Under the pieces are notes generated by a model that ran no database searches, was not told the origin of the DNA, and saw only the letters and a program-made list of their open reading frames with translations. Positions 1 to 64,000 of a DNA stretch of 64,000 nt are shown in pieces (position 1 is the stretch's first letter; each line of letters starts with the position of its first letter). The translations under genes and the position numbers were made by a program. This stretch comes from Verrucomicrobiota bacterium (lineage in GTDB: Bacteria; Verrucomicrobiota; Verrucomicrobiia; Chthoniobacterales; UBA10450), in the NCBI GenBank assembly GCA_003218975.1, contig QHPD01000106.1:1-64000 (forward strand), read 5' to 3'.

Positions 1-132
1 CTGGTGCTGATTGGATTTCTGATTTTGGTCCTGCTGCACATTTTGAATGTGGTGCTGGTGATCGTGGCCTCCATTCAGGCGAGCGAAGGAAAATTCTACC
101 GTTATCCGCTCGCCATCCGGCTGATCAGGTAA
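1..132 (+). CDS. C-terminal end of a DUF4870-type small membrane protein (partial)
   Basis: Frame 1 is open from the window edge to a TAA at 130-132. It encodes a hydrophobic helix (LVLIGFLILVLLHILNVVLV) followed by a tail ending in FYRYPLAIRLIR. A membrane helix followed by an 'F/YRYP(L)-xIR' tail is typical of the DUF4870/Tic20-like family of small four-helix membrane proteins of unknown function. The start lies outside the window. Family assignment rests on this short tail only. Confidence 0.6.
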   Translation: MVLIGFLILVLLHILNVVLVIVASIQASEGKFYRYPLAIRLIR

Positions 133-141
133 AACGCTCGC

Positions 142-175
142 GTCATCCCGAGCGGAGCTTCGTTCAGAACGACGC
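142..175. repeat. Dispersed GTCATCC...GGATGAC-family repeat, short degenerate copy
   Basis: The text CGTCATCCCGAGCGGAGC followed by TTCGTTCAGAACGACG resembles the ends of the longer copies at 12954-13066, 16148-16231 and 19013-19078. Here the 3' end is degenerate (AACGAC instead of GATGAC). It lies between the DUF4870 gene and the Hsp20 operon. Confidence 0.45.
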
Positions 176-296
176 GCTGAGTTAGTGCGGCGCGGGCGCT
201 CAGAGAAGCACGGCCTGGAATCGAAAAACAAACACGCGAAAAGCGGTTTCGCTGGGAAATTACAGAGGGCAATCCCAAATCAGAAAGGAGTCAACT

Positions 297-773
297 ATGG
301 CGATTATTCCATGGAGAAGAGGCAACCAGCGTTGGCTGGCGGAGCGCGAGGGCGAGCCGTTCAGTTATTTACGGCAGCAAATCAATCGTGTGTTTGATGA
401 TTTTTGGGGCGAGCCGTGGCTGGTGCGTGGCGAAACCTGGAGCGGGTTTGCGCCACAGGTGGACGTCACTGAAACCGAGAAGGACATGAAAGTCTGCGCG
501 GAAATTCCCGGCGTCGAAGCCAAAGATATCGACGTGAGCGTAGAGGGTGGGATGCTCAGAATCCGGAGTGAAAAGAAATACGAGCGAGAGGAAAACGAGA
601 AAGGACAATATCGGATGGAGCGCAGCTATGGCTCTTTTGAACGAGCCATCCCGTTGCCGGTGGAAGTGGACGAGGCCAAAGCGAAAGCCGAGTTCAAAAA
701 CGGCGTTTTGCGATTGACTTTGCCGAAACGTCCAGGAGCGCAGTCCCGACGGAAGAAAATTCCAGTGAAATAA
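297..773 (+). CDS. Hsp20/alpha-crystallin family small heat-shock protein
   Basis: A small heat-shock chaperone that holds unfolding proteins as oligomers in the cytosol. The 158 residues are normal length. An amphipathic N-terminus (FDDFWGEPW) is followed by the alpha-crystallin domain from about residue 48 (PQVDVTETEKDMKVCAEIPG) with the conserved ending GVLRLTLPKRP near residue 136-146. The tail RRKKIPVK contains the I-x-V type oligomerisation motif. An AGGAG ribosome site stands a few bases before the ATG. It is the first of three co-oriented proteostasis genes (Hsp20, Hsp20, Lon). I see no CIRCE-like element upstream. Confidence 0.93.
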   Translation: MAIIPWRRGNQRWLAEREGEPFSYLRQQINRVFDDFWGEPWLVRGETWSGFAPQVDVTETEKDMKVCAEIPGVEAKDIDVSVEGGMLRIRSEKKYEREENEKGQYRMERSYGSFERAIPLPVEVDEAKAKAEFKNGVLRLTLPKRPGAQSRRKKIPVK

Positions 774-876
774 CCGAGTGCTTTTCCGAGCGTGGTGCGC
801 CGGTGAAGCGTAAACACCCGCCGCGCTTGCGGCTTCGGTTGAAAACGGAGCGCGAGAGGCCGAGGTTTACTTTGCG

Positions 877-1284
877 ATGGATCCAACCCGCAACATCAAA
901 TTGCGCTGGATGCACGGCATGCTTCACGACGTGACGTCCGAGCTGGCGCGTCTGCATTTGTCGCGGGTTGGCTCGCACACATGGGAACCAGCCATCAATG
1001 CCTATCGCTGTGATAAATGCATTCGCGTATGTGTCGATCTTGCCGGCGTTGACCGGTCACGGATCGATCTGACGGTCGAGCCCGAGCGCCTCATCCTGCG
1101 CGGCGAGCGCGACGTGCCAGAGCCCACGCACGAAGAGGGTCGCGCGGTGCAATTGCTGGCCATGGAAATCGACTACGGGCCGTTCGAACGCGAGGTGCGT
1201 TTCCCGGCGTCAGTGGATATTGAGAAGGTGCATGCTGAACAGCGCAACGGGCTCCTCTGGATTTCGCTCCCATTAAAAGAATGA
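877..1284 (+). CDS. Second Hsp20/alpha-crystallin family protein
   Basis: A second, more divergent small heat-shock protein of 135 residues. The alpha-crystallin core spans roughly residues 45-134: YRCDKCIRVCVDLAGVDRSR, then LILRGERDVPEP, then the family ending NGLLWISLPLKE. It lacks the C-terminal extension with the I-x-I/V motif, so it may form small oligomers or mixed ones with its neighbour (inference). Its stop codon overlaps the lon start as ATGA, showing translational coupling to the protease. Confidence 0.88.
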   Translation: MDPTRNIKLRWMHGMLHDVTSELARLHLSRVGSHTWEPAINAYRCDKCIRVCVDLAGVDRSRIDLTVEPERLILRGERDVPEPTHEEGRAVQLLAMEIDYGPFEREVRFPASVDIEKVHAEQRNGLLWISLPLKE

Positions 1285-3728
1285 ACGACGACCCACTCAT
1301 TGCCTTGAAATCAGGTACCGATGCGAAATCGGCTTCGGGAGACGCAGCTGCGATCGGAAACATCGCGGAGCGAGCGGGGCAATCGATCCCCGATGTCCTT
1401 TCTATTCTGCCACTCCGCAGCTTTGTCATTTTTCCCGGGACAATTCTCCCTCTGACAGTGGGCCGCGCTGCATCGATCAAGCTTCTGGATGAAACATTGC
1501 CGCAGACCAAAATCATCGGTTTGCTGACACAGCGCGACGAAACCAAGGAGGAGCCAGAGCCACAAGATCTCTACCCAGTTGGAACTGCCGCGATCGTTTT
1601 GAAACTTCTACGGCAGTCGGACAGTCACGTCATCCTTGTGGTGCAAGGCCTCCGCCGGTTTGCCCTGCGAACAATTGTCGCCGCACATCCCTACCTTCGG
1701 GCGGAAGTAGAACTGCTACATTCCAAATTCCCAACGCAAACCAAAGAATGGGAAGCAACTTTCCGGAACTTGCGCGACTCTTCGGCGAAGCTTCTTGAGC
1801 TCACTCCGGATATGCCCGAGCAGGCGCGCGCCGTAGTGTTGAGCATTGAGGATCCCGAGCAACTCGCCGATTTCCTCGCGCCGAATTTGAATGTCGACAC
1901 GGCACAGAAACAGGCCATCCTTGAGGAGCTCGATGTCGAAAAGCGGCTCGCCGCCGTGCAGAAAGGCATTTCAGCGCAACTGGAGATCGCGCAGATTCAA
2001 CAAAAGCTGCATCAGGACGTCCAATCGCAGTTTTCCGAGGCGCAGCGGCGCGCTTATCTGCGTGAACAGATGAAAGCGATCCAGCGCGAGCTAGGCGAAG
2101 ATGCGGGCACAGCCGACCAGATCGAGCGACTAAGCAAGCGCTTGGAAGAAGCAAAGCCGCCAGAAGAAGTTCTCAAGCAGGCCGATCGGGAATTGAAGCG
2201 GCTAGACGTCATTCCCCCAGCCAGCCCGGAGTATTCGGTGATCGTGAGCTACGTCGAAACCATTGCCGAACTTCCCTGGTCAAAACTGAGCAAAGACAAT
2301 CTCGATCTTAATCAGGCACAGCAAATTCTTGATCGCGATCATTACGATCTGGAAAAGGTAAAAAGGCGACTCATCGAGTATCTGGCCGTCCGCAAATTGA
2401 ACCCGCAGGGGCATGGCCCGATTCTTTGTTTTCTTGGGCCACCCGGGGTAGGCAAAACAAGTCTCGGTCAATCAATCGCCGATGCGCTTGGGCGGAAATT
2501 TGTACGAATGAGTTTGGGTGGCATTCGGGACGAAGCCGAGATTCGCGGCCATCGCCGCACTTACATTGGCTCAATGCCAGGCCGCATCATTCAGGAGCTG
2601 CGCCGCGCCGGTACGCGCAACCCCGTGATGATGCTCGATGAAGTCGATAAGATCGGGGCCGATTTCCGCGGTGATCCGGCGAGCGCGCTTCTGGAAGTGC
2701 TCGATCCACGCCAGAACCATACATTTTCGGATCGTTACCTCGATGTGCCGTTCGATTTGTCGCAGGTGCTATTCATCGCGACCGCCAATTATATCGATGC
2801 TGTCCCGGAACCGCTGCGTGACCGGATGGAAGTGATCTCGCTCCCGGGTTACACCGAGCGAGAGAAGCTTGAGATCGCGAAGCGATATTTAGTCCGGCGA
2901 CAGTTAGAGGAGAACGGCCTCAAGCCGGAACAATGCGAATGGCAGGAAGAAGCTTTCCGCCGCATCATCAATGACTACACGCACGAGGCTGGAGTCCGCG
3001 AATTGGAACGACAAATCGGCGCGGTTTGTCGTGCCGTGGCAGCGCAAGTCGCGCGTAGAGAGACCGAGCGCGCCACAATTACGCCGGAGCGAGTGGCCGA
3101 ATTACTTGGCCCAGCAAAGTACGTCCGTGAAACAAAACTCAAAACGAGTCAGCCAGGTGTCGTCACTGGACTAGCTTACACGCCCGCCGGCGGCGAAGTG
3201 CTCCACATTGAAGCGACGCGTTATCCTGGCAAGGGCAACGTAACGCTCACCGGACACATCGGCGAGGTGATGAAGGAATCTGTGCAGGCCGCGCTCAGCT
3301 TGGTGCGCAGCCGCGATGGACAGCTCGGGACAAATGCAGAAGATTTCCGAAAGATCGACATTCACGTGCACGTTCCAGCCGGCGCAGTACCGAAAGACGG
3401 ACCGTCGGCAGGCATCGCTATGTTCACGGCGCTCGCCTCGCTTTTCAGCAAGAGACCGGTCCGTCCAGATGTCGCCATGACCGGTGAAATCACTTTGCGC
3501 GGACTGGTTCTACCGATTGGCGGCCTGAAGGAAAAGAGCCTCGCGGCGATGCGCGCCGGCATTTCCACCGTCATCATCCCAAAGCTCAACGAGAAAGACC
3601 TTGTCGATGTACCGGAAGAAGCAAAACAAAAACTCAAATTCATTCCGGTCGAAAATGTCGATGAGGTCCTTGCCGCCGCGCTGGAGGAAAACGGCGCTGC
3701 GCACGCGTCAGAATCGAAAGTGGCCTAA
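1281..3728 (+). CDS. lon: ATP-dependent Lon protease
   Basis: LonA-type cytoplasmic protease of 815 residues that degrades misfolded and regulatory proteins. An N-terminal substrate-binding domain begins near residue 40 (SILPLRSFVIFPGTILPL). The AAA+ module has Walker A GPPGVGKTSLG (about residue 388) and the Walker B region PVMMLDEVDKIG. The C-terminal Ser-Lys protease domain shows the catalytic serine in KDGPSAGIAM and the lysine in LPIGGLKEKSLAA. The ATG overlaps the preceding Hsp20 stop by four bases, so the small chaperones that hold unfolded proteins are co-translated with the protease that removes them. Intact. Confidence 0.97.
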   Translation: MNDDPLIALKSGTDAKSASGDAAAIGNIAERAGQSIPDVLSILPLRSFVIFPGTILPLTVGRAASIKLLDETLPQTKIIGLLTQRDETKEEPEPQDLYPVGTAAIVLKLLRQSDSHVILVVQGLRRFALRTIVAAHPYLRAEVELLHSKFPTQTKEWEATFRNLRDSSAKLLELTPDMPEQARAVVLSIEDPEQLADFLAPNLNVDTAQKQAILEELDVEKRLAAVQKGISAQLEIAQIQQKLHQDVQSQFSEAQRRAYLREQMKAIQRELGEDAGTADQIERLSKRLEEAKPPEEVLKQADRELKRLDVIPPASPEYSVIVSYVETIAELPWSKLSKDNLDLNQAQQILDRDHYDLEKVKRRLIEYLAVRKLNPQGHGPILCFLGPPGVGKTSLGQSIADALGRKFVRMSLGGIRDEAEIRGHRRTYIGSMPGRIIQELRRAGTRNPVMMLDEVDKIGADFRGDPASALLEVLDPRQNHTFSDRYLDVPFDLSQVLFIATANYIDAVPEPLRDRMEVISLPGYTEREKLEIAKRYLVRRQLEENGLKPEQCEWQEEAFRRIINDYTHEAGVRELERQIGAVCRAVAAQVARRETERATITPERVAELLGPAKYVRETKLKTSQPGVVTGLAYTPAGGEVLHIEATRYPGKGNVTLTGHIGEVMKESVQAALSLVRSRDGQLGTNAEDFRKIDIHVHVPAGAVPKDGPSAGIAMFTALASLFSKRPVRPDVAMTGEITLRGLVLPIGGLKEKSLAAMRAGISTVIIPKLNEKDLVDVPEEAKQKLKFIPVENVDEVLAAALEENGAAHASESKVA

Positions 3729-3756
3729 TAGGATTTCACGCCTTTCGGGCTGGGAG

Positions 3757-4161
3757 CTATTTCCATTCCCAGGCTTCCGAGCGTGAGTTGCCCTGCCCGT
3801 CCACCTCGTATTCGAAGACAGCCGCAACCTTGTTGAGCCGCGACCATTTTTGGGAGGAAGTTTGATAATAAACTGCGCCGCGATAACTCACGGTCCCGCC
3901 TTTCTTCATCGTGCCGACACCTTGTCCAACCCAAGTGGCCATTTTCCCGTCCTTGGCCATCACCACACCTTGGCCCTCGCCGTAGAGTGTTCCATCCGTC
4001 CGGACAACGGACCAATACGTGCCCGTCTCCGTTATGTCTGTGCCCAGCAGCGATCCGGTTGCCTGAAACGACGTTTCCATCTTTGGACCGCCGCCCGGGT
4101 TTGGCAATACCCGCTGCGAATTAACCTTGCCTGACGTTCCACCAATCTTCTCACCTAGCAT
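3757..4161 (-). CDS. Conserved hypothetical protein (GTYWSVVR/GEGQG family)
   Basis: The ORF track opens at 4215, but an AGGAGG box lies seven bases before the ATG at 4161, which also begins the conserved part (MLGEKIGG), giving 134 residues. The protein is beta-rich with motifs LYGEGQGVVMAKDG and YRGAVYYQTSS and ends in EAWEWK. I recognise it as a widespread bacterial family without assigned function. There is no signal peptide or membrane segment, so it is probably cytosolic. It is transcribed convergently with lon. Confidence 0.8.
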   Translation of the reverse strand: MLGEKIGGTSGKVNSQRVLPNPGGGPKMETSFQATGSLLGTDITETGTYWSVVRTDGTLYGEGQGVVMAKDGKMATWVGQGVGTMKKGGTVSYRGAVYYQTSSQKWSRLNKVAAVFEYEVDGQGNSRSEAWEWK

Positions 4162-4501
4162 AAATATCCTCCTGTTAGAGTTTCCTTTCTCGAATCCGTT
4201 GGATTCGGCTCCCAAAACTATAGCGAAGAAAGTTCGACCGTCTACGAAGGCAGTTCAGCGGTCTTCAGCGTCAGTTCTTTGATCAATCTCGTCCAGTGTG
4301 AGATTAGTGCTGCGAATCCCATTCGTGTGCTTCGGTGAATTCCATTGGAGAAAAACCGTAGCCTCCTGCATCGGAATTGAAACCAGCCTGAGAGATATCA
4401 CTCACTGCTAGTGACATTACAGCCAGCATCGTCGATGCCGGCTTCTCTCTAAGACGCTTTTGCATCGTCCAAAGTGTCGCCTAACATCCATTGTTCTTCG
4501 C
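4162..4501. other. Intergenic region with divergent promoters presumed
   Basis: About 340 bases separate the divergent starts of the 4161 hypothetical gene and pdxH. It must hold both promoters, but I cannot point to convincing -10/-35 boxes. No ORF, RNA gene or repeat family seen elsewhere in the window is evident here. Confidence 0.4.
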
Positions 4502-5155
4502 ATGATGGAGGTGCCACGAGATCCTGCTGCGTCCCGCTATGAGCATGTCGGGAAGGGCCTGCGCCGGAGTGATCTTGATCCCGATCCAATCAAACAATTT
4601 TCGAACTGGTTTACCGCCGCCATCGAGGCCGGTATTCGCGATGTGAACGCGATGAGCCTCGCCACCGCCGGCCCCGACGCCAAGCCGACAGTGCGCATCG
4701 TTCTGTTGAAAGGTTTCGACCAGAACGGCTTCGTGTTCTTTACAAATTACGAAAGCGAAAAAGGAAAGCAGCTCGCCGCGAATCCGTACGCGGCGATGGC
4801 ATTTTATTGGATCGAACTGGACCGGCAGATCCGAATCAGCGGAGAAGTGGAAAAGACCTCCCGCGAAGAATCGCAAATTTATTTTCATTCACGCCCCATC
4901 GGAAGCCAGCTCGGTGCCTGGGCCTCGCGCCAAAGCGACGTGATCGACGGCCGTCGCGTCTTGGACGCGCGTATGTCTGAGATGACCGAGCGCTTCGCTA
5001 ACAAAACGATCCCGGTCCCGCCGCACTGGGGCGGATATCGGTTGAAACCCGACGTGTTTGAGTTCTGGCAGGGACGCCCAAACCGCTTGCACGATCGTTT
5101 CCGTTACACGCGGCAGGCGAACGGCAGTTGGCTCATTGAACGACTCGCGCCGTAA
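4502..5155 (+). CDS. pdxH: Pyridoxamine 5'-phosphate oxidase
   Basis: FMN-dependent oxidase that converts pyridoxine or pyridoxamine 5'-phosphate into pyridoxal phosphate, the last step of B6 synthesis and salvage. Starting at ATG 4502 the product is 217 residues, close to the E. coli length. Visible motifs are SLATAGPDAKPTVRIVLLKG, FFTNYESEKGKQL and FYWIELDRQIRISG (flavin and substrate site), and the C-terminal signature FWQGRPNRLHDRFRY. The ORF track start at 4460 adds 14 residues outside the family. The macrodomain gene begins two bases after its stop, so the two are probably co-transcribed. Confidence 0.95.
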   Translation: MMEVPRDPAASRYEHVGKGLRRSDLDPDPIKQFSNWFTAAIEAGIRDVNAMSLATAGPDAKPTVRIVLLKGFDQNGFVFFTNYESEKGKQLAANPYAAMAFYWIELDRQIRISGEVEKTSREESQIYFHSRPIGSQLGAWASRQSDVIDGRRVLDARMSEMTERFANKTIPVPPHWGGYRLKPDVFEFWQGRPNRLHDRFRYTRQANGSWLIERLAP

Positions 5156-5156
5156 A

Positions 5157-5669
5157 ATGAAGACTCCCAGGGAAAGGATCGACATCGTCCGCGGAGATAT
5201 CACGACCCTGGACGTGGACGCCATCGTCAACGCGGCGAACAGCACGTTGCTGGGCGGCGGCGGAGTGGACGGAGCAATTCATCGCGCTGCCGGGGCGGAA
5301 TTGCTCGCCGAATGCCGAACGCTCGGTGGTTGCCAGCCCGGCGAAGCGAAATTGACCCGCGGTTATCGTTTGCCCGCGCGATTCGTCATTCACACTGTTG
5401 GCCCGGTGTGGACCGGCGGCAATCGCGACGAGGCGCAGACTTTGGCGAACTGTTACCGGAATTCGTTGCAGCTCGCGGTTGAAAACGGAATCAAAACCAT
5501 TGCGTTTCCGGCAATCAGTTGCGGCGCCTACCGTTACCCGATCCGGCAAGCCGCGCAGATTGCTCTGGAGACGACGAAAGATTTCCTGAGCAGCAGCGAC
5601 AAGATCGACAAAGTCTTCTTGGTCCTTTGGAGCAAAGAGATTTACGACGCCTATCGCGAGTCACTGTAG
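5157..5669 (+). CDS. Macrodomain protein, O-acetyl-ADP-ribose deacetylase type
   Basis: Single macrodomain of 170 residues that binds ADP-ribose derivatives. It has the YmdB/MacroD-type core: VRGDITTLDVDAIVNAANS (residues 10-28), LLGGGGVDGAIHRAAG, and the phosphate loop FPAISCGAYRYP near residue 120. The best start is the ATG at 5157, just after the pdxH stop; the upstream extension in the ORF track overlaps pdxH and is not family sequence. Hydrolysis of O-acetyl-ADP-ribose or removal of ADP-ribose from proteins is inferred from the family. Confidence 0.92.
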   Translation: MKTPRERIDIVRGDITTLDVDAIVNAANSTLLGGGGVDGAIHRAAGAELLAECRTLGGCQPGEAKLTRGYRLPARFVIHTVGPVWTGGNRDEAQTLANCYRNSLQLAVENGIKTIAFPAISCGAYRYPIRQAAQIALETTKDFLSSSDKIDKVFLVLWSKEIYDAYRESL

Positions 5670-5769
5670 CGGCGCGTTTCCTCGCGCGCACTCCGTGATC
5701 ACCTAGTTCTAGCTGACAAAGCCACAATTTTGGGAAACGCAATCATGCCGCCGGTTACGATTCCTTTGT

Positions 5770-6270
5770 ATGATCAATCCAAACGAAAACAAGCTTGCCA
5801 GGGACGAAGCGCTTCAGATGCCACCGCAGTTGGGCGAGGAAGAAATTGCCTCAACAGGGCGCGAGCCGTTTCGTCGAACATCCAGAAAAATTTCCACCGC
5901 GATGAGCCACACCTGGGGCGAGACAAAGCACAGAGCCGGGCGGGCCCGCGAGCGGACCGAATATTTCGTGCGCGAAAATCCCGTGCCGACCATTCTCGGC
6001 GCGCTTGGTCTTGGAATCGCGATTGGATTAGCAATCCGTTACGCCTCGAGCAGCGAAGAAAAAGCAGAAGTCCAGGTGAAATCGCCACTCGGAAATCTGA
6101 ACTGGAGTTTTCTGTCGCTGCCTTTTCTCTGGCCGTTGTTCAAAACAGCCAAGGAAAAATACGAGAGATCGACTGAAGTGATGAAAGACGGCGTCAAGCG
6201 CCTGAAAAAGATCGACGTCGACCGTTACGCCAAACCGATCCGGAAACGCTGGAAAGCGTGGACGCGCTGA
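5770..6270 (+). CDS. Small membrane-anchored protein resembling DUF883/ElaB-type proteins
   Basis: 166 residues. A charged N-terminal half contains a helical stretch rich in Arg and Glu (KHRAGRARERTEYFVRENP). A transmembrane helix of the type ILGALGLGIAIGLAIRY follows at about residues 75-92. This arrangement, with 'VRENPxxT/A' just before a Gly-rich helix, is characteristic of DUF883 ribosome-associated inner-membrane proteins (known family). A second weakly hydrophobic stretch (LSLPFLWPLF) and a basic tail follow, making it longer than typical members. Function unknown. Confidence 0.65.
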   Translation: MINPNENKLARDEALQMPPQLGEEEIASTGREPFRRTSRKISTAMSHTWGETKHRAGRARERTEYFVRENPVPTILGALGLGIAIGLAIRYASSSEEKAEVQVKSPLGNLNWSFLSLPFLWPLFKTAKEKYERSTEVMKDGVKRLKKIDVDRYAKPIRKRWKAWTR

Positions 6271-6338
6271 GCAGGTGGGATTTGACTCTCAAGATGGGTC
6301 GGTAAGCGCCAGGTGCGGAATCTTGCAAAATTTCGTCT

Positions 6339-6716
6339 TTACGTTTCTTCCGGGCCGATGACGAGATGAATCACGCCGTTAGGCGCAGAGATGAAGAAGC
6401 CGTTGAAATCTTCGCGTAGTTGTTCGACCTCATCGCGCTGCGTAACGCCGTGCACTTTCAGAAACGCCGCGGCTGCCTCGGTATCGTTGGTTTCCAGTTC
6501 CAGCCAGATATCCGGATGACTCAGGTTCGGCACATTGTCGATCCACAACCGGTTTGGACCGAATTGAAAAATGCAGCCGTCCTTTTCTTCCTCGATCAAC
6601 GGCAACCCAAGCGTGTCGCGATAAAAAGCAACTGTCTGTTCGTAGGTGTGGCTGGGGCATTTGATCGCAATATTCGCTCCGCCTGAAAACTGAGGTCCTT
6701 CCAGTTTAGCAACCAT
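6339..6716 (-). CDS. VOC (glyoxalase/bleomycin-resistance fold) family protein
   Basis: 125 residues with one VOC domain made of two beta-alpha-beta-beta-beta modules: CPSHTYEQTVAFYRDTLGLP in the first and DIWLELETNDTEAAAAFLKV in the second, ending in NGVIHLVIGPEE. The family covers metal-dependent lyases, dioxygenases and antibiotic-binding proteins. The usual metal ligands are hard to place here (H in IHLV, E in LELET), so enzymatic activity is uncertain. It lies just downstream of fumC on the same strand with a small gap. Confidence 0.8.
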   Translation of the reverse strand: MVAKLEGPQFSGGANIAIKCPSHTYEQTVAFYRDTLGLPLIEEEKDGCIFQFGPNRLWIDNVPNLSHPDIWLELETNDTEAAAAFLKVHGVTQRDEVEQLREDFNGFFISAPNGVIHLVIGPEET

Positions 6717-6744
6717 CGCATTCGCGGCGAAAAGCGCGCTGCTA

Positions 6745-8148
6745 TTATTTGCCGCCGGGCTCGGTCATTTTGACCGGGTCGAGTGCGCGTTCGAGTTCTT
6801 TTTCCGGCAACACTTTTTTCTCCCGGGCAATTTCGCGAACAGTGCGCCCGGTTTTCGCACTCTCTTTCGCAATTTCAGCTGCGCGATCGTAACCGATCTT
6901 CGGAGTGAGGCTGGTCACCATTGCCATCGAAAGCTCTACTAACTCGCGGCACCGCGCTTCGTTCGCCAGAATGCCGCGCACGCATTTGTCGCAAAAAATA
7001 TCGACCACGTTCGCTAGCAACCGGATCGATTCGAGAAGATTGTGCGCCATTACTGGCATCATGACGTTGAGCTCGAAATTTCCGTTAGCGCCTGCCCAGG
7101 TGATGGCCGTGTCGTTGCCGATCACCTGCCCGCATACCATCATCACCGATTCGCACATCACGGGATTGACTTTTCCCGGCATGATCGAGCTGCCGGGTTG
7201 CGTCGCGGGCAATTGGATTTCGCCGAGTGCGCAACGCGGCCCGCTTCCGAGCCAGCGAATGTCGTTCGCGACCTTGAAAAGACTCACCGCGATCGTTTTT
7301 AAGTGGCCGCTCGCTTCGACAACCGCATCCTTTGTGCCTTGCGCTTCGAAATGATTTTTTGCCTCGTAAAATGCGATGCCCGTGCGCTGCTCCAAGTGCC
7401 GCAGCATTTTTCTCGGAAGATCGAGATGCCGATTCAGACCCGTGCCCACGGCTGTTCCACCTAGCGCAAGCTCGCGCAGAGCTTCAATCGATTTTTGGGC
7501 GCGCACCTTCGCGTAAGCAACTTGCTGCGCGTAACCGGAAAATTCCTGGCCGAGCCGGATCGGAGTCGCGTCCATCAAATGGGTCCGCCCGATCTTGATG
7601 ATGTCCCAGAATTCTTCGGCCTTCGCCTCAAACGCGCCATGTAATTTTTCCAAGGCCGGAATCAGAGAATTCTTTAACTGTTCGGCCGCGCTAATGTGGA
7701 TCGCGGACGGAATCACATCATTGCTGGACTGGCCCATGTTGACGTGATCGTTCGGATGAACAGGCTCACGTGATCCGATCGGCTTGCCTACAAGCTGGGC
7801 GCACCGGTTCGCGATCACTTCGTTTGCGTTGGTGTTTGTGCTCGTGCCGGAGCCGGTCTGAAAAATGTCGAGCGGAAAATGGTCATCGAGCTTTCCATCT
7901 GCGACTTCTTCGGCTGCCTGCACGATCAGAGCGGCGCGCTCTGCGTCGAGTAAGCCGAGGTCATGATTGGCTTGGGCAGCTGCCCACTTGATCAAGCCCA
8001 ACGCGCGAATAAACGGCCGCGAAAATCGATAGCCGCTCACCGGAAAATTCAGCACCGCGCGATGCGTGGAGGCACCGTGAAGCGCAGACGCCGGAAGCGA
8101 CATTTCGCCCATCGAATCTTTTTCTGCTCGCGTCGGCTTCTCCGTCAT
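6745..8148 (-). CDS. fumC: Class II fumarate hydratase
   Basis: Catalyses the reversible hydration of fumarate to L-malate in the TCA cycle; this class has no iron-sulphur cluster. 467 residues. Signatures are TGSGTSTNTNANEVIANR (about residue 98), the HPNDHVNMGQSSND substrate region, GRTHLMDATPIRLGQE with the catalytic His, and the mobile loop GSSIMPGKVNPVMCE near residue 320. Its ATG overlaps the stop of the upstream methyltransferase gene (ATGA), indicating translational coupling to it. Confidence 0.97.
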   Translation of the reverse strand: MTEKPTRAEKDSMGEMSLPASALHGASTHRAVLNFPVSGYRFSRPFIRALGLIKWAAAQANHDLGLLDAERAALIVQAAEEVADGKLDDHFPLDIFQTGSGTSTNTNANEVIANRCAQLVGKPIGSREPVHPNDHVNMGQSSNDVIPSAIHISAAEQLKNSLIPALEKLHGAFEAKAEEFWDIIKIGRTHLMDATPIRLGQEFSGYAQQVAYAKVRAQKSIEALRELALGGTAVGTGLNRHLDLPRKMLRHLEQRTGIAFYEAKNHFEAQGTKDAVVEASGHLKTIAVSLFKVANDIRWLGSGPRCALGEIQLPATQPGSSIMPGKVNPVMCESVMMVCGQVIGNDTAITWAGANGNFELNVMMPVMAHNLLESIRLLANVVDIFCDKCVRGILANEARCRELVELSMAMVTSLTPKIGYDRAAEIAKESAKTGRTVREIAREKKVLPEKELERALDPVKMTEPGGK

Positions 8149-8882
8149 GCCGAGCGATCTGCGCCAACCAACGCTGAAACTTTTCGGGATTGCCCAGTGC
8201 GGCGCTCGCGGCTCTGCAGCGAAGGCGTCTTGTGAAAAACGGTAATAAACATCGGGGGGATATTTTGCAGGAAATATTCCGATTCGGCGCGCTCAAAAAT
8301 CGTGGCGTGCTGTTTCAATTCGTTTGTGACCTGGTAAATAATGAAACTGCCGCTAGGCCCGAGCGCATCATACGTTTTTCGCAGGAGCGCGCGTTTCTTG
8401 TCGATCTTGAGAATGCTGAATGGAATGCCAGAAAGAATGTAATCGCAGCAAGCGATGCCGCGACGTTTCAGCTCGAATGGCAAAGACGCTGCGTCACCAT
8501 GGATCACATGCACGCGCGGATCGCCTGCAAATTGCCGCTCAAGAGCACGCGAGAACGCCGCATCGAGTTCGAACAGGAGCAGATGTGAATCCGCGCTCAT
8601 CCGTCGGGCAATCTCGCGTGAGTGCACGCCCTCGCCCGGGCCGTACTCGGCGATCACGCGCGCCTGGCTGAAATCCATTTTGCTGGCGACACGTTCCACC
8701 AGCGCTTTCGAGCTGGGGACAATGGAAGCGATCTGAAATGGCCGCTTCAGAAAACGCTTGAAAAACAGTGTGCTCACGGGGAAACGAATAGTCGTCCCGC
8801 GCTTTCGAGTTGTCCAGTGATGAAGTAGGCGAATCAACGTTCCCGAGTTTGTTATGCAATGGGATCTCCGAGCGCGTTGCAT
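8145..8882 (-). CDS. Class I SAM-dependent methyltransferase, phospholipid/rRNA-dimethylase-like
   Basis: SAM-binding motif I is VIAEYGPGEGVHSREIAR and motif II is LLLFELDAAF; later come HVIHGDAASLPF and the motif IV-like DYILSGIPFSIL. The opening FFKRFLKRPFQIASIVPSSK matches phospholipid N-methyltransferase/KsgA-like proteins that recognise lipids or other substrates. The ORF opens at 8882, but conserved sequence begins about residue 36, so a GTG at 8777 is a plausible alternative start; neither has a good Shine-Dalgarno. It is coupled to fumC through ATGA. Substrate unknown. Confidence 0.8.
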   Translation of the reverse strand: MQRARRSHCITNSGTLIRLLHHWTTRKRGTTIRFPVSTLFFKRFLKRPFQIASIVPSSKALVERVASKMDFSQARVIAEYGPGEGVHSREIARRMSADSHLLLFELDAAFSRALERQFAGDPRVHVIHGDAASLPFELKRRGIACCDYILSGIPFSILKIDKKRALLRKTYDALGPSGSFIIYQVTNELKQHATIFERAESEYFLQNIPPMFITVFHKTPSLQSRERRTGQSRKVSALVGADRSA

Positions 8883-8971
8883 GTCATCGAGCTCGGAGAG
8901 CTCGATCCACCTACCGAGCTTGGTCTTGACTGATCAGCGATCACCGATCACTTATCACTTCTGATCCAAGC

Positions 8972-9046
<75 letters not shown>

Positions 9047-9057
9047 TTTCCTTCAAC

Positions 9058-9420
9058 ATGCTCCGCAGATTTACGCCCCCTGCTTTGACAATCGCGGTTA
9101 TTTCAGGCGCTGTGGGAGTCGCGAGTGCTCAGTCAAAGGAGAAACCTCTCGTGGGTGAGCGAAAGGACCTTGTGATATATGGACCGCGACCACAGTATCC
9201 GTACGAAGCGCGCGTCAAACGGCCAACCGGACATGGAATAGTCTGGTTGTATGTTGACCCGGGAACTGGGTATGTCACGTCGGCTCGAATGCTGCCAAGC
9301 ACAGGACATAAGATTCTTGACGATGCAGCTCTGGACGCATTTCGACAGTCGCGATTCAAACCGAACGCGGTCGTGAAAGTAAGGATGCCGATCACATTTA
9401 CGCTGGGACGTGTTAGGTAG
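9058..9420 (+). CDS. Secreted TonB C-terminal domain protein
   Basis: The ATG at 9058 gives 120 residues; the longer ORF in the track runs into tRNA-Val. An N-terminal signal peptide (LTIAVISGAVGVASAQ) is followed by a TonB-type C-terminal domain: GPRPQYPYEARVKRPTGHG, a GYVTSARMLPSTGHKILDDA core and RFKPNAVVKVRMPITFTL. Such free-standing domains lack the N-terminal anchor helix of a real TonB and are often periplasmic accessory proteins, so a role in energy transduction is not implied. It begins only 11 bases after the tRNA. Confidence 0.85.
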   Translation: MLRRFTPPALTIAVISGAVGVASAQSKEKPLVGERKDLVIYGPRPQYPYEARVKRPTGHGIVWLYVDPGTGYVTSARMLPSTGHKILDDAALDAFRQSRFKPNAVVKVRMPITFTLGRVR

Positions 9421-9428
9421 CAACGCCG

Positions 9429-10001
9429 ATGCGCAGCTCGTCTGAAATTTTAAAGAGCGCACTCGCTGCAGCGACAAAAACGCTGGAATCCCTCGCGAAT
9501 CTGGACGAGCAACTCGCTAAGGCTGCCGATCTGATCGAGCGATCTTTACGCGCGGAAAACAAATTGCTCGTTTGCGGGAATGGCGGTAGCGCAGCCGATG
9601 CAGCGCATTTTGCGACCGAGCTCGTGGTACGTTTTGCCAAGGATCGGCGCGCGTATCCGGCGATTTGTCTTGCAAGTGACGGTGGTCTTCTCACCGCCGC
9701 CGGAAACGATTATGGATTCGATGAAATTTTCGCGCGCCAGGTCGCGGCGTTCGGTATGCCAGGCGATGTGCTCATTTGCCTGACCACTTCCGGCAAATCG
9801 AAAAACGTGCAGCGCGCCTTGGAAGAAGCGAAAGCGCGCAAATTGAAAACGATCGCGTTTCTCGGGCGCGACGGCGGATCGAGTGTCGGCATGGCCGATG
9901 TCGATCTTTTGGTTACGGCCGATTCAACCGCCCGGATTCAGGAAGCGCACCAGCTCCTTTTGCACGTTCTGTGCGAGACTATCGAGTCGCGTCTCACCTG
10001 A
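9429..10001 (+). CDS. gmhA: Phosphoheptose (sedoheptulose-7-phosphate) isomerase, SIS domain
   Basis: Converts sedoheptulose 7-phosphate to D-glycero-D-manno-heptose 7-phosphate, the first step of ADP-heptose synthesis for lipopolysaccharide core. 190 residues, family length. The SIS fold shows LLVCGNGGSAADAAHFATEL (residues 39-58, with the active-site Glu), ICLTTSGKSKNVQRALEEA for phosphate binding, and the C-terminal QEAHQLLLHVLCETIE with the catalytic His. Its presence suggests a heptose-containing outer-membrane glycolipid. It starts eight bases after the TonB-domain gene. Diheptose kinase genes are not in the window. Confidence 0.92.
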   Translation: MRSSSEILKSALAAATKTLESLANLDEQLAKAADLIERSLRAENKLLVCGNGGSAADAAHFATELVVRFAKDRRAYPAICLASDGGLLTAAGNDYGFDEIFARQVAAFGMPGDVLICLTTSGKSKNVQRALEEAKARKLKTIAFLGRDGGSSVGMADVDLLVTADSTARIQEAHQLLLHVLCETIESRLT

Positions 10002-10011
10002 CAGAAAAAGC

Positions 10012-10076
10012 TGTAGGGCCAGGCGTGCCGCCTGCATTTCCAGAGAAGCAGCAGCCGACACGGCTGCCACGACAGG
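10012..10076. repeat. Palindromic dispersed repeat (GTAGGG/AGGC...GCCGCCTGC family)
   Basis: The copy TGTAGGGCCAGGCGTGCCGC ... CAGCCGACACGGCTGCCACG fills the gap between the convergent gmhA and rhomboid-like genes. A second copy lies inside uvrA at 13880-13941. Each has two internal palindromes (GGCGTGCCGCC and CAGCCGACACGGCTG), so the RNA could fold and act as a bidirectional terminator (inference). Confidence 0.7.
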
Positions 10077-10079
10077 AGA

Positions 10080-10982
10080 TCACTGCGATTTTTTCAGCAG
10101 ACGCTCGCGTTCGCGATTCAGTTGCCGCCGCTCGCTCGGGGTTAAACTTCCAATGCCGAACTTGGAGATTTTATCGAGAATCGGATCGATCGAGGCATAA
10201 ACATCATCCCGCTCCGCAGGACGTCGCGGGCGCGTTTTCTGCACGACCGTAAGCTTCGGTTTAGGGCCAATGCGTGCTTTCAAGGCGTTCCACCAGGCGA
10301 GTTCCGGCCCGGCGCCGCGCAATTCAATAAACAGGAAAGCAGCGCCGATGCTTGTCCAGACAACGACCAGATCGCTCCATGCATGGTAGGCGAGCAGCTG
10401 AAATGTGTAAACGGCAGCGAGAATCAGGGCGACCCATTTCGCCATGATCCGCAGGAACAATTCGACGCGTGGATAAATGGTGGCGAAAGCAATAAAAATT
10501 CCAAAGTGCAACGCTGGCGAACCGGTGAGGGCGGACTGTTGCCAGAGTCCCCAGATCGTGAGCAGCACTGCCGGTGTGATCAGCAAGATGAGATAGAGCG
10601 CTATGTAGGCGCGCCGCCCGATGAAACGTTCCACTTCGCGGCCGAACACGAATAGCATGTACATCTCGACCGCAAACCAAAGCAGACCCGACGGCACATG
10701 AACAAATGCGTAAGTAAAAAGGCGCCAAATCTGGCCGCTGTACCAAATAGCCCCACTATCGAATTGCAGATAAACCAAAATCGCACTTGCACCAATCGCA
10801 TAGAGGATGGCTGCGAGAATCGCGGCTGCGACGTGCAACCCGACCAGCATCGTGGTCACATCGACGGGATAACGCCCCATCCACGCAACCGGCCGGTAAT
10901 CATCGGAGGTAGTCACTCCGAACATGCTTTCAATTAATGCCGCGCTTCCGTTTGCGCAAGCGCAACGGGAAGTTAAAAGCAT
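10080..10982 (-). CDS. Rhomboid-like multi-pass membrane protein, probably catalytically inactive
   Basis: 300 residues with about six membrane helices. The segment QIWRLFTYAFVHVPSG followed by FGREVERFIG matches the conserved L1 loop and helix 2 region of rhomboids. Where an active rhomboid has G-x-S-G, this one has TGSPALHFG, and no clear helix-6 catalytic His motif is present, so I expect an inactive rhomboid-fold protein. The C-terminal 70 residues are soluble and basic and end in RRQLNRERERLLKKS. An internal ATG at 10925 (MFGVTT) is a possible start because the first 19 residues look unlike a membrane-protein N-terminus. Confidence 0.7.
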   Translation of the reverse strand: MLLTSRCACANGSAALIESMFGVTTSDDYRPVAWMGRYPVDVTTMLVGLHVAAAILAAILYAIGASAILVYLQFDSGAIWYSGQIWRLFTYAFVHVPSGLLWFAVEMYMLFVFGREVERFIGRRAYIALYLILLITPAVLLTIWGLWQQSALTGSPALHFGIFIAFATIYPRVELFLRIMAKWVALILAAVYTFQLLAYHAWSDLVVVWTSIGAAFLFIELRGAGPELAWWNALKARIGPKPKLTVVQKTRPRRPAERDDVYASIDPILDKISKFGIGSLTPSERRQLNRERERLLKKSQ

Positions 10983-11135
10983 TACAAAGTTAAAAAAGCT
11001 TAAAGAGGTTACGAATTCAGGTAAACGACGCAGGAAAAAGATAGCGGCGTCTAAAACGTTGTAACTCTTTTACCGCTTCGAACGATTCAACGTGGCGAAG
11101 CCGTCATTCGTGATTAAGATGAACATCTTCGCTTT

Positions 11136-12941
11136 ATGAAAAATATCGCGCCCGCCATATTCCCGCCAAATGGGATCGGTGACGCAAGGCCCGCTAACCA
11201 GGGGGTGCTCCATTGGGTACACGAAATCGGAAAACTGACAAAACCGGAAAACATTTTCTGGTGTGACGGCTCCGAGCGCGAGAACGAATTCCTGATCGCG
11301 GAATCGTTAAAGCAGAACGTGCTGATCAAGCTGAACGAGAGAAAAGTTCCGCGGTCGTATTTGCACCGCTCCAACCCGAACGACGTCGCGCGCGTCGAGC
11401 GGGTCACGTTCATTTGCACACCGACCAAAGAGGGAGCCGGGCCGACAAACAACTGGTCGGAAGCGGCGGATACTTATTCGAAGTTATATGGACTACTGAA
11501 TGGCGCGATGCGCGGGCGCACCATGTTTGTTGTGCCTTACATCATGGGCCCGCCCGATTCGCCGCTAACGAAAGTCGGGTTCGAAATCACCGATTCAAAA
11601 TACGTCGTGCTCAGCATGCGAATCATGACGCGCATGGGTGAAATCGCGCTGAAACGACTTGGTGATGATCCAAAAGCGGAATGGAACCGCGGCGTGCATT
11701 CATTGTTAGATGTCGATCCTGACCGGCGGTTTATTTGTCATTTTCCGCAGGACAACACGATCATCTCGGTCGGCTCCGGTTACGGCGGAAACGTTTTGCT
11801 GAGCAAGAAATGTCTCGCGTTGCGCATCGGGTCGTATCTCGCGCGCGAGCAAGGTTGGATGGCTGAGCACATGTTGATCCTCGGCGTTGAATCACCCGAA
11901 GGAAAAAAACATTACGTGGCAGCAGCCTTCCCCAGCGCATGCGGAAAAACCAATTTCGCGATGTTGATTCCACCGAGACATTTCAAAGGATGGAAGATTA
12001 CCACCGTCGGTGACGATATCGCGTGGATGGAAATTCGCGATGGACGTTTGTTTGCTGTGAACCCGGAGAACGGTTATTTCGGCGTTGTCCCGGGCACGAG
12101 TTACAAATCGAATCCGAACGCGATGAGGTCAATCGAGCACGACACGCTTTACACGAACGTGGCCCTCACTGATGACAGCGATGTTTGGTGGGAAGGAAAA
12201 GACGGCGCGCCGCCGAAACACGCTATCGATTGGCGTGGGAACGATTGGACGCCGGACTCGAAAGAAAAGGCCGCGCATCCGAATAGCCGGTTTGCCACGC
12301 CGATGCGCAATAATCCTGCTCTCGACGTCGATGTTGGAAAAGGCGAAGGCGTTCCCATCAGCGCCATCATTTTCGGCGGACGCCGCAGTGATACGGTGCC
12401 ACTGGTTTATCAGGCGTTCGATTGGACTCACGGCGTTTACCTCGGCGCCACCATGGCCTCCGAGACAACCGCCGCCGCGACGGGCGCTGTCGGACAAGTC
12501 CGCCGCGATCCGATGGCGATGTTGCCTTTCTGTGGATACAACATCGGCGATTATTTCCAGCATTGGATCGACATCGGAAAGCGTCTCACCAATCCGTCGC
12601 TCATCTTTAACGTGAACTGGTTCCGCAAAGGCACGAATGGAAAATTCCTTTGGCCAGGCTTCGGCGAGAACATGCGGGTGCTCAAATGGGTCATCGATCG
12701 CTGCGAGGGAATCGGCGGCGCACTCGAATCACCCGTTGGCTGGTTGCCCAGCCCGCATGATCTCGATCTCGAAGAACTCGATATCGATCACAAATCTGTC
12801 GCCGACCTTCTCGGAGTCGATCACGAGGAATGGCAAAAAGAACTCGCCGAACACAAGAAGTTTTTCGACTCCCTCGGCGGCGTGGTTCCGGAAGAACTCG
12901 AGAAACAGCGTGAAAATCTCGAAGGGCGATTCGCTGAATAA
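11136..12941 (+). CDS. pckG: Phosphoenolpyruvate carboxykinase (GTP)
   Basis: GTP-dependent PEPCK of 601 residues, interconverting oxaloacetate and phosphoenolpyruvate at the entry to gluconeogenesis. Features are the N-terminal NIFWCDGSERENEFL, the substrate region MRGRTMFVVPYIMGP, the P-loop AFPSACGKTNFAML with the reactive Cys (about residue 268-281), the metal region TVGDDIAWM, and GYNIGDYFQHW near residue 470. Length and motifs separate it from the ATP-dependent class. No obvious operon partner. Intact. Confidence 0.96.
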   Translation: MKNIAPAIFPPNGIGDARPANQGVLHWVHEIGKLTKPENIFWCDGSERENEFLIAESLKQNVLIKLNERKVPRSYLHRSNPNDVARVERVTFICTPTKEGAGPTNNWSEAADTYSKLYGLLNGAMRGRTMFVVPYIMGPPDSPLTKVGFEITDSKYVVLSMRIMTRMGEIALKRLGDDPKAEWNRGVHSLLDVDPDRRFICHFPQDNTIISVGSGYGGNVLLSKKCLALRIGSYLAREQGWMAEHMLILGVESPEGKKHYVAAAFPSACGKTNFAMLIPPRHFKGWKITTVGDDIAWMEIRDGRLFAVNPENGYFGVVPGTSYKSNPNAMRSIEHDTLYTNVALTDDSDVWWEGKDGAPPKHAIDWRGNDWTPDSKEKAAHPNSRFATPMRNNPALDVDVGKGEGVPISAIIFGGRRSDTVPLVYQAFDWTHGVYLGATMASETTAAATGAVGQVRRDPMAMLPFCGYNIGDYFQHWIDIGKRLTNPSLIFNVNWFRKGTNGKFLWPGFGENMRVLKWVIDRCEGIGGALESPVGWLPSPHDLDLEELDIDHKSVADLLGVDHEEWQKELAEHKKFFDSLGGVVPEELEKQRENLEGRFAE

Positions 12942-12953
12942 TCACCCGCGGCG

Positions 12954-13066
12954 GTCATCCCGAGCCGCGCAGACGGCGAGCGACCTCGCATTTCGTGGTG
13001 GAGCATGCAAGTCACCTCGCGTGGCACGCCAGCTTGTGTGAGGTCCCTCACTTTGTTCCGGATGAC
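12954..13066. repeat. Dispersed GTCATCC...GGATGAC repeat, long copy
   Basis: It begins GTCATCCCGAGCCGCGCAGA and ends TTTGTTCCGGATGAC, with terminal inverted GTCATCC/GGATGAC. Related copies lie at 16148-16231 (inside uvrA) and 19013-19078. It covers the first codons of the longest uvrA ORF, which therefore begins inside a repeat. Confidence 0.75.
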
Positions 13067-16000
13067 ACCGCGTCCCGTGCTGCGAAAATTTGCGCTCGGC
13101 GTCCGCATCTGGAATTGTTTCCAGTGGGTTCGAAGGTTGGGAAAAAAAAGCGCGTCAGAGTGTCGCCCGCGAACGATTGCATCGAGATTCGTGGGGCGCG
13201 CCAGAACAATCTCAAAGGCATCGACATTGATCTTCCCCTGGGGAAATTGACGCTAGTCACGGGCCCCAGCGGGAGCGGCAAATCGAGCCTGGCATTCGAG
13301 ACCATTTACGCCGAAGGCCAGCGACGTTACGTCGAAACATTCAGCCCTTACATGCGACAGTTTCTCGATCGCATGGACAAGCCGCGTGTGGACGACATCC
13401 GCGGTATCCCTCCTGCGATCGCAATCGAGCAATCGAATCCGGTCAAGAGCTCGCGCTCGACTGTCGGCACGATGACCGAGATCAACGATTATTTGAAACT
13501 TCTTTGGCCACGTGTCGCTCACGCCTTCTGTCCAAATTGCAGCCGCGAAATCCGGCCTGAAACCGCGCAATCGATCGCCCAGCAAGTGCTGCATGACTGC
13601 GCAGGAAAAAATATTCTCATCACTTTTTGGGTCGCAGTCCCAGCGAAAACGCAGCCGCGCGCATTTTTCGATTTCCTTCAGCAGCAGGGTTATTTGCGCG
13701 TTTGGATCGAAGACAAAGTCGTGCGCGTCGACGCCGATCCAAAAATCAAACGGTTTGGCGCCCGGGTGCAGGTAATTCAGGATCGCATCGCAATCACTGA
13801 AGAAAATCGCGCGCGATTAGTTGAGGCAATCGAAACGGCGCTGCGTTTTGGGAAAGGCAAGATCAACATCATTCCAAGTGTAGAGGCAGGCGTGTCGCCT
13901 GCGATCTCAACGAACGCGGCCGACACGGCCGCCACTGCAGCTCTTCCCTTCTCCACCGGCTGGCACTGTGCCCACTGCGATCTCGACATCCGCCCGCCCA
14001 CACCCGGGCTGTTCAGTTTCAATAATCCGCTCGGCGCGTGCCCGGAATGTCGAGGATTCGGCCGCACCATTGCGATCGATCTTAACAAAGCGATTCCCGA
14101 CCGTAGCTTGAGTATCAAACAAGGCGTGGTGCGCGTTTTTCGCGGCGCCGAGTTTGGCGAATCGCAGAAAGATTTGCTTCGGGCATGCGCGCGCGAGGAG
14201 ATCGACGTCAATGTGCCCTTCGAGGAATTGCCCAAGGCCGATCAGGACTTCGTTATCGAAGGCGAAAAGCGATCCGGCGATTACACCGAAGAAGATTACG
14301 AATACGATCGATGGTACGGCGTCCGCGGCTTTTTTCGGTGGCTCGAGAGCAAGACTTACAAGATGCATGTGCGCGTTTTGCTCAGCCGCTATCGCGCCTA
14401 CGTCACCTGTCCCAGCTGCAAGGGCGGACGCTATCAGCCAGAAACGGTCAATTACAAAATCTGGGGAGCGCACGCGCCCTCGCGTGCCGTTTCCGGCGCC
14501 TCGCCGGAAACCCTTCTTACCCTTCCACAATTTCAGGCGCTTTCGATTTCCGATGCGCGCGATCTTCTCCGCAAGATCGACATCCCTGCGGGCGACAAAA
14601 CCGTCCAGATGTTGCGTAATGAAATCAGCGCGCGCCTCAATTATCTTTGCGAGGTCGGCGTCGGTTATCTCACGCTCGACCGGTCCACGCGCACATTGAG
14701 CGGCGGCGAAGTCCAGCGCGTTAACCTCACAACATGTCTTGGCGCATCACTAGTCAACACACTCTTTGTTATGGATGAACCGAGCATCGGTTTGCATCCA
14801 CGCGACGTGGGCCGGCTGGTGCGTGTGATGCACGATTTGCGCGACAAAGGCAACACGCTGCTGGTGGTCGAGCATGAAGAACAAATCATTCGCGCCGCCG
14901 ACAATCTGGTCGACATCGGGCCGGGACGCGGCGAACGCGGAGGCGAGTTGGTTTGGAATGGCGCGCTCGACGATTTTCTTTTGCGCTCTAGCCGATCCTT
15001 AACGCGTGATTATCTCGCGGGCCGAAAATCGATTCCCATCCCAAAATCTCGCCGGAAATCCACATTATCGATCAAGATCATTGGCGCGCGACAGCACAAC
15101 CTTAAAAACATCGACGTCGATCTTCCATTGGGCGTTTTCACATGTGTCACCGGCGTTTCCGGTTCCGGGAAATCCACGCTGATTCACGACGTGCTCTACC
15201 GGAATCTGCTGATCGCGAAGGGGCAGTCGTCCGAACAGGAGCCGGGTGCATGCAAATCAGTCGCCGGCGCGCATCGCGTCCGCGACGTAATCATGGTGGA
15301 TCAGGCACCGCTTGCGCGCACGCCGCGGTCAACGCCGCTGCTTTATTTGGGGCTTTACGATCGTGTCCGCGAATTGTTCGCCGCGCAACCGGAAGCAGTA
15401 TCACAGGGACTCACGGCGGGCACATTCTCGTTTAATTCCGGCAGCGGCCGCTGTGAACGTTGTTCCGGCACAGGATACGAGAAAATTGAGATGCAATTTT
15501 TGAGCGATCTTTTTGTGCGCTGCGCAGAATGCGAAGGCAAACGGTTTCAGTCGCATGTTCTGAAAGTTCAACTGCACGGCAAATCAATTCACGATCTGCT
15601 CAAACTCACCGTAAGCGAGGCGATCGCATTTTTCGCGCAAATCGGCGAGGACAAGAGCTTGTCCGAACCGCTTGGCGTGCTTGAAGAAGTAGGCCTTGGT
15701 TATCTGCGCTTAGGGCAACCTCTCAACACTCTTTCCGGCGGCGAATCGCAAAGACTGAAACTGGTTGGCCACCTCGCGGAATCAGAAATCGCCCGATCCC
15801 TGAATGGGAAGGGAACTCCGATGAAACGCGAGCACGCGACGAAAGTCGGTGTCGGCAATCTGTTTATCTTCGATGAGCCGACCACCGGACTCCACTTCGA
15901 TGACGTGGCCATGCTGCTGCGATTATTTCAGCGGCTGGTCGATGGCGGTCATTCCATCGTGGTGATCGAGCACAATCTCGAAGTGATCAAATGCGCCGAT

Positions 16001-18910
16001 TGGATTGTCGATCTTGGTCCGGAAGCAGGAGATGCGGGCGGCGATGTGGTCGCTGTCGGAACTCCAGAGCAAATCCCGAAGGCGGGTGCATCACACACAG
16101 GACATTTCTTACAACGAGTGTTCACACAATCTCGGAAAAAGTTGCATGTCATCCCCAGCCGTGAAGACGGCGAGGGACCTCGCAAAGCACCGCGCGAGTT
16201 GGAGAGGTCCTTCGCTTACGCTCAGGATGACAACGTGGAAATGGCTCGAGCTGCTGAAGAAGCTCCACGTTTTCGCGTAGATGGAGCGAATGGCGCAATC
16301 CAGGTCCACGGTGCGCGCGAGCACAACCTGAAAAACATCGACGTAAAAATTCCGCGAGAGCAGCTCGTCGTAATTACCGGTCTGAGTGGCTCCGGCAAAT
16401 CCACGCTCGCATTTGATATTCTTTTCGCGGAGGGGCAACGACGTTTTCTCGACAGTATGTCGCCATATGCACGGCAATTCGTCGAGCAGCTGGAGAAGCC
16501 GGATGTCGATTTGATCAGCGGGTTGCCTCCCAGTGTCGCGATCGAGCAGCGAGTTACACGCGGCGGAGGGAAATCGACCGTCGCTACGGTGACGGAGGTG
16601 TACCACTTTCTCCGATTGCTTTTCGCAAAGACCGGAACGCAATTTTGCCCGGACTGTGATTTGCCGGTGGAGAAAAAAAGCCTCGCCGCCATTGCCAAAC
16701 AAATTGAATCAACAGCGAAGCGCGGGCCGGTGAGAGTGCTTGCGCCACTGGTCAAGGCTCGAAAAGGTTTTCACACCGAAGTCGCGCGCTGGGCGGAACG
16801 TCAGGGATTCGACACGCTGTATGTGGATGGAAAATTGGTTCCTATCCCGCATTTTCGAAAATTGGAGCGGTTCAAAGAGCATACGATCGACGTGGTCGTT
16901 AGTCTCATCGATCGGAAGCGAATTTCGAAAACGCGCGAAGTCGTTCGTCGGGCGCTGGAGATCGGCCGCGGAACGGGGCGTCTGCTTGACTCCAAAAACA
17001 GGCTCACAGTCATGAGCACCGAAATGAGCTGTCCAAACTGTGGCCGCGCGTTTGAGGAGCTCGATCCGCGTTTGTTTTCGTTTAATTCACCTCACGGGGC
17101 CTGTGAAGAATGCGGCGGATTCGGCGAAATTTGGGACCAGGATCTGCAAACCGGTGCCAGCCCCGACGGTGATTCGGTTCTGGAAACCGAGCTCGCTGCC
17201 GAGCGCGAGTCCGAACGGATCGAGGAAGGCGAAGCGCGGGAATGCCCGAGTTGTCACGGTTCGCGCTTGAACGCCGTGGCGCGTTACGTGCGTGTCCAAG
17301 GTTACACGATCGATCAGTTCACGAATCTTTCGGCCAGTGAAGCAGCGCGCAAGGTCGAGAGATTAAAGTTCCGGGGAACGCATCAAACGATCGCTGCCGG
17401 TCTCGTTCCTGAAATTCAGCAGCGATTACGTTTCATGGAAAAAGTTGGCCTCGGCTACCTCGCGCTCGGGCGCTCGGCTAAGACGTTAAGCGGTGGAGAA
17501 TCGCAGCGGATTCGGTTAGCAGCACAACTCGGCTCGAACCTGCGCGGGGTCCTTTACGTACTGGATGAGCCGACAATCGGTCTTCATCCGCGCGATAACT
17601 TGCGATTGCTCGACACGCTCACCGCGCTGCGGAACAAAGGAAACTCGCTGATTGTTGTCGAACACGACGAGGAGACGATGCGGCGCGCCGATCACATCGT
17701 CGATCTTGGTCCGCGTGCAGGAATTCACGGCGGTGAGGTCGTGGCGACTGGCACGCTGCGCGACGTCGAAAGGAATCCAAGTTCCGAAACGGCACGCTGC
17801 CTGAAAACACCGCTTCACCATCCTACCCGCGGATTACGCCGGTCTCTGCGCGACGTTGAAGACTGGATCGAAGTCCATGGCGCGAGGGCGAATAATTTGA
17901 AGGATATCGATGTTCGATTCCCCGTTGGCAGGCTTTCAGTGATCACAGGAATTTCCGGCAGCGGTAAATCGACATTGATGCACGAGGTAATTTGGCCTGC
18001 GGTGCGCGACCAGCTGAAAGAAAGAAAACGCGCAGGAAATGGCGATCTGTTCAAACTGGTTAGTGGCGCGCAAGAGATCGAAGCCGTTTACGAGGTCGAT
18101 CAATCGCCGATCGGGAAAACGTCCCGTTCGACGCCGGGCACCTACGTCAAGGTGTTCGACGAGATCCGGAATCTTTACGCGCAACTGCCGGTCTCCCGCG
18201 TGCGCGGCTATTCCGCGAGCCGATTCTCGTTCAACGCCGAAGGCGGTCGTTGCGAGACTTGCAAGGGTCAGGGCGTGATCAAACTGGAGATGAATTTTCT
18301 GCCGCGTAGCTATGTGCCGTGCGAAGACTGCGGCGGTAAACGTTACAATCCGCAAACGCTTGAGGTACTTTACAGCGACAAATCGATCGGCGACGTGATG
18401 GAAATGACGATCGAAGAAGCGGCGGAATTCTTTTCCGCGCATCCGAAAATTGCGCGTCCGCTTTCCCTTTTGGTCGATACCGGACTTGGGTACCTTAAGC
18501 TGGGACAACCGAGTCCGACGCTGAGCGGCGGCGAAGCGCAGCGGCTGAAGCTGGTGACGCAACTAAAACGGGGCGTTAGCCGTGCGGCGGATGAGCGGAT
18601 TCGCAAAATGCGCAGGCCAGGCTCGACATTGTATTTGCTTGAGGAGCCCACGATTGGCCTGCACATGGCCGACATTGAATTGCTTCTCAACGTGCTGCAT
18701 CGGCTCGTCGACGAAGGAAACACGGTGATTGTCATCGAACACAATCTTAGCGTGATCTCAGAAGCCGATTACATTGTTGATCTTGGCCCAGAGGCCGGCG
18801 CGGATGGAGGCGAAGTTGTCGCCTGCGGGACGCCGGAACAAGTCGCAAAGAACCGCGTGAGCCGCACCGCACCGTTTTTGCGAAAGACGCTTCAAGCGAC
18901 GCGCCGCTAA
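12995..18910 (+). CDS. uvrA: Double-length excinuclease ABC subunit A (tandem UvrA)
   Basis: Two UvrA units fused in one 1971-codon ORF, a form known in Chlamydiae. UvrA finds bulky DNA lesions and loads UvrB. Four ABC ATPase domains are visible: Walker [28 protein letters not shown] and GISGSGKST; signatures [24 protein letters not shown] and LSGGEAQR; Walker [22 protein letters not shown] and LEEPTIG (Glu for Asp in the fourth). Zn-binding CxxC knuckles occur in both halves. Three dispersed repeats are translated in frame, near residues 295-316, 489-507 and 1052-1079. The GTG at 12995 lies in another repeat copy; conserved sequence starts near residue 60, so GTG 13124 or 13160 may be the real start. 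Confidence 0.93.
13880..13941. repeat. Palindromic dispersed repeat inside uvrA
   Basis: TGTAGAGGCAGGCGTGTCGC ... GCCGACACGGCCGCCACTGC matches the intergenic copy at 10012-10076. It is translated as [19 protein letters not shown] between two conserved UvrA segments and keeps the frame. Confidence 0.8.
14461..14514. repeat. CTGGGGAGCGCACGCG-family repeat inside uvrA
   Basis: CTGGGGAGCGCACGCGCCCT followed by CGCGTGCCG and the palindrome TTTCCGGCGCCTCGCCGGAAA. It is the same family as the intergenic copies at 22308-22443 and 42821-42873. It is translated as [17 protein letters not shown], an insertion between NYKI and the conserved [13 protein letters not shown] segment. Confidence 0.8.
16148..16231. 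repeat. GTCATCC...GGATGAC-family repeat inside uvrA
   Basis: GTCATCCCCAGCCGTGAAGA ... GCTTACGCTCAGGATGAC with the family's inverted termini. It is translated in frame as [13 protein letters not shown] ... RSFAYAQDD in the linker between the two UvrA halves. Confidence 0.85.
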
Positions 18911-19012
18911 ACCGCGTGATCACCCTGAACCAGCTACTTGGTTAGTTCTTCCACTGGAATGATCTCAACGCCTTGCAAGTAGCTGGGGAAGGATCTCGCG
19001 ATCGAAGCGCGC

Positions 19013-19078
19013 GTCATGCAGCGCAGATTGAGTAATCCACGCCCGTTTGCGAGATCCCTTACATTCGTTCGGGATGAC
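19013..19078. repeat. GTCATCC/GGATGAC-family repeat upstream of lgt
   Basis: GTCATGCAGCGCAG ... ACATTCGTTCGGGATGAC, a degenerate copy of the family found at 12954 and 16148. It occupies much of the 215-base gap between uvrA and lgt. Confidence 0.6.
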
Positions 19079-19125
19079 GCGCGTTTTCGTTGCGAGTCCT
19101 GCGGACATCACGGACAATCGGCGCA

Positions 19126-20070
19126 ATGCTCGCGTATTATCTGCACAATCTCGATCCAATTATTTTTCGGATTTCCGACAATGTTGGCCCCCGGTGGTAC
19201 GGCCTGGCTTACGTGCTCGCTTTTATCTCCAGCTATCTCCTTCTTCTGTGGCTTGCTAAGCGCGGCTTTGCTGATCTCCCGCCGCAACGAGTGGGCGACT
19301 TCATCACTGGCTGCGCGTTGTTTGGCGTGATCATCGGCGGGCGTCTCGGCTACGTTTTCTTCTACAAGCCCGAAATGCTGCGCGAGCCGCTGTCGATCTT
19401 CCGTGTTTGGGAAGGCGGAATGTCGAGCCACGGCGGAATGCTCGGCCTGTTGCTTTTCACTTTGTACTACACCCACCGGCACAAAATCTCGTGGACAAAT
19501 CTCGGCGACAATCTGGTTGTCACCGCGCCGATCGGCTTGTTCTTTGGGCGCTGCGCCAATTTCATCAACGGCGAACTTTACGGACGGATGACCAAGGTCC
19601 CCTGGGCGATGCAATTCCCCAAGGAACTGTTCGATCATCCCCAGGAGGCCGAGCGCGCGGTGGCGGCATGCACGCGAATCGATCCATCGCTCACCACACC
19701 CGACGCAATCCTTGAGGCGGTTCGTGGCCAGCCACAACTGACCACTGCATTGCGCTCAATCCTTTCGCCGCGCCATCCCTCCCAGCTTTACGAGGCTTTT
19801 TTTGAAGGAATCGTTCTGTTCGCGATTTTGTGGTTCGTACGTACGCGCAGGCGTGAGCCGAATGGCGTTTTGACCGGATTGTTCTTTATCTGTTACGCGA
19901 TTTTTCGGATCGTAATTGAATATTTTCGCGAACCCGACGCGACGCTGATCGGTCCCTTCACGCGAGGCCAATTCTTCTCATTTTTTCTGATTGTGATTGG
20001 AGCCGGGTTTATTACGGCGGCCAAAATGCGACCGACGTTTCCGAGAAAGATGTCCGTCGAACCAGGGTAG
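19126..20070 (+). CDS. lgt: Prolipoprotein diacylglyceryl transferase
   Basis: Inner-membrane enzyme that moves diacylglyceryl from phosphatidylglycerol to the lipobox Cys, the first step of lipoprotein maturation. 314 residues from ATG 19126; the ORF track start at 19090 is only 12 codons longer and lies by the repeat. Features are the early FRISDNVGPRWYGLAYVLAF, the catalytic-region motif GGMSSHGGMLG (about residue 104), the Lgt signature FFGRCANFINGELYGR, and the late HPSQLYEAFFEG. The acidic insert DHPQEAERAVAACTR between is longer than in E. coli. Seven helices expected. Confidence 0.95.
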   Translation: MLAYYLHNLDPIIFRISDNVGPRWYGLAYVLAFISSYLLLLWLAKRGFADLPPQRVGDFITGCALFGVIIGGRLGYVFFYKPEMLREPLSIFRVWEGGMSSHGGMLGLLLFTLYYTHRHKISWTNLGDNLVVTAPIGLFFGRCANFINGELYGRMTKVPWAMQFPKELFDHPQEAERAVAACTRIDPSLTTPDAILEAVRGQPQLTTALRSILSPRHPSQLYEAFFEGIVLFAILWFVRTRRREPNGVLTGLFFICYAIFRIVIEYFREPDATLIGPFTRGQFFSFFLIVIGAGFITAAKMRPTFPRKMSVEPG

Positions 20071-20156
20071 GGACGGCGCACCGCTGCGCCCCTATCTCGA
20101 AATGACAAGTGGCGTTTCTTTGAAATGGCGTTATTACTTATGCCGGTGACGCGGAA

Positions 20157-20912
20157 ATGCTCTTTGCGACGCTGCTAGCGGCCGGCGGTCTCCTTTTTGC
20201 GTTCGATCACGCGACGATCGCAGGAAAGCTGGTTCTCTCTCTTTTGGCCATCGCTTCGATTTTCAGTTGGTCAATCATGATCACGAAATTCCGCGTGATC
20301 CGCTTCGCCCAAAAACAGAACGCGCGTTTCCTCACCGCTTTCCGGCAAGATCGACAACCGCTGCGTCTGTTTGAGAAGAACGCGCGATTTCCTGGATCGC
20401 CAGTTTTCAACGTGTATCGGGCTGGCTGCGAGGAAATGACATTTCATTTGCTCGGTTCGCCGGAGGTGGATGACACTTTTCGCGCGCGACTCGGGATCGC
20501 TGATAAAATTTCACCGGCGCAAATGGGCGCGGTAAACGCGGCGATGGAGCGCGCGGTAGGCGAGACAGCGCTGACATTAGAATCGCAGATGATCTTGCTC
20601 GCCACCGCGGTGAGCGGCTCGCCGTTTCTTGGTTTGCTCGGCACCGTCTGGGGCGTGATGGACGCGTTCACCGGTGTGGCCGAAGCGGGCTCGCCGAGCC
20701 TTGTCTCGATGGCGCCCGGCGTTTCCGGCGCGCTCATTACCACGGTGACCGCGCTCTGTGTCGCCATTCCCGCAATGTTCGGTTACAACTTTCTCCTCAC
20801 CAGCATTCGCGGCATCATCGTGGAAATGGATAACTTTGCCGCCGAACTCGCATCCGAGTTCGAACATAAATACGTCGATCACGGCTCGCGTGAATCGGCC
20901 TTTCGCAGATGA
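20157..20912 (+). CDS. MotA/TolQ/ExbB proton-channel family protein
   Basis: 251 residues. An N-terminal helix (LVLSLLAIASIFSWSIMITK) is followed by a cytoplasmic loop and the paired helices SQMILLATAVSGSPFLGLLG and APGVSGALITTVTALCVAIP that line the proton path in TolQ/ExbB. FLGLLGTVWGVMDAF is the family signature. It is followed by TolR/ExbD-like and TolA/TonB-like genes, so it forms the motor of an envelope energy-transduction complex. Absence of TolB and Pal nearby leaves Tol versus Exb undecided. Confidence 0.92.
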   Translation: MLFATLLAAGGLLFAFDHATIAGKLVLSLLAIASIFSWSIMITKFRVIRFAQKQNARFLTAFRQDRQPLRLFEKNARFPGSPVFNVYRAGCEEMTFHLLGSPEVDDTFRARLGIADKISPAQMGAVNAAMERAVGETALTLESQMILLATAVSGSPFLGLLGTVWGVMDAFTGVAEAGSPSLVSMAPGVSGALITTVTALCVAIPAMFGYNFLLTSIRGIIVEMDNFAAELASEFEHKYVDHGSRESAFRR

Positions 20913-20960
20913 TTGTCATGTCGAGCGAAGTCTCCCGCAATGGCGGGATTGCTATTTGAA

Positions 20961-21377
20961 ATGAGACGCTATTCGCAACGCCAAAGCCTCTCCACGTTAA
21001 GCGAGATCAACGTCACGCCGCTGCTCGATCTCGCGTTTGTGCTGCTCATCATATTCATGATCACCACACCGCTACTTGAAAGCAGCATGAACTTGGTGAT
21101 CCCATCCAGCGGCGCAAAGAATCCGCCGATCAGTTCTTCGCAGGTGCAAACGGTCTCGATCGATCGCACCGATACGATCCGGTTCAACAATCAAGTGGTG
21201 GACTTGGAAACCCTCAGCGCGCAATTGACCCAGGTGAAACAGACAAATCCAGATGTCGCAATCGTGATTCGACCCGATCGCGATTTGCCAGTGCAAAAAT
21301 TGATTGGACTGATGGATGCGTTGCAACGCACGGGAATCACCAAGGTCGGCATCGCTACAAGAGCGGGAACAAAATAG
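20961..21377 (+). CDS. Biopolymer transporter ExbD/TolR family protein
   Basis: 138 residues from ATG 20961. One N-terminal helix carries the conserved acidic residue in INVTPLLDLAFVLLIIFMIT, where Asp takes part in proton transfer; a periplasmic domain (IVIRPDRDLPVQKLIGLMDA) follows. The ORF track start at 20913 lies in a short GTCATGTCGAGCGAAG repeat-like sequence and is not supported. It ends exactly one base before the next gene, typical for this motor operon. Confidence 0.93.
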   Translation: MRRYSQRQSLSTLSEINVTPLLDLAFVLLIIFMITTPLLESSMNLVIPSSGAKNPPISSSQVQTVSIDRTDTIRFNNQVVDLETLSAQLTQVKQTNPDVAIVIRPDRDLPVQKLIGLMDALQRTGITKVGIATRAGTK

Positions 21378-22283
21378 ATGGCGAAAGACCCGCCTTCGCA
21401 GAGCTACGGCGTGGTAAGTGCGCGGTTCTGGCGAAACGTTACCTTAATCGCTGTCGCTCACGTCGCGCTCATTGCAGGATTAATTCGCTGGAGTCTGGCT
21501 GCCAGAGCGTCATCAAATGCGGAGAGCATCGTCTGGTTAGGTGGCGCGCAAGGTATCGCGGCTGGCGAACCAGAAAAAGAGCCGTCGCCATCAGCGACCC
21601 GGACAACTCCTCCGGTCGAACCCAAACCGGAAGAGGAAAAATCTGTGGCACCTGCAGTGAAAAGCGAAATCGAATTATCAACCCCGAAGCCCCCACCAAC
21701 AGCGACGCCGCATGCGAAGCCAACGGCAACTTCCACACCAAAACCGGAGGCGAGCCCAAAACCAAAGCCAAAACCGACTCCAAAGAAAATGGTAGTGGCA
21801 AAAGCCTCACCACAACCGCCGCCGAAAGTGAAGCCCAGTCCGGCGAAATCGAGCGAGGAGTCAGGGAAAAATGAAAAAAAGGCTCTGGCAAAAAACGGAC
21901 ACGCGGCTCAGAGCGGCGGCGGGAAAACAAGTTCAGCTAGCAAGGATGCCCATTCGGAAGGCGGAAGCAGCACGTCAGAGTTCGGCTGGTATGGCAACAT
22001 GCTGCACGATCGCTTTTACAGCGCATGGGTCCAGCCGACTACCAACGTCGCCACCGGCACCAAGATTTCGACCCTGGTCAAAGTCCGCATCGAGAAGGAC
22101 GGACGCGTTTCCAAATTCGAAATCATCAAGCCGTCCGAAAACATTGTGGTGAATGAATCCGTTGCTGCGGTTGCGAAACAAGTCACTCAGGTAGATCCGC
22201 CGCCGATGGAGCTTAGCAAGGGCGGCCATTACGACGTTAAAATCAATTTTGAATTAAATACCGATCGCGCACCAGCGAAATGA
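21378..22283 (+). CDS. TonB/TolA-like energy transducer
   Basis: 301 residues: a short cytoplasmic N-terminus, one membrane helix (VTLIAVAHVALIAGLIRWSL), a long Pro/Lys/Glu-rich periplasmic span (PKPKPKPTPKKMVVAK) and a C-terminal TonB-type domain with YSAWVQPTTN and VRIEKDGRVSKFEIIKPSEN. It starts directly after the ExbD/TolR stop. The architecture couples the proton-driven motor to an outer-membrane or envelope partner. The C-terminal 'NAW..P' plus 'I..DG.v' pattern is of the TonB_2/TolA type. Confidence 0.88.
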   Translation: MAKDPPSQSYGVVSARFWRNVTLIAVAHVALIAGLIRWSLAARASSNAESIVWLGGAQGIAAGEPEKEPSPSATRTTPPVEPKPEEEKSVAPAVKSEIELSTPKPPPTATPHAKPTATSTPKPEASPKPKPKPTPKKMVVAKASPQPPPKVKPSPAKSSEESGKNEKKALAKNGHAAQSGGGKTSSASKDAHSEGGSSTSEFGWYGNMLHDRFYSAWVQPTTNVATGTKISTLVKVRIEKDGRVSKFEIIKPSENIVVNESVAAVAKQVTQVDPPPMELSKGGHYDVKINFELNTDRAPAK

Positions 22284-22307
22284 ATGACCAATCGGGCGCG
22301 TCATTCT

Positions 22308-22443
22308 CTGGGGAGCACACGCGCCTCGCGTGTTCGTTTCGGCGCCCTCGCCGCAACAATCTTTTTCCGCTCTCAATCAAGATGCGGAAAGTCGCGATCG
22401 CGAGGGCGCAATCGCCACCACGCGAGGCGCGTGCGCTCCCCAG
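22308..22443. repeat. Long inverted-repeat element (MITE-like), CTGGGGAGC...GCTCCCCAG
   Basis: The arms CTGGGGAGCACACGCGCCTC and GAGGCGCGTGCGCTCCCCAG are near-perfect inverted copies enclosing about 85 bases with a second inner pair (GCGCCCTCGC / GCGAGGGCGC). No transposase gene is inside. It separates the convergent TonB-like and sufD genes. Single-arm relatives occur at 14461 and 42821. Confidence 0.8.
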
Positions 22444-22446
22444 ACG

Positions 22447-23766
22447 TTAGGTGGCGAATTTCTCTTCGATCAACCGATTCAAATGATCAGCGATCGCAGG
22501 ATGATTAAGGCGCTGGATCACTTCATCCAAAAATCCGGTGACGATGAGACGTTGCGCGACTGAAACAGGAATGCCGCGAGTGCGAAGATAAAAGAGTTCA
22601 TCCTCGTCGATCTGACCAGACGTGGCGCCATGGGTGCATCGGACGTTGTCGGCAAGAATTTCCAGGCCGGGCATTGAATTAGCTTCGGCGTCGTCGCTCA
22701 AGAGAAGATTGCGAACTTTTTGATAAGCGTCGGTGAAGTGGGCGTGCGGCTCCACGCGGATCAGGCCGCCGAAAATCGTGCGAGCGCGATCGTCCAGAGC
22801 GTTTTTGTAAAGCAGATCGCTCGCGGTGTGAGGTGAGATGTGGTCCTGCAATGTGCGGGCATCGAATTCCTGTTGGTGTTTGGCGACTGCGACAGCGAGC
22901 AAATCACTTCGGCCGCCCTCGCCTATGAGCCGGCTCAAACTTTCAAAACGCGAATACCGCGACCCGACATGCAAATTCAAGCTCATCGCCGAAGCATCGT
23001 GATCTACCACAGTCGAGTTCATTTGCAGCGCGACGACATTTTCTGCCCAGTTTTGGGCGCAGACATAGGTCACTTTCGCACCGGGCCCGGCTACCAGATC
23101 GTTCACTCCGCACGCAAATCCAGGCGCATGTTCATTCACCGAGCGGAAATGCTCGATCACGGTCACTTTCGCGAGCTCATCCGTGACCAGAAGCAAATGC
23201 GGAAACACCGAGGCGTTTTCGCCATTGAGCCAATGGAAAATTTCGATCGGCTGCTCGATCTCGACGCCGCGCGGCACATAAAGAAATGTTCCTGACGAAA
23301 CCAGCGCTTGATGCAAAGCCGCGAACTTAGCCGAACCGAGGATGGTCGGCTGCGACATGAAATGTTTCCGGAACAGCTCGGTGTGCTCGACCATGGCGCG
23401 CTCGAGCGATTGAAAGATCACGCCGCGCTTTTTCAGTTGATCGGAAATTACATCCCGTTCGATGAGTTCGTCGCCGGCGAAGATCATACGGCCGGCCACT
23501 TCATCCAAGCCGCGAGATCGCTCCAGAATCGCGGTGCGCTCTTCTTCACTTAATGTTCCGCCGAATTTGAACGGGGCGAGATCAAGAAGAACGACATTGG
23601 AAAATCGCCACGCCTGATCTTTTCGGGTCGGCTTCGGCAATGATTCAAATTGTTTCCAAGCCGCGCGTTGCTGATCGTGAAACCATTCGGGCAGTTCGCG
23701 CAACTCGGCCGGCCCCGAAAGGAGCGGTGAGGGTTGCTTCAGTTCTTCGTGCGTGACTAGCGACAT
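22447..23766 (-). CDS. sufD: Fe-S cluster assembly protein SufD
   Basis: Scaffold subunit of the SufBCD complex that builds iron-sulphur clusters. 439 residues; the SufBD beta-helix core is visible as GTFLYVPRGVEIEQPIEIFH, then LLVTDELAKVTVIEH, and the conserved C-terminal FGGLIRVEPHAHFTDAYQ with NVRCTHGATSGQIDEDELFY. The C-terminal His involved in cluster chemistry (HGAT) is present. Last gene of the sufC-sufB-sufD unit. Its end nearly touches the inverted repeat at 22308-22443. Confidence 0.95.
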   Translation of the reverse strand: MSLVTHEELKQPSPLLSGPAELRELPEWFHDQQRAAWKQFESLPKPTRKDQAWRFSNVVLLDLAPFKFGGTLSEEERTAILERSRGLDEVAGRMIFAGDELIERDVISDQLKKRGVIFQSLERAMVEHTELFRKHFMSQPTILGSAKFAALHQALVSSGTFLYVPRGVEIEQPIEIFHWLNGENASVFPHLLLVTDELAKVTVIEHFRSVNEHAPGFACGVNDLVAGPGAKVTYVCAQNWAENVVALQMNSTVVDHDASAMSLNLHVGSRYSRFESLSRLIGEGGRSDLLAVAVAKHQQEFDARTLQDHISPHTASDLLYKNALDDRARTIFGGLIRVEPHAHFTDAYQKVRNLLLSDDAEANSMPGLEILADNVRCTHGATSGQIDEDELFYLRTRGIPVSVAQRLIVTGFLDEVIQRLNHPAIADHLNRLIEEKFAT

Positions 23767-23784
23767 ATCGATCTTAGACAGAAA

Positions 23785-23803
23785 CGGCGGTCAGAGACCG
23801 CCG
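23785..23803. repeat. Short palindrome CGGCGGT-n5-ACCGCCG between sufB and sufD
   Basis: CGGCGGTCAGAGACCGCCG forms a seven-base-pair hairpin in the 64-base gap between sufB and sufD. It could pause or process the transcript, or be another copy of a small dispersed palindrome. No T-run follows directly, so a complete terminator is unlikely. Confidence 0.5.
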
Positions 23804-23830
23804 CTACAGAAAATTCGTGGAGCGGAAAAG

Positions 23831-25240
<1,410 letters not shown>

Positions 25241-25248
25241 TGTCGATG

Positions 25249-25897
25249 TTACCTCGTAAACGCTGGTTCAGCGGCTCCCTCGCGAGCCCAATCGTAACCC
25301 CTCTCTTCGAGCTCGAGAGCGAGCTCTTTCCGGCCGCTTCTAACGATTCGCCCAGCCACCATTACATGGACGTAATCGGGGATGATGTAGTTCAGGAGGC
25401 GCTGGTAGTGCGTAATTAACAATATGCCAAGATCGGGGCCGCGCAAGGAATTTACGCCGTGCGCCACGGTCTTGAGCGCGTCGATGTCACGAACGATCCA
25501 TCCCGAGCAATTCGATTTTTTCGTAAAGCTTTGCGTAATAATCCGTTGCCTCGAGTTCCTCGCCTTCAGGCAGGCGCGATTGCATCGCTGCGCGAAGAAA
25601 ATTGGCAATCGTCACGCCTGGAATTTCGCTCGGATACTGGAAAGCCATGAACAGACCGCGCCGCGCCCGTTCGTCGGGTTCAAGTTCCAGAAGGTCTTCG
25701 CCATCCATCAATACTTTGCCAGCCGTGACATGATAATCCGGATGACCAGCCAGAACCTTGGCCAGTGTGCTCTTTCCTGAGCCATTTGGGCCCATGAGTG
25801 CATGCACTTCCCCGCGGGGAAAGCGGAGACTTAAGCCGCGCACAATCTCCTGATCGCCAACGGCAATACGCAGTTTCTCTATGTTCAGTTCCTTCAT
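25249..25897 (-). pseudogene. sufC: sufC with an internal deletion and frame change
   Basis: SufC is the ABC ATPase of SufBCD. The first ORF (25897 to 25487) has the Walker [17 protein letters not shown] and the Q-loop [12 protein letters not shown], and runs to GMDRS then TGA. At that exact place another frame continues the family as [15 protein letters not shown] and then [13 protein letters not shown] to a TAA at 25249. Everything normally between, including the ABC signature (SGGEKKR) and Walker B (ILDETDSGL), is missing: about 40 residues, in a number of bases that is not a multiple of three. As written the gene cannot make an active ATPase. Intact sufB and sufD nearby make an assembly or sequencing deletion a real alternative to true loss. 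Confidence 0.9.
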
Positions 25898-26051
25898 AAG
25901 GCGAACACCAAATATACGCTGGATAGCCGGATTTGCGAACGCTCATTTGGAGTTCCGGTCAGTGGTGGTCAGCGCCTGACCAAACCACGCCGAGATTTCG
26001 CGGATTGCGCTTTAATCGAAAATCGCCGATCTAAAATCGCAAATCAGAAAT

Positions 26052-26125
26052 TACCCCGTGGTGTAACGGTAACACAGCGCCCTTTGGAGGCGTTATTCTT
26101 GGTTCGAATCCAAGCGGGGTAGCCA
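26052..26125 (+). tRNA. tRNA-Gln (anticodon TTG)
   Basis: The acceptor TACCCCG pairs perfectly with CGGGGTA. The D arm is GTGTAACGGTAACAC. The anticodon stem GCGCC/GGCGT encloses CTTTGGA with anticodon TTG. The T arm is CTTGG TTCGAAT CCAAG, and GCCA is encoded at the end. Confidence 0.95.
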
Positions 26126-26215
26126 TAATGAACGCGGAGCAACTCAGCGGCGAAATCGAGGTTGAATTATAGAGAGCAAGCTACTGTGATAGAGGTGGCA
26201 AACTAACTGCCGATT

Positions 26216-27664
26216 ATGGAGCGCACAACTTTTCTCGAAGACTACCGCATCCGCACTCACCGTGACGGCACGCCAATTGAGCTCCGCCGAAGTGGCACCG
26301 CGGTCACGTACGAAGCCGCAGACGAAAGGGCCGGAGAAACAGTTGCCCTCACCACTATCCCGATCGAGAGCGTTGATCCGGCGGCACAACAGCAGTTTGA
26401 AGAGCACGGACGCGCTCTCCAAAGGCTCCGGCACATCAATATTGTCAAGCTTCTGGACTTCGGCCGCGAAGGCGAAAATTTCGTCTGCGTCTCGGACTAC
26501 CTCCAAGGCACGACGCTCGCTGCATGGGTGGGCCAGCACGGCCCGATGCCGCCGGACGCCACATTGCGAATGGCCGAGCAAGTGGTGAGCGTGCTGTCAT
26601 CTGCCAATTTTCACAAGCTTGCATATCCAGCCATTCAACCGTCCAATATAATTGTCGTCCCGGGCACGACTCCCGAAGGCACCTGGCCGCTGATAAAGTT
26701 AACGGACCTCGGATTGCTTGGGTTCAAGGACGAAACAGGTATAACGGAGAAAGACGAAGAAAGTTTTCCCACTGCGGGAACGGTCGATTTCCGTTCACAA
26801 ATTTATTCTCTCGGCGCGACCATGTACTTTCTGCTCACGGGCTCAGCGCTTTCAACGCCAGTCCGCCCACGGCAGTTAAGAGTGTTTCCGAAACCGTTGC
26901 GTGCGTTGCTCTCCCAAATGCTGCGTCGCAATCCCGACCAACGCCCGAAAGACCCAGTCGCGCTCGCTGAGATGATTCGCCAATGCCTGCTGAAAACTGA
27001 ACGCCGGGAGAGATTCGCACGCCGATTTGGCATTCCGCTTATTGCAAAAATTCCAAGAACAACACCGCAACGACCTAGGCGGCTACGTCGAGTCGCGCTG
27101 GCAGCCAGCGCCCTCATTGTATTGGCCGCAGTCATCGCGGTATTTCTATTCCCGCAGCGCATCGGCGGGATCTGGCGGAAGTCCGCGCTGGCGTTCGGGG
27201 AGCAGTCGCCACCGAATACATCGACGGCGACGAGTTCAGGTCAGGCTGCATCGCCAAATGTTCAGCAAGCCCAGACATCGAGTGCGCAACCCGAAGCCAC
27301 TGCGAGCCCCGCCAATTCGCCAGGCGAAAGCCCAAATACTCCAGCAACCACCGCGGAAAACTCAACGCAAGTGAACGCTACACCGCCGCCTGCCGCCGAT
27401 ACAGATCAGACAGGTCCGCGCAGCAAAAAGAAGCGCGTTGCTTCGTCGCAAGGTCGCGCCGGTTCAACGCGCGCTCGGATGATTGGCATCACCTCTAATG
27501 GAAGGCTGATTTACCGCTTGCCCTCCGGCCGCACTAGGGTCATCGCGCCGGATGGCGAGGAAGAGGAATCCGTTCCGCGCCGGCATCGCCGCGCCTTCAT
27601 TGAGCGGGATGAGACGTTCATGCCGGCTCAACCGTTTGAGCCAAACTTTTCGCCTCACGATTAG
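26216..27664 (+). CDS. Membrane-anchored serine/threonine pseudokinase-like protein
   Basis: 482 residues. The first 280 follow the protein-kinase fold: a degenerate Gly loop region, RLRHINIVKLLDFGREGENF (helix C to strand 5) and IYSLGATMYFLLTGSAL (helix F). Catalytic residues are missing: the beta-3 Lys motif reads VALTTIP, the HRD loop reads AYPAIQPSNI, and DFG reads DLG. ATP transfer is therefore unlikely. A single helix (VALAASALIVLAAVIAVFLF) is followed by a Thr/Ser/Ala/Pro-rich stretch and a short C-terminal module (SNGRLIYRLPSGRTRVIAPD). It may be a scaffold or sensor. It stands alone, 90 bases after tRNA-Gln. Confidence 0.82.
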   Translation: MERTTFLEDYRIRTHRDGTPIELRRSGTAVTYEAADERAGETVALTTIPIESVDPAAQQQFEEHGRALQRLRHINIVKLLDFGREGENFVCVSDYLQGTTLAAWVGQHGPMPPDATLRMAEQVVSVLSSANFHKLAYPAIQPSNIIVVPGTTPEGTWPLIKLTDLGLLGFKDETGITEKDEESFPTAGTVDFRSQIYSLGATMYFLLTGSALSTPVRPRQLRVFPKPLRALLSQMLRRNPDQRPKDPVALAEMIRQCLLKTERRERFARRFGIPLIAKIPRTTPQRPRRLRRVALAASALIVLAAVIAVFLFPQRIGGIWRKSALAFGEQSPPNTSTATSSGQAASPNVQQAQTSSAQPEATASPANSPGESPNTPATTAENSTQVNATPPPAADTDQTGPRSKKKRVASSQGRAGSTRARMIGITSNGRLIYRLPSGRTRVIAPDGEEEESVPRRHRRAFIERDETFMPAQPFEPNFSPHD

Positions 27665-27706
27665 CCGCTTCGACCTGTCACGTATCAAGCGCGCGATCCA
27701 CGATTG

Positions 27707-29086
27707 TCACGGCGTTGGCTTCGCTGAAGGCGAACTAGTCGGCGCGACCGTCGGACCTGCCGGCGGAGAACCGGCCGGGCTGGGCGTTGGAAATGCAAAC
27801 GTCGGCGACGGCGACGCGCCCGGGCTTGCCGAAATGACCGGAGATTGCGAGACCGTCGGCGTGGGAGTCGGCGGAGGCGGAATAATATTTTCCCAGTGAT
27901 GCACCGGCGCGGTCGCGCCGCCGATTTCTTTGGCCAGCGCTTCGCAACGCGCCTGTAGTTTATCCAGGTTCGGCGGACCAAATGGCTTGTCTGCCGTTCC
28001 CGGAAAAATGAGGTACGTCACCTTGAGATCGCTCACCGGCCGACTATAAGGCGTGGCCAAGGGATTAATTTGCTTCGCGATCCGCAGTGAGGCTTCGCCA
28101 ACCCTGTCGTTAGGCCCGATGTCGCCCACGATTGCCGGATAAATCCCGTCCCCAAAAACGACCAGCACATAATCGCCCACTTTGACGCCATCCTTTCCTT
28201 GCGCGAAAGCACTTGGAACTACGACGTAGGGATCCGTCGTGCCAATCAGGAAACTGAATTTCTTTAGTGTGAAAACTTCCGCTCGCAGTTGTGCGATCGC
28301 GCTGCGGAGCTCGTGTTTGCGTTCCGGAGTAATCGTCTTGAGCGCATACTCATCCTCGGCGCGTTTCAGCTTTTCTTCAGTCGCAGCGAGATATGGGTTG
28401 GGCGCTGCGGTTTTCTTTGGCCAGTGATAACTCGTGGATGGCTTGAAATTGGTTGGCGCGCCGGTCCCAATGGGCATGCGGTCGGCATCGGAACCATCGG
28501 CGTCCACATCCATGTCCGCCTGTAGCAGGAGCACTTTGCGGTGCGTCTGCGGATGCTGTAATTGCAACACTGTTTGGCAATCGAAAAAATTGTGCCGCGA
28601 GAGAAGTTGATCGAGCCGAACAAGATTATCACGCAACACTCTTAGCTTTGTGTCGTAAAGCTGAGCGTAAAGCGGCGAGACTGGGTCGGCTGTGACCATG
28701 GCTGCCAACCCAGGCAAGAGCGCCGGCAGTTGCGGACTGACCTTGGCCAGCTCGTCGATCGTCCTGTTTGGCGAAGGCACTCGTGCCTGCAATTTTAAAT
28801 CGAGAACGTAACTGTTCGGATCAACCCGTTCGGTGGTCGCGTCGGCGCCCCGAAGCGGCTCGACCGTGGAGTGAAGCGTGATTCCGTTGAATAACTTACC
28901 CGTCTCCAATTTGCCAGTGATGACGGGCGGTCGAGTCGGTGTCGGCATCGGTGTCGCGACTACTTCCACTGGCGCGACGTGCTGCAGGCGCTCCAGCGAG
29001 ATCCAGCGATAAACAATGGCGGCAAAGAGCGCGCCGAACAAAACCAGCACGAGCCGCCGCCACGTCCGGAGACGAATTCTTCCCAC
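27707..29086 (-). CDS. Membrane-anchored glycoside hydrolase family 75 (chitosanase-type) protein
   Basis: 459 residues with an N-terminal anchor (LVLVLFGALFAAIVYRWI). The core shows LLLQADMDVDADGSDADRM, the segment PYVVVPSAFAQ, then VKVGDYVLVVFGDGIYPAIV and DIGPNDRVGEASLRIA, which match GH75 chitosanases in order; the Asp-rich segment and the Glu in GEAS are the expected catalytic region. GH75 was defined on fungal chitosanases, but bacterial members occur. The last 60 residues are a Pro/Thr/Ser tail that could be a linker. Substrate in this organism is unproven. Confidence 0.78.
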   Translation of the reverse strand: MGRIRLRTWRRLVLVLFGALFAAIVYRWISLERLQHVAPVEVVATPMPTPTRPPVITGKLETGKLFNGITLHSTVEPLRGADATTERVDPNSYVLDLKLQARVPSPNRTIDELAKVSPQLPALLPGLAAMVTADPVSPLYAQLYDTKLRVLRDNLVRLDQLLSRHNFFDCQTVLQLQHPQTHRKVLLLQADMDVDADGSDADRMPIGTGAPTNFKPSTSYHWPKKTAAPNPYLAATEEKLKRAEDEYALKTITPERKHELRSAIAQLRAEVFTLKKFSFLIGTTDPYVVVPSAFAQGKDGVKVGDYVLVVFGDGIYPAIVGDIGPNDRVGEASLRIAKQINPLATPYSRPVSDLKVTYLIFPGTADKPFGPPNLDKLQARCEALAKEIGGATAPVHHWENIIPPPPTPTPTVSQSPVISASPGASPSPTFAFPTPSPAGSPPAGPTVAPTSSPSAKPTP

Positions 29087-29090
29087 GCGA

Positions 29091-29408
29091 TTACTTTTTT
29101 ATCCAGGCGACCAGCGCGACGATGAGCCCGATCGCGCTCAAGATCGACATCATACCGGCAGGCATCAGTCTCCCTGTCCGCAAAAATTTGGGGATGAACT
29201 GCGCAGCAAGCAGAAGAGACACGATCAACGCAGTCGCTAACCCCGCCGCGCGATGTTCAGGCAACAAAAATGCGGCTACGAGCAGCAAAACTCCCGTGAC
29301 CGAGCCGGCAATGATCGACGCTACGCTGCCCGCTTTGACGTAGCCCATGATGCCGCCGGCAATCGTCAAAACGCCAAAGACGATAAAATAAATCTTCGTT
29401 GCTTCCAT
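29091..29408 (-). CDS. TMEM14-like small membrane protein
   Basis: 105 residues from ATG 29408; the extra 16 residues of the ORF track are not membrane sequence. Four helices are visible: IYFIVFGVLTIAGGIMGYVK, AGSVASIIAGSVTGVLLLVA, AAGLATALIVSLLLAAQFIP and AGMMSILSAIGLIVALVAWI. The 'GG.MGYVKAGS..SL/I.AG' beginning is characteristic of the TMEM14/UPF0136 family. Bacterial function unknown. It sits four bases upstream of the GH75 gene on the same strand, probably one transcript. Confidence 0.85.
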   Translation of the reverse strand: MEATKIYFIVFGVLTIAGGIMGYVKAGSVASIIAGSVTGVLLLVAAFLLPEHRAAGLATALIVSLLLAAQFIPKFLRTGRLMPAGMMSILSAIGLIVALVAWIKK

Positions 29409-29461
29409 TGGAACGCGCGAGCATTCGTAAGCCAACTGCTCGCCGCTGTCCAGCACGACTG

Positions 29462-29512
29462 GGTAGGGACATCGCGCTGCGATGTCCAGACGCCGCGGCG
29501 CGGCGTCCCTAC
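29462..29512. repeat. Palindromic repeat GGTAGGGAC...GTCCCTACC
   Basis: GGTAGGGACATCGCGCTGCG ATGTCC then AGACGCCGCGGCGCGGCGTC CCTACC: outer nine-base inverted repeat and two inner hairpins. A related fragment (GTAGGGACGGCGCACCGCTG) follows lgt near 20068. It sits between two genes on the minus strand. Confidence 0.7.
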
Positions 29513-29522
29513 CAATAGGTTG

Positions 29523-29753
29523 CTACAACGCGCGCTCGCTGGCGTCATTGTAAAATTCGATCTGCCGTCCTCCGAGGCGACGGATTACACGCCAGCCGTG
29601 ACTTGCAGCAAAAGCAGCGATTTCGTCTTCCGACATTCCTTGGAGAACTCTTAACTCCGCAGGCTGCGTGACAAGGTATTCGGGCCGGATCGACAGTGCC
29701 GCTGCGATCTTCGCAGCAAGTGCTGGCAAATGCTCGTGCATAACATCTGTCAA
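29523..29753 (-). CDS. Small hypothetical protein
   Basis: 76 residues from a TTG (29753) or 72 from the ATG at 29741. Charged and soluble, with a segment SEDEIAAFAASHGWRVIRRL that looks like a compact helix-strand unit. No family recognised. The start is two bases downstream of the stop of the small basic ORF at 29755-29901, which suggests a two-gene unit. Confidence 0.5.
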   Translation of the reverse strand: MTDVMHEHLPALAAKIAAALSIRPEYLVTQPAELRVLQGMSEDEIAAFAASHGWRVIRRLGGRQIEFYNDASERAL

Positions 29754-29754
29754 T

Positions 29755-29901
29755 CTACCGGTCGATCCGCCGACGCGCGCTGGAGAAATTTTTCTTGATC
29801 GGCAGGCGCGGCGGCCGCTTCGGTTTTCGGTTTAATCTCTCTTGCAAGGCAAGATGCGCTTTGCGGCTCGGAGAAGGCCCACGTGCATTTGGTTTTTCCA
29901 T
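29755..29901 (-). CDS. Very small basic protein (48 aa), not in the ORF track
   Basis: ATG at 29901 to TAG at 29755 encodes a Lys/Arg-rich peptide (LNRKPKRPPRLPIKKNFSSA). The ORF track instead lists an overlapping ORF in another frame (29750-29968), which runs through a dispersed repeat. The choice rests on the ATG start and the tight junction with the next gene. No family recognised; could be spurious. Confidence 0.35.
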   Translation of the reverse strand: MEKPNARGPSPSRKAHLALQERLNRKPKRPPRLPIKKNFSSARRRIDR

Positions 29902-29920
29902 ATTGGTCTTTTGTCGCTGT

Positions 29921-29976
29921 AGAGGCGTTTGTGCCTGCCGCGCCGTAGCCTTGGCGAAGGCGGGCCAAACGCCTAT
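29921..29976. repeat. Inverted repeat AGGCGTTTG...CAAACGCCT
   Basis: Outer arms AGGCGTTTG and CAAACGCCT enclose TGCCTGCCGCGCCGTAGCC and TTGGCGAAGGCGGGC. A second small palindrome (GCTCGCCGCGGCGAGC) follows at about 29991-30006, ending in GCCGCTACA like other dispersed copies. Non-coding. Confidence 0.6.
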
Positions 29977-30107
29977 CTATTAATTACAGTGCTCGCCGCG
30001 GCGAGCGCCGCTACAAAAAATTCTCCGAGAACCGAAAGCTCGCCGCGTACGCGCGTCCCGTGAACAGAAACCGATTATCCTAACTGGATCCGCTAATCAG
30101 TGGCTCA

Positions 30108-30482
30108 CTAAAGCTTGTCGCTCGCGGACGTCACCGACGGCACGAGCGCGATCCTTAGCCCTCCCGAGAACGGCAGATCCGGCTGGGGAATCTTCACGTG
30201 AAGAGCGGGGAAAAACGGGTGGCACAGCCGCACGATCACGGCCTGCTTGCCGCCGCCGAGAAAAAAATCGCGTACGGCATAGCTCAATGGACAAGCGGCG
30301 TCTAACACGCCGAACTGCCGCTCGAAATCGGCAAAACTGTTGATCACAATCGGATCATCTACCGGTCCTTGCTTGGCCCGGCCGATAAACGTCGTAATCG
30401 AGGTGGCGACGCCACTGATGCTGTGCACTCCACTGGGGATTTCTTCAATATAGACGCCCGGATAATTGGGTGAGAATGGCAT
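30108..30482 (-). pseudogene. N-terminal fragment of a contractile tail sheath protein
   Basis: 124 residues beginning MPFSPNYPGVYIEEIPSGVH, then SITTFIGRAKQGPVDDPIVI and PLSYAVRDFFLGGGKQAVIV. This is the standard start of phage or extracellular contractile injection system sheath proteins, which are normally several hundred residues long. The ORF ends after a short non-family tail (VPSVTSASDKL), and no tube, baseplate or further sheath sequence follows. A good GGGGAG ribosome site precedes the ATG. It is best read as a truncated relic of an injection system, though a short expressed protein cannot be excluded. Confidence 0.75.
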
Positions 30483-30598
30483 AGTGAACTCCCCGCTCTA
30501 AACAAAAACGCTACTCATCTGCCTACCAAAAGATCGCGTTGGCGGGCGGAGAGATGAGGAAAACAAACAACGCCGATATGGTCAACACATAATAATGG

Positions 30599-30809
30599 GA
30601 TATAATCGCCGACAATCTCAGCAAGGCCGGTTGGACTTGGGCTGTGTCCTAGCCATGGATTCTGGGGGCGAACGATCTTCATTGCCGACGCGCATCGCAG
30701 CGATGGAAAGCGTTTCGTTGTGCGTGCCGATGAAAAGTTGACCGCGTTCGTGGAACTGGAATCGACGATTCGACGAGATCGGAAGCGTCAGCATCATTAC
30801 GATTCGTGA
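30599..30809 (+). pseudogene. Frameshifted remnant of a small conserved protein (ADAHR.DGKRFVVRADEKLTAF family)
   Basis: One frame reads DIIADNLSKAGWTWAVS then stops. A second frame, a few bases on, reads GRTIFIADAHRSDGKRFVVR and ADEKLTAFVELES to a TGA at 30807. Together they reproduce a short family of unknown function common in Gram-negatives. Restoring one G in the TTGGG run and one in the TGGGGG run would join them, so two single-base deletions in G-runs explain the break. No convincing start codon remains. Confidence 0.65.
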
Positions 30810-30817
30810 GCGGAACA

Positions 30818-31171
30818 ATGAAAACCTTACTGCTGTTTTTGTTTTCGCTGGCGACTAGCATCGTCGTGTCCGCTCAGGATCCGGCAAAGCTCGCGCCGCA
30901 GAATTACAAAGTTCTTTTCGAAAATGACCAGATACGAGTGATCGAATACCGCCTAAAACCTGGCGAGAAAGAGCCGATGCATTCGCATCTTTATGGTGTG
31001 TTTGTCTACTTTTTAAGCGATGCCAAGATCAGAACAACCTTCCCGGACGGCAAGACGAGCGAAGACTCCAAAAAGGCTGGCGACACGGTTTGGCGCGATC
31101 CAGTAACACACGCTGGGGAGAACATCGGGGACGCAGAAGCTCACGCTCTGCTGATAGAACCACGAAGATAA
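30818..31171 (+). CDS. Secreted single-domain cupin protein
   Basis: 117 residues from ATG 30818. A signal peptide (LLLFLFSLATSIVVSAQ) is followed by a cupin barrel: IRVIEYRLKPGEKEPMHSHL holds the first motif with HSH metal ligands, and the second motif region reads PVTHAGENIGDAEAHALLIE. Periplasmic, likely metal-binding; enzymatic role unknown. It begins nine bases after the broken gene at 30599-30809. The GTG at 30806 in the ORF track is an alternative start. Confidence 0.8.
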   Translation: MKTLLLFLFSLATSIVVSAQDPAKLAPQNYKVLFENDQIRVIEYRLKPGEKEPMHSHLYGVFVYFLSDAKIRTTFPDGKTSEDSKKAGDTVWRDPVTHAGENIGDAEAHALLIEPRR

Positions 31172-31183
31172 AAAGGTAAAAAC

Positions 31184-31339
31184 TTACCACTCTTTGAAAT
31201 CGCCCGTGTGCTCGTGCGTTTCGATCAACTTCCCAGCTTCATCGTAAACGCGGATCACCGCGCGATGCGACCGGCTGCGAAACTTGGCAAAGCCGATTGC
31301 ATTGTTCACGGCATCTGGTTCGGCGTACCCTACTGCCAT
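31184..31339 (-). CDS. Small hypothetical protein (SHRAVIRVYDEAGKLIETHEH)
   Basis: 51 residues from ATG 31339. The sequence looks like a beta-hairpin unit (RAVIRVYDEAGKLIETHEHT) ending FKEW. A clearly related but headless copy lies at 32379-32486 (HHAVIHVYDEAGNVIKTHEQ), so this is a real, duplicated family in this genome. It overlaps the end of the upstream 31330-31545 ORF by ten bases. Function unknown. Confidence 0.6.
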   Translation of the reverse strand: MAVGYAEPDAVNNAIGFAKFRSRSHRAVIRVYDEAGKLIETHEHTGDFKEW

Positions 31340-31545
31340 AGTAATTTTATGCTCAGCGTAATAGCAAGATAACAGAGCACCCAAAGAACCACCGGGCCGG
31401 AGGCGCCGCGAAATTTGAATCCAAGCGCCTCGAACTCAAGTTTTCCGGTAGTCTCACGAAGAACGAGGATAAGGAGTAGCGCTACGACGGCAGCGACTGG
31501 CAAGCCAACGGTAACGGGGAAGTGTGCTTCAAAGAATGCGGCCAA
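31330..31545 (-). CDS. Small two-helix membrane protein
   Basis: 71 residues starting at TTG 31545, directly after the TAG of the 53-residue ORF upstream. Helix 1 is VGLPVAAVVALLLILVL; after a polar stretch (LEFEALGFKFRGASG) comes helix 2, VVLWVLCYLAITLSIKLLW. The spacing stop-then-start suggests translational coupling with the upstream gene. No named family recognised. Confidence 0.55.
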   Translation of the reverse strand: MAAFFEAHFPVTVGLPVAAVVALLLILVLRETTGKLEFEALGFKFRGASGPVVLWVLCYLAITLSIKLLWQ

Positions 31546-31707
31546 CTACGGAGAAATCCCATGGTAGCTAAGAAAGGCAGCCTTGATGGCGAAATAAAGA
31601 GTGATAATGCACATCCCGAGAATGACGAAAAAGAACACCCATGTAAAAATCCGCCTAAATTTACGCTGGTCCTCGTCTTCCAGCGGTTTTGGCTCTCTCT
31701 CTGTCAT
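31546..31707 (-). CDS. Single-pass membrane protein of 53 aa, not in the ORF track
   Basis: ATG at 31707 to TAG at 31546 encodes a charged N-terminus (MTEREPKPLEDEDQRKFRRI), one helix (WVFFFVILGMCIITLYFAI) and a short tail. The composition is typical of a real small membrane protein. It ends exactly where the TTG start of the 31330-31545 gene begins. It is below the track's length cut. Function unknown. Confidence 0.6.
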   Translation of the reverse strand: MTEREPKPLEDEDQRKFRRIFTWVFFFVILGMCIITLYFAIKAAFLSYHGISP

Positions 31708-31927
31708 CGAGGCGATTTTAGCTCGATCCTGACGGCGGGAAAGGACATTAGCGTTTTCTCAAAGCAACGAGATCGACGCCGCGTTTATCTTTGCGTGGGC
31801 TCAATTCGTAAACGTGTGCAGAAATCATCGCTGGCAGAAACGATTCTAGCGATGTGCAGCGATGTGAACAGGGCATTATCGTTTGGAAGCAAGAGCGTTA
31901 GTCGAAGCGGACACCGACATAATCGGC

Positions 31928-31966
31928 AAAAAAGAGCTGGCTTAGAATCTCTTTCCAAGCCAGCTC
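31928..31966 (-). terminator. Rho-independent terminator
   Basis: On the minus strand, GAGCTGGCTT and AAGCCAGCTC form a perfect ten-base-pair stem with a 13-base loop, followed by TTTTTT. It lies 26 bases after the stop of the Gly/Tyr-rich protein gene (31992-32237). Confidence 0.9.
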
Positions 31967-31991
31967 AGCGGATTTTGTGTCCTATGTCAGC

Positions 31992-32237
31992 TTAGTACCA
32001 ATGGTGGTAGTAATGATGACGGTGGTGGCGATAATAGTAACGATGCCCGCCGTACCAGTAGTACGATGGTCCATAATAGGTGCCATAGTACGGATATGGT
32101 CGGTAGTATCCATACGGATAATATCCATAGCCGTAGCCCGGATAGCCAATTCCGACCGAAATCTGAGCGTCAGAACGCTGCACGGCAACGAAAGCCAATC
32201 CACTTACCACCAATATAATTAAGAGAAGCCTTTTCAT
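31992..32237 (-). CDS. Secreted Gly/Tyr/His-rich small protein
   Basis: 81 residues from ATG 32237, with an AGGGAAAAC ribosome site; the ORF track start at 32291 is 18 codons too far upstream. Signal peptide LLLIILVVSGLAFVAVQRSD, then low-complexity YPGYGYGYYPYGYYRPYPYY and a His/Tyr/Arg tail (HRYYYRHHRHHYYHHWY). The His-rich end could bind metal or surfaces (inference). It has its own terminator at 31928-31966. Composition resembles the larger PG-binding protein 600 bases away. Confidence 0.7.
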   Translation of the reverse strand: MKRLLLIILVVSGLAFVAVQRSDAQISVGIGYPGYGYGYYPYGYYRPYPYYGTYYGPSYYWYGGHRYYYRHHRHHYYHHWY

Positions 32238-32378
32238 ATAGTTTTCCCTTCTTGTTTGTTGTTTCACGAGGGAATGGAAAGCTCCTGCCAAGGATTTCCT
32301 CGACGCTTTTAGAATGCGCGCCTCCCTCTACTGTAATAATCGGATGTGGACGGTCTGGCGGTTGCCGTTGTTCTGCTT

Positions 32379-32486
32379 TTAGAACTCGCGCAATTCGCTT
32401 CCTTGCTCGTGCGTCTTGATCACGTTGCCAGCTTCATCGTAAACGTGGATCACGGCATGATGTGAGCGGCGGGGTAACGAAGGACC
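32379..32486 (-). pseudogene. 5'-truncated copy of the 31184-31339 small gene
   Basis: The frame immediately following the TAG of the Mop-domain gene reads RRSHHAVIHVYDEAGNVIKT then HEQGSELREF and TAA at 32379. It aligns with RSHRAVIRVYDEAGKLIETH of the gene at 31184-31339, but lacks the start and first 20 residues. A truncated duplicate, probably not translated on its own. Confidence 0.6.
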
Positions 32487-32693
32487 CTATTCTTTCTCGA
32501 CGGACACTTCAGTCGCCTTGATTACGGCAAAGACCTTGTCGCCCTTTTTGAGATTCATTCGCTCGACTGAGCCAGTTGTGATAATTGATGTTATCTCTCC
32601 AGCGGCAGTTCGGATGACAAGTTCTGACACGACTTTGTCAGAAACGATTTTCTCAATCGTACCGGGTAGGCGATTTCGGATGCTCGTGCTCAT
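32487..32693 (-). CDS. Mop/TOBE-domain molybdate-binding protein
   Basis: 68 residues forming one Mop (TOBE) domain: RNRLPGTIEKIVSDKVVSEL, VIRTAAGEITSIITTGSVER and KKGDKVFAVIKATEVSVEKE. Free-standing proteins of this size are molbindins that oligomerise and store molybdate or tungstate in the cytosol (known family). No modABC transporter or molybdoenzyme gene is in the window. Confidence 0.88.
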   Translation of the reverse strand: MSTSIRNRLPGTIEKIVSDKVVSELVIRTAAGEITSIITTGSVERMNLKKGDKVFAVIKATEVSVEKE

Positions 32694-32825
32694 GGTAGCT
32701 TCTTTTCCACACTCGGCTCAGGTTTCAAATGGCGCGTTTTAACACGACCCTTGGTCGCAATTCGCCACCATGCGGCTCTTTTTGCGCCGGTCAGCCAACC
32801 GAACGATCAGCAATCAGGCTCGCGG

Positions 32826-33596
32826 TTAGCGCTCTCCCAGTGCGCCGGACGAACGTTCGAAGGCGCTAATTGCACTGCGGGTCTCCGGGCCCATGATTCC
32901 ATCGATCGCGCCGTGATAGTAGCCTGCTCGAGCTAGCCGACGCTGTAACTGCTCAACCGAAGATCGATCGCCATAGCCGTTGGCTTGATTGTCGTTGCCG
33001 CGGCCTTGATCGCGGTATCCGTACCCTTGACTGCCGTAGCCCTGATTGCCGTAGCCGTAGCCTTGATCGCCGTAGCCATATCCTTGATTGCCGTAGTATC
33101 CGTACCCGTAAGCGGGAGCGCTGTAATTATCATAGCCGTAACCGTACGGAGAGTCATACCCGTACCCATACGGGTACGAACCGTAGCCGTAATAATTGTA
33201 CGGATAATAGCTGTAATAGGGATACCCGTAGAAGAACGGAAAACCAAATCCGCCGATAAAAATGGACTGGTTGCCGCTCCAGTTGCCACCGCTCCAATTA
33301 CGACCAGTCCTCCAATTACGGCCGCTCCAATTACCACCAGTCCTCCAATTACGGCCGCTCCAATTGCCACCGCTCCTCCAATTACCACCAGTCCTCCAAT
33401 TACCGCCGCTCCAGTTGCGGTATGTCCCCGATGTGCTCCGACCGAATGTCGCTCCGCCTCGGGTGAACGCGTGTCCGCCTCGCGGCGACATTGAGCTAAA
33501 ATGCCGGCGACCACCGCGCGGATCAGCGTTTACTACAGACGCGGCCAACGTCACCGCCGCGAAGCAACTTAAGAAAAGTATGAATTTTGCGTTCAT
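32826..33596 (-). CDS. Secreted repeat protein with C-terminal peptidoglycan-binding domain
   Basis: 256 residues. Signal peptide (FILFLSCFAAVTLAASVVNA), then a repeat region built from NWSGRNWRTGG units (about residues 62-110), a Tyr/Gly-rich region (YGYGYYGNQGYGYGDQ type repeats, about 115-210), and a C-terminal PG_binding_1 domain: VEQLQRRLARAGYYHGAIDG followed by IMGPETRSAISAFERSSG. It probably anchors a flexible low-complexity domain to the cell wall. The DNA repeats make this region prone to length variation. The antisense ORFs of similar size are mirror artefacts. Confidence 0.8.
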   Translation of the reverse strand: MNAKFILFLSCFAAVTLAASVVNADPRGGRRHFSSMSPRGGHAFTRGGATFGRSTSGTYRNWSGGNWRTGGNWRSGGNWSGRNWRTGGNWSGRNWRTGRNWSGGNWSGNQSIFIGGFGFPFFYGYPYYSYYPYNYYGYGSYPYGYGYDSPYGYGYDNYSAPAYGYGYYGNQGYGYGDQGYGYGNQGYGSQGYGYRDQGRGNDNQANGYGDRSSVEQLQRRLARAGYYHGAIDGIMGPETRSAISAFERSSGALGER

Positions 33597-33746
33597 GGAA
33601 TGTTTGAGTGTCTATGCATTATACACCCCAAAACGGGAAGAGTCTTAGATTTTTCGCCTTTCCACTGAAAATCTCGCCGCAACTTTGAGTGGCCTTTCAT
33701 TCTCGGGCTCACTGGCGCGATCGGTATCCTCGGCTAAATTTTGCGG

Positions 33747-34988
33747 ATGTTTTCGGAGACGATCGAGTTGCGCGGTCATATCATCGATTCGCTTATTCTG
33801 CCGAAGGTGCTGGATCAAATTCTGACTCACGGCGCAAATTTCAAGATAGGCGAGATCAAGATCGGCAAAAAACGTGCCGACCAAAGCTTCGCACGAATCG
33901 AGGTCTCTGCTGAGACGAGTGAAGCGCTCGATGAATTGATTCTGCGCCTACGACAGCACGGCGCCGAAGTGGACAAACGCGCGGATGCGCAGATCGCCAA
34001 AGCACCAGCGGACGGCGTTTTTCCGCGGGACTTTTACGTGACGACCAACCAGCAAACCTTCGTCCGGTTTGACGGCAAAGAGATCGAAGTGCGCCCTGCC
34101 ATGATGAACAGCGCGATTGTTGTGGATCGAAAAAGACGGTCCGCCCGAGCCGTAAAGTTCTTCGACGTCAGTAAAGGCGACGAGATTGTGGTTGGTCACC
34201 AGGGCGTGCGCGTCGTGCCGGTGCAGCGTTCGACGTCCCGCACGGATCTTTTTCAGTTCATCAACGCCATTATCGATGCCGACGAACCGAAATCGGCCAT
34301 CATTCGCGAGTTGGCTGGTGAATTGCAACGGGCGCGCGCGGCCAAAGGCAAAGTCGCAGTGGTCGCCGGGCCTGCGATTGTGCGGACTGGTGCCGGCCAG
34401 CATCTGGTGCGCCTCATCGAATCGCGATACGTCGATCGTCTTTTTGCCGGAAATGCGTTTGCCGCTTACGACGTCGAACGGGCGTTGTTCGGCACTTCTT
34501 TGGGAATGAGTTCCGAGCTGGCGTTCGCACGCGGCGGGCACGAGAACCTCATGCGAGCGGTCAATGTAATCCGCGAAGCAGGTGGAATCGCCGCGGCCGC
34601 TCAAAAAAAGATTCTGACCGGCGGCATCATGCATGCCTGCGTCCGTCACAACGTCGATATCGTGCTGACCGGCTCGATCCGTGACGAGGGACCGATTCCG
34701 GGAGTAACAACAGACGCGATCGAAGCGCAAAAAGTCATGCGTGAAAAACTCGCCGATGTGACGCACGCTTTGCTGCTGGCGACTATTCAACATTCGCTCG
34801 CGGTGGCGACCATGCTCGCGCCTACCGTGAAAACTGTCTGCGTTGATATCGATCCCTCGGCAGTAGAGAGAGCAGTGGAGCATCAGCCGTTGCAATCAAT
34901 CGGCTTGGTTACAGATGTGGAACCGTTCCTGCGGGAACTCGCCGATTGCGTCACCGAAGCCGAATCCTCTAGCGGCGCAAAGAAGTAG
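33747..34988 (+). CDS. LOR/SDH-type ornithine cyclodeaminase (TIGR00300-like)
   Basis: 413 residues from ATG 33747 (the track uses TTG 33741). Beginning SETIELRGHIIDSLILPKVL and containing NSAIVVDRKRRSARAVKF and MHACVRHNVDIVLTGSIRDE, it follows the archaeal/cyanobacterial family first named LOR/SDH. Characterised members, such as the C-terminal half of cyanobacterial AgrE and a methanococcal protein, convert ornithine to proline with release of ammonia. The next gene encodes a probable arginine dihydrolase, whose product would be its substrate. It is unrelated to the classic mu-crystallin-type OCD. Confidence 0.82.
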   Translation: MFSETIELRGHIIDSLILPKVLDQILTHGANFKIGEIKIGKKRADQSFARIEVSAETSEALDELILRLRQHGAEVDKRADAQIAKAPADGVFPRDFYVTTNQQTFVRFDGKEIEVRPAMMNSAIVVDRKRRSARAVKFFDVSKGDEIVVGHQGVRVVPVQRSTSRTDLFQFINAIIDADEPKSAIIRELAGELQRARAAKGKVAVVAGPAIVRTGAGQHLVRLIESRYVDRLFAGNAFAAYDVERALFGTSLGMSSELAFARGGHENLMRAVNVIREAGGIAAAAQKKILTGGIMHACVRHNVDIVLTGSIRDEGPIPGVTTDAIEAQKVMREKLADVTHALLLATIQHSLAVATMLAPTVKTVCVDIDPSAVERAVEHQPLQSIGLVTDVEPFLRELADCVTEAESSSGAKK

Positions 34989-35010
34989 CTGCGGGTAAAT
35001 TGTCGATCGT

Positions 35011-35820
35011 ATGCGCGAGTTGCTCCTTTGTCCGCCGGACTATTACGGAATCGAATACGAGATCAATCCCTGGATGAGCCGCGCCCGCGGCGCCGAGGCC
35101 GCCCTTGCACAAAAGCAGTGGAACGAATTGCACGCGACGCTTTCAAAATTGGATTGCAAGATTCATTTGATCGCCCCGCAGCGGGGACTTCCGGACATGG
35201 TTTTCACGGCCAACGCCGGGCTCACGATTGGTCGCAAATTCATTCCCAGTAATTTCCGGCACAAAGAGCGCGCGGGCGAAGCGCCGCATTTCGCGCGCTG
35301 GATGGAAGAACATGGCTATCAAGTCGCGTGGTTGCCGGATGATCTCTACTTCGAAGGCGAAGGCGATGCTCTCTTCGGCGGCGACGTTCTTTTTTGCGGT
35401 TACAAATTTCGTTCTGATATCCAATCGCATCGCGCCGTCGCGGACATGCTCGGTTGCCTGGCCGTTTCAGTTGAGCTTGTCGATCCGCGTTTTTATCATC
35501 TCGACACCTGCTTTTGCCCGCTGCCCGATGGCGCGGCGGTCTGGTTTCCGGCGGCCTTCGATGAATACGGGCAACGCGCCATCCGCGAACACGTGGCCGA
35601 CTTGATCGATGTCCTACCGGAAGAGGCAATGCATTTTTCATGCAATGCCGTCGTGCTGGAGCGCGACATTGTGCTCCCGGAAGGCGCGCCGAAACTCGTC
35701 GCGATTCTGCAGGACCGCGGCTACCGCTGTCACGAGTTGCCAATGAGCGAATTCATCAAGGCTGGCGGCGCATGCAAATGTCTGGTGATGTTCATGCCGC
35801 AACGAGAGAGCGCGTTGTAG
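35011..35820 (+). CDS. Amidinotransferase-superfamily arginine dihydrolase (ArgZ/AgrE N-domain type)
   Basis: 269 residues, beta-alpha propeller of the DDAH/arginine deiminase superfamily. Motifs are LPDMVFTANAGLTIG (residues 54-68), EGEGDALFGGDVLFCGY, the catalytic His region FYHLDTCFCPLPDG, and the C-terminal Cys in KAGGACKCLVMFMPQ. The TAN motif, with Asn instead of the Asp of true deiminases, resembles ArgZ-type dihydrolases that make ornithine, CO2 and two ammonia. It starts 22 bases after the ornithine cyclodeaminase gene. Dimethylargininase is the main alternative. Confidence 0.8.
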   Translation: MRELLLCPPDYYGIEYEINPWMSRARGAEAALAQKQWNELHATLSKLDCKIHLIAPQRGLPDMVFTANAGLTIGRKFIPSNFRHKERAGEAPHFARWMEEHGYQVAWLPDDLYFEGEGDALFGGDVLFCGYKFRSDIQSHRAVADMLGCLAVSVELVDPRFYHLDTCFCPLPDGAAVWFPAAFDEYGQRAIREHVADLIDVLPEEAMHFSCNAVVLERDIVLPEGAPKLVAILQDRGYRCHELPMSEFIKAGGACKCLVMFMPQRESAL

Positions 35821-35849
35821 CAAACGTCGGCGCGCTCGGCGATCGCGCC

Positions 35850-37607
35850 CTACCGTTCCCGTTTTGCGCGTAACGCGTGCTCGATTTTACCCAGCGGCAA
35901 ACAGTTCATCACGTCCGTTTTCGTCAGCCAGCCTTTGCGCGCGATGCCGATCCCGAACCATAAATCCTGCAAACGCTCGGCGCGATGCGCGTCCGGGTTG
36001 ATGACGCATTTGACGCCTTTTTGTTTCGCCATTGGCCACCAACGCCAGTCGAGATCGAGCCGTTTGGGCGCCGCGTTTAGCTCGATCCACGTCCCGGTGC
36101 GCGCCGCCGCGTCGAGAATGGCTGGGATGATGATCTGGTAAGACTCGCGTTTCAGCAATAACCGGCCGGTCGGATGCGCCAGCATGGTGACAAACGGGTT
36201 TTCCATCGCACGAACCATGCGTCCGGTCATTTCCGCTTCGCTCAGACCAAGAGCAGAATGAACAGAAGCGACCACGAAATCGAGTTGCGACAAAATTTCA
36301 TCGGGAAAATCAAGTGAACCGTCGCGAAGAATGTCGCATTCGACTCCCGCGAAGAGCCGAAAACCGTCGAATTTTTTGTTCAGCTTTCGAATCGCGGCGA
36401 CTTGCGCGAACAATTTTTTCTCGTCGATCCCGTGCGCTTGAATCTGGCTGCGGCTGTGATCGGCAATGCCGAGATACTCCAGCCCGAGCGCCTGTGCGGC
36501 TTCCGCCATTTCTTCAAGGGAGTTGTGGCCGTCGCTCGCCAGCGTGTGGCAGTGAAACGTGCCACGCAAATTTTCCTTCTCGATCAATTTCGGAATCGCA
36601 TTTTTCTCGGCGGCTTCGAACTCGCCCCAATTCTCCCGTAGCTCCGGCGGAATGAAATCGAGGTCCACTGCCCGGTATAAATCGGCTTCATCGCGCACCT
36701 TCGGAATTTTGTTGGCCGGTTTTTTCTTCTTCGCTTTCGCGTCGACCGGAAGCGGGGCCAGCCGGTACTCGTTAAGCGTCCAGCCCCGTTTGAGCGCGCG
36801 GCTGCGTAACTCGATGTTGTGCTCCTTATTGCCAGTAAAATAAGCCAGTGCAAACGGGTATTCCGCGGTGCTCACCACTCGCAGGTCACACTGGACTCCG
36901 GAACGAAGCCGCACACTCGACTTGGTGGGGCCCTGCGCGATGACCGATTCCACCAGCGAATGGCCGACGAAAAATTTCGTGATCGTTTCCGGTTTTTTTG
37001 TCGCCACCAGAAGATCGACATCGTGCACAATTTCTTTTCGCCGCCGATAACTGCCCGCAACCTCTGTATGGAGCGCGTCCGGATGAGCAGCGAAATCGCT
37101 TCTTAATGTCTCCGCTTCATGTGCGATTTGGCCGAATTGGAAATAACCGGAATGCCGGGTTCGTTCCTCGATCGCTTTGCAGATTTTCGCTTGCGTCGTT
37201 TCGCCAAAGCCGGGTAGCTCCGCGACGCGGCCGGTTTCGCACGCTTTTAGCAATTGCTCAATCGAGCTGATCTGGAGTTTCTCGTAAAGGGCTTTGATCT
37301 TTTTCGCGCCGAGACCCGAAATCGAGAACAATTCCAGGATGGCCGCCGGAAATTCCGCGCGCAGCTCTTGCAGATATTTCAGCGAACCAGTGGCGGCGAG
37401 CTCTTTGATCTTGAGCGCGATGCTTTTGCCGATGCCGGGAATTTTTCCCAACGCTTCTTCATCCTGCAGGTCCGAGATGTTTCCACCAAATGTTTCGATC
37501 GCGCGCGCGGCGTTGACGTACGCTCGAATCTTGAAAGGATTCTCGCCTTTCAATTCGAGCAACGTGCCGATTTCCTCCAAAACAGCGGCGACTTCACTTT
37601 TGGTCAT
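35850..37607 (-). CDS. polX: Bacterial family X DNA polymerase / 3'-5' exonuclease (PolX)
   Basis: 585 residues; gap-filling repair polymerase fused to a PHP nuclease. N-terminal 8-kDa-like domain (GENPFKIRAYVNAARAIETF) and helix-hairpin-helix (LGKIPGIGKSIALKIKEL). The nucleotidyltransferase motif is AGSYRRRKEIVHDVDLLVAT with the metal Asp pair. The PHP domain from about residue 345 has GTFHCHTLASDGHNS, GIADHSRSQ and LAHPTGRLLL, the expected metal-binding His/Asp set. Normal length and order. Transcribed convergently with the arginine-catabolism pair. Confidence 0.95.
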   Translation of the reverse strand: MTKSEVAAVLEEIGTLLELKGENPFKIRAYVNAARAIETFGGNISDLQDEEALGKIPGIGKSIALKIKELAATGSLKYLQELRAEFPAAILELFSISGLGAKKIKALYEKLQISSIEQLLKACETGRVAELPGFGETTQAKICKAIEERTRHSGYFQFGQIAHEAETLRSDFAAHPDALHTEVAGSYRRRKEIVHDVDLLVATKKPETITKFFVGHSLVESVIAQGPTKSSVRLRSGVQCDLRVVSTAEYPFALAYFTGNKEHNIELRSRALKRGWTLNEYRLAPLPVDAKAKKKKPANKIPKVRDEADLYRAVDLDFIPPELRENWGEFEAAEKNAIPKLIEKENLRGTFHCHTLASDGHNSLEEMAEAAQALGLEYLGIADHSRSQIQAHGIDEKKLFAQVAAIRKLNKKFDGFRLFAGVECDILRDGSLDFPDEILSQLDFVVASVHSALGLSEAEMTGRMVRAMENPFVTMLAHPTGRLLLKRESYQIIIPAILDAAARTGTWIELNAAPKRLDLDWRWWPMAKQKGVKCVINPDAHRAERLQDLWFGIGIARKGWLTKTDVMNCLPLGKIEHALRAKRER

Positions 37608-37734
37608 TACTCAACTCTTAGCGCAAAAAAACGTCGCACGCGATGCTCTCGCGCTCGCCTGCGTCTAAGTCTGCAGAACTGGAGGTAGATGCGTTCCGCG
37701 AAGCGCTTTAACCGACTAATGGTTCGGGACTTAT

Positions 37735-39810
37735 TTAAGGCGCGACCACGCTCCAACCGGCAGGAAGAGTGGGGCCGTACGCGGCGCTCACGTAAACGTT
37801 CTTATTGAGATACCATATGAGGGTTTGCCGCGTGCTAGAGTTGTAAAGCAGATAATCCGGTTTGCCGTCGCGATTGAAATCGGCTGTCCCGATCAATTCA
37901 TAACCACTGGAAAGGGTCGGGCCGGACGCGCTTGCGATGTGCGTCACTCCTGACAGATACCAGATCGCTGTTTGACGCGTACTTGGATTGAACAGCAAGT
38001 AATCTGGATGACCATCGCGATTAAAATCAGCCACAGCCACTAACTTGGAGCCGGCCGGAAGAGTCGGCCCGTATGGGCTAGCGATGCGAACGTTGTTATT
38101 CATGTAGTATATCGCTGTCTGCTGTGTGCTGGCGTTGTAAAGGACCCAATCGGGTTTTCCGTCCTTATTAAAATCGCCTGTCCCCACCATCTGCCAGCCA
38201 CTGTAGAGAGTCGGCCCGGCCGCGCCTGCGACATGCGTCACTCCTGACAGATACCAGATCGCTGTTTGACGCGTACTTGGATTGAACAGCAAGTAATCTG
38301 GATGACCCTCGCGATTAAAATCAGCCACAGTCACTAACTTGGGGCCGGCCGGAAGAGTTGGCCCGGTCGCGGAAGCGATGCGAACGTTGTTATTCATGTA
38401 GTATATCGCTGTCTGCTGTGTGCTGGCGTTGTAAAGGACCCAATCAGGCTTCCCATCGCCGTTAAAATCAGTCGGCGCAGGAGCAGGCGAATTAATCAGG
38501 TTATAACCGATGACATCGAGGTTGATGGCTTCCGGCGACGTAAGGGTGACGTCGGAATATTGGCCCGCACAGCTAAACGCATTCTGCACATACGGCTGCG
38601 CTTGCGGGCAGGCCGTGCTCTGCCAATCACCGAAGTCGCCATTGGAGTTCTGATCGAAATAGACGATCCTGCTAGTGCCGCGATTGATCGAGAAATAGCG
38701 TGTGCCGCTCGACGTGAGATTTCGGACACCAGTAGAGGACCAACTGAACAAGTCTTGTGGGCGGAGATCGCTCCCGCCGATATTTAAGCGGGATCCAAAC
38801 CCGAGGACCTCGTCCATCTCATGCTCAGTGGCACGCTGCCCGTCAAGATTGCTGCCGCTGGTAGGCCGACTGAACTGAAACCGCACCGAGGAGTTCAACG
38901 TAACGATACCATCATACGACCCGCCGATCGTGCCGCTTGCAGTTAGCCCTCCGGGCGTGTTCAACCGCACCGCTCGCCCGATCGCACTCGTCGGCCTAAT
39001 GTTAGCGGATAACGCACTCGTCGGCAGGCTCGTGTTCGCTGTGGCGTCGTAGCCGGTAATTGCATCCGCTACTAGGGCATTGATGAACGTATTCCACGGA
39101 ATTGTGTAATAGACCCAGTCACTTCGCGAGATCCAACCCGAAGGGAACGGTTTGCCGTTTGGCGCCTGGGTCGAGTAGCGGAAAAGAATCGAGACTGTGA
39201 TCGGATCGCTAAACAGCGACTCGTAAATTGCGATGGCCCGATGGATTGTTGCCTCGATTGCCGCCGCGTTTGGATTGCTGGTAATTGAGAAGTCGAATGT
39301 TGGGTTGATGATGAGTCCAAGACTAGCCGAGGTCGTGGCTGTCATTACATCCGAGTAGCTGACTGTGCCGGTCGCATCATAAGCGCTCACGCGATAGTAG
39401 TAGGTAGTGCCCTGGCTCAGGCCGGTCACGACGCGTCCAGTCACGTTCCCCACGTCCAAGTCGTGGTAACCGTCAACGTAGCTATCGAACGAAGCGCTTG
39501 TGGAGACATCGAGTCGATAGTCGATCGCGCCGCTTACTTTTTGCCAAGCCGCCATAAAGCTGCTGCGCGTCGGCGGTATCATTTGCAACGGGCCACCTTC
39601 TATTTGCGCTTGGCTTGGCATCGCGTTTTGCAAACCGAGCGCGCTTTCCGAGTCGGCCCGCGTTTCATGCGCCCCCACGGCCGCCGGGAATTCAGGAAGA
39701 TTAGGATTCCGCCTTGGCGAACTCGTGTCCGCGCCGAGTGCAGCGAGTCCCAAGACCACGCCAGCAGCAAAAATAATTGAACCCGCTATTAGAAAGCCCC
39801 ACCGCTGCAT
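37735..39810 (-). CDS. Secreted metalloprotease-like protein with FG-GAP/VCBS repeats (NF038122-like)
   Basis: 691 residues from the ATG at 39810 (the ORF opens at 39882). A signal anchor (WGFLIAGSIIFAAGVVLGLA) is followed by a fibronectin-III-like region (GLSQGTTYYYRVSAYDATG), a protease domain with the zinc-site-like RATEHEMDEVLGFGSRL, and five C-terminal FG-GAP repeats of the form DFNGDGKPDWVLYNASTQQT. In the zinc motif the usual second His of HExxH is Glu, as read in this sequence, so activity is uncertain. The repeats include a recent 294-base duplication. Probably exported and surface-exposed. Confidence 0.75.
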   Translation of the reverse strand: MQRWGFLIAGSIIFAAGVVLGLAALGADTSSPRRNPNLPEFPAAVGAHETRADSESALGLQNAMPSQAQIEGGPLQMIPPTRSSFMAAWQKVSGAIDYRLDVSTSASFDSYVDGYHDLDVGNVTGRVVTGLSQGTTYYYRVSAYDATGTVSYSDVMTATTSASLGLIINPTFDFSITSNPNAAAIEATIHRAIAIYESLFSDPITVSILFRYSTQAPNGKPFPSGWISRSDWVYYTIPWNTFINALVADAITGYDATANTSLPTSALSANIRPTSAIGRAVRLNTPGGLTASGTIGGSYDGIVTLNSSVRFQFSRPTSGSNLDGQRATEHEMDEVLGFGSRLNIGGSDLRPQDLFSWSSTGVRNLTSSGTRYFSINRGTSRIVYFDQNSNGDFGDWQSTACPQAQPYVQNAFSCAGQYSDVTLTSPEAINLDVIGYNLINSPAPAPTDFNGDGKPDWVLYNASTQQTAIYYMNNNVRIASATGPTLPAGPKLVTVADFNREGHPDYLLFNPSTRQTAIWYLSGVTHVAGAAGPTLYSGWQMVGTGDFNKDGKPDWVLYNASTQQTAIYYMNNNVRIASPYGPTLPAGSKLVAVADFNRDGHPDYLLFNPSTRQTAIWYLSGVTHIASASGPTLSSGYELIGTADFNRDGKPDYLLYNSSTRQTLIWYLNKNVYVSAAYGPTLPAGWSVVAP
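37940..38449. repeat. 294-base tandem duplication within the FG-GAP repeat region
   Basis: The segment with GCGTCACTCCTGACAGATAC at 37941 recurs at 38235, and GCGATGCGAACGTTGTTATT at 38081 recurs at 38375: the same 294-base (98-codon) offset. Long stretches are identical between copies, unlike the more diverged outer repeats, so the duplication is recent. Confidence 0.85.
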
Positions 39811-39912
39811 CGTTTCGCTGCGAAAGCCCGTAGCGTAAGGGCACGATCTCATTACGCAAAACGAAAAGATCCTGAAGAACACAAAGCACGCACCGGGAAA
39901 CGCGCATGTTGG

Positions 39913-40515
39913 TTACATTCGCCCACGCCGCTGGTAGAATTTGTAGCGCTCCATGATGGATTCGATGTAATTTCGTGTTCCGGGAAAATCGATATTTCGA
40001 AGGAACTTCTTTACCGGAATGTCGGCGACTTCATTTCCACCGGTCCACCGCTGGGCACGGCGGGCACCGGCGTTGTATTCCGCTAGCGCGAACGGCACTG
40101 GATCGGTTTGATGTTCCCAGTGTTCCAACGCGCGACGCAAATACCACGTGCCGGCCTCAAGATTGGTTTTTGGATCGAAAAGTTGATCGGCACGAAAGTT
40201 GTCGATTTTCTCTTCGCGCGCCCACTCGCTGGCCGCTCTTTCGCTTACTTGCATCAGCCCGCGCTCGCCGGCGGTACCATGTTTTCTCGCATCAAACCGG
40301 CTCTCCCTCCACACCACCGCCTTCACCAGCATTGGGTCGAGATGATGTTGCAGCGCGACGGCGCGAATCAACGGATCGTACTGATGAAACCGGGCCGGAC
40401 TCATCCATTCGTAAAATGTATAAATCGGATCACTGGATTGGAGAGCCAGATAAGCAAAACCCGCCGCTACCGCGAGCAATACGCAAAGGATCAGCTTGAA
40501 GAAAAATCGTATCAC
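39913..40515 (-). CDS. Lytic transglycosylase (SLT domain), start corrected
   Basis: The ORF track gives 451 residues from 41268, but the upstream half is antisense to priA and not transglycosylase sequence. The real protein is about 200 residues starting near the GTG at 40515: a membrane anchor (FFFKLILCVLLAVAAGFAYL), then an SLT domain with the catalytic Glu in AVVWRESRFDARKHGTAGE, the GLMQV motif, and AEYNAGARRAQRW. It cleaves peptidoglycan glycan strands at the inner membrane, like MltE/EmtA-type enzymes. It is divergent from priA, with starts about 60 bases apart. Confidence 0.88.
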   Translation of the reverse strand: MIRFFFKLILCVLLAVAAGFAYLALQSSDPIYTFYEWMSPARFHQYDPLIRAVALQHHLDPMLVKAVVWRESRFDARKHGTAGERGLMQVSERAASEWAREEKIDNFRADQLFDPKTNLEAGTWYLRRALEHWEHQTDPVPFALAEYNAGARRAQRWTGGNEVADIPVKKFLRNIDFPGTRNYIESIMERYKFYQRRGRM

Positions 40516-40575
40516 TTCGGCATCAAATCTCGTGCTCCTGCTCGCCTGAGCAATTAAATTAAGCCAGTCCTTCTC

Positions 40576-42816
40576 ATGGCAAAGCCCACGTACGCCCGTA
40601 TCATCATTGATCGGGCGATCCATCGGGAGCTCGACTATTCCGTGCCGGAAACTTTGACCGAACGAGTCGGAGTCGGCTCCCGCGTACGCGTGCCGTTCCG
40701 CGACAAATCTGCGTTGGGCACGGTCGTCGCCGTTCTCGAGGAGAGCAAAGTGGAAGGCATCCGGCCGATTGAAGCGCTCGTTGGCGAGGGACCGATTCTT
40801 AGCGAGCAATTGCTCGAATTGGCGAAATGGATCGGCGCTTACTATTGCTGCCCGATCGAAACCGTCATGCGCAGCATGCTGCCTCAAGTTATCCGGCGTG
40901 CAGAAGTCGGGTGGAAAAAACAATTGTTCGTGCAGCCCGGATGTAAGATCGATAATGACCAACTCGAAAAATTGCGAAAACGCGCTCCGCGGCAGGCGGA
41001 ACTTCTGGAAGCAATCTCGCAGCTGGAAGCACCGATGCGCGCGGCACAGCTTCTGCGGCGAACCTCTCTCGACAACCAGACTCTGCGTGCGCTGGTGAAA
41101 CGCGGCCTTGCAGAGTTGCGCGAGGAAGCAGTGGTCCGCGATCCGCACGCCGACGAAGAATTCATTGCAACGTCGAATCTCGTCCTGAACGAGGAGCAAT
41201 CGTACGCACTCAAGGAAATCACGCAAGCGCTCGACGCGCCGGAAAATGCGCGCACGATTCTGTTGCACGGCGTAACCGGCTCCGGCAAAACAGAAATTTA
41301 TTTACAGGCGATCCGGGCCGCGCTCGACCGCGCACGCACCGCGATCGTTCTCGTACCGGAAATTTCGCTGACGCCGCAGACGGTTGAGCGCTTCAAAGGC
41401 CGTTTCGCCGAAGCGCAAGACGCGGTCGCGGTGTTGCATAGCCATTTATCCGAGGGCGAACGTCACGACGAATGGCATAAAATCCATTCTGGCCGCGCGC
41501 GCATCGTGATCGGCGCGCGGAGCGCGGTCTTCGCGCCGCTGAAAAACCTAGGCCTCATCGTCGTCGATGAGGAACACGAGACGACCTACAAACAGGAGGA
41601 AGCACCGCGGTATCACGCGCGCGATGTTGCAGTCGTGCGCACGAAGATCGAGAAATGCGTCGTGGTTCTTGGAAGCGCTACGCCATCGCTCGAGAGCTAT
41701 CACAACGCTGCGATCGGAAAATACCGTTTGGCCACGCTCACCCAGCGCATTGACGAAAAGCAGATGCCGCTGATACGTATTGTCGATCTGCGCCAGGAAC
41801 GACGGAAGGAAAAGAAAGCCGCTATTCTGTCGGAAAAGTTGTCGCAAGCCATTGCCACTCGTCTGGAGAAACGCGAACAGACAATTCTGTTTCTGAACCG
41901 GCGCGGCTTTTCCACGTCGTTGCTTTGCAGCAATTGCGGCGAAGCGCGCAACTGTCCGAATTGCAGTGTCGCGCTTACGTTTCACCGACATCCCGCTGTC
42001 GCCGGACGATTGAGCTGTCATTTGTGCGGGCATACTGCGGCCGTGCCAAAGAAATGTCCGGCTTGCGGAAAAGATGCGCTGATTTATTACGGCTTTGGCA
42101 CCGAGAAAGTTGAATCGACTGTAGCGCAGATTTTTCCAAAAGCCGTCGTGCGCCGCATGGACGCCGACTCCATGACGCGAAAGGAAGCGTATCGTGAAAC
42201 TTTAAGAAATTTCCGCACTGGCAAGATCGACATCCTCGTCGGTACGCAGATGATCGCGAAGGGCTTGCATTTTCCGAACGTTACGCTCGTAGGAATTATC
42301 AATGCCGATCTGGCTTTGCATTTGCCCGATTTTCGCGCAGGCGAACGCACCTTTCAGCTTCTTACGCAAGTTGCCGGGCGCGCCGGGCGGGGCGAAACAT
42401 CGGGCGAAGTGTTCGTGCAGACGTACACGCCGTTTTCGCCCTCGATTCAGTTCGCGCGGCACCACGATTTCGCCGGCTATTTCCAACAAGAACTGGAGTT
42501 TCGTGAGCGCTGCGATTTTCCGCCGTTCAAGCACGCAATCTTAATTACGGTCCGCTCGCCGCACGAAGGTCGCGCAAAACTTTCAGCCGAAACGTTAAAG
42601 CGCCGATTGAAAGAAGCGCTACCGGAAGAATTCATCCTAGGCGATGCGGCGCCTGCGCCACTGGAAAAACTGCAAGGCCAATACCGGTTTCACATCTTGA
42701 TCCGCGGCCAAGCCATCATGCGCCTGAGTCGGCTCGTCCGCGAAACGCTGGACAAACTGCCGTTCCCCGAAGACGTCACCGTTACCGTCGATGTCGATCC
42801 CCACCAACTGCTGTAA
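40576..42816 (+). CDS. priA: Primosomal protein N' (replication restart helicase PriA)
   Basis: 746 residues. The N-terminal 3'-DNA-binding domain (ELDYSVPETL, VGSRVRVPFRDKSALGTVV) is followed by a superfamily 2 helicase with Walker A GVTGSGKTEIYLQ (about residue 235), DEEH box VDEEHETTYKQEE, and the zinc region with paired cysteines CSNCGEARNCPNC and CHLCGHTAAVPKKCPACG. Later come GTQMIAKGLHFPNVTLVGI and the Arg-finger motif QVAGRAGRG. It rebuilds replication forks after collapse. Intact. Confidence 0.97.
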   Translation: MAKPTYARIIIDRAIHRELDYSVPETLTERVGVGSRVRVPFRDKSALGTVVAVLEESKVEGIRPIEALVGEGPILSEQLLELAKWIGAYYCCPIETVMRSMLPQVIRRAEVGWKKQLFVQPGCKIDNDQLEKLRKRAPRQAELLEAISQLEAPMRAAQLLRRTSLDNQTLRALVKRGLAELREEAVVRDPHADEEFIATSNLVLNEEQSYALKEITQALDAPENARTILLHGVTGSGKTEIYLQAIRAALDRARTAIVLVPEISLTPQTVERFKGRFAEAQDAVAVLHSHLSEGERHDEWHKIHSGRARIVIGARSAVFAPLKNLGLIVVDEEHETTYKQEEAPRYHARDVAVVRTKIEKCVVVLGSATPSLESYHNAAIGKYRLATLTQRIDEKQMPLIRIVDLRQERRKEKKAAILSEKLSQAIATRLEKREQTILFLNRRGFSTSLLCSNCGEARNCPNCSVALTFHRHPAVAGRLSCHLCGHTAAVPKKCPACGKDALIYYGFGTEKVESTVAQIFPKAVVRRMDADSMTRKEAYRETLRNFRTGKIDILVGTQMIAKGLHFPNVTLVGIINADLALHLPDFRAGERTFQLLTQVAGRAGRGETSGEVFVQTYTPFSPSIQFARHHDFAGYFQQELEFRERCDFPPFKHAILITVRSPHEGRAKLSAETLKRRLKEALPEEFILGDAAPAPLEKLQGQYRFHILIRGQAIMRLSRLVRETLDKLPFPEDVTVTVDVDPHQLL

Positions 42817-42820
42817 TCTT

Positions 42821-42873
42821 CTGGGGAGCGCACGCGCCTCGCGTGCTGGCGATCGCGCCCTCGCGATCGCGAA
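42821..42873. repeat. CTGGGGAGCGCACGCG-family dispersed repeat
   Basis: CTGGGGAGCGCACGCGCCTC GCGTGCTGG followed by the palindrome GCGATCGCGCCCTCGCGATCGC, right after the priA stop. It is a single-arm relative of the full inverted element at 22308-22443 and of the copy inside uvrA at 14461. Confidence 0.7.
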
Positions 42874-43000
42874 CTTCGTCAGCTAAAAGGGCCGCGCACT
42901 GCACGAACAGCGCACCTATGATAGTCGTAACACGCATCGAGGACTGCGAGGAACAAGTTCAGCCATCTGCCGTCGGTTGCAAATAGCAGGCATAACGCAT

Positions 43001-43954
43001 TCATCTTCCGGGCGGGGCCGATGGCAATACCCGGCCATACTCGGATGTCTTGCCGTGCATCTCGAAGTAGTGGTACGCCTCGAGAGCGACGTCGCTAATG
43101 GCGCGCCCCGCAGCTTTCTCGTCGCGGTCGTAAGCGGTCATCACGCTGATGGCAAACGGACGGTTTTGCGCATAAACGATTCCTGAGTCCGTCCGCACAG
43201 CTTCCAACTCTCCGGGCTTGTTAGCCACCTGAACATTCTCGGGCAAATAACGCGGAATGTAACTCTGCTTCGATGTCGAAAGCTGTTTGATGAACTCCGC
43301 GGTTGCTTGCTTGTCTAACACCTTCTCTTTGTAAATAGCTTCCAACAGCCGAACCATTTCCTGCGGCGTGGCGACGTTCTCGTCGCCACGCCGAGCGGCT
43401 GCGACATCCATCATTTTTCGGCGCAACATCGTTTTCGACAGTCCAAGGCTATGAAGCATTGCGTTTACGTTATCTTTGCCCACGCGATCGATGAGAACGT
43501 TGGTGGCAGCGTTATCGCTCACTGTAACCATGAATTGAGCCAGGTCGCGGTTGGTAACGCGTGTCACACCGGCAGTGAGACCAGCCATGATCCGGCTGTC
43601 TTCGACAAGGTCTTTGGGATCGAAGGTATAAATGTCGTCCAACCTGGCTTTTCCTTTTGCTCCTGCGCGCGCTTCTTGGTCCTGACGATACAGTTCCAGG
43701 AGGATCGCGATTTTGATCGAGCTGGCAGCGGGAAACACGCGGTCAGCGTTGCGCAAGAGAACTCGACCGTCGGTGAGATCGAGAATGGCCACACCCATCA
43801 CGCCATCGAGTCGGTTGGCAATTTCATCAACGCGCGTCTCCAGCTTTTTCCAAAGCAAATCGCTGCCCGTGTCGCGCGGTGCTGCTTCAGGTTTCTGCTG
43901 ACCAAAAGCGTTCGCGGCTAATGCGAGGCCAATAGAGAATGCGATGACCCTCAT
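43001..43954 (-). CDS. Class A beta-lactamase-fold serine hydrolase with altered active site
   Basis: 317 residues with a signal peptide (IAFSIGLALAANAFGQ). The S-x-x-K motif is AASSIKIAIL (about residue 77) and the SDN loop is VSDNAATN, as in class A enzymes. The omega loop reads LRRKMMDVAAARRGDENVAT, with Met where the deacylating Glu166 is expected, and the KTG strand reads NKPGELEA. Without Glu166 efficient penicillin hydrolysis is unlikely; a DD-peptidase-like or sensor role fits better (inference). Periplasmic. Beta-lactamase activity remains possible through another base. Confidence 0.82.
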   Translation of the reverse strand: MRVIAFSIGLALAANAFGQQKPEAAPRDTGSDLLWKKLETRVDEIANRLDGVMGVAILDLTDGRVLLRNADRVFPAASSIKIAILLELYRQDQEARAGAKGKARLDDIYTFDPKDLVEDSRIMAGLTAGVTRVTNRDLAQFMVTVSDNAATNVLIDRVGKDNVNAMLHSLGLSKTMLRRKMMDVAAARRGDENVATPQEMVRLLEAIYKEKVLDKQATAEFIKQLSTSKQSYIPRYLPENVQVANKPGELEAVRTDSGIVYAQNRPFAISVMTAYDRDEKAAGRAISDVALEAYHYFEMHGKTSEYGRVLPSAPPGR

Positions 43955-44128
43955 AATTCTTTGGGTTTAATTTTCAGTGCGACAAAAGCGGAAACGTGTC
44001 ACCGATTTTGCCCGGAGCAGCGTGGTCGGTCGAGAGCGATTTTAGAGTGCTACGCCGCGATCCAAACGCCGCGGTTGAAACTGCATCGTTACACGGATAG
44101 CATGAAAAAATTAAAACTGGAGGTCATA

Positions 44129-44320
44129 ATGGCAGCACAAAGAAAATCGATCGATTGCAGAAATTATCCGAGCGAAAAAAACTGTTCGCTGAAAATTTCG
44201 GGAACGGAGCAAGAAGTCCTCGACGCCGCAGTGCAACATGCGGCCTCGGCGCACGGGCACGAGAACACACCGGAACTGCGCGAGCAGATCAAATCGATGC
44301 TCAGGGACGAGTCAGACTAG
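44129..44320 (+). CDS. DUF1059 family small protein
   Basis: 63 residues from ATG 44129, chosen because a GGAGG box precedes it by five bases; the track start at 43961 and the ATG at 44102 have none. The sequence DCRNYPSEKNCSLKISGTEQ, then EVLDAAVQHAASAHGHENTP and ELREQIKSML, matches DUF1059, a short family of unknown function with two conserved Cys. Its 3' end overlaps the convergent LysR gene by 20 bases. Confidence 0.88.
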   Translation: MAAQRKSIDCRNYPSEKNCSLKISGTEQEVLDAAVQHAASAHGHENTPELREQIKSMLRDESD

Positions 44321-45233
44321 AAGAATTTGCCCGGCATCGGAATTCTCTTTTTCCGAGTCGTCCCCGTTGCGTCTCCGCTTCAATGTCGAGCTCGGCCAGT
44401 AGCTGGCGCGCGATGCCGGAAAGTTTGCCGGACCATGCAACACCGACGACTACCGGCGGGAAGTGCGACAGTGGAAGAGCGCGCAGTTGTGGTGGTGGCT
44501 TGAAGCCAGGCACCGCGACCGCCAAACCGATACCGTACCCGCTGGCAACGTAACGTTCGATCAATCGCGCCGAGTTGACCTCGATTCCGCAAAACCATTC
44601 CACTCCGAGCCGCTCAAGGCCGCGCTGAAAATATGCATGAACGGGATCGGTCCGGGGAAAACTGACCAGCGTCTCTTCGATCTTATCGCGTTTCCACAAC
44701 TCTTCAGCGCGCGCCAGCTTAGATTTTTTGTGGACCAACAGAATCAACGGCAGCTCGAGCAGCGGTCGCACCTGAATTCCAGCGCGCGATTTTTTGTCGA
44801 TTAGCATGATGGCAAGATCGACATCGCGAGCCAAAAGTAATCTTTCCGCTTCAGCGCGAGCCGCTTCGTGCAGATAAAGCCGAAACGCGGGAAATTTTAG
44901 CCGGAGGCATTCCAAGATTTGCGGCAGGTAATCGTGCAGCACGATTGACGGAGCGGCGATGCGCAATTGCGGCGAACTGTTCTGGCGCAGCCTTTCGGCG
45001 ACGATGTCGATGTTATCGAAGAACGGTTTGATGAACTCGAAAAGCTCCGCGCCCGCGGGCGAGAGCGCGAATGGCCGCCGCTGAAACAGCTTGATGCCAA
45101 GTGACTCTTCCAGTTTCGCGATTTGTCCGCTGACCGCCGGTTGCTGAATGCCATACGGAATATTGCGCACCGCGGCTGCGATGCCGCCGTGTTTCGCGAC
45201 GAAATAGAACAACTCGAGGTGATGAATGTTCAT
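44301..45233 (-). CDS. LysR family transcriptional regulator
   Basis: 310 residues. The N-terminal winged helix-turn-helix (HHLELFYFVAKHGGIAAAVR, QQPAVSGQIAKLEESLGIKL) is followed by a periplasmic-binding-protein-like sensor domain from about residue 90 (LRIAAPSIVLHDYLPQILEC). The MNIHHLELF..VA.HGGI start resembles NhaR-like members. It is divergent from the DUF2339 gene, with a 108-base gap, so that gene is a candidate target. The effector cannot be inferred. Confidence 0.92.
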   Translation of the reverse strand: MNIHHLELFYFVAKHGGIAAAVRNIPYGIQQPAVSGQIAKLEESLGIKLFQRRPFALSPAGAELFEFIKPFFDNIDIVAERLRQNSSPQLRIAAPSIVLHDYLPQILECLRLKFPAFRLYLHEAARAEAERLLLARDVDLAIMLIDKKSRAGIQVRPLLELPLILLVHKKSKLARAEELWKRDKIEETLVSFPRTDPVHAYFQRGLERLGVEWFCGIEVNSARLIERYVASGYGIGLAVAVPGFKPPPQLRALPLSHFPPVVVGVAWSGKLSGIARQLLAELDIEAETQRGRLGKREFRCRANSSSLTRP

Positions 45234-45341
45234 GATCGAAAGCGTCGATGAAATCCGCCATTTTTATCAATTAACGCTCACTGCGCAAAGCAGCTATCCT
45301 CTCTTGCTCGCCCGGATTACGCGGCCAAGTATAACAAACAA

Positions 45342-48302
45342 ATGGAACTCTTGATTCTGTTCATCATCGGTCTGTTAATCGTGATTTTCATCCTGCCGTT
45401 TGTCGCGTTCGCAAAGGCGAACACAGCAAAGCGCGGCGTTGACGACCTAGTCACTCGACTTTCATCCCTCGAAAACGAAGTGCGCAGTTTGCGGCGGCAA
45501 ACCGTTCCTGTGCCGAAGTCGGAGGCGGTTGAGGCCATTCCGCCACCGCTTCCGACCACAATCTCCGCTCCGGTCGTGGAAGAGAAAAAATCGGTACCAC
45601 CGCCAATCTCGCAAAAAATTGCTGAAGCAACTGTTCCTCAAACCGCAAGACCGGCCAAACCTTCAATGGATTGGGAGCAGTTTATGGGCGCGAAACTGTT
45701 CGCGTGGATCGGCGGGCTGGCGCTTTTCCTCGGCGTGGCGTTTTTCGTGAAATATTCGTTTGAGCATAATCTCATCCCACCGGAGCTGCGGGTTGCGATT
45801 GGATTCCTCGTTGGCGCCAGTCTTCTCATCGGCGGTCTGCTCCTCAAACGGAAGGAAAACGCGGTCACTGCGCAGACGCTCTGCGCGACTGGGATCCTTG
45901 TGCTCTATGCCGTGACGTTTGCCTGTCGATCTTATTATCACTTTCGGTTCTTTGGTCTCATTCCGACCTTTTTGTTGATGTCGCTCATCACGGCCGTCGC
46001 GTTTCTGCTCGCCGTCCGATTGAATGCGATTGTCGTAGCTGTGCTCGGCATCGCAGGCGGTTTTCTCACGCCGGTATTGCTTTCAACGGGCCAGGATCAT
46101 CCGCTCGGACTTTTCATGTACATCGCGCTGCTCGACATCGGTCTGCTCGGAGTCGGGCAACGACAACGCTGGAATGTGCTCCCCATCCTGGGCGCGGTTG
46201 GAACTTCGCTGATGCAATTCGCCTGGATCGCGACGTTCTTTGTTTCCGAAAAATATTTCGCCGGAAACAAAGTCCTTGTTGTCATGGCCGTGTTCGCCGG
46301 ATTTCAGGCGTTGTTTCTCGCGGCGGCGGCGTGGTCGAAACGGACCGCAAAAATCAACCGTGAACTTCTCACCTGCGCCATTTGGCTCGCCGCGGTCGCG
46401 ATGTGCTCGGCGTTTTACCTGCTCTCGTTCCAAACGATCGCGCAACGGCCGACGCTGCTGTTCAGCTACCTGTTTGTTGTCGACCTTGGCTTGCTCGCGC
46501 TAACGCTAATTCAAAGCAGGCTCGTCATCGTTGAAGCGTTGGCCGGGCTGGCGGCGTTCATTTTTCTTGGCACGTGGACAGGAAACTATCTCACAACCGC
46601 CAATCTTTATGTCGCGCTGGCGTTCTATTTTGTCTTCGCGCTTTTCCATGCGACGGCGCCACTCGCCCTGCAACGTCTGCGCAGGATCGAGATCCCGTGG
46701 TGGAGCCATGCATTTCCCGCTCTCGCACTGCTACTGGTGTTGATGCCGATTTTTCAGCTCAGCCAGCTTTCGATTTTTGTCTGGCCGTTCGTGCTGATTG
46801 TCGATCTTCTCGCGATTGTTCTCGCTCTAACGACGGCTACGCTGCTCCCGATTCTTGGCGTGCTCCTGCTCACGCTTGTGACCATGGGCGCGTGGCTCTG
46901 CCGGATTCCGAGTGAACTCACCGGCTTACCAATAGCACTGTGTCTCCTCGGCGGCTTCGCGATTTTCTTTCTGCTCGCAGCGAGTTGGGCGTCCCGCCGA
47001 TTGGTTGCAAGTGGCGCAGTCACGCGCGCACCAAATCTTTTCGGCAACATCGTTGACCCAGTAAATCTTTCCGTTCAACTTCCCGCGCTCTCGGCGACGC
47101 TGCCGTTTCTGCTGCTCATCATGGTGACGCTGCGGTTACCGCTCGCGAATCCGTCTCCTGTATTCGGCTTGGCGTTATTGTTAGTCATTTTGCTTCTCGG
47201 TATGAGCGAAGCCTTTTCGCTCGATCTGCTCCCGACGGTCGCACTCGTCTCGGTGCTCGCGCTGGAGCACGCATGGCATTTTGAACATTTCGATCCAACG
47301 CGTGCCACGCTACCACTGATTTGGTATCTCGGATTTTACGCGCTGTTCACCATCTTTCCCTTCATTTTCTACCAAAAGCTTGCCGGAAAAACGGCCCCGT
47401 GGGCAACAGCCGCGCTCGCGGGTCCGTTACATTTTTATCTGGTGTATCAACTTATTCGCACTGCGTATCCAGGCGGAGTTCCCGGTTTGGTGCCAGCTGC
47501 ATTTGCAGTGCCTTCGTTACTCGGACTCTTCGTGCTGCTCAAACGCACACCGCTCACGAGTCCGGCACGCAATGCGCAGCTGGCGCTCTTTGGCGGAGCC
47601 ACCCTGTTTTTCATCACGCTGATTTTCCCGACCCAGCTCGATCGCCAATGGATCACGGTCGGTTGGGCGTTGGAAGGCGCAGCGCTTTGCTGGTTTTTTC
47701 ATCGCGTGCCGCACTCGGGACTGCGCCTGGTGGGCGTCGGTTTGCTCGTCGCCGTGTTCGCGCGCCTCGCGTTCAATCCGGCCGTGCTCAGTTATCACCC
47801 GCGCGCCGCATTCCCGATTCTTAATTGGTATCTTTACACCTACGGCATCGCGACAGTGTGCCTGTTCGCCGGCGCACGATTGCTCGCGCCGCCGCGCCAT
47901 CTAATTCTCGGTCGAGATGTGCTGCCGTTGCTTTACACGCTCGGGACCGTACTCGCATTTCTGATCGTAAACATCGAGATCGCCGATTACTTTAGTACGC
48001 CGGGCGCGGTCACGTTGACATTTCAATTCTCAGGAAATTTTGCGCGCGACATGAGCTACAGCATCGCGTGGGCGTTGTTTGCGCTGTTGCTGCTCATTGT
48101 CGGAATTCGAAAGCGAACCGCGCCGGGGCGTTACGCCAGTCTGGCTTTGCTCGGCATCACCGTCGTGAAGCTTTTCTTTCACGATCTTTCCCAGCTTGAG
48201 CAACTTTATCGCATTGGCGCGTTCGTCGTCGTCGCCGTGATCGCTATCCTCGCATCGTTTCTGTATCAGCGGTTTCTTGCAGCGGCGGAAGAAAAACAAT
48301 GA
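45342..48302 (+). CDS. DUF2339 large polytopic membrane protein
   Basis: 986 residues. After one N-terminal helix (LILFIIGLLIVIFILPFVAF) comes a short coiled-coil (LVTRLSSLENEVRSLRRQTV) and a Pro-rich linker. Then about 25 hydrophobic segments follow, beginning WEQFMGAKLFAWIGGLALFL, the hallmark of DUF2339. Function unknown; the family often neighbours DUF3999, and a decayed DUF3999 start overlaps its stop here. Confidence 0.92.
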   Translation: MELLILFIIGLLIVIFILPFVAFAKANTAKRGVDDLVTRLSSLENEVRSLRRQTVPVPKSEAVEAIPPPLPTTISAPVVEEKKSVPPPISQKIAEATVPQTARPAKPSMDWEQFMGAKLFAWIGGLALFLGVAFFVKYSFEHNLIPPELRVAIGFLVGASLLIGGLLLKRKENAVTAQTLCATGILVLYAVTFACRSYYHFRFFGLIPTFLLMSLITAVAFLLAVRLNAIVVAVLGIAGGFLTPVLLSTGQDHPLGLFMYIALLDIGLLGVGQRQRWNVLPILGAVGTSLMQFAWIATFFVSEKYFAGNKVLVVMAVFAGFQALFLAAAAWSKRTAKINRELLTCAIWLAAVAMCSAFYLLSFQTIAQRPTLLFSYLFVVDLGLLALTLIQSRLVIVEALAGLAAFIFLGTWTGNYLTTANLYVALAFYFVFALFHATAPLALQRLRRIEIPWWSHAFPALALLLVLMPIFQLSQLSIFVWPFVLIVDLLAIVLALTTATLLPILGVLLLTLVTMGAWLCRIPSELTGLPIALCLLGGFAIFFLLAASWASRRLVASGAVTRAPNLFGNIVDPVNLSVQLPALSATLPFLLLIMVTLRLPLANPSPVFGLALLLVILLLGMSEAFSLDLLPTVALVSVLALEHAWHFEHFDPTRATLPLIWYLGFYALFTIFPFIFYQKLAGKTAPWATAALAGPLHFYLVYQLIRTAYPGGVPGLVPAAFAVPSLLGLFVLLKRTPLTSPARNAQLALFGGATLFFITLIFPTQLDRQWITVGWALEGAALCWFFHRVPHSGLRLVGVGLLVAVFARLAFNPAVLSYHPRAAFPILNWYLYTYGIATVCLFAGARLLAPPRHLILGRDVLPLLYTLGTVLAFLIVNIEIADYFSTPGAVTLTFQFSGNFARDMSYSIAWALFALLLLIVGIRKRTAPGRYASLALLGITVVKLFFHDLSQLEQLYRIGAFVVVAVIAILASFLYQRFLAAAEEKQ

Positions 48303-48566
48303 AGCGAAATCGACGATTTCACCGACTAGGTAAACCGCTGCGCCTTTGTATTGGCGACGATTCTCTCCACGCAGACGTCATTGTCATTCGAACCTAACGA
48401 GTGGCGCCAGACACAGGCGCTCAACGTTCCAACGGCGGGCTTGATGCGCGTGAATCTTCACGTCGCGACGTTAGACCTGGCGCGGTCCGCACTCGAAGAC
48501 TTCGCATGTCGATCCAACTGGAAACCAGCTAGCTTACCTGCGCGCAGTCATCAGTTAAATCAATGA
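48299..48566 (+). pseudogene. Decayed N-terminus of a DUF3999-like gene
   Basis: An ATG overlaps the DUF2339 stop (ATGA) but its frame soon goes astray. From about 48351 another frame reads SFEPNEWRQTQALNVPTAGL, MRVNLHVATLDLARSALEDF, resembling the start of DUF3999 proteins, which commonly follow DUF2339. It then degenerates and stops at 48566, where a full protein would continue for several hundred residues. I read it as a frameshifted, mostly deleted partner gene. The family match is from a short stretch. Confidence 0.5.
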
Positions 48567-48622
48567 TGACGCAAAAGATTATCGATTAACGCATGGCGCG
48601 CTCGCGAGCCGAGCATTTGCGC

Positions 48623-49035
48623 ATGATTGCGAAGAAATTCGCACTCGCATTTGGCATCGCCGTTGTTTTTCCGGCGATGATTCGCTGCGGAGTAAGCACA
48701 TTCTCGCCAGAGCCGCGATGGCAGGACCACCATGTTACACCGCTGATTGATTCAAATTCTGCGGAGTACCAGAAGAAGGACGCGGCGTATAGAGCCGCCT
48801 GAGAAAATGTTCGAGAAGCATCTTTTCGCATTCGCCGTGCCGCTGGGTCGGCGCATTTCTGCCTATCCCGGCTATCGGCACCGGACTGATGTTCGGTGGT
48901 ATCTTCAGTGTCGACGATGGTTATTTTAATTACTGGTCAGAGCTTTCCGCCCAGCCTAAGTTTTCTTCGCTTCTCGCGGCTTTCATCGTCCTGCTCGTCG
49001 TTGGGTATCGGAAGCTTGAGAAGAAAGAGACCTGA
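48623..49035 (+). pseudogene. Twice-frameshifted small membrane protein gene
   Basis: Three frames join into one plausible protein: IAKKFALAFGIAVVFPAMIR and SAEYQKKDAAYRAA (frame of 48623), then EKMFEKHLFAFAVPLG (next frame), then GAFLPIPAIGTGLMFGGIFS and SSLLAAFIVLLVVGYRKLEK to TGA 49033-49035. The joined product has three membrane helices and about 137 residues. Breaks lie near 48799 (a T before GAGAAAATG) and near 48848. Function unknown. The adjacent hydrolase gene follows 63 bases later. Confidence 0.7.
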
Positions 49036-49098
49036 TAGTTGTGCGCAACGAAGGGGCATGCGCTGTTTCGAAACGGTGACTCCGCTAGGAACGCAAAA

Positions 49099-49947
49099 AT
49101 GAAACAGCTACTTGTCACCTTCGCGACGTTGGTCGGCATCGCCATCATGTGTGCCATTTCCGTTGGATGGCTGCTCGCGCATCCGGTTCAAACCCGGATC
49201 GGAAATCCTCCCACCGACCTAGCCGCTCAACCGCTCACCTTTGCGAGCGATTTGGGCGCAAATGTCCACGGTTGGTGGTGTCCAATCCAAAATCGTCGCG
49301 GCGCTGTCTTACTTCTGCCCGGTATTCGCGCGAATCGTTTAAGCATGATTGATCGCGCGCGATTTCTGCATCGTGCCGGTTACTCGGTCCTGCTTATTGA
49401 TTTCCAGGCAACCGGCGAAACCAAAGGCGATCACATCACGTTTGGGTGGAAAGAAAGTCGCGATGTGCTTGCTGCGATAAATTTTGTTCGCCATATCGAT
49501 CCAACCGCTCGCGTTGCGATTATCGGCAGTTCATTGGGCGGCGTAGCTGCTCTGCTCGCAACTCCGCCGCTGAGAGTTGATGGGCTTGTGCTCGAGGAAG
49601 TCTATCCCACGATTGAAATCGCAACTCGCAACCGGATGGAAAATTACCTCGGCCGCGTCGGCCGAATCTTGACGCCCGTCCTGTTGAACCAATTGCAGTG
49701 GCGGCTTGGCGTTTCGGCTTCGCAATTGCGCCCGGTCGATCACATCGCCAACGTCGAGTGCCCAGTGCTCATCATGAGCGGGGAAAAAGACAGAAACAGC
49801 AGACCATCCGATACACAGATGCTGTTTGAGCGCGCGCGATCTCCCAAGCAACTTTGGTTCGTGCCGAACGCCGGACATGTCGATCTTCATAGAGCGGCCC
49901 GAGTTGATTATGAGTCGCGCGTCCTTGCCTTCCTCGAACAGATGTGA
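49099..49947 (+). CDS. Alpha/beta hydrolase with N-terminal membrane anchor
   Basis: 282 residues from ATG 49099 (TAGGA ribosome site); the ORF track start is 20 codons upstream. An anchor (LLVTFATLVGIAIMCAISVG) is followed by an alpha/beta-hydrolase domain with oxyanion region LLLPGIRANRL, nucleophile elbow IIGSSLGGVAALLA, the acid region VLIMSGEKDRNS and the His in VPNAGHVDLH: a complete Ser-Asp-His triad. Its stop overlaps the next gene's GTG start (GTGA), so the two hydrolases are coupled. Substrate unknown. Confidence 0.88.
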   Translation: MKQLLVTFATLVGIAIMCAISVGWLLAHPVQTRIGNPPTDLAAQPLTFASDLGANVHGWWCPIQNRRGAVLLLPGIRANRLSMIDRARFLHRAGYSVLLIDFQATGETKGDHITFGWKESRDVLAAINFVRHIDPTARVAIIGSSLGGVAALLATPPLRVDGLVLEEVYPTIEIATRNRMENYLGRVGRILTPVLLNQLQWRLGVSASQLRPVDHIANVECPVLIMSGEKDRNSRPSDTQMLFERARSPKQLWFVPNAGHVDLHRAARVDYESRVLAFLEQM

Positions 49948-50810
49948 AAGTGAAGATTTCCGCTGGACAGCGCCTCTTGCTCGTCGTTGCCGCTGTATAT
50001 TTCGCTGTGATCCTCTTCAGTCATTTGCCGGATCATTTGATCTTATTTCCAACAAGAGCGCCGATCGCTACCGGCGGCGCGGTTCGTAAAGCGATCCCGT
50101 TTCAGAATGGGGAATTGGAAATCTGGACAGCGAAATCGCAGCGAGCACAGAAACAGGGCAGCGCGGACGTTTACATCTTCCGCTTTTATGGCAATGCGGA
50201 TCGCGCGGAGCGCTGGGTCGCGGCGGAGGCGGAAGAATGGAATGGCCGCGCCGTAGAAATCTGGGGAATGAATTACCCCGGCTTTGGCGGCAGCACCGGA
50301 CCGGCGCGCCTTTCCAAGATCGGGCCGGGGGCGCTTGCGGCATTTGATGAATTAAAACGTCACGCGGTTGATCGGCCTATCATCACTTATGGGGCAAGCA
50401 TCGGCGCGACTGCTGCGCTCCACGTGGCTGCGTCCCGGCCCGCCGGGATCGCCGGATTGATTTTGCACAATCCTCCGCCGCTGCGCGAGATGATCCTGCG
50501 TCGGTTTGGTTGGTGGAATCTGTGGCTGTTGGCGGGTCCTGTCGCGTTGCAAATTCCGCGAGAGCTCGACAGCATTGCAAACGCTAAGGCGATTCATGCG
50601 CCGGCAATTTTTTTGTTGGCGGGAAGAGATGAAGTAGTCGCGCCTCGTTATCATCGGCTGGTGGTTGACGCTTACGCTGGGGAAAAGCGCGTGATTACAC
50701 TCCCCGGCGCTTACCACAACGATCCGATTCAAGGCACAGCGCTGACAGACTTCTATCGCGCTCTTGATTGGTTGCTGCCGAAGGCGAATTCACATTCCGT
50801 ACCGCAGTAG
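49944..50810 (+). CDS. Second alpha/beta hydrolase with N-terminal anchor
   Basis: 288 residues starting at GTG 49944, overlapping the previous stop by four bases. Anchor helix LLLVVAAVYFAVILFSHLPD, then a hydrolase domain: GMNYPGFGGSTGPARL, the nucleophile elbow TYGASIGATAALHV (G-A-S-I-G), acid FLLAGRDEVVAP and a His in LPGAYHND. It resembles BEM46/ABHD13-like membrane hydrolases. Only distantly similar to its coupled neighbour. Substrate unknown. Confidence 0.87.
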   Translation: MKVKISAGQRLLLVVAAVYFAVILFSHLPDHLILFPTRAPIATGGAVRKAIPFQNGELEIWTAKSQRAQKQGSADVYIFRFYGNADRAERWVAAEAEEWNGRAVEIWGMNYPGFGGSTGPARLSKIGPGALAAFDELKRHAVDRPIITYGASIGATAALHVAASRPAGIAGLILHNPPPLREMILRRFGWWNLWLLAGPVALQIPRELDSIANAKAIHAPAIFLLAGRDEVVAPRYHRLVVDAYAGEKRVITLPGAYHNDPIQGTALTDFYRALDWLLPKANSHSVPQ

Positions 50811-50870
50811 GACGTCCGAATCTGTGCGGCGCCTCTCGTCCGCTGCACCGGCCGGGATCAACGATCCCGA

Positions 50871-51887
50871 CTACAGTCCGACCAGGTCCCCGATGACTTT
50901 TTCCATCGCGCTCACGACCAGCGTGAAACGATCGTAATCGAGTTTATCGGGCGTGTCGGTGGACGAATGATAATGCGGATAGCGAAATGGCGCGGTGTCG
51001 GTGATCATGATGCCAGGGTAACCGTGCCGCCAGAATGACCATTGATCCGACCAACTGACGCCGGGAATGAACGCTGGGAGCGCCGCGCCTTCGGATGGAA
51101 TCTTTGCGTGTTTGCGAAAGAGCGCGACGACGCGGCGGAGCAGCGCCCGCGAATGAACGTTGCTGACGAATCCGATGAAGTTGCCGACCTTGGGATACAA
51201 AATGCCCAAGCCGGGCGCTGGATAGGTCTGCGAGTGCGGCGCATCGGAAAAATAGCCAATGGTTTCGAGGCTAATCATGGCGTCGATTCGATCGCCGCGC
51301 GTTTTGCATCTGCCGGCGTAAACAAAGCTTCCCATTTCATCCGACAAAAAATAAGGCGGCTCCTCGTTCACGAATGCGACGAAGCGCACCCTGTGTTGTG
51401 CGGTTTTCCCAGCAAAACGCCGCGCTAATGCAAGAAGCGCCGCGACCCCGCTCCCGTTGTCGTTTGCACCGGGCGAGCCAAAGACTGAATCATAATGTGC
51501 GCCGATAAGGATGATCGGCGGCGGTTCAGAAACCGCCGTTGCTTGCGCGCCGGAAATTTCTGCCTCGATATTGTAGCAGGCCTGCCCGTGCATCTCATAA
51601 CTGTCCCGTCGCGGGCGAAGGCCTGCGCGTGAAAAAGAATTTTCGATGAAGTCGGCAGCGGCATTCAATTGTGGATAACGCCACATGTTGCGCTCGCCGA
51701 TTTCGCCGGCGAGCGTTTGCACATCCGCACGGAGCTCTTCGCGCAACGCAACTTCATCGGGCGACAACGGCGCAGCCTTCGAAATATTTTTGCCGGGCAT
51801 CCTCACTCCAAACCACCAGAGTAACGCCAAAACCGCGGCGACGGCGATGGTAATGCGCAGGACGCTGAACAGAAACGACCGCGGCAC
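50871..51887 (-). CDS. M28 family zinc aminopeptidase, membrane-anchored
   Basis: 338 residues. The N-terminal anchor (ITIAVAAVLALLWWFGV) is followed by an M28 domain with ligands in IGAHYDSVFGSPGANDNGSG (His and bridging Asp), FVAFVNEEPPYF (catalytic Glu pair), and the late His of YPHYHSSTDTPDKL. It probably removes N-terminal residues from peptides in the periplasm. It ends the minus-strand run behind the ABC exporter, 21 bases after the permease stop, and may be co-transcribed. Confidence 0.92.
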   Translation of the reverse strand: MPRSFLFSVLRITIAVAAVLALLWWFGVRMPGKNISKAAPLSPDEVALREELRADVQTLAGEIGERNMWRYPQLNAAADFIENSFSRAGLRPRRDSYEMHGQACYNIEAEISGAQATAVSEPPPIILIGAHYDSVFGSPGANDNGSGVAALLALARRFAGKTAQHRVRFVAFVNEEPPYFLSDEMGSFVYAGRCKTRGDRIDAMISLETIGYFSDAPHSQTYPAPGLGILYPKVGNFIGFVSNVHSRALLRRVVALFRKHAKIPSEGAALPAFIPGVSWSDQWSFWRHGYPGIMITDTAPFRYPHYHSSTDTPDKLDYDRFTLVVSAMEKVIGDLVGL

Positions 51888-51908
51888 AGCGTAAAAGCGT
51901 CCCTTTGT

Positions 51909-53033
51909 TCACCCGATCTTTTTTCGAAATCGCAAAGCGCAGAAAGCGAAGAGTAAGATCGACATGAGAATGAGAATGGCCAAGTTCGGCCAGTATTCAA
52001 AGAGATTTGCGCCGCGCAAAATGATCGCGCGCATGAGCGCAATAAAATACGTCGTGGGAAAGAGGGCGCCGAGCGCGTAAAAAATCCACGGCATGGTTTC
52101 ACGTGGGAAAATGAAACCGGAAAAGAAGACGCTTGGCAGCAGGAACACCATCGACATTTGGAGCGCCTGCATTTGATTTTCGGCCTTGGTCCCAACGAGC
52201 AAACCCAGGCTCAGTAATGCAAACACGTACACGAGCGTGGAAAACATCATCGCGAAGACATTGCCCACGATTGGGACAAAGAACACGAACCGCATAATCG
52301 TGAACAAGACCAGCGCCATCGCCATACCGATGCACAAATATGGAACCAGCTTGCCGAGCATGAGGCCAGCGCGGCTCAATGGGCTCACCAGTAGTTGCTC
52401 GAGCGTGCCGCGTTCCCGTTCCCGAACCAGGGCCATGGCGGCAGCAACTGTCGTCCCAATTTGCAGAACGACGCCAATCACGCCCGGCACAAAAAAGTTC
52501 GGCGCGCGCATGGCCGGGTTGTAAAGCATTTGGGGACGAACATCGATCGGCATCCCCTGCCGGCCGGTTTCACGCAGAAGCGATTCCAGTGATTGCGTCA
52601 ACGCCACGCCGAGTCCCGTTTGGAGAGCCTGCAACGCCGTCGTGGAATTCGATCCATCGACAAGCAATTGCACCTGCGCAGAGTGGCCTGCATTAAGTTC
52701 GCGAGTAAAGTTCGGCGGGATGTCCAGGGCGGCGTAGGCGCGGCCTTTGCGCATTTCACTTTTAAGCTGGTCCAGGCTTTGCACTTCGCCCACGACGCGA
52801 AATGACTCCGTGTTCACGAAACGGTCTATCAACTGCCGGCTCTCGACGGTGCGATCTTCGTTGAGAATGAGCATCGCCATGTGTTTCACGTCGTTGTCGA
52901 GCGCGTAGCCGAATGCAATCATCTCAATCAACGGCGGGAAAAAAAAGAAAAACAGAGTCAGCGGATCGCGCCAGACGACGATGAACTCCTTGAACAAGAT
53001 TGCGCCGAGCCCGCGAAACAATTTGTGTTTCAT
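51909..53033 (-). CDS. ABC-2 type transporter permease (YbhR/YbhS-like)
   Basis: 374 residues. One N-terminal helix (LTLFFFFFPPLIEMIAFGYA), a large external domain with FTRELNAGHSAQVQLLVDGS, and five C-terminal helices including AATVVPIG-type loop GTVAAAMALVRERERGTLEQ LL (the conserved 'ERERGT.EQL' ABC-2 motif). It pairs with the ATPase whose TAA overlaps its ATG by one base. Likely exports a drug or other amphiphile together with the HlyD-like adaptor. Confidence 0.93.
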   Translation of the reverse strand: MKHKLFRGLGAILFKEFIVVWRDPLTLFFFFFPPLIEMIAFGYALDNDVKHMAMLILNEDRTVESRQLIDRFVNTESFRVVGEVQSLDQLKSEMRKGRAYAALDIPPNFTRELNAGHSAQVQLLVDGSNSTTALQALQTGLGVALTQSLESLLRETGRQGMPIDVRPQMLYNPAMRAPNFFVPGVIGVVLQIGTTVAAAMALVRERERGTLEQLLVSPLSRAGLMLGKLVPYLCIGMAMALVLFTIMRFVFFVPIVGNVFAMMFSTLVYVFALLSLGLLVGTKAENQMQALQMSMVFLLPSVFFSGFIFPRETMPWIFYALGALFPTTYFIALMRAIILRGANLFEYWPNLAILILMSILLFAFCALRFRKKIG

Positions 53034-54022
53034 TACGCCGCCTTTTGTTGTTCAGCGGCGTGCTTGGCCGAAAGCTCAACAAACACGTCTTCGAGCGAAG
53101 GACCCATTTCGTGAATCTCGGCATGACCAACGCCGACTTTGTGCAGCTGTTCGTCGATCTGCGCACGCTTGACGGTTTCATCGACCAACAAATGCATCGA
53201 TTGGCCGAACACGGTGGCACTGCGCACTCCGCGCATCTCGTGCATGGCATGCAGTGCCGTGGTCACGTGATCGCAAGTCACGTCGAGCCGGCGCGTTCCG
53301 GGCGGATTCACCTCCGGCATTTTTTTTAACTCGTCCGGCTCACCGCACACGATCAATTTCGACATGTAAATATAGCCCACATGATCGCAGCGCTCCGCTT
53401 CGTCCATGTAATGGGTGGTCACAAACAGCGTCATGCCTTTGCCGGCGAACTCAAAGAGTAGATCCCAGAGTTCGCGCCGCGCGACTGGATCGATGCCCGC
53501 CGTCGGCTCATCGAGAAAGAGCACGGTCGGCTTGTGCATGAGCGAGCAAGCCATGGCCAGGCGTTGGCGCCAGCCGCCGGAAAGTTGCCCGGCGCGCCTG
53601 TCGATGTACGGCTCTAGATGCGTCGTGGCGATCATTTCGTCGCGCCGCTGGTTCAATTCGCGACCGCGCAAGCCATAAAGTTTTCCTGCAAAGATGAGGT
53701 TCTCATTTACCGTCAACTCGTCATAGAGTGAGAATTGTTGCGACATATAACCGATCATTTCCTTGATCGGCTCGGCGTCTCGCACGATGTCGTGGCCGCC
53801 GATGCGAGCGGTTCCATCACTCGGCTCGAGAATTCCACAAAGCATCCGGATCACCGTCGATTTGCCCGAACCGTTAGGTCCGAGAAACCCGAAGATTGAT
53901 CCTTTTGCCACGGAAAATGAAACATGATCAACAGCCGTGAATGCGCCGAAGCGCTTCGTCAACCTGTCCACTTCGATCATTGGCTCGGTCATTTTCCCAT
54001 CGTGAGAGACATTCGTGTCCAT
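53033..54022 (-). CDS. ABC transporter ATP-binding protein (YbhF-like)
   Basis: 329 residues, start supported by AAAGGAC before ATG 54022 (internal Met codons at 53992 and 53980 are alternatives). Walker [20 protein letters not shown]-loop YMSQQFSLYD, signature QLSGGWRQRLAMA, Walker B TVLFLDEPTAGIDP and H-loop VTTHYMDEAERC are all intact. The C-terminal extension (about residues 230-329) is typical of DrrA/YbhF-type drug exporters. Central gene of the regulator-adaptor-ATPase-permease operon. Confidence 0.95.
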   Translation of the reverse strand: MDTNVSHDGKMTEPMIEVDRLTKRFGAFTAVDHVSFSVAKGSIFGFLGPNGSGKSTVIRMLCGILEPSDGTARIGGHDIVRDAEPIKEMIGYMSQQFSLYDELTVNENLIFAGKLYGLRGRELNQRRDEMIATTHLEPYIDRRAGQLSGGWRQRLAMACSLMHKPTVLFLDEPTAGIDPVARRELWDLLFEFAGKGMTLFVTTHYMDEAERCDHVGYIYMSKLIVCGEPDELKKMPEVNPPGTRRLDVTCDHVTTALHAMHEMRGVRSATVFGQSMHLLVDETVKRAQIDEQLHKVGVGHAEIHEMGPSLEDVFVELSAKHAAEQQKAA

Positions 54023-54047
54023 TAGTGTCCTTTCGCGGGTGTTGAGC

Positions 54048-54932
54048 TCATTTCACATTGGGAAAATAAACATCCGCCGCCATTCCCGCGCGCAAACGGT
54101 TGTCGTCGCTCGGCAAACGAATCTTTACTCCGAACACTTGTTTGATCCGATCCGCGACGGTTTGCACGTTGCGCGGGGTAAACTCGGCCTGCCGATTGAT
54201 TTGCTCGACGACTCCATCGAAATCTTTACCCGGAAACGAATCGACACGCACCCGAACATGCTCGCCAAGTTTGATCAAACCCAGCCACGACTCCGGAACA
54301 TAAACACGCACCCAGAGATGTCCTGTCAGGAGCAACGTGGCGGCCTCGCGATTGGCCGGCAGCACATCGCCCACCTTCACGCTGAGTACTTCCAGAATCG
54401 AATCGGCCGGAGCGGTGACCTGCATTTCTGCCAGCTGTGCGTCGATGTCGGCTAGTTGTGCACGCGCTTGCGCCACGCGCATCTTCGCCGCCGCCACATT
54501 TTTCTCCTGCGCTTTCGCCGCGCTATCGGCGCGCTCGGCGTCATTTGGAGAAACCACCTTGCGTTTCAGCAGGTCTTGCTGGCGTCGGGCGTCGTCGTGC
54601 AGGAAGTGTAACTGCGCCTCCTGCGCGTCTGCGTCGTGGATTGCCGTATCGATTTGCGCAGCGGCAAGGTCGCGACGCGCGCGCAGCTCCGAAGCATCGA
54701 GCTGTACGATGACTTGGCCTTCGTGCAAATGGTCGCCTTCCCAGGCAAAAATCTTTTCCACACGCCCGCCTGCGCGCGGCCCCACGTGCGCCTCGTCCAC
54801 TTCGATCGTTCCAGAGACCGCGTTGCGGCGAGTATTACAACCAACGACAAGTGTTGAACAAACGACAAGAAGCGCGAGCAATGAGCGATTGTCGATCTTG
54901 ACGAGCGTGAACAATTTTGTCGCGAGTCGCAT
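54048..54932 (-). CDS. HlyD-family periplasmic adaptor lipoprotein (YbhG-like)
   Basis: 294 residues. The N-terminal signal ends in a lipobox (LVVGCN), so it is probably lipidated. The biotinyl-lipoyl half-motif is VGPRAGGRVEKIFAWEGDHL; a helical hairpin (about residues 75-150, RRDLAAAQIDTAIHDADAQE) follows, then the second lipoyl and beta-barrel parts (VTAPADSILEVLSVKVGDVL). It bridges the inner-membrane exporter to an outer-membrane channel. No TolC homologue is in the window. Confidence 0.92.
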   Translation of the reverse strand: MRLATKLFTLVKIDNRSLLALLVVCSTLVVGCNTRRNAVSGTIEVDEAHVGPRAGGRVEKIFAWEGDHLHEGQVIVQLDASELRARRDLAAAQIDTAIHDADAQEAQLHFLHDDARRQQDLLKRKVVSPNDAERADSAAKAQEKNVAAAKMRVAQARAQLADIDAQLAEMQVTAPADSILEVLSVKVGDVLPANREAATLLLTGHLWVRVYVPESWLGLIKLGEHVRVRVDSFPGKDFDGVVEQINRQAEFTPRNVQTVADRIKQVFGVKIRLPSDDNRLRAGMAADVYFPNVK

Positions 54933-54948
54933 TAAAGCAGAGATGCAA

Positions 54949-55578
54949 TCAGCCGGCCGTTCGGGCCTTTCCCGCGAGCGCGCCTTCGAGAACGATTTTG
55001 AGAATTCCGGCGAAACCTTCTTTTGGAGTCATTCCCAGCTCCTCTATCTTCGGCGGATTCATGATCCCCTGGACCATGGCAAGCAAAATCTCGATCATGA
55101 GCTTCACCGAAACGTCTTTGCGCACCATTCCCGTGCGTTGACCCTCGATGAAAAGCTTTCCGAAGAAATGCCCGATCAAAGCGGCCCGACGGCGTTCGAT
55201 AACCTTGAACACGTGCGGCGCTTTCTGGCGCATATCGCGAACGAATGGCGGCTTGATCTCATCCAGTTCGTGTTGCGTGTTGGTCAGCAGTTCGTGCAGC
55301 GCCGCCGGAAAATTACGCGGATGTGCATGTGTGATTTCATTCAGTTTCGCCTCGACGCCCGCGAACTTATCCTCCAGCACCGCCTCAAGTAGCTGGATCT
55401 TGCCCGGAAAATGCGCGTAAAGCGTTTTCTTGCTAATGCCCAACTCCTCGGCCAGATCGTCCATCGTCACGCTGCGAAATCCGTGGCTGAAGAAATGGAC
55501 ACGCGCCGCTTCCACGATTCGTTGCCGGCTGAAGTCAGCCTTCCGATTTCGCGGCCGCGATTTCTTTGTGTGTTTCAC
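54949..55578 (-). CDS. TetR/AcrR family transcriptional regulator
   Basis: 209 residues. HTH domain at about residues 15-62: RIVEAARVHFFSHGFRSVTM, DDLAEELGISKKTLYAHFPG. The ligand-binding C-terminal domain includes MVRKDVSVKLMIEILLAMVQ. It is the first gene of the exporter operon, 16 bases before the adaptor gene, so it probably represses its own operon and responds to the exported compound, as CecR does for ybhGFSR (inference by analogy). Confidence 0.93.
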   Translation of the reverse strand: MKHTKKSRPRNRKADFSRQRIVEAARVHFFSHGFRSVTMDDLAEELGISKKTLYAHFPGKIQLLEAVLEDKFAGVEAKLNEITHAHPRNFPAALHELLTNTQHELDEIKPPFVRDMRQKAPHVFKVIERRRAALIGHFFGKLFIEGQRTGMVRKDVSVKLMIEILLAMVQGIMNPPKIEELGMTPKEGFAGILKIVLEGALAGKARTAG

Positions 55579-55604
55579 GTCTTCTTTTCAGACCGGCGCC
55601 GCAT

Positions 55605-55937
55605 TCATGAGGATCGGTCGCCAGCGAAATGATCGTGCGACATCCGGATCAGCTCCATTGCCGGCGCCAAATCGTTTTCATTGCGCGCCATGAACGTCAC
55701 GTAGCCCTTTTCGGGCGCCCAGCGATGCGAGCGCGCTTTGTCTTCGGCAAGAACTCGTGCTTGGTCCTCTTTCGCTAATCGAATGTCGCAATGGCCATGG
55801 CCATGGATGTGCACGAACATGATTCGTCCGACAAAAAAGGCATCTTCGTGGATGCCTGCGTTCTGCCGCTCAGTCACACCTGGCAAGCTGAGAATCCGTT
55901 GTCGTAATTCCTGATGAAGCTCTTCTCCTGATTTCAT
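55605..55937 (-). CDS. Luciferase-domain (DUF5519-like) protein
   Basis: 110 residues, soluble. The run GRIMFVHIHGHGHCDIRLAK followed by DQARVLAEDKARSHRWAPEK and GYVTFMARNENDLAPAMELI matches small bacterial proteins of the 'luciferase domain' family, named for sequence similarity and not for light emission. The His-rich HIHGHGH may be functional. Function unknown. It ends 26 bases before the TetR start on the same strand, so it could belong to the same transcript. Confidence 0.72.
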   Translation of the reverse strand: MKSGEELHQELRQRILSLPGVTERQNAGIHEDAFFVGRIMFVHIHGHGHCDIRLAKEDQARVLAEDKARSHRWAPEKGYVTFMARNENDLAPAMELIRMSHDHFAGDRSS

Positions 55938-55973
55938 GCTAGCCTCCGTTTTTTGTTAACTGTGCGCTCCTTA

Positions 55974-56001
55974 GGAAACTATTCCAGTATATTTAGTTTC
56001 C
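55974..56001. promoter_or_regulatory. Inverted repeat GGAAACTA-n12-TAGTTTCC
   Basis: A perfect eight-base inverted repeat with a 12-base spacer lies 36 bases upstream of the ATG of the luciferase-domain gene, in the divergent region shared with the DoxX-like gene. Position and symmetry fit an operator; the A/T-rich surroundings also allow a hairpin. No regulator is assigned. Confidence 0.45.
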
Positions 56002-56234
56002 CAACAACAAAAAAATTGCAACGGCGCGCCCAGCCGCCGCGGTTATCCAAACAGCAATCATCGAGATCGCGAGATCGCTAGCCAGCGTTAGTCCGACAGG
56101 CCTCTTCCGACAATCAGAACGTCGACTGTGCGGTTTTCGCTCACGTTCGGACGCCGCTCTCCCAAAGAAGGCTTCTTCGTAATTACGTCCGGCCAAAGAT
56201 CCGCGGACGTAAGGGATTGAGAGGGAGAGCGATC

Positions 56235-56657
56235 ATGAAAGCGAAACACGTATTCTACTGGGCGATGACCTTACTCATCGCACTTGAGACTTTTGCTGGC
56301 GGCGTAATGGACCTGACACACGGTCGAACAAACGTTTTCAGCGGTCCAACTGTCGTCGATGTCGTAACGAGCCTTGGGTACCCGGTGTATGTTCTCGTGA
56401 TCCTTGGGATTTGGAAAATTCCCGGAGCCATAACCCTAGTCGTGCCGGGTTTTCTACGGCTGAAGGAATGGGCATACGCCGGAATCGTCTTTGAATTATC
56501 GGGCGCGGCCGCATCGCAGGCAATACGCGGCCAGCCCAAGGACATTATCGCCCCTCTGGTCCTACTCGCTGTCGCGCTTTCTTCCTGGGCACTTCGTCCG
56601 CCAAACCGCGTTCTGGGGGGCACGCGAGATCAGAAAACGAGAGGCGCCGTCCGTTAA
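56235..56657 (+). CDS. DoxX-like four-helix membrane protein
   Basis: 140 residues from ATG 56235, preceded by GAGAGGGAGAG. Helices are HVFYWAMTLLIALETFAGGV, VTSLGYPVYVLVILGIWKIP, AYAGIVFELSGAAASQAI and DIIAPLVLLAVALSSWAL. The pattern LGYP.Y...ILG.WK.PGA is diagnostic of DoxX-like (DUF6632/DoxX_2) proteins. These are inner-membrane proteins of poorly known role, sometimes linked to redox stress. It precedes the VOC and DUF2127 genes on the same strand. Confidence 0.85.
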   Translation: MKAKHVFYWAMTLLIALETFAGGVMDLTHGRTNVFSGPTVVDVVTSLGYPVYVLVILGIWKIPGAITLVVPGFLRLKEWAYAGIVFELSGAAASQAIRGQPKDIIAPLVLLAVALSSWALRPPNRVLGGTRDQKTRGAVR

Positions 56658-56773
56658 TGCCGCACAGCGCAGGCCACCAATCCTGTTTCGCACAAGCATC
56701 GGGAAGCGAAACTGGCTTTCAGCTAGTTGCGCAAGCGATTGAACCCGGCGACAAACTAAGTGATGCTGTCGCC

Positions 56774-57205
56774 ATGAAAACGCGTTGTTTTGATCACATC
56801 GATCTGCGAGTGAAAGACATGGAAGTTGCAAAAAAGTTTTACGGAAAATTTCTGTCGCAGCTTGGATTTGTTCACGAGAAGCACGAACCCTCGCCAGATC
56901 AAGAAGGCCTGGGCGAAGATTTCCATACGTTTTATTCTGCTGGTGGCGATAAACCGTCGGAATTTTTTGGGTTCACCCAGGATAAAAGCCATCAGCCAAA
57001 CGGCACACGCATCGCGTTCTGGGCGGATACACGCGAAGAAGTCGACCGGATCGCGAAAATTGTACGCGATGCGGGCGGCAAAAATTTGGAAGGCCCTGAA
57101 ATCTGCGTCGATTACAGTCCCGGGTATTACGCGTTCTTTTTCGAAGATCCAGAGGGCAACAAACTGGAAATTTGCTGCCGGGAAAGTCCGATCATTGCGG
57201 AATGA
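56774..57205 (+). CDS. VOC family (glyoxalase-like) protein
   Basis: 143 residues from ATG 56774; the track ORF overlaps upstream sequence for 39 more codons without family similarity. One VOC domain: CFDHIDLRVKDMEVAKKFYG at the start with a His ligand, ADTREEVDRIAKIVRDAGGK in the middle, and YYAFFFEDPEGNKLEICCRE at the end with the Glu ligand. A metal-dependent lyase or dioxygenase is possible; the substrate is unknown. Confidence 0.88.
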   Translation: MKTRCFDHIDLRVKDMEVAKKFYGKFLSQLGFVHEKHEPSPDQEGLGEDFHTFYSAGGDKPSEFFGFTQDKSHQPNGTRIAFWADTREEVDRIAKIVRDAGGKNLEGPEICVDYSPGYYAFFFEDPEGNKLEICCRESPIIAE

Positions 57206-57232
57206 GCAAAGATCGACGAACAGTTGGGATCA

Positions 57233-57772
57233 ATGAGTCATCCGGCGCATCACGAACCTGCCATTTTGCAGGGACGGCGTCGCGTTCGTTATCTCAAGCT
57301 GATTGCACTCTTCAAAATCGCCAAGGGCGTGCTGCTGCTGGTGCTTGGTGTTTCGCTGCTTTTCCTCAATGCGCGCACCCGCTGGACGGATGCGATTTCG
57401 GACTGGACCGCTGACGAAATCCTTCTGGAGCACAGCAAAGCCGTCCATTTCCTGCTCAACAAACTCCAAGCGGTGCTGGCAGGCGGCGCGTTGCGCGCGA
57501 CAGGTTTTTTGGCGCTGTTTTACACGGCAGTTCTCTTTACCGAAGGCATCGGCGTTTATTTGCAGCAACGCTGGGCTGAGCTGCTGATGATATTCGCAAC
57601 TGGCGCACTCATTCCGATCGAGGTGCGCCACATTTGGCATCGTCCCGGTTTAGTGGGCGTACTGATTCTGCTGGCAAACTGTTTCATCGTTTGGTTCCTC
57701 TATCGCGTCCTTAAGCGGGACAAGACAAAGCCGCACGCCTCGCAGCGACGCGAGCTGGTTGAGACGCGTTAG
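57233..57772 (+). CDS. DUF2127 family membrane protein
   Basis: 179 residues from ATG 57233 (TTG 57224 in the track). Beginning GRRRVRYLKLIALFKIAKGV then LLLVLGVSLLF, it has four helices and the tail RHIWHRPGLVGVLILLANCF, all typical of DUF2127. The late 'R..W.RPG...L.LLaN...V.yL' pattern is the family signature. Function unknown. It is convergent with the integrase gene, with only 28 bases between stops. Confidence 0.88.
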   Translation: MSHPAHHEPAILQGRRRVRYLKLIALFKIAKGVLLLVLGVSLLFLNARTRWTDAISDWTADEILLEHSKAVHFLLNKLQAVLAGGALRATGFLALFYTAVLFTEGIGVYLQQRWAELLMIFATGALIPIEVRHIWHRPGLVGVLILLANCFIVWFLYRVLKRDKTKPHASQRRELVETR

Positions 57773-57800
57773 GGAATTTAGGGCCGGGCGGATTGCCCAT

Positions 57801-58622
57801 TCAATCCAGCGGACTCTTCACACCGATGCCTGGTTTGTTGAGGACATGCGTGTAAATCATCGTCGTGCTCACGTCTTTGTGCCCTAACAGCTCCTGAACC
57901 GTGCGAATGTCGTAACCACGTTGCAGCAGGTGAGTAGCAAAGGAGTGACGCAGACTGTGACAGTTGGCCCGTTTTACTATCCCAGAGGCGTGGACCGCTT
58001 TCTTGAGAGCGTTCTGTAATATTCCCTCGGCGATATGATGTCGCTGTCGATTGCCGCTGTGCGGATCGAGCGAGATCCGTGAAGAAGGAAAGACATATTG
58101 CCAAGCCCACTCGCGAGCCGCGTTTGGAAACTTTCGATTCAGAGCGAAGGGAAGATGCACGCTGCCAAACCCATCTTCGAGATCTTGCTCGTGTTGCGCT
58201 TTCACCCGGAACAAATGCCGGCGCAGCGGTTCGGCCAAATTCAACGGAAGCATCGTGATGCGATCTTTGCCGCCTTTGGCGTCGCGCACCGTGATCTGGC
58301 CGAGAGAAAAATCGATATCTTTTACCCGCAATCGGACGCATTCCATCAAACGCAGGCCACAGCCATAGAGAAGTCCAGCCATTAGCTTGGGCCCGCCTTT
58401 GAGATGAGCAAAGATTTGTTTCACCTCGGCGCGGGACAAAACCACAGGGAGCTTGGGCGGTTTTTTGGCTCGCTCGACCTTCTCCAGCCAACCGATCTCG
58501 TGCTTGAGCACTTCTTTATAGAGGAAAAGCAACGCGCTGAGCGCCTGATTTTGGGTCGAAGCCGCGACGTTCATGTCTCGCGCGAGGTGCGTGAGGAACC
58601 GCGCCACTTCCTCTTCCCCCAT
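57801..58622 (-). CDS. intI: Integron-type tyrosine recombinase, 5'-truncated
   Basis: 273 residues from the first available ATG (58622). Catalytic boxes are complete: [20 protein letters not shown] (Arg I), [20 protein letters not shown] (H-x-x-R), [16 protein letters not shown] (His and nucleophile Tyr). The IntI-specific extra segment is present as [20 protein letters not shown]. The frame stays open upstream and still reads family sequence ([20 protein letters not shown]) up to about 58698, where an in-frame TAA replaces the usual first 20 or so residues. The N-terminal attC-binding domain is therefore incomplete. It is divergent from six cassettes, the normal integron layout. Confidence 0.9.
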
Positions 58623-58698
58623 TTCAGCGGGATGACGTTTGCCATGGAAAAGGATGAAGCGCTTAATCCAATCGATGTAAGCCTGCTCGGTGCGAATG

Positions 58699-58738
58699 CC
58701 TTAAAAGACCCGTTTTTTGGGCCGAATTCTCGTTAGAT
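58699..58738 (+). other. Integron primary junction (attI or attC-like) next to intI
   Basis: GCCTTAAAAGACCCGTTTTT TGGGCCGAATTCTCGTTAGA T: the short hairpin CCC-GTTTTTT-GGG is followed by the core GTTAGAT (GTTRRRY, 58732-58738). It directly abuts the broken 5' end of intI, and its core overlaps the ATG of the first cassette gene. The same TCTCGTTAG end occurs at the other cassette borders. Whether it is a real attI or a remnant attC cannot be settled by eye. Confidence 0.65.
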
Positions 58739-59399
58739 GATGGACGTGCGAACCGCCGCAGCACTTGGATTGCGAATCATTGCGCTCTGGCTTCTCGTCG
58801 CGAGCGCTTTCGGCCAGTCGCCTTCACCGTCTCCGAGTTCCATTTCTCCAGACAAGAAATGGCAATACATTGGCGGGGACGCACCGAAAATTGTCGAGGC
58901 TGATTCCAACCAAGTCGCATTGGAGTTTTCGGAGGGATGTAGCCTCGGCGGCTTCGGTGAAAATTCGACCGTGTTTTGGCCGCCAGATTCAAGACGGCTT
59001 GCATTTTACAGCTGTGGTGAGGGAAAAGAGCATCTCACTCTGCTCTACCAACTGCGCGACGCACGCTGGGTAGCATTGAAGACGCCGGGCGATGGGGACA
59101 AGCTTTTCGAGCGGGTCGGTAACATCATAGAAGCGCAAGCAAAAAGAAAAGGCCTGCCGAAGAAGACTTTCCTTCATATGCAATGGTGGAAAGTCGAGCC
59201 GGAGCGGTGGCTCGATTCAAGGACTCTAGCGATACATGTCTCGATGGCAGAAGTGGTGCACCGCGACAACGGCGAGTACGTAGGCCCCAGTTTCGGCACT
59301 GATCTTCTTCTTACCGTAGAGTTCGATGATGCCGGCGACTGGAAGATCGTCAAAACTCACCGAATGTCGGAAAAGGAGATCAAAAAGTTCGAACACTGA
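58737..59399 (+). CDS. Cassette 1: secreted hypothetical protein
   Basis: 220 residues. The ATG overlaps the recombination core GTTAGATG, so no separate leader exists and transcription likely comes from the intI side. Signal peptide (LRIIALWLLVASAFGQ), then Pro/Ser linker and a soluble domain with WQYIGGDAPKIVEADSNQVA, VFWPPDSRRLAFYSCGEGKE and a beta-rich end. The 'W.PDSRR.A' motif recalls a single propeller-like blade. No family assigned. Confidence 0.8.
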   Translation: MMDVRTAAALGLRIIALWLLVASAFGQSPSPSPSSISPDKKWQYIGGDAPKIVEADSNQVALEFSEGCSLGGFGENSTVFWPPDSRRLAFYSCGEGKEHLTLLYQLRDARWVALKTPGDGDKLFERVGNIIEAQAKRKGLPKKTFLHMQWWKVEPERWLDSRTLAIHVSMAEVVHRDNGEYVGPSFGTDLLLTVEFDDAGDWKIVKTHRMSEKEIKKFEH

Positions 59400-59422
59400 G
59401 CCGGACGAGAAATCACGCGGGC

Positions 59423-59518
59423 ATCTAACTAGAACGATGAAGCCAACGGCCCCACTCGAAATGCGTTCAGCGTGTTTGCCACGAGACCCTGCCGTGGCTT
59501 ATCTCTTTCTCGTTAGAT
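59423..59518 (+). other. attC site of cassette 1
   Basis: R'' ATCTAAC (59423-59429) and R' GTTAGAT (59512-59518) are exact inverted copies matching RYYYAAC/GTTRRRY. Inside, GATGAAGCCAACGG mirrors CCGTGGCTTATC with the small asymmetries typical of L''/L' arms. 96 bases in total. Confidence 0.85.
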
Positions 59519-59519
59519 C

Positions 59520-60164
59520 ATGAAACCGTGTTCGATTTGTATGCTCGCTACACTGCAACTGAGTTTGTTGTCATTGACAGCCCAAGAATCGCCAGCTCCT
59601 AGCGTGTCGACCTCACAACAGCGGTCTTCGGCGCCTTCAGAAGCATCGGCGCAAGCTGCTCCGCAGCGCGACGGAGCCCACGACTTCGACTTCCTCATCG
59701 GTAACTGGAAGGCTCACGTTCGCCGGCTTCCCGATCGTCTGGTCGGTTCGACGACTTGGATCGAGTATGACGGCATCTCGAATCACAAGAAAATTGTCGA
59801 CACCAACGCGAACTTTGAAGAGTTCGAGGTCGATAATCTCGAGAAGCACCTGCACATCAAAGCGCAGACACTCCGGTTATATAATCCGGACTCGCATCAG
59901 TGGAGTATCTACCCTCTGGACCTGGACAAAGGCGTTCTCAGCCTACCGCCAGTTGTTGGTCAATTTACCGGCAATCGCGGCGAGTTCTACGATCAGGAAC
60001 AATATAAGGGGCGCTCGATCCTGGTGCGCTACATCTGGTTGAATATCTCGCCGAAATCGGCCCCGGATGGAACAATCCTTCTCGACCGACGGCGGGAAAA
60101 CGTGGGAAACAAACTGGATCTGCGAATTAACTCGATAACACAAGCGTGTCGCACGCAGGCCTAA
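59520..60164 (+). CDS. Cassette 2: secreted DUF1579-like protein with C-terminal frameshift
   Basis: 214 residues as read. Signal peptide (MLATLQLSLLSLTAQ), a low-complexity Ser/Ala stretch, then HDFDFLIGNWKAHVRRLPDR, the usual start of DUF1579-like lipocalin-type proteins. The last 28 residues are off-frame: deleting one C in GCCCCGG at 60060-60064 restores MEQSFSTDGGKTWETNWICE LTR, the normal family ending, with stop at 60138. The ORF would then end 20 bases before the attC. The ligand or substrate is unknown. Confidence 0.8.
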   Translation: MKPCSICMLATLQLSLLSLTAQESPAPSVSTSQQRSSAPSEASAQAAPQRDGAHDFDFLIGNWKAHVRRLPDRLVGSTTWIEYDGISNHKKIVDTNANFEEFEVDNLEKHLHIKAQTLRLYNPDSHQWSIYPLDLDKGVLSLPPVVGQFTGNRGEFYDQEQYKGRSILVRYIWLNISPKSAPDGTILLDRRRENVGNKLDLRINSITQACRTQA

Positions 60165-60264
60165 CTAAGCGCTCCAGCCAACCCAGCAACTTGTTGATGC
60201 CCTCGATTTTATGCATCCTTCTTGACTTCAAGATAATGGATGGCTGAGGTTACTCTCGTTAGGT
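60159..60264 (+). other. attC site of cassette 2
   Basis: R'' GCCTAAC (60159-60165) pairs with R' GTTAGGT (60258-60264). Inner arms AGCCAACC and GGCTGAGGTT are imperfect complements. It overlaps the frameshifted ORF end by six bases. About 106 bases. Confidence 0.8.
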
Positions 60265-60282
60265 CTCTTCGATCCTCACCGC

Positions 60283-60852
60283 ATGAACATCGCCCAAGAA
60301 CTTGAACGACTCGCCAAGCTCCATGCCGATGGAACATTAAGCGATGAAGAATTCGCCAAAGCCAAGAACCGGCTTTTATCTGTTCCCCCGCTTTCACGCG
60401 TTCCTTTTAAAGGCATACGTCGCCAGTCTTCACGGATAGTTTGTGGCTTGCCGCTGTGGGCGATTGCCATCGGTCCGGATTTGGAACGTGGGGAGATGCG
60501 TGGACACGCTAGGGCCATCTTCGCTTTGGGCGATATGGCGACCGGCTGGTTCGCGTTTGGCGGCTTCGCACGCGGCATTTTCGCGTTCGGGGGTCTTGCC
60601 GTTGGCCTTATTGCGTTTGGTGGAGTGGCTATCGGCGTCCTTTTTGCAGTTGGAGGTCTTGCGATTGGAGGCATGGCCTTTGGTGGGGGTGCGATTGGTG
60701 GCATCGCCATCGGCGGCGGAGCTTGCGGCTATTATGCGTTTGGCGGCGCTGCCGTCGGCGTTCATACGGTATCTGGCCTGCATCAGGATCCAGAGGCGGT
60801 TAGTTTCTTTCAACATTACTTTCCGTGGCTTAAACGCCTGATTCGTCAGTGA
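60283..60852 (+). CDS. Cassette 3: SHOCT-domain protein with Gly-rich FGG repeats
   Basis: 189 residues. Residues 4-33 form a SHOCT-like helix pair (ELERLAKLHADGTLSDEEFA). After a basic linker, residues 65-165 consist of short repeats of the kind FGGFARGIFAFGGLAVGLIA, each with a Phe-Gly-Gly turn and hydrophobic strand or helix, ending in WLKRLIRQ. The repeat could form a membrane-inserted glycine-zipper bundle or a beta-helix. No signal peptide. No closer family recognised. Confidence 0.75.
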   Translation: MNIAQELERLAKLHADGTLSDEEFAKAKNRLLSVPPLSRVPFKGIRRQSSRIVCGLPLWAIAIGPDLERGEMRGHARAIFALGDMATGWFAFGGFARGIFAFGGLAVGLIAFGGVAIGVLFAVGGLAIGGMAFGGGAIGGIAIGGGACGYYAFGGAAVGVHTVSGLHQDPEAVSFFQHYFPWLKRLIRQ

Positions 60853-60863
60853 CGCTTTACCTG

Positions 60864-60981
60864 ATGCCTTAAAAGTGCGCTGCATCGAACCGCTGGCGGG
60901 AAAATCAGTTGAGGTTTTTAGATGAGAGTTTACAGGGCGCTCGGCGCTACCAGGGAGGAGCTGAGATCTGTCTCGTTAGAG
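60864..60981 (+). other. Probable degenerate attC site of cassette 3
   Basis: It ends in TCTCGTTAGAG (core 60975-60981, last base off consensus). A GCCTTAAAAG at its left end repeats the left end of the junction at 58699. The two arms do not pair cleanly by eye, so boundaries are approximate. It also occupies most of the 253-base gap before cassette 4. Confidence 0.55.
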
Positions 60982-61105
60982 TATGAAGCCAGCTTTCTCT
61001 CCGAAGAGGGGCTCGCAATTCTTTCTTAAGCGCGACGTGACAATCTCACGAAGTCCCGTTAGCCTTGAAGCAACGATGAAAATCCATGGATCGGAGTAAC
61101 CAGTT

Positions 61106-61561
61106 ATGAAGACGCACAGTTATCGAAGCCGCAACGCCCTCGTTTTGATCGTCACCTGCCTTTTTCTTAGTGGATATACCGCTAACCATGCGATGAGCTA
61201 CGACGCGCAGTCAAGTCGCGCGGCTTTAGCATGGCCTGTCCCTGTGCGACCTGTTAACGGTCCAGCTCGTCTAAACATAAATCGGATTCCAGATCTGGGT
61301 AATTTTGTAATCGTCCGCTTGTGGATCGACGGTATGGGGGCCGGATCTATCGGGTATGGTCACACCTATGAGGGTCTCCTACCACCGGGACGGCATGTCT
61401 TAGCGGTAATGGCAAGTCCCAATCCGAAGTGGTGGACCCCATCGCAAATGATTCTGGATGTGCGAAGCGGCTACACTTATGACTTCACCGCGATGGGTGA
61501 CGGTTCAGGACGTTTGATTTTGACGGTGCCAGGCGCATTCTATCGTGTACGTAGCCGCTAG
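61106..61561 (+). CDS. Cassette 4: exported hypothetical protein
   Basis: 151 residues. N-terminal signal (ALVLIVTCLFLSGYTANHAM) without a lipobox Cys at the right place. The mature part has IVRLWIDGMGAGSIGYGHTY, EGLLPPGRHVLAVMASPNPK and a YTYDFTAMGDG segment. This layout (short strand, 'LPPG.H.v.v', strand) resembles PEGA-like or carboxypeptidase-regulatory beta-sandwiches, but this is a structural guess. The start lies 125 bases after the upstream core, the longest leader in the array. Confidence 0.75.
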   Translation: MKTHSYRSRNALVLIVTCLFLSGYTANHAMSYDAQSSRAALAWPVPVRPVNGPARLNINRIPDLGNFVIVRLWIDGMGAGSIGYGHTYEGLLPPGRHVLAVMASPNPKWWTPSQMILDVRSGYTYDFTAMGDGSGRLILTVPGAFYRVRSR

Positions 61562-61590
61562 CGATAAAAGCCGGAAGCAGTTGGGCAGAC

Positions 61591-61697
61591 CAACTCGCTG
61601 GCCGGCGTTCTAAGAAAGTTGAGGGCCGATAGTTGAGTGTTGAGAGAAAGTGACGTTGCGCTCTCGCCAGCCGCAGCTAATCTTGTTCTCGTTAGGC
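61591..61697 (+). other. Probable attC site of cassette 4
   Basis: It ends in TTGTTCTCGTTAGGC, with a perfect core GTTAGGC at 61691-61697. CTCGCTGGCC near the left end can pair with CGCCAGCCG near the right. The R'' half (GACCAAC) is imperfect. Confidence 0.6.
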
Positions 61698-61738
61698 GAA
61701 AATATTCGGAAACCCACAAGCCAAACCAGCGACCTCAT

Positions 61739-62563
61739 ATGAATGCTCCTATGAATCCAAACAAAGCACTTTGGGAAAAAGGCGACTTTACGCGGATTGC
61801 CGAGAGCATGCGAGAAAGCGGAGAGGCGCTTGTCCAGCGACTCGGAATCACAAAAGGGCTCAAGGTTCTGGATCTCGGATGCGGCGATGGCACGACGGCA
61901 TTGCCAGCAGCGAAACTCGGAGCGGACGTGTTGGGCGTCGATATTGCGAGGAATCTCATTGAGGCTGGAAACAAGCGAGCCCAGGAGCATGGCCTCACCA
62001 ACTGCACGTTTCAGGAAGGCGATGCATCGAATTTGCACGAGCTGAAGGATCATACTTTTGATCTCGTCCTAAGCATCTTTGGCGCGATGTTTGCACCCAA
62101 GCCGTTTGATGTGGCCAAGGAGATGGTGCGCGTGACTCGGCCCGGAGGTCGAATAATTATGGGGAACTGGATTCCAAATGATCCGACGTTGGTGGCGCAG
62201 CTCTTGAAGATCAGCTCAACCTACACGCCGCCACCGCCGGAGGGTTTCATCAGCCCGATGACCTGGGGAATCGAGAGCAACGTAATCGAGCGTTTTGCCG
62301 GCGCCGGAGTTCCGGCGGAGAAGATATCCTTCGTGCGAGACACGTTTACATTCAACTTCCCCAGTGCACCCTCAGCGCTCGTGGATGAATTCAGGAAATA
62401 CTACGGGCCAACCATGAATGCATTCGAAGCCGCAGAAAAGAACGGCCGAGCCGCTGACCTGCAGAAAGAGCTGGAAGATCTGTTCAACAGCCAAAACAAA
62501 AGCCCTAGCAAGGATACCACCTCCATTCCTGCAACCTTCTTGCGCGTTACGGTTGCGCTTTGA
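61739..62563 (+). CDS. Cassette 5: class I SAM-dependent methyltransferase
   Basis: 274 residues from ATG 61739; the track ORF starting at 61637 crosses the attC and is wrong upstream. Start NAPMNPNKALWEKGDFTRIA, then motif I VLDLGCGDGTTALPAAKLGA, motif post-I VLGVDIARNLIEAG, EGDASNLHELKDHTFDLVLS and VRVTRPGGRIIMGNWIPNDP. It matches the UbiE/Methyltransf_11-type small-molecule methyltransferases often found as 'class I SAM-dependent methyltransferase'. Acceptor substrate unknown. The only clearly enzymatic cassette. Confidence 0.9.
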   Translation: MNAPMNPNKALWEKGDFTRIAESMRESGEALVQRLGITKGLKVLDLGCGDGTTALPAAKLGADVLGVDIARNLIEAGNKRAQEHGLTNCTFQEGDASNLHELKDHTFDLVLSIFGAMFAPKPFDVAKEMVRVTRPGGRIIMGNWIPNDPTLVAQLLKISSTYTPPPPEGFISPMTWGIESNVIERFAGAGVPAEKISFVRDTFTFNFPSAPSALVDEFRKYYGPTMNAFEAAEKNGRAADLQKELEDLFNSQNKSPSKDTTSIPATFLRVTVAL

Positions 62564-62606
62564 AGGAGTGATACGCGGGCACGAAAGAAATAATGGTGCC
62601 ACAAAC

Positions 62607-62656
62607 GCCTAAGTTCGCCCTTGGCAGCGGTGGCTGAGCTTGTTCTCGTTTAGACC
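62607..62656 (+). other. Probable short attC site of cassette 5
   Basis: GCCTAAG at 62607 and TTGTTCTCGTTTAGAC at the right end. The right arm (GTGGCTGAGCTTGTTCTCGT) closely follows the cassette 4 site (GCAGCTAATCTTGTTCTCGT), but the core has an extra T (GTTTAG), which may impair recombination. Confidence 0.55.
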
Positions 62657-62658
62657 TC

Positions 62659-63111
62659 ATGCGCGCTTTCACATCGTCATTAATCCTCGCGCTGGTCATC
62701 ATCGGCACAGTCTCCAAGGCTGCTGATATCAGGCCAGCCGACACAAACACGCCTTTGTTTCGTATCTTCGCGCCCATTCCCATGAAGCGGGCAACCAGCG
62801 CGATTGGTACTCAACTCACGTTCGACAACAAGCGCCCGTTGCTAGTGGTTCATTCGGTGAGCGATTTGCGATTGGCTCGCGACAATAAAAGCGTGCTTAT
62901 TACTCTCACTCGGGCAGACGCGAAGAAATTCGCTGAGATGACGCAAAAGTACAATCAGGGTTTACTACTTTTTGAGGCTGAGGGTCGCGTTCTGGAGGCG
63001 ATGCAGATTACCACGCCTGTTGTAGATGGCGTTCTTGGATTCAAGTATCCCGACGAGGCAGCAGTTGCTGAATATTTGCGCCGCCGGTTTCGCATCGGCG
63101 AGTTCCGATGA
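62659..63111 (+). CDS. Cassette 6: exported hypothetical protein
   Basis: 150 residues starting three bases after the GTTTAGAC core. N-terminal signal (LILALVIIGTVSKAADI), then RPLLVVHSVSDLRLARDNKS and VLITLTRADAKKFAEMTQKY. The mature domain resembles the accessory domain of SecD-type proteins, 'V..A....D....V.l.lt...a..F...T', but at low similarity. Last unit of the array; no attC is visible after its stop. Confidence 0.72.
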   Translation: MRAFTSSLILALVIIGTVSKAADIRPADTNTPLFRIFAPIPMKRATSAIGTQLTFDNKRPLLVVHSVSDLRLARDNKSVLITLTRADAKKFAEMTQKYNQGLLLFEAEGRVLEAMQITTPVVDGVLGFKYPDEAAVAEYLRRRFRIGEFR

Positions 63112-63142
63112 GAGCCGGCGAGTAAACTTCATTCTTGATGAT

Positions 63143-63363
63143 CAAAAACACTCACTTCGCATTTGGCTGCGCTGCTGAAAGATCGGGTGATCGGATTCGC
63201 CAAGGAAGCTTTCGCCTTGGTTCCGAAAGCTAATATGCCGGTGGTGATGGAGCTGACGCCGAGAAAATTTCTGAGCACGCCCGGCCTCTGGATCGGGTTG
63301 GCATTTCCCGCCGCATTCCTCGCCGCAGCAGTCCGGCTGCATCGCTACCGAGGACCAATTTGA
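63143..63363 (+). pseudogene. C-terminal remnant of a membrane (probably ABC-2 permease) gene
   Basis: The open frame reads RVIGFAKEAFALVPKANMPV, VMELTPRKFLSTPGLWIGLA, then a last helix ending in RLHRYRGPI and stop. It looks like the tail of a transporter permease: the 'TPGLWIGLA.AAAFL.AAVRLRRYR' ending is familiar from such proteins. No proper start or upstream helices exist; the sequence begins where the cassette array ends. Probably truncated by the array's right boundary. Confidence 0.5.
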
Positions 63364-63397
63364 TTCGTCTGCAGACCTACTAACAAAGGAGAAATTC

Positions 63398-64000
63398 ATG
63401 CATCCAACTAAAAAAGCAGCACGCATCGCAGGAGCGGTGTACCTATCCATGGTGCTCACCGGTCCGATCAGCCTAATCTATATTCCCAACAAGCTTATTG
63501 TCCGCGGCAACGCTGCGGCGACGGCGATCAACGTTGTAGGTCACGAAAGTCTCGCCCGGATGTGGATCATCGGTGATCTCTGGACGCATGTGATTTTCAT
63601 CTGTCTCGGCGTGGCCCTCTACCGATTGCTCAGTGATGTGAACAAGACCTGGGCACACCTGATGATTGGATTTGTTCTCGTCTCTGCGGCAGTCGGATTT
63701 TCAAATGCGCTGAATAATATCGCCGCTTTCATCCTTTTCCGGGGCGGAGAGTTTCTGAGTGTCATCGACAAACCTCAACGTGAGGCGCTCGGCATGTTGT
63801 TTATGCGGTTGCATAGTCAGGGGAACTTTATCAACGAGCTATTTTGGGGACTGTGGCTCTTCCCGTTTGGGCTGCTTGTTTTTCGATCGGGATTTCTGCC
63901 GCGGTTCATCGGCATTTGGCTGATGATCAATTGCTTCGGCTGGCTGGTGCTGAGTCCGATCGCGTTGTTTGATCCAAGTCATTACGACGTCGCGTTTCGT
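63398..64000 (+). CDS. DUF4386 family membrane protein (partial, runs off window)
   Basis: Missing from the ORF track because it is cut by the window end. ATG 63398, preceded by AAAGGAG, is open for 201 codons. Sequence: KAARIAGAVYLSMVLTGPIS, a helix near LWTHVIFICLGVALYRLLSD, LGMLFMRLHSQGNFINELFW, and LFPFGLLVFRSGFLPRFIGI. The 'R.aGl.yL........p', 'L..GNF..elFWGLWL.PFG.LV.kSGf.PR.lG' patterns are DUF4386 hallmarks. Function unknown. Confidence 0.85.
   Translation, partial: MHPTKKAARIAGAVYLSMVLTGPISLIYIPNKLIVRGNAAATAINVVGHESLARMWIIGDLWTHVIFICLGVALYRLLSDVNKTWAHLMIGFVLVSAAVGFSNALNNIAAFILFRGGEFLSVIDKPQREALGMLFMRLHSQGNFINELFWGLWLFPFGLLVFRSGFLPRFIGIWLMINCFGWLVLSPIALFDPSHYDVAFR

Follow-up and report, generated by a model that had tools for sequence, protein, structure and literature searches.

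A likely arginine dihydrolase beside a remodelled ornithine cyclodeaminase homologue in Udaeobacter-like Chthoniobacterales

The window analysed here—64,000 nucleotides of contig QHPD01000106.1 from a Verrucomicrobiota bacterium—encodes a likely arginine dihydrolase (ADH) directly behind a homologue of ornithine cyclodeaminase (OCD) whose active site has been reshaped. With a probability of about 0.6, the dihydrolase converts arginine to ornithine and ammonia, its neighbour acts as a changed ornithine enzyme or as a non-catalytic partner, and the ordinary route dependent on the nickel-pincer nucleotide (NPN) is unlikely. The initial annotation described the two genes as a split arginine-to-proline pathway. 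The dihydrolase half of this description stands on residues, tree and gene context. The step to proline is in doubt, because invariant OCD residues are lost, the lineage bears neither LarC nor LarE, and relatives have deleted the catalytic part of the OCD gene.

Both open reading frames lie where they had been placed, 22 bases apart (Table 1). For the OCD homologue, the ATG at 33747 was taken as start, with a TTG also present at 33741. Its description as a LOR/SDH-type protein is borne out by matches to PF04455 (residues 4–101, 1.7e-33), PF21571 (1.6e-18) and PF21570 (5.3e-75), and the TAN motif (N68), catalytic histidine region (H163) and C-terminal cysteine (C257) ascribed to the second protein are all found. 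The 3.06 Mb assembly of the window genome is 97% complete, and its nearest named relatives are Spartobacteria/Chthoniobacterales metagenome-assembled genomes, one of them called Candidatus Udaeobacter. Elsewhere in the window, a 1971-residue frame (12995–18910, + strand) consists of two UvrA proteins head to tail (NF001503 well over the cut-off in several stretches). On the − strand, a 124-residue frame (30108–30482), probably a fragment, resembles by eye the N-terminus of a contractile-tail sheath protein and has no NCBIfam match, and a class A beta-lactamase-like protein (43001–43954) scores 121 bits against a cut-off of 200.

Table 1. Features of the OCD–ADH locus, in window positions.
Feature	Position	Strand	Remarks
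OCD homologue (TIGR00300 / ArgZ-like C-terminal region), derived active site	33747..34988	+	413 aa from ATG
PF04455 (LOR/SDH conserved region), N-terminal domain	33747..34049	+	residues ~1–101; stand-alone 79–83 aa protein in related genomes
PF21571, ArgZ-like C-terminal first region	34053..34304	+	residues 103–186; W112E, D121N, S177D, E179D vs outgroup
PF21570, Rossmann-fold region	34308..34940	+	residues 188–398; substitutions at near-invariant positions
Intergenic gap, 22 bases	34989..35010	+	between OCD stop and ADH start
Likely ArgZ/AgrE-type arginine dihydrolase (ADH), 269 aa	35011..35820	+	N19, N68, E115, D119, R134, H163, D165, C257 kept
PolX family DNA polymerase	35850..37607	−	convergent neighbour, outside pathway; G167 has same neighbour

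A check of pair conservation found the OCD–ADH pair in dozens of genomes; hence, the observation is not due to chance. Within the window's family the pair occurs in nearly every locus covering the region. Among 58 loci of other lineages (L029–L086), OCD lies directly upstream in the same orientation in 26, and two more carry it somewhere in the locus. As this order is widespread across Planctomycetota, Nitrospirota and Myxococcota, the split arrangement is ordinary rather than special. The pairs of these phyla share order, strand and short gap with the window pair (26 loci directly adjacent); they differ in that their own OCDs keep the conserved residues and that LarC is present in 27 of 28 genomes tested. 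The cyanobacterial proteins AgrE (Alr4995, Anabaena) and ArgZ (Sll1336, Synechocystis) unite the same two enzyme parts in one chain, and the fusion in opposite order described in the initial annotation was confirmed for AgrE and Sll1336 (ADH 7–270, OCD 285–690). The catalytic residues of their ADH part are identical and the OCD-like region can be aligned end to end, whereas the window bears two genes with OCD first, changed invariant OCD residues, and a host without LarC and LarE. Fused ADH–OCD chains were also found in another verrucomicrobial family (L087, L088).

The downstream protein is a hydrolase of the amidinotransferase fold; among solved structures it comes closest to the ArgZ domains of AgrE and Sll1336, the latter matched at 1e-73. 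Aligned with ArgZ—whose catalytic residues are N71 (TAN), the E118/D121 region, H168 and C264—the protein keeps every catalytic position, including the two that were changed in Sll1336 variants of known structure (the N of TAN and the final Cys). Against the NCBIfam arginine dihydrolase model NF052232 it reaches 281 bits, below the curated cut-off of 450. This cut-off is narrow, since Planctomycetota and Nitrospirota pair members and a fused verrucomicrobial chain miss it likewise. Judged from these sequence comparisons, the protein is likely an arginine dihydrolase yielding ornithine and ammonia.

Quite improbable, by comparison, is that it acts as a dimethylargininase or another guanidine hydrolase. 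Such a reading draws on its position below the curated cut-offs of dihydrolase and Mtb-type dimethylargininase models alike (281/450 and 253/300), and on the AN of the TAN motif, which is common to actinobacterial proteins annotated as dimethylargininases. These proteins (NF045659) resemble ADH in fold and in the catalytic Cys, His and Glu. They bear AAN at the place of TAN, and TAN is thus ruled out as a marker that separates the two activities; of the proposed alignment of the TAN and Cys regions, the conservation of the ArgZ residues holds and this diagnostic use fails. However, ADH is nearer to ArgZ (46% identity) than to the actinobacterial proteins (37%), its FYHLDTCFCPL region is as in ArgZ and unlike the actinobacterial YHLDTALAVL, and it is consistently paired with an ornithine-enzyme homologue—the two NF045659 records examined have no OCD neighbour. 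The curated dimethylargininase cut-offs are all missed (NF045658 34.6/450, NF045659 252.6/300, NF045660 72.5/340). Clustering with dimethylargininases, named beforehand as the outcome that would speak against a dihydrolase, did not occur: the actinobacterial proteins occupy a separate long branch, apart from the window protein, in a quickly computed, weakly resolved tree with long branches and moderate support for the ArgZ clustering.

For the upstream protein, the picture is more intricate. It matches TIGR00300 over the full length with 405.7 bits, just under the cut-off of 410.8, and the related genome G013 reaches 412.7. The family OCDs were aligned with an outgroup of 29 sequences, drawn from Planctomycetota, Nitrospirota, Myxococcota and fused Verrucomicrobia together with AgrE, ArgZ and the archaeal 3c2q. 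In this outgroup, 60 positions of the Rossmann region are conserved to at least 95%, and these were scored. Genus g141 keeps 97.5% of these, g132 93% and g136 90%, followed by g142, g138 and g135 (83–86%), g137 (80%), g2 (75%) and the window genus (74%). Conserved N-terminal positions are kept to 92–100% throughout the family while the catalytic ones erode. The window OCD carries H213R, H241Y, H267N, H268L, D314E, L348Q, G354A, N355T, P358A, R379H and G380Q, and does hence not retain the invariant TIGR00300 residues H213, H241, H267, H268, D314, G354, N355, R379 and G380. The four histidines do not vary in any of the 29 outgroup OCDs, whether archaeal, bacterial or cyanobacterial. H267N is common to the whole family, g141 included; in the G277 OCD, positions 213 and 241 are occupied by Q and position 265 by S, and in g142 the frame persists without its GTSLG motif. 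Stand-alone archaeal TIGR00300 proteins (the PDB 3c2q chain; the MJ1480 N-domain, 3mgj) belong to the same family and comprise the same regions as the window OCD, but have intact GGHKHH, HDIE and GTSLG motifs.

The OCD tree unites the OCDs of the family in a single clade, g141 being nested among them, and the window genus with its near relatives sits on a long stem. This placement points to change within the lineage rather than import of an unrelated gene. Within the window genus, dN/dS is 0.094 for the Rossmann part and 0.081 for ADH—both indicating purifying selection—so the gene is not decaying; it was reshaped and then held. At two loci (L150 in G263 and L155 in G264), OCD groups with the g2/g1 OCDs and ADH with g136, which suggests a replacement of OCD next to an ADH that stayed in place.

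In NCBIfam 20.0, TIGR00300 carries the name "ornithine cyclodeaminase, nickel-pincer nucleotide-dependent". The proteins that synthesise NPN are LarB, LarE and LarC (PMC11770544). A literature search found no paper behind an NPN-dependent OCD. The published AgrE structure reportedly contains an NAD(H) site; if so, the missing Lar genes would be of no consequence. The NPN dependence of TIGR00300 is hence only a lead, as it rests on the NCBIfam name and has this reported NAD(H) site beside it.

With this lead in mind, the distribution of Lar genes in the Chthoniobacterales/Udaeobacter-like family can be appreciated. A full-length OCD is encoded in 61 of 83 genomes. LarC is found in five, all of genus g141, one copy being broken (G278), and LarE exceeds its cut-off in exactly four genomes, the g141 genomes with intact LarC. 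In three of these four OCD was detected, so that only 3 of the 61 full-length-OCD genomes have both genes intact. Neither LarC nor LarE over the cut-off was found in the window genome or in any genome of its genus. Incomplete assembly as the cause is ruled out by G013, which is 100% complete and, like the window genome, has OCD and neither Lar gene, together with several genomes of 95–98% completeness. In the Lar-positive genus, inspection by eye of the surroundings of LarC and LarE revealed no LarA-like frame. The broken LarC of G278 (L188, contig 34, 1787–2853) is split into several frames without LarE, and the copies of its relatives are intact in the same neighbourhood. Within g141, G278 is also alone in having an altered GHEN motif (GTQN); this one case suggestively links Lar loss and motif change. 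Both control genomes with TIGR00300 (M. jannaschii and H. volcanii) also have LarC. Outside the family, a co-occurrence of OCD and LarC is uninformative, since LarC is common there regardless (27 of 28 genomes with OCD vs 19 of 22 without OCD seen nearby).

The erosion goes further in three genera. In 11 genomes (g3, g134 and part of g135), the OCD gene is reduced to a frame of 79–83 codons that comprises the PF04455 domain only and lies 1–12 bases upstream of ADH. This remnant is under purifying selection (dN/dS 0.074), and on the—weakly resolved—ADH tree the deleted state requires at least five state changes. At the remnant loci (L134–L138, L175–L180), partial matches to OCD models are the sole NCBIfam matches; an apparent stand-alone N-domain in G289 is a contig end instead. 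Most simply, PF04455 would thus be of use to the dihydrolase, or to the cell, even where the cyclodeaminase is gone.

Proline supply bears on what the full-length protein might do. The window genome lacks ProA and has ProC, which is widely present in the family. With partial ProA genes set aside, ProA is absent from 45 of 48 Lar-negative genomes with the full OCD motif, and present in 7 of 16 genomes in which OCD is broken or deleted (Fisher p 0.0014, uncorrected for kinship; only three independent pairs on the tree, too few to test). That a broken or deleted OCD goes with ProA presence is thus suggestive, with too few independent events. Absence of ProA was rejected as proof of a proline-making OCD, given these three pairs and the existence of genomes without either. 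It does fit the report of a Udaeobacter genome without two of three proline-pathway enzymes (PMC7343977). G263 has ProA, unlike the remaining g136 genomes. No family genome exceeds the TIGR01885 cut-off for ornithine aminotransferase, which might provide pyrroline-5-carboxylate instead, and weaker class III aminotransferases occur everywhere. The retention of ProC points to continued production of some pyrroline carboxylate.

These observations bear differently on the possible roles of the OCD homologue. A working split AgrE—arginine via ornithine to proline and three ammonia, with OCD using only NAD(H)—is a rather unlikely reading. It is consistent with the full-length homology, the purifying selection on the whole OCD gene, the scarcity of ProA among Lar-negative genomes with full OCD, where OCD could supply proline, and the published Udaeobacter genome without two of three proline-pathway enzymes. 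On the contrary, all four otherwise invariant histidines are changed, these genomes retain ProC, which such an OCD would make unnecessary, and relatives without ProA (G167, g134) have lost the catalytic part. Possible, if still doubtful, is a protein that is no longer an enzyme and serves as structural or allosteric partner of the dihydrolase via its PF04455 domain. The sufficiency of the remnant alone beside ADH in 11 genomes argues for such a partner, as do the well-kept N-terminus in the face of eroding catalytic positions and the retained g142 frame without GTSLG. Nevertheless, selection on the Rossmann part is comparable to that on ADH in the window genus, which a mere appendage would not need. 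An OCD lineage freed from the nickel-pincer cofactor, either with its active site re-formed around another cofactor or performing a partial reaction that leaves pyrroline carboxylate for ProC, is unlikely; if true, it would let Udaeobacter-like bacteria, which seem auxotrophic for lack of ProA, obtain their proline from scavenged arginine.

Our preferred reading remains that a Udaeobacter-like soil bacterium of the Chthoniobacterales carries a unit of two genes for the breakdown of arginine. Herein, ADH would release CO2 and two ammonia from arginine and leave ornithine, without free urea, as predicted from its conserved catalytic residues and family. The OCD homologue would descend from the nickel-pincer/NAD ornithine cyclodeaminase family in a lineage in which the cofactor-making genes are absent. 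Its active site would have been remodelled stepwise—H267N family-wide, H241Y, then H213R and others toward the window genus—and the remodelled protein would then be conserved again in its new form. The constant unit of the family is the PF04455 domain plus dihydrolase, with an optional catalytic Rossmann part. In the window genus, the OCD homologue most likely retains an NPN-free ornithine-related function or assists the dihydrolase as a structural or regulatory partner; an ordinary NPN-dependent conversion of ornithine to proline appears unlikely on sequence grounds.

Within the family, the stated nickel-pincer dependence could thereby be tested on a natural series, all members of which lie beside the same dihydrolase: Lar-positive with intact site (g141), Lar-negative and nearly intact (g136), Lar-negative and remodelled (window genus), motif-broken (g142), and with the catalytic part deleted (g134, g3 and part of g135). 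A further implication is that the uncharacterised PF04455 domain may pair with the dihydrolase, and not with the cyclodeaminase alone. Finally, these findings are relevant to the question whether Ca. Udaeobacter, which ranks with the most abundant bacteria in soil and is reported to be without two of three proline-pathway enzymes (PMC7343977), really is a proline auxotroph.
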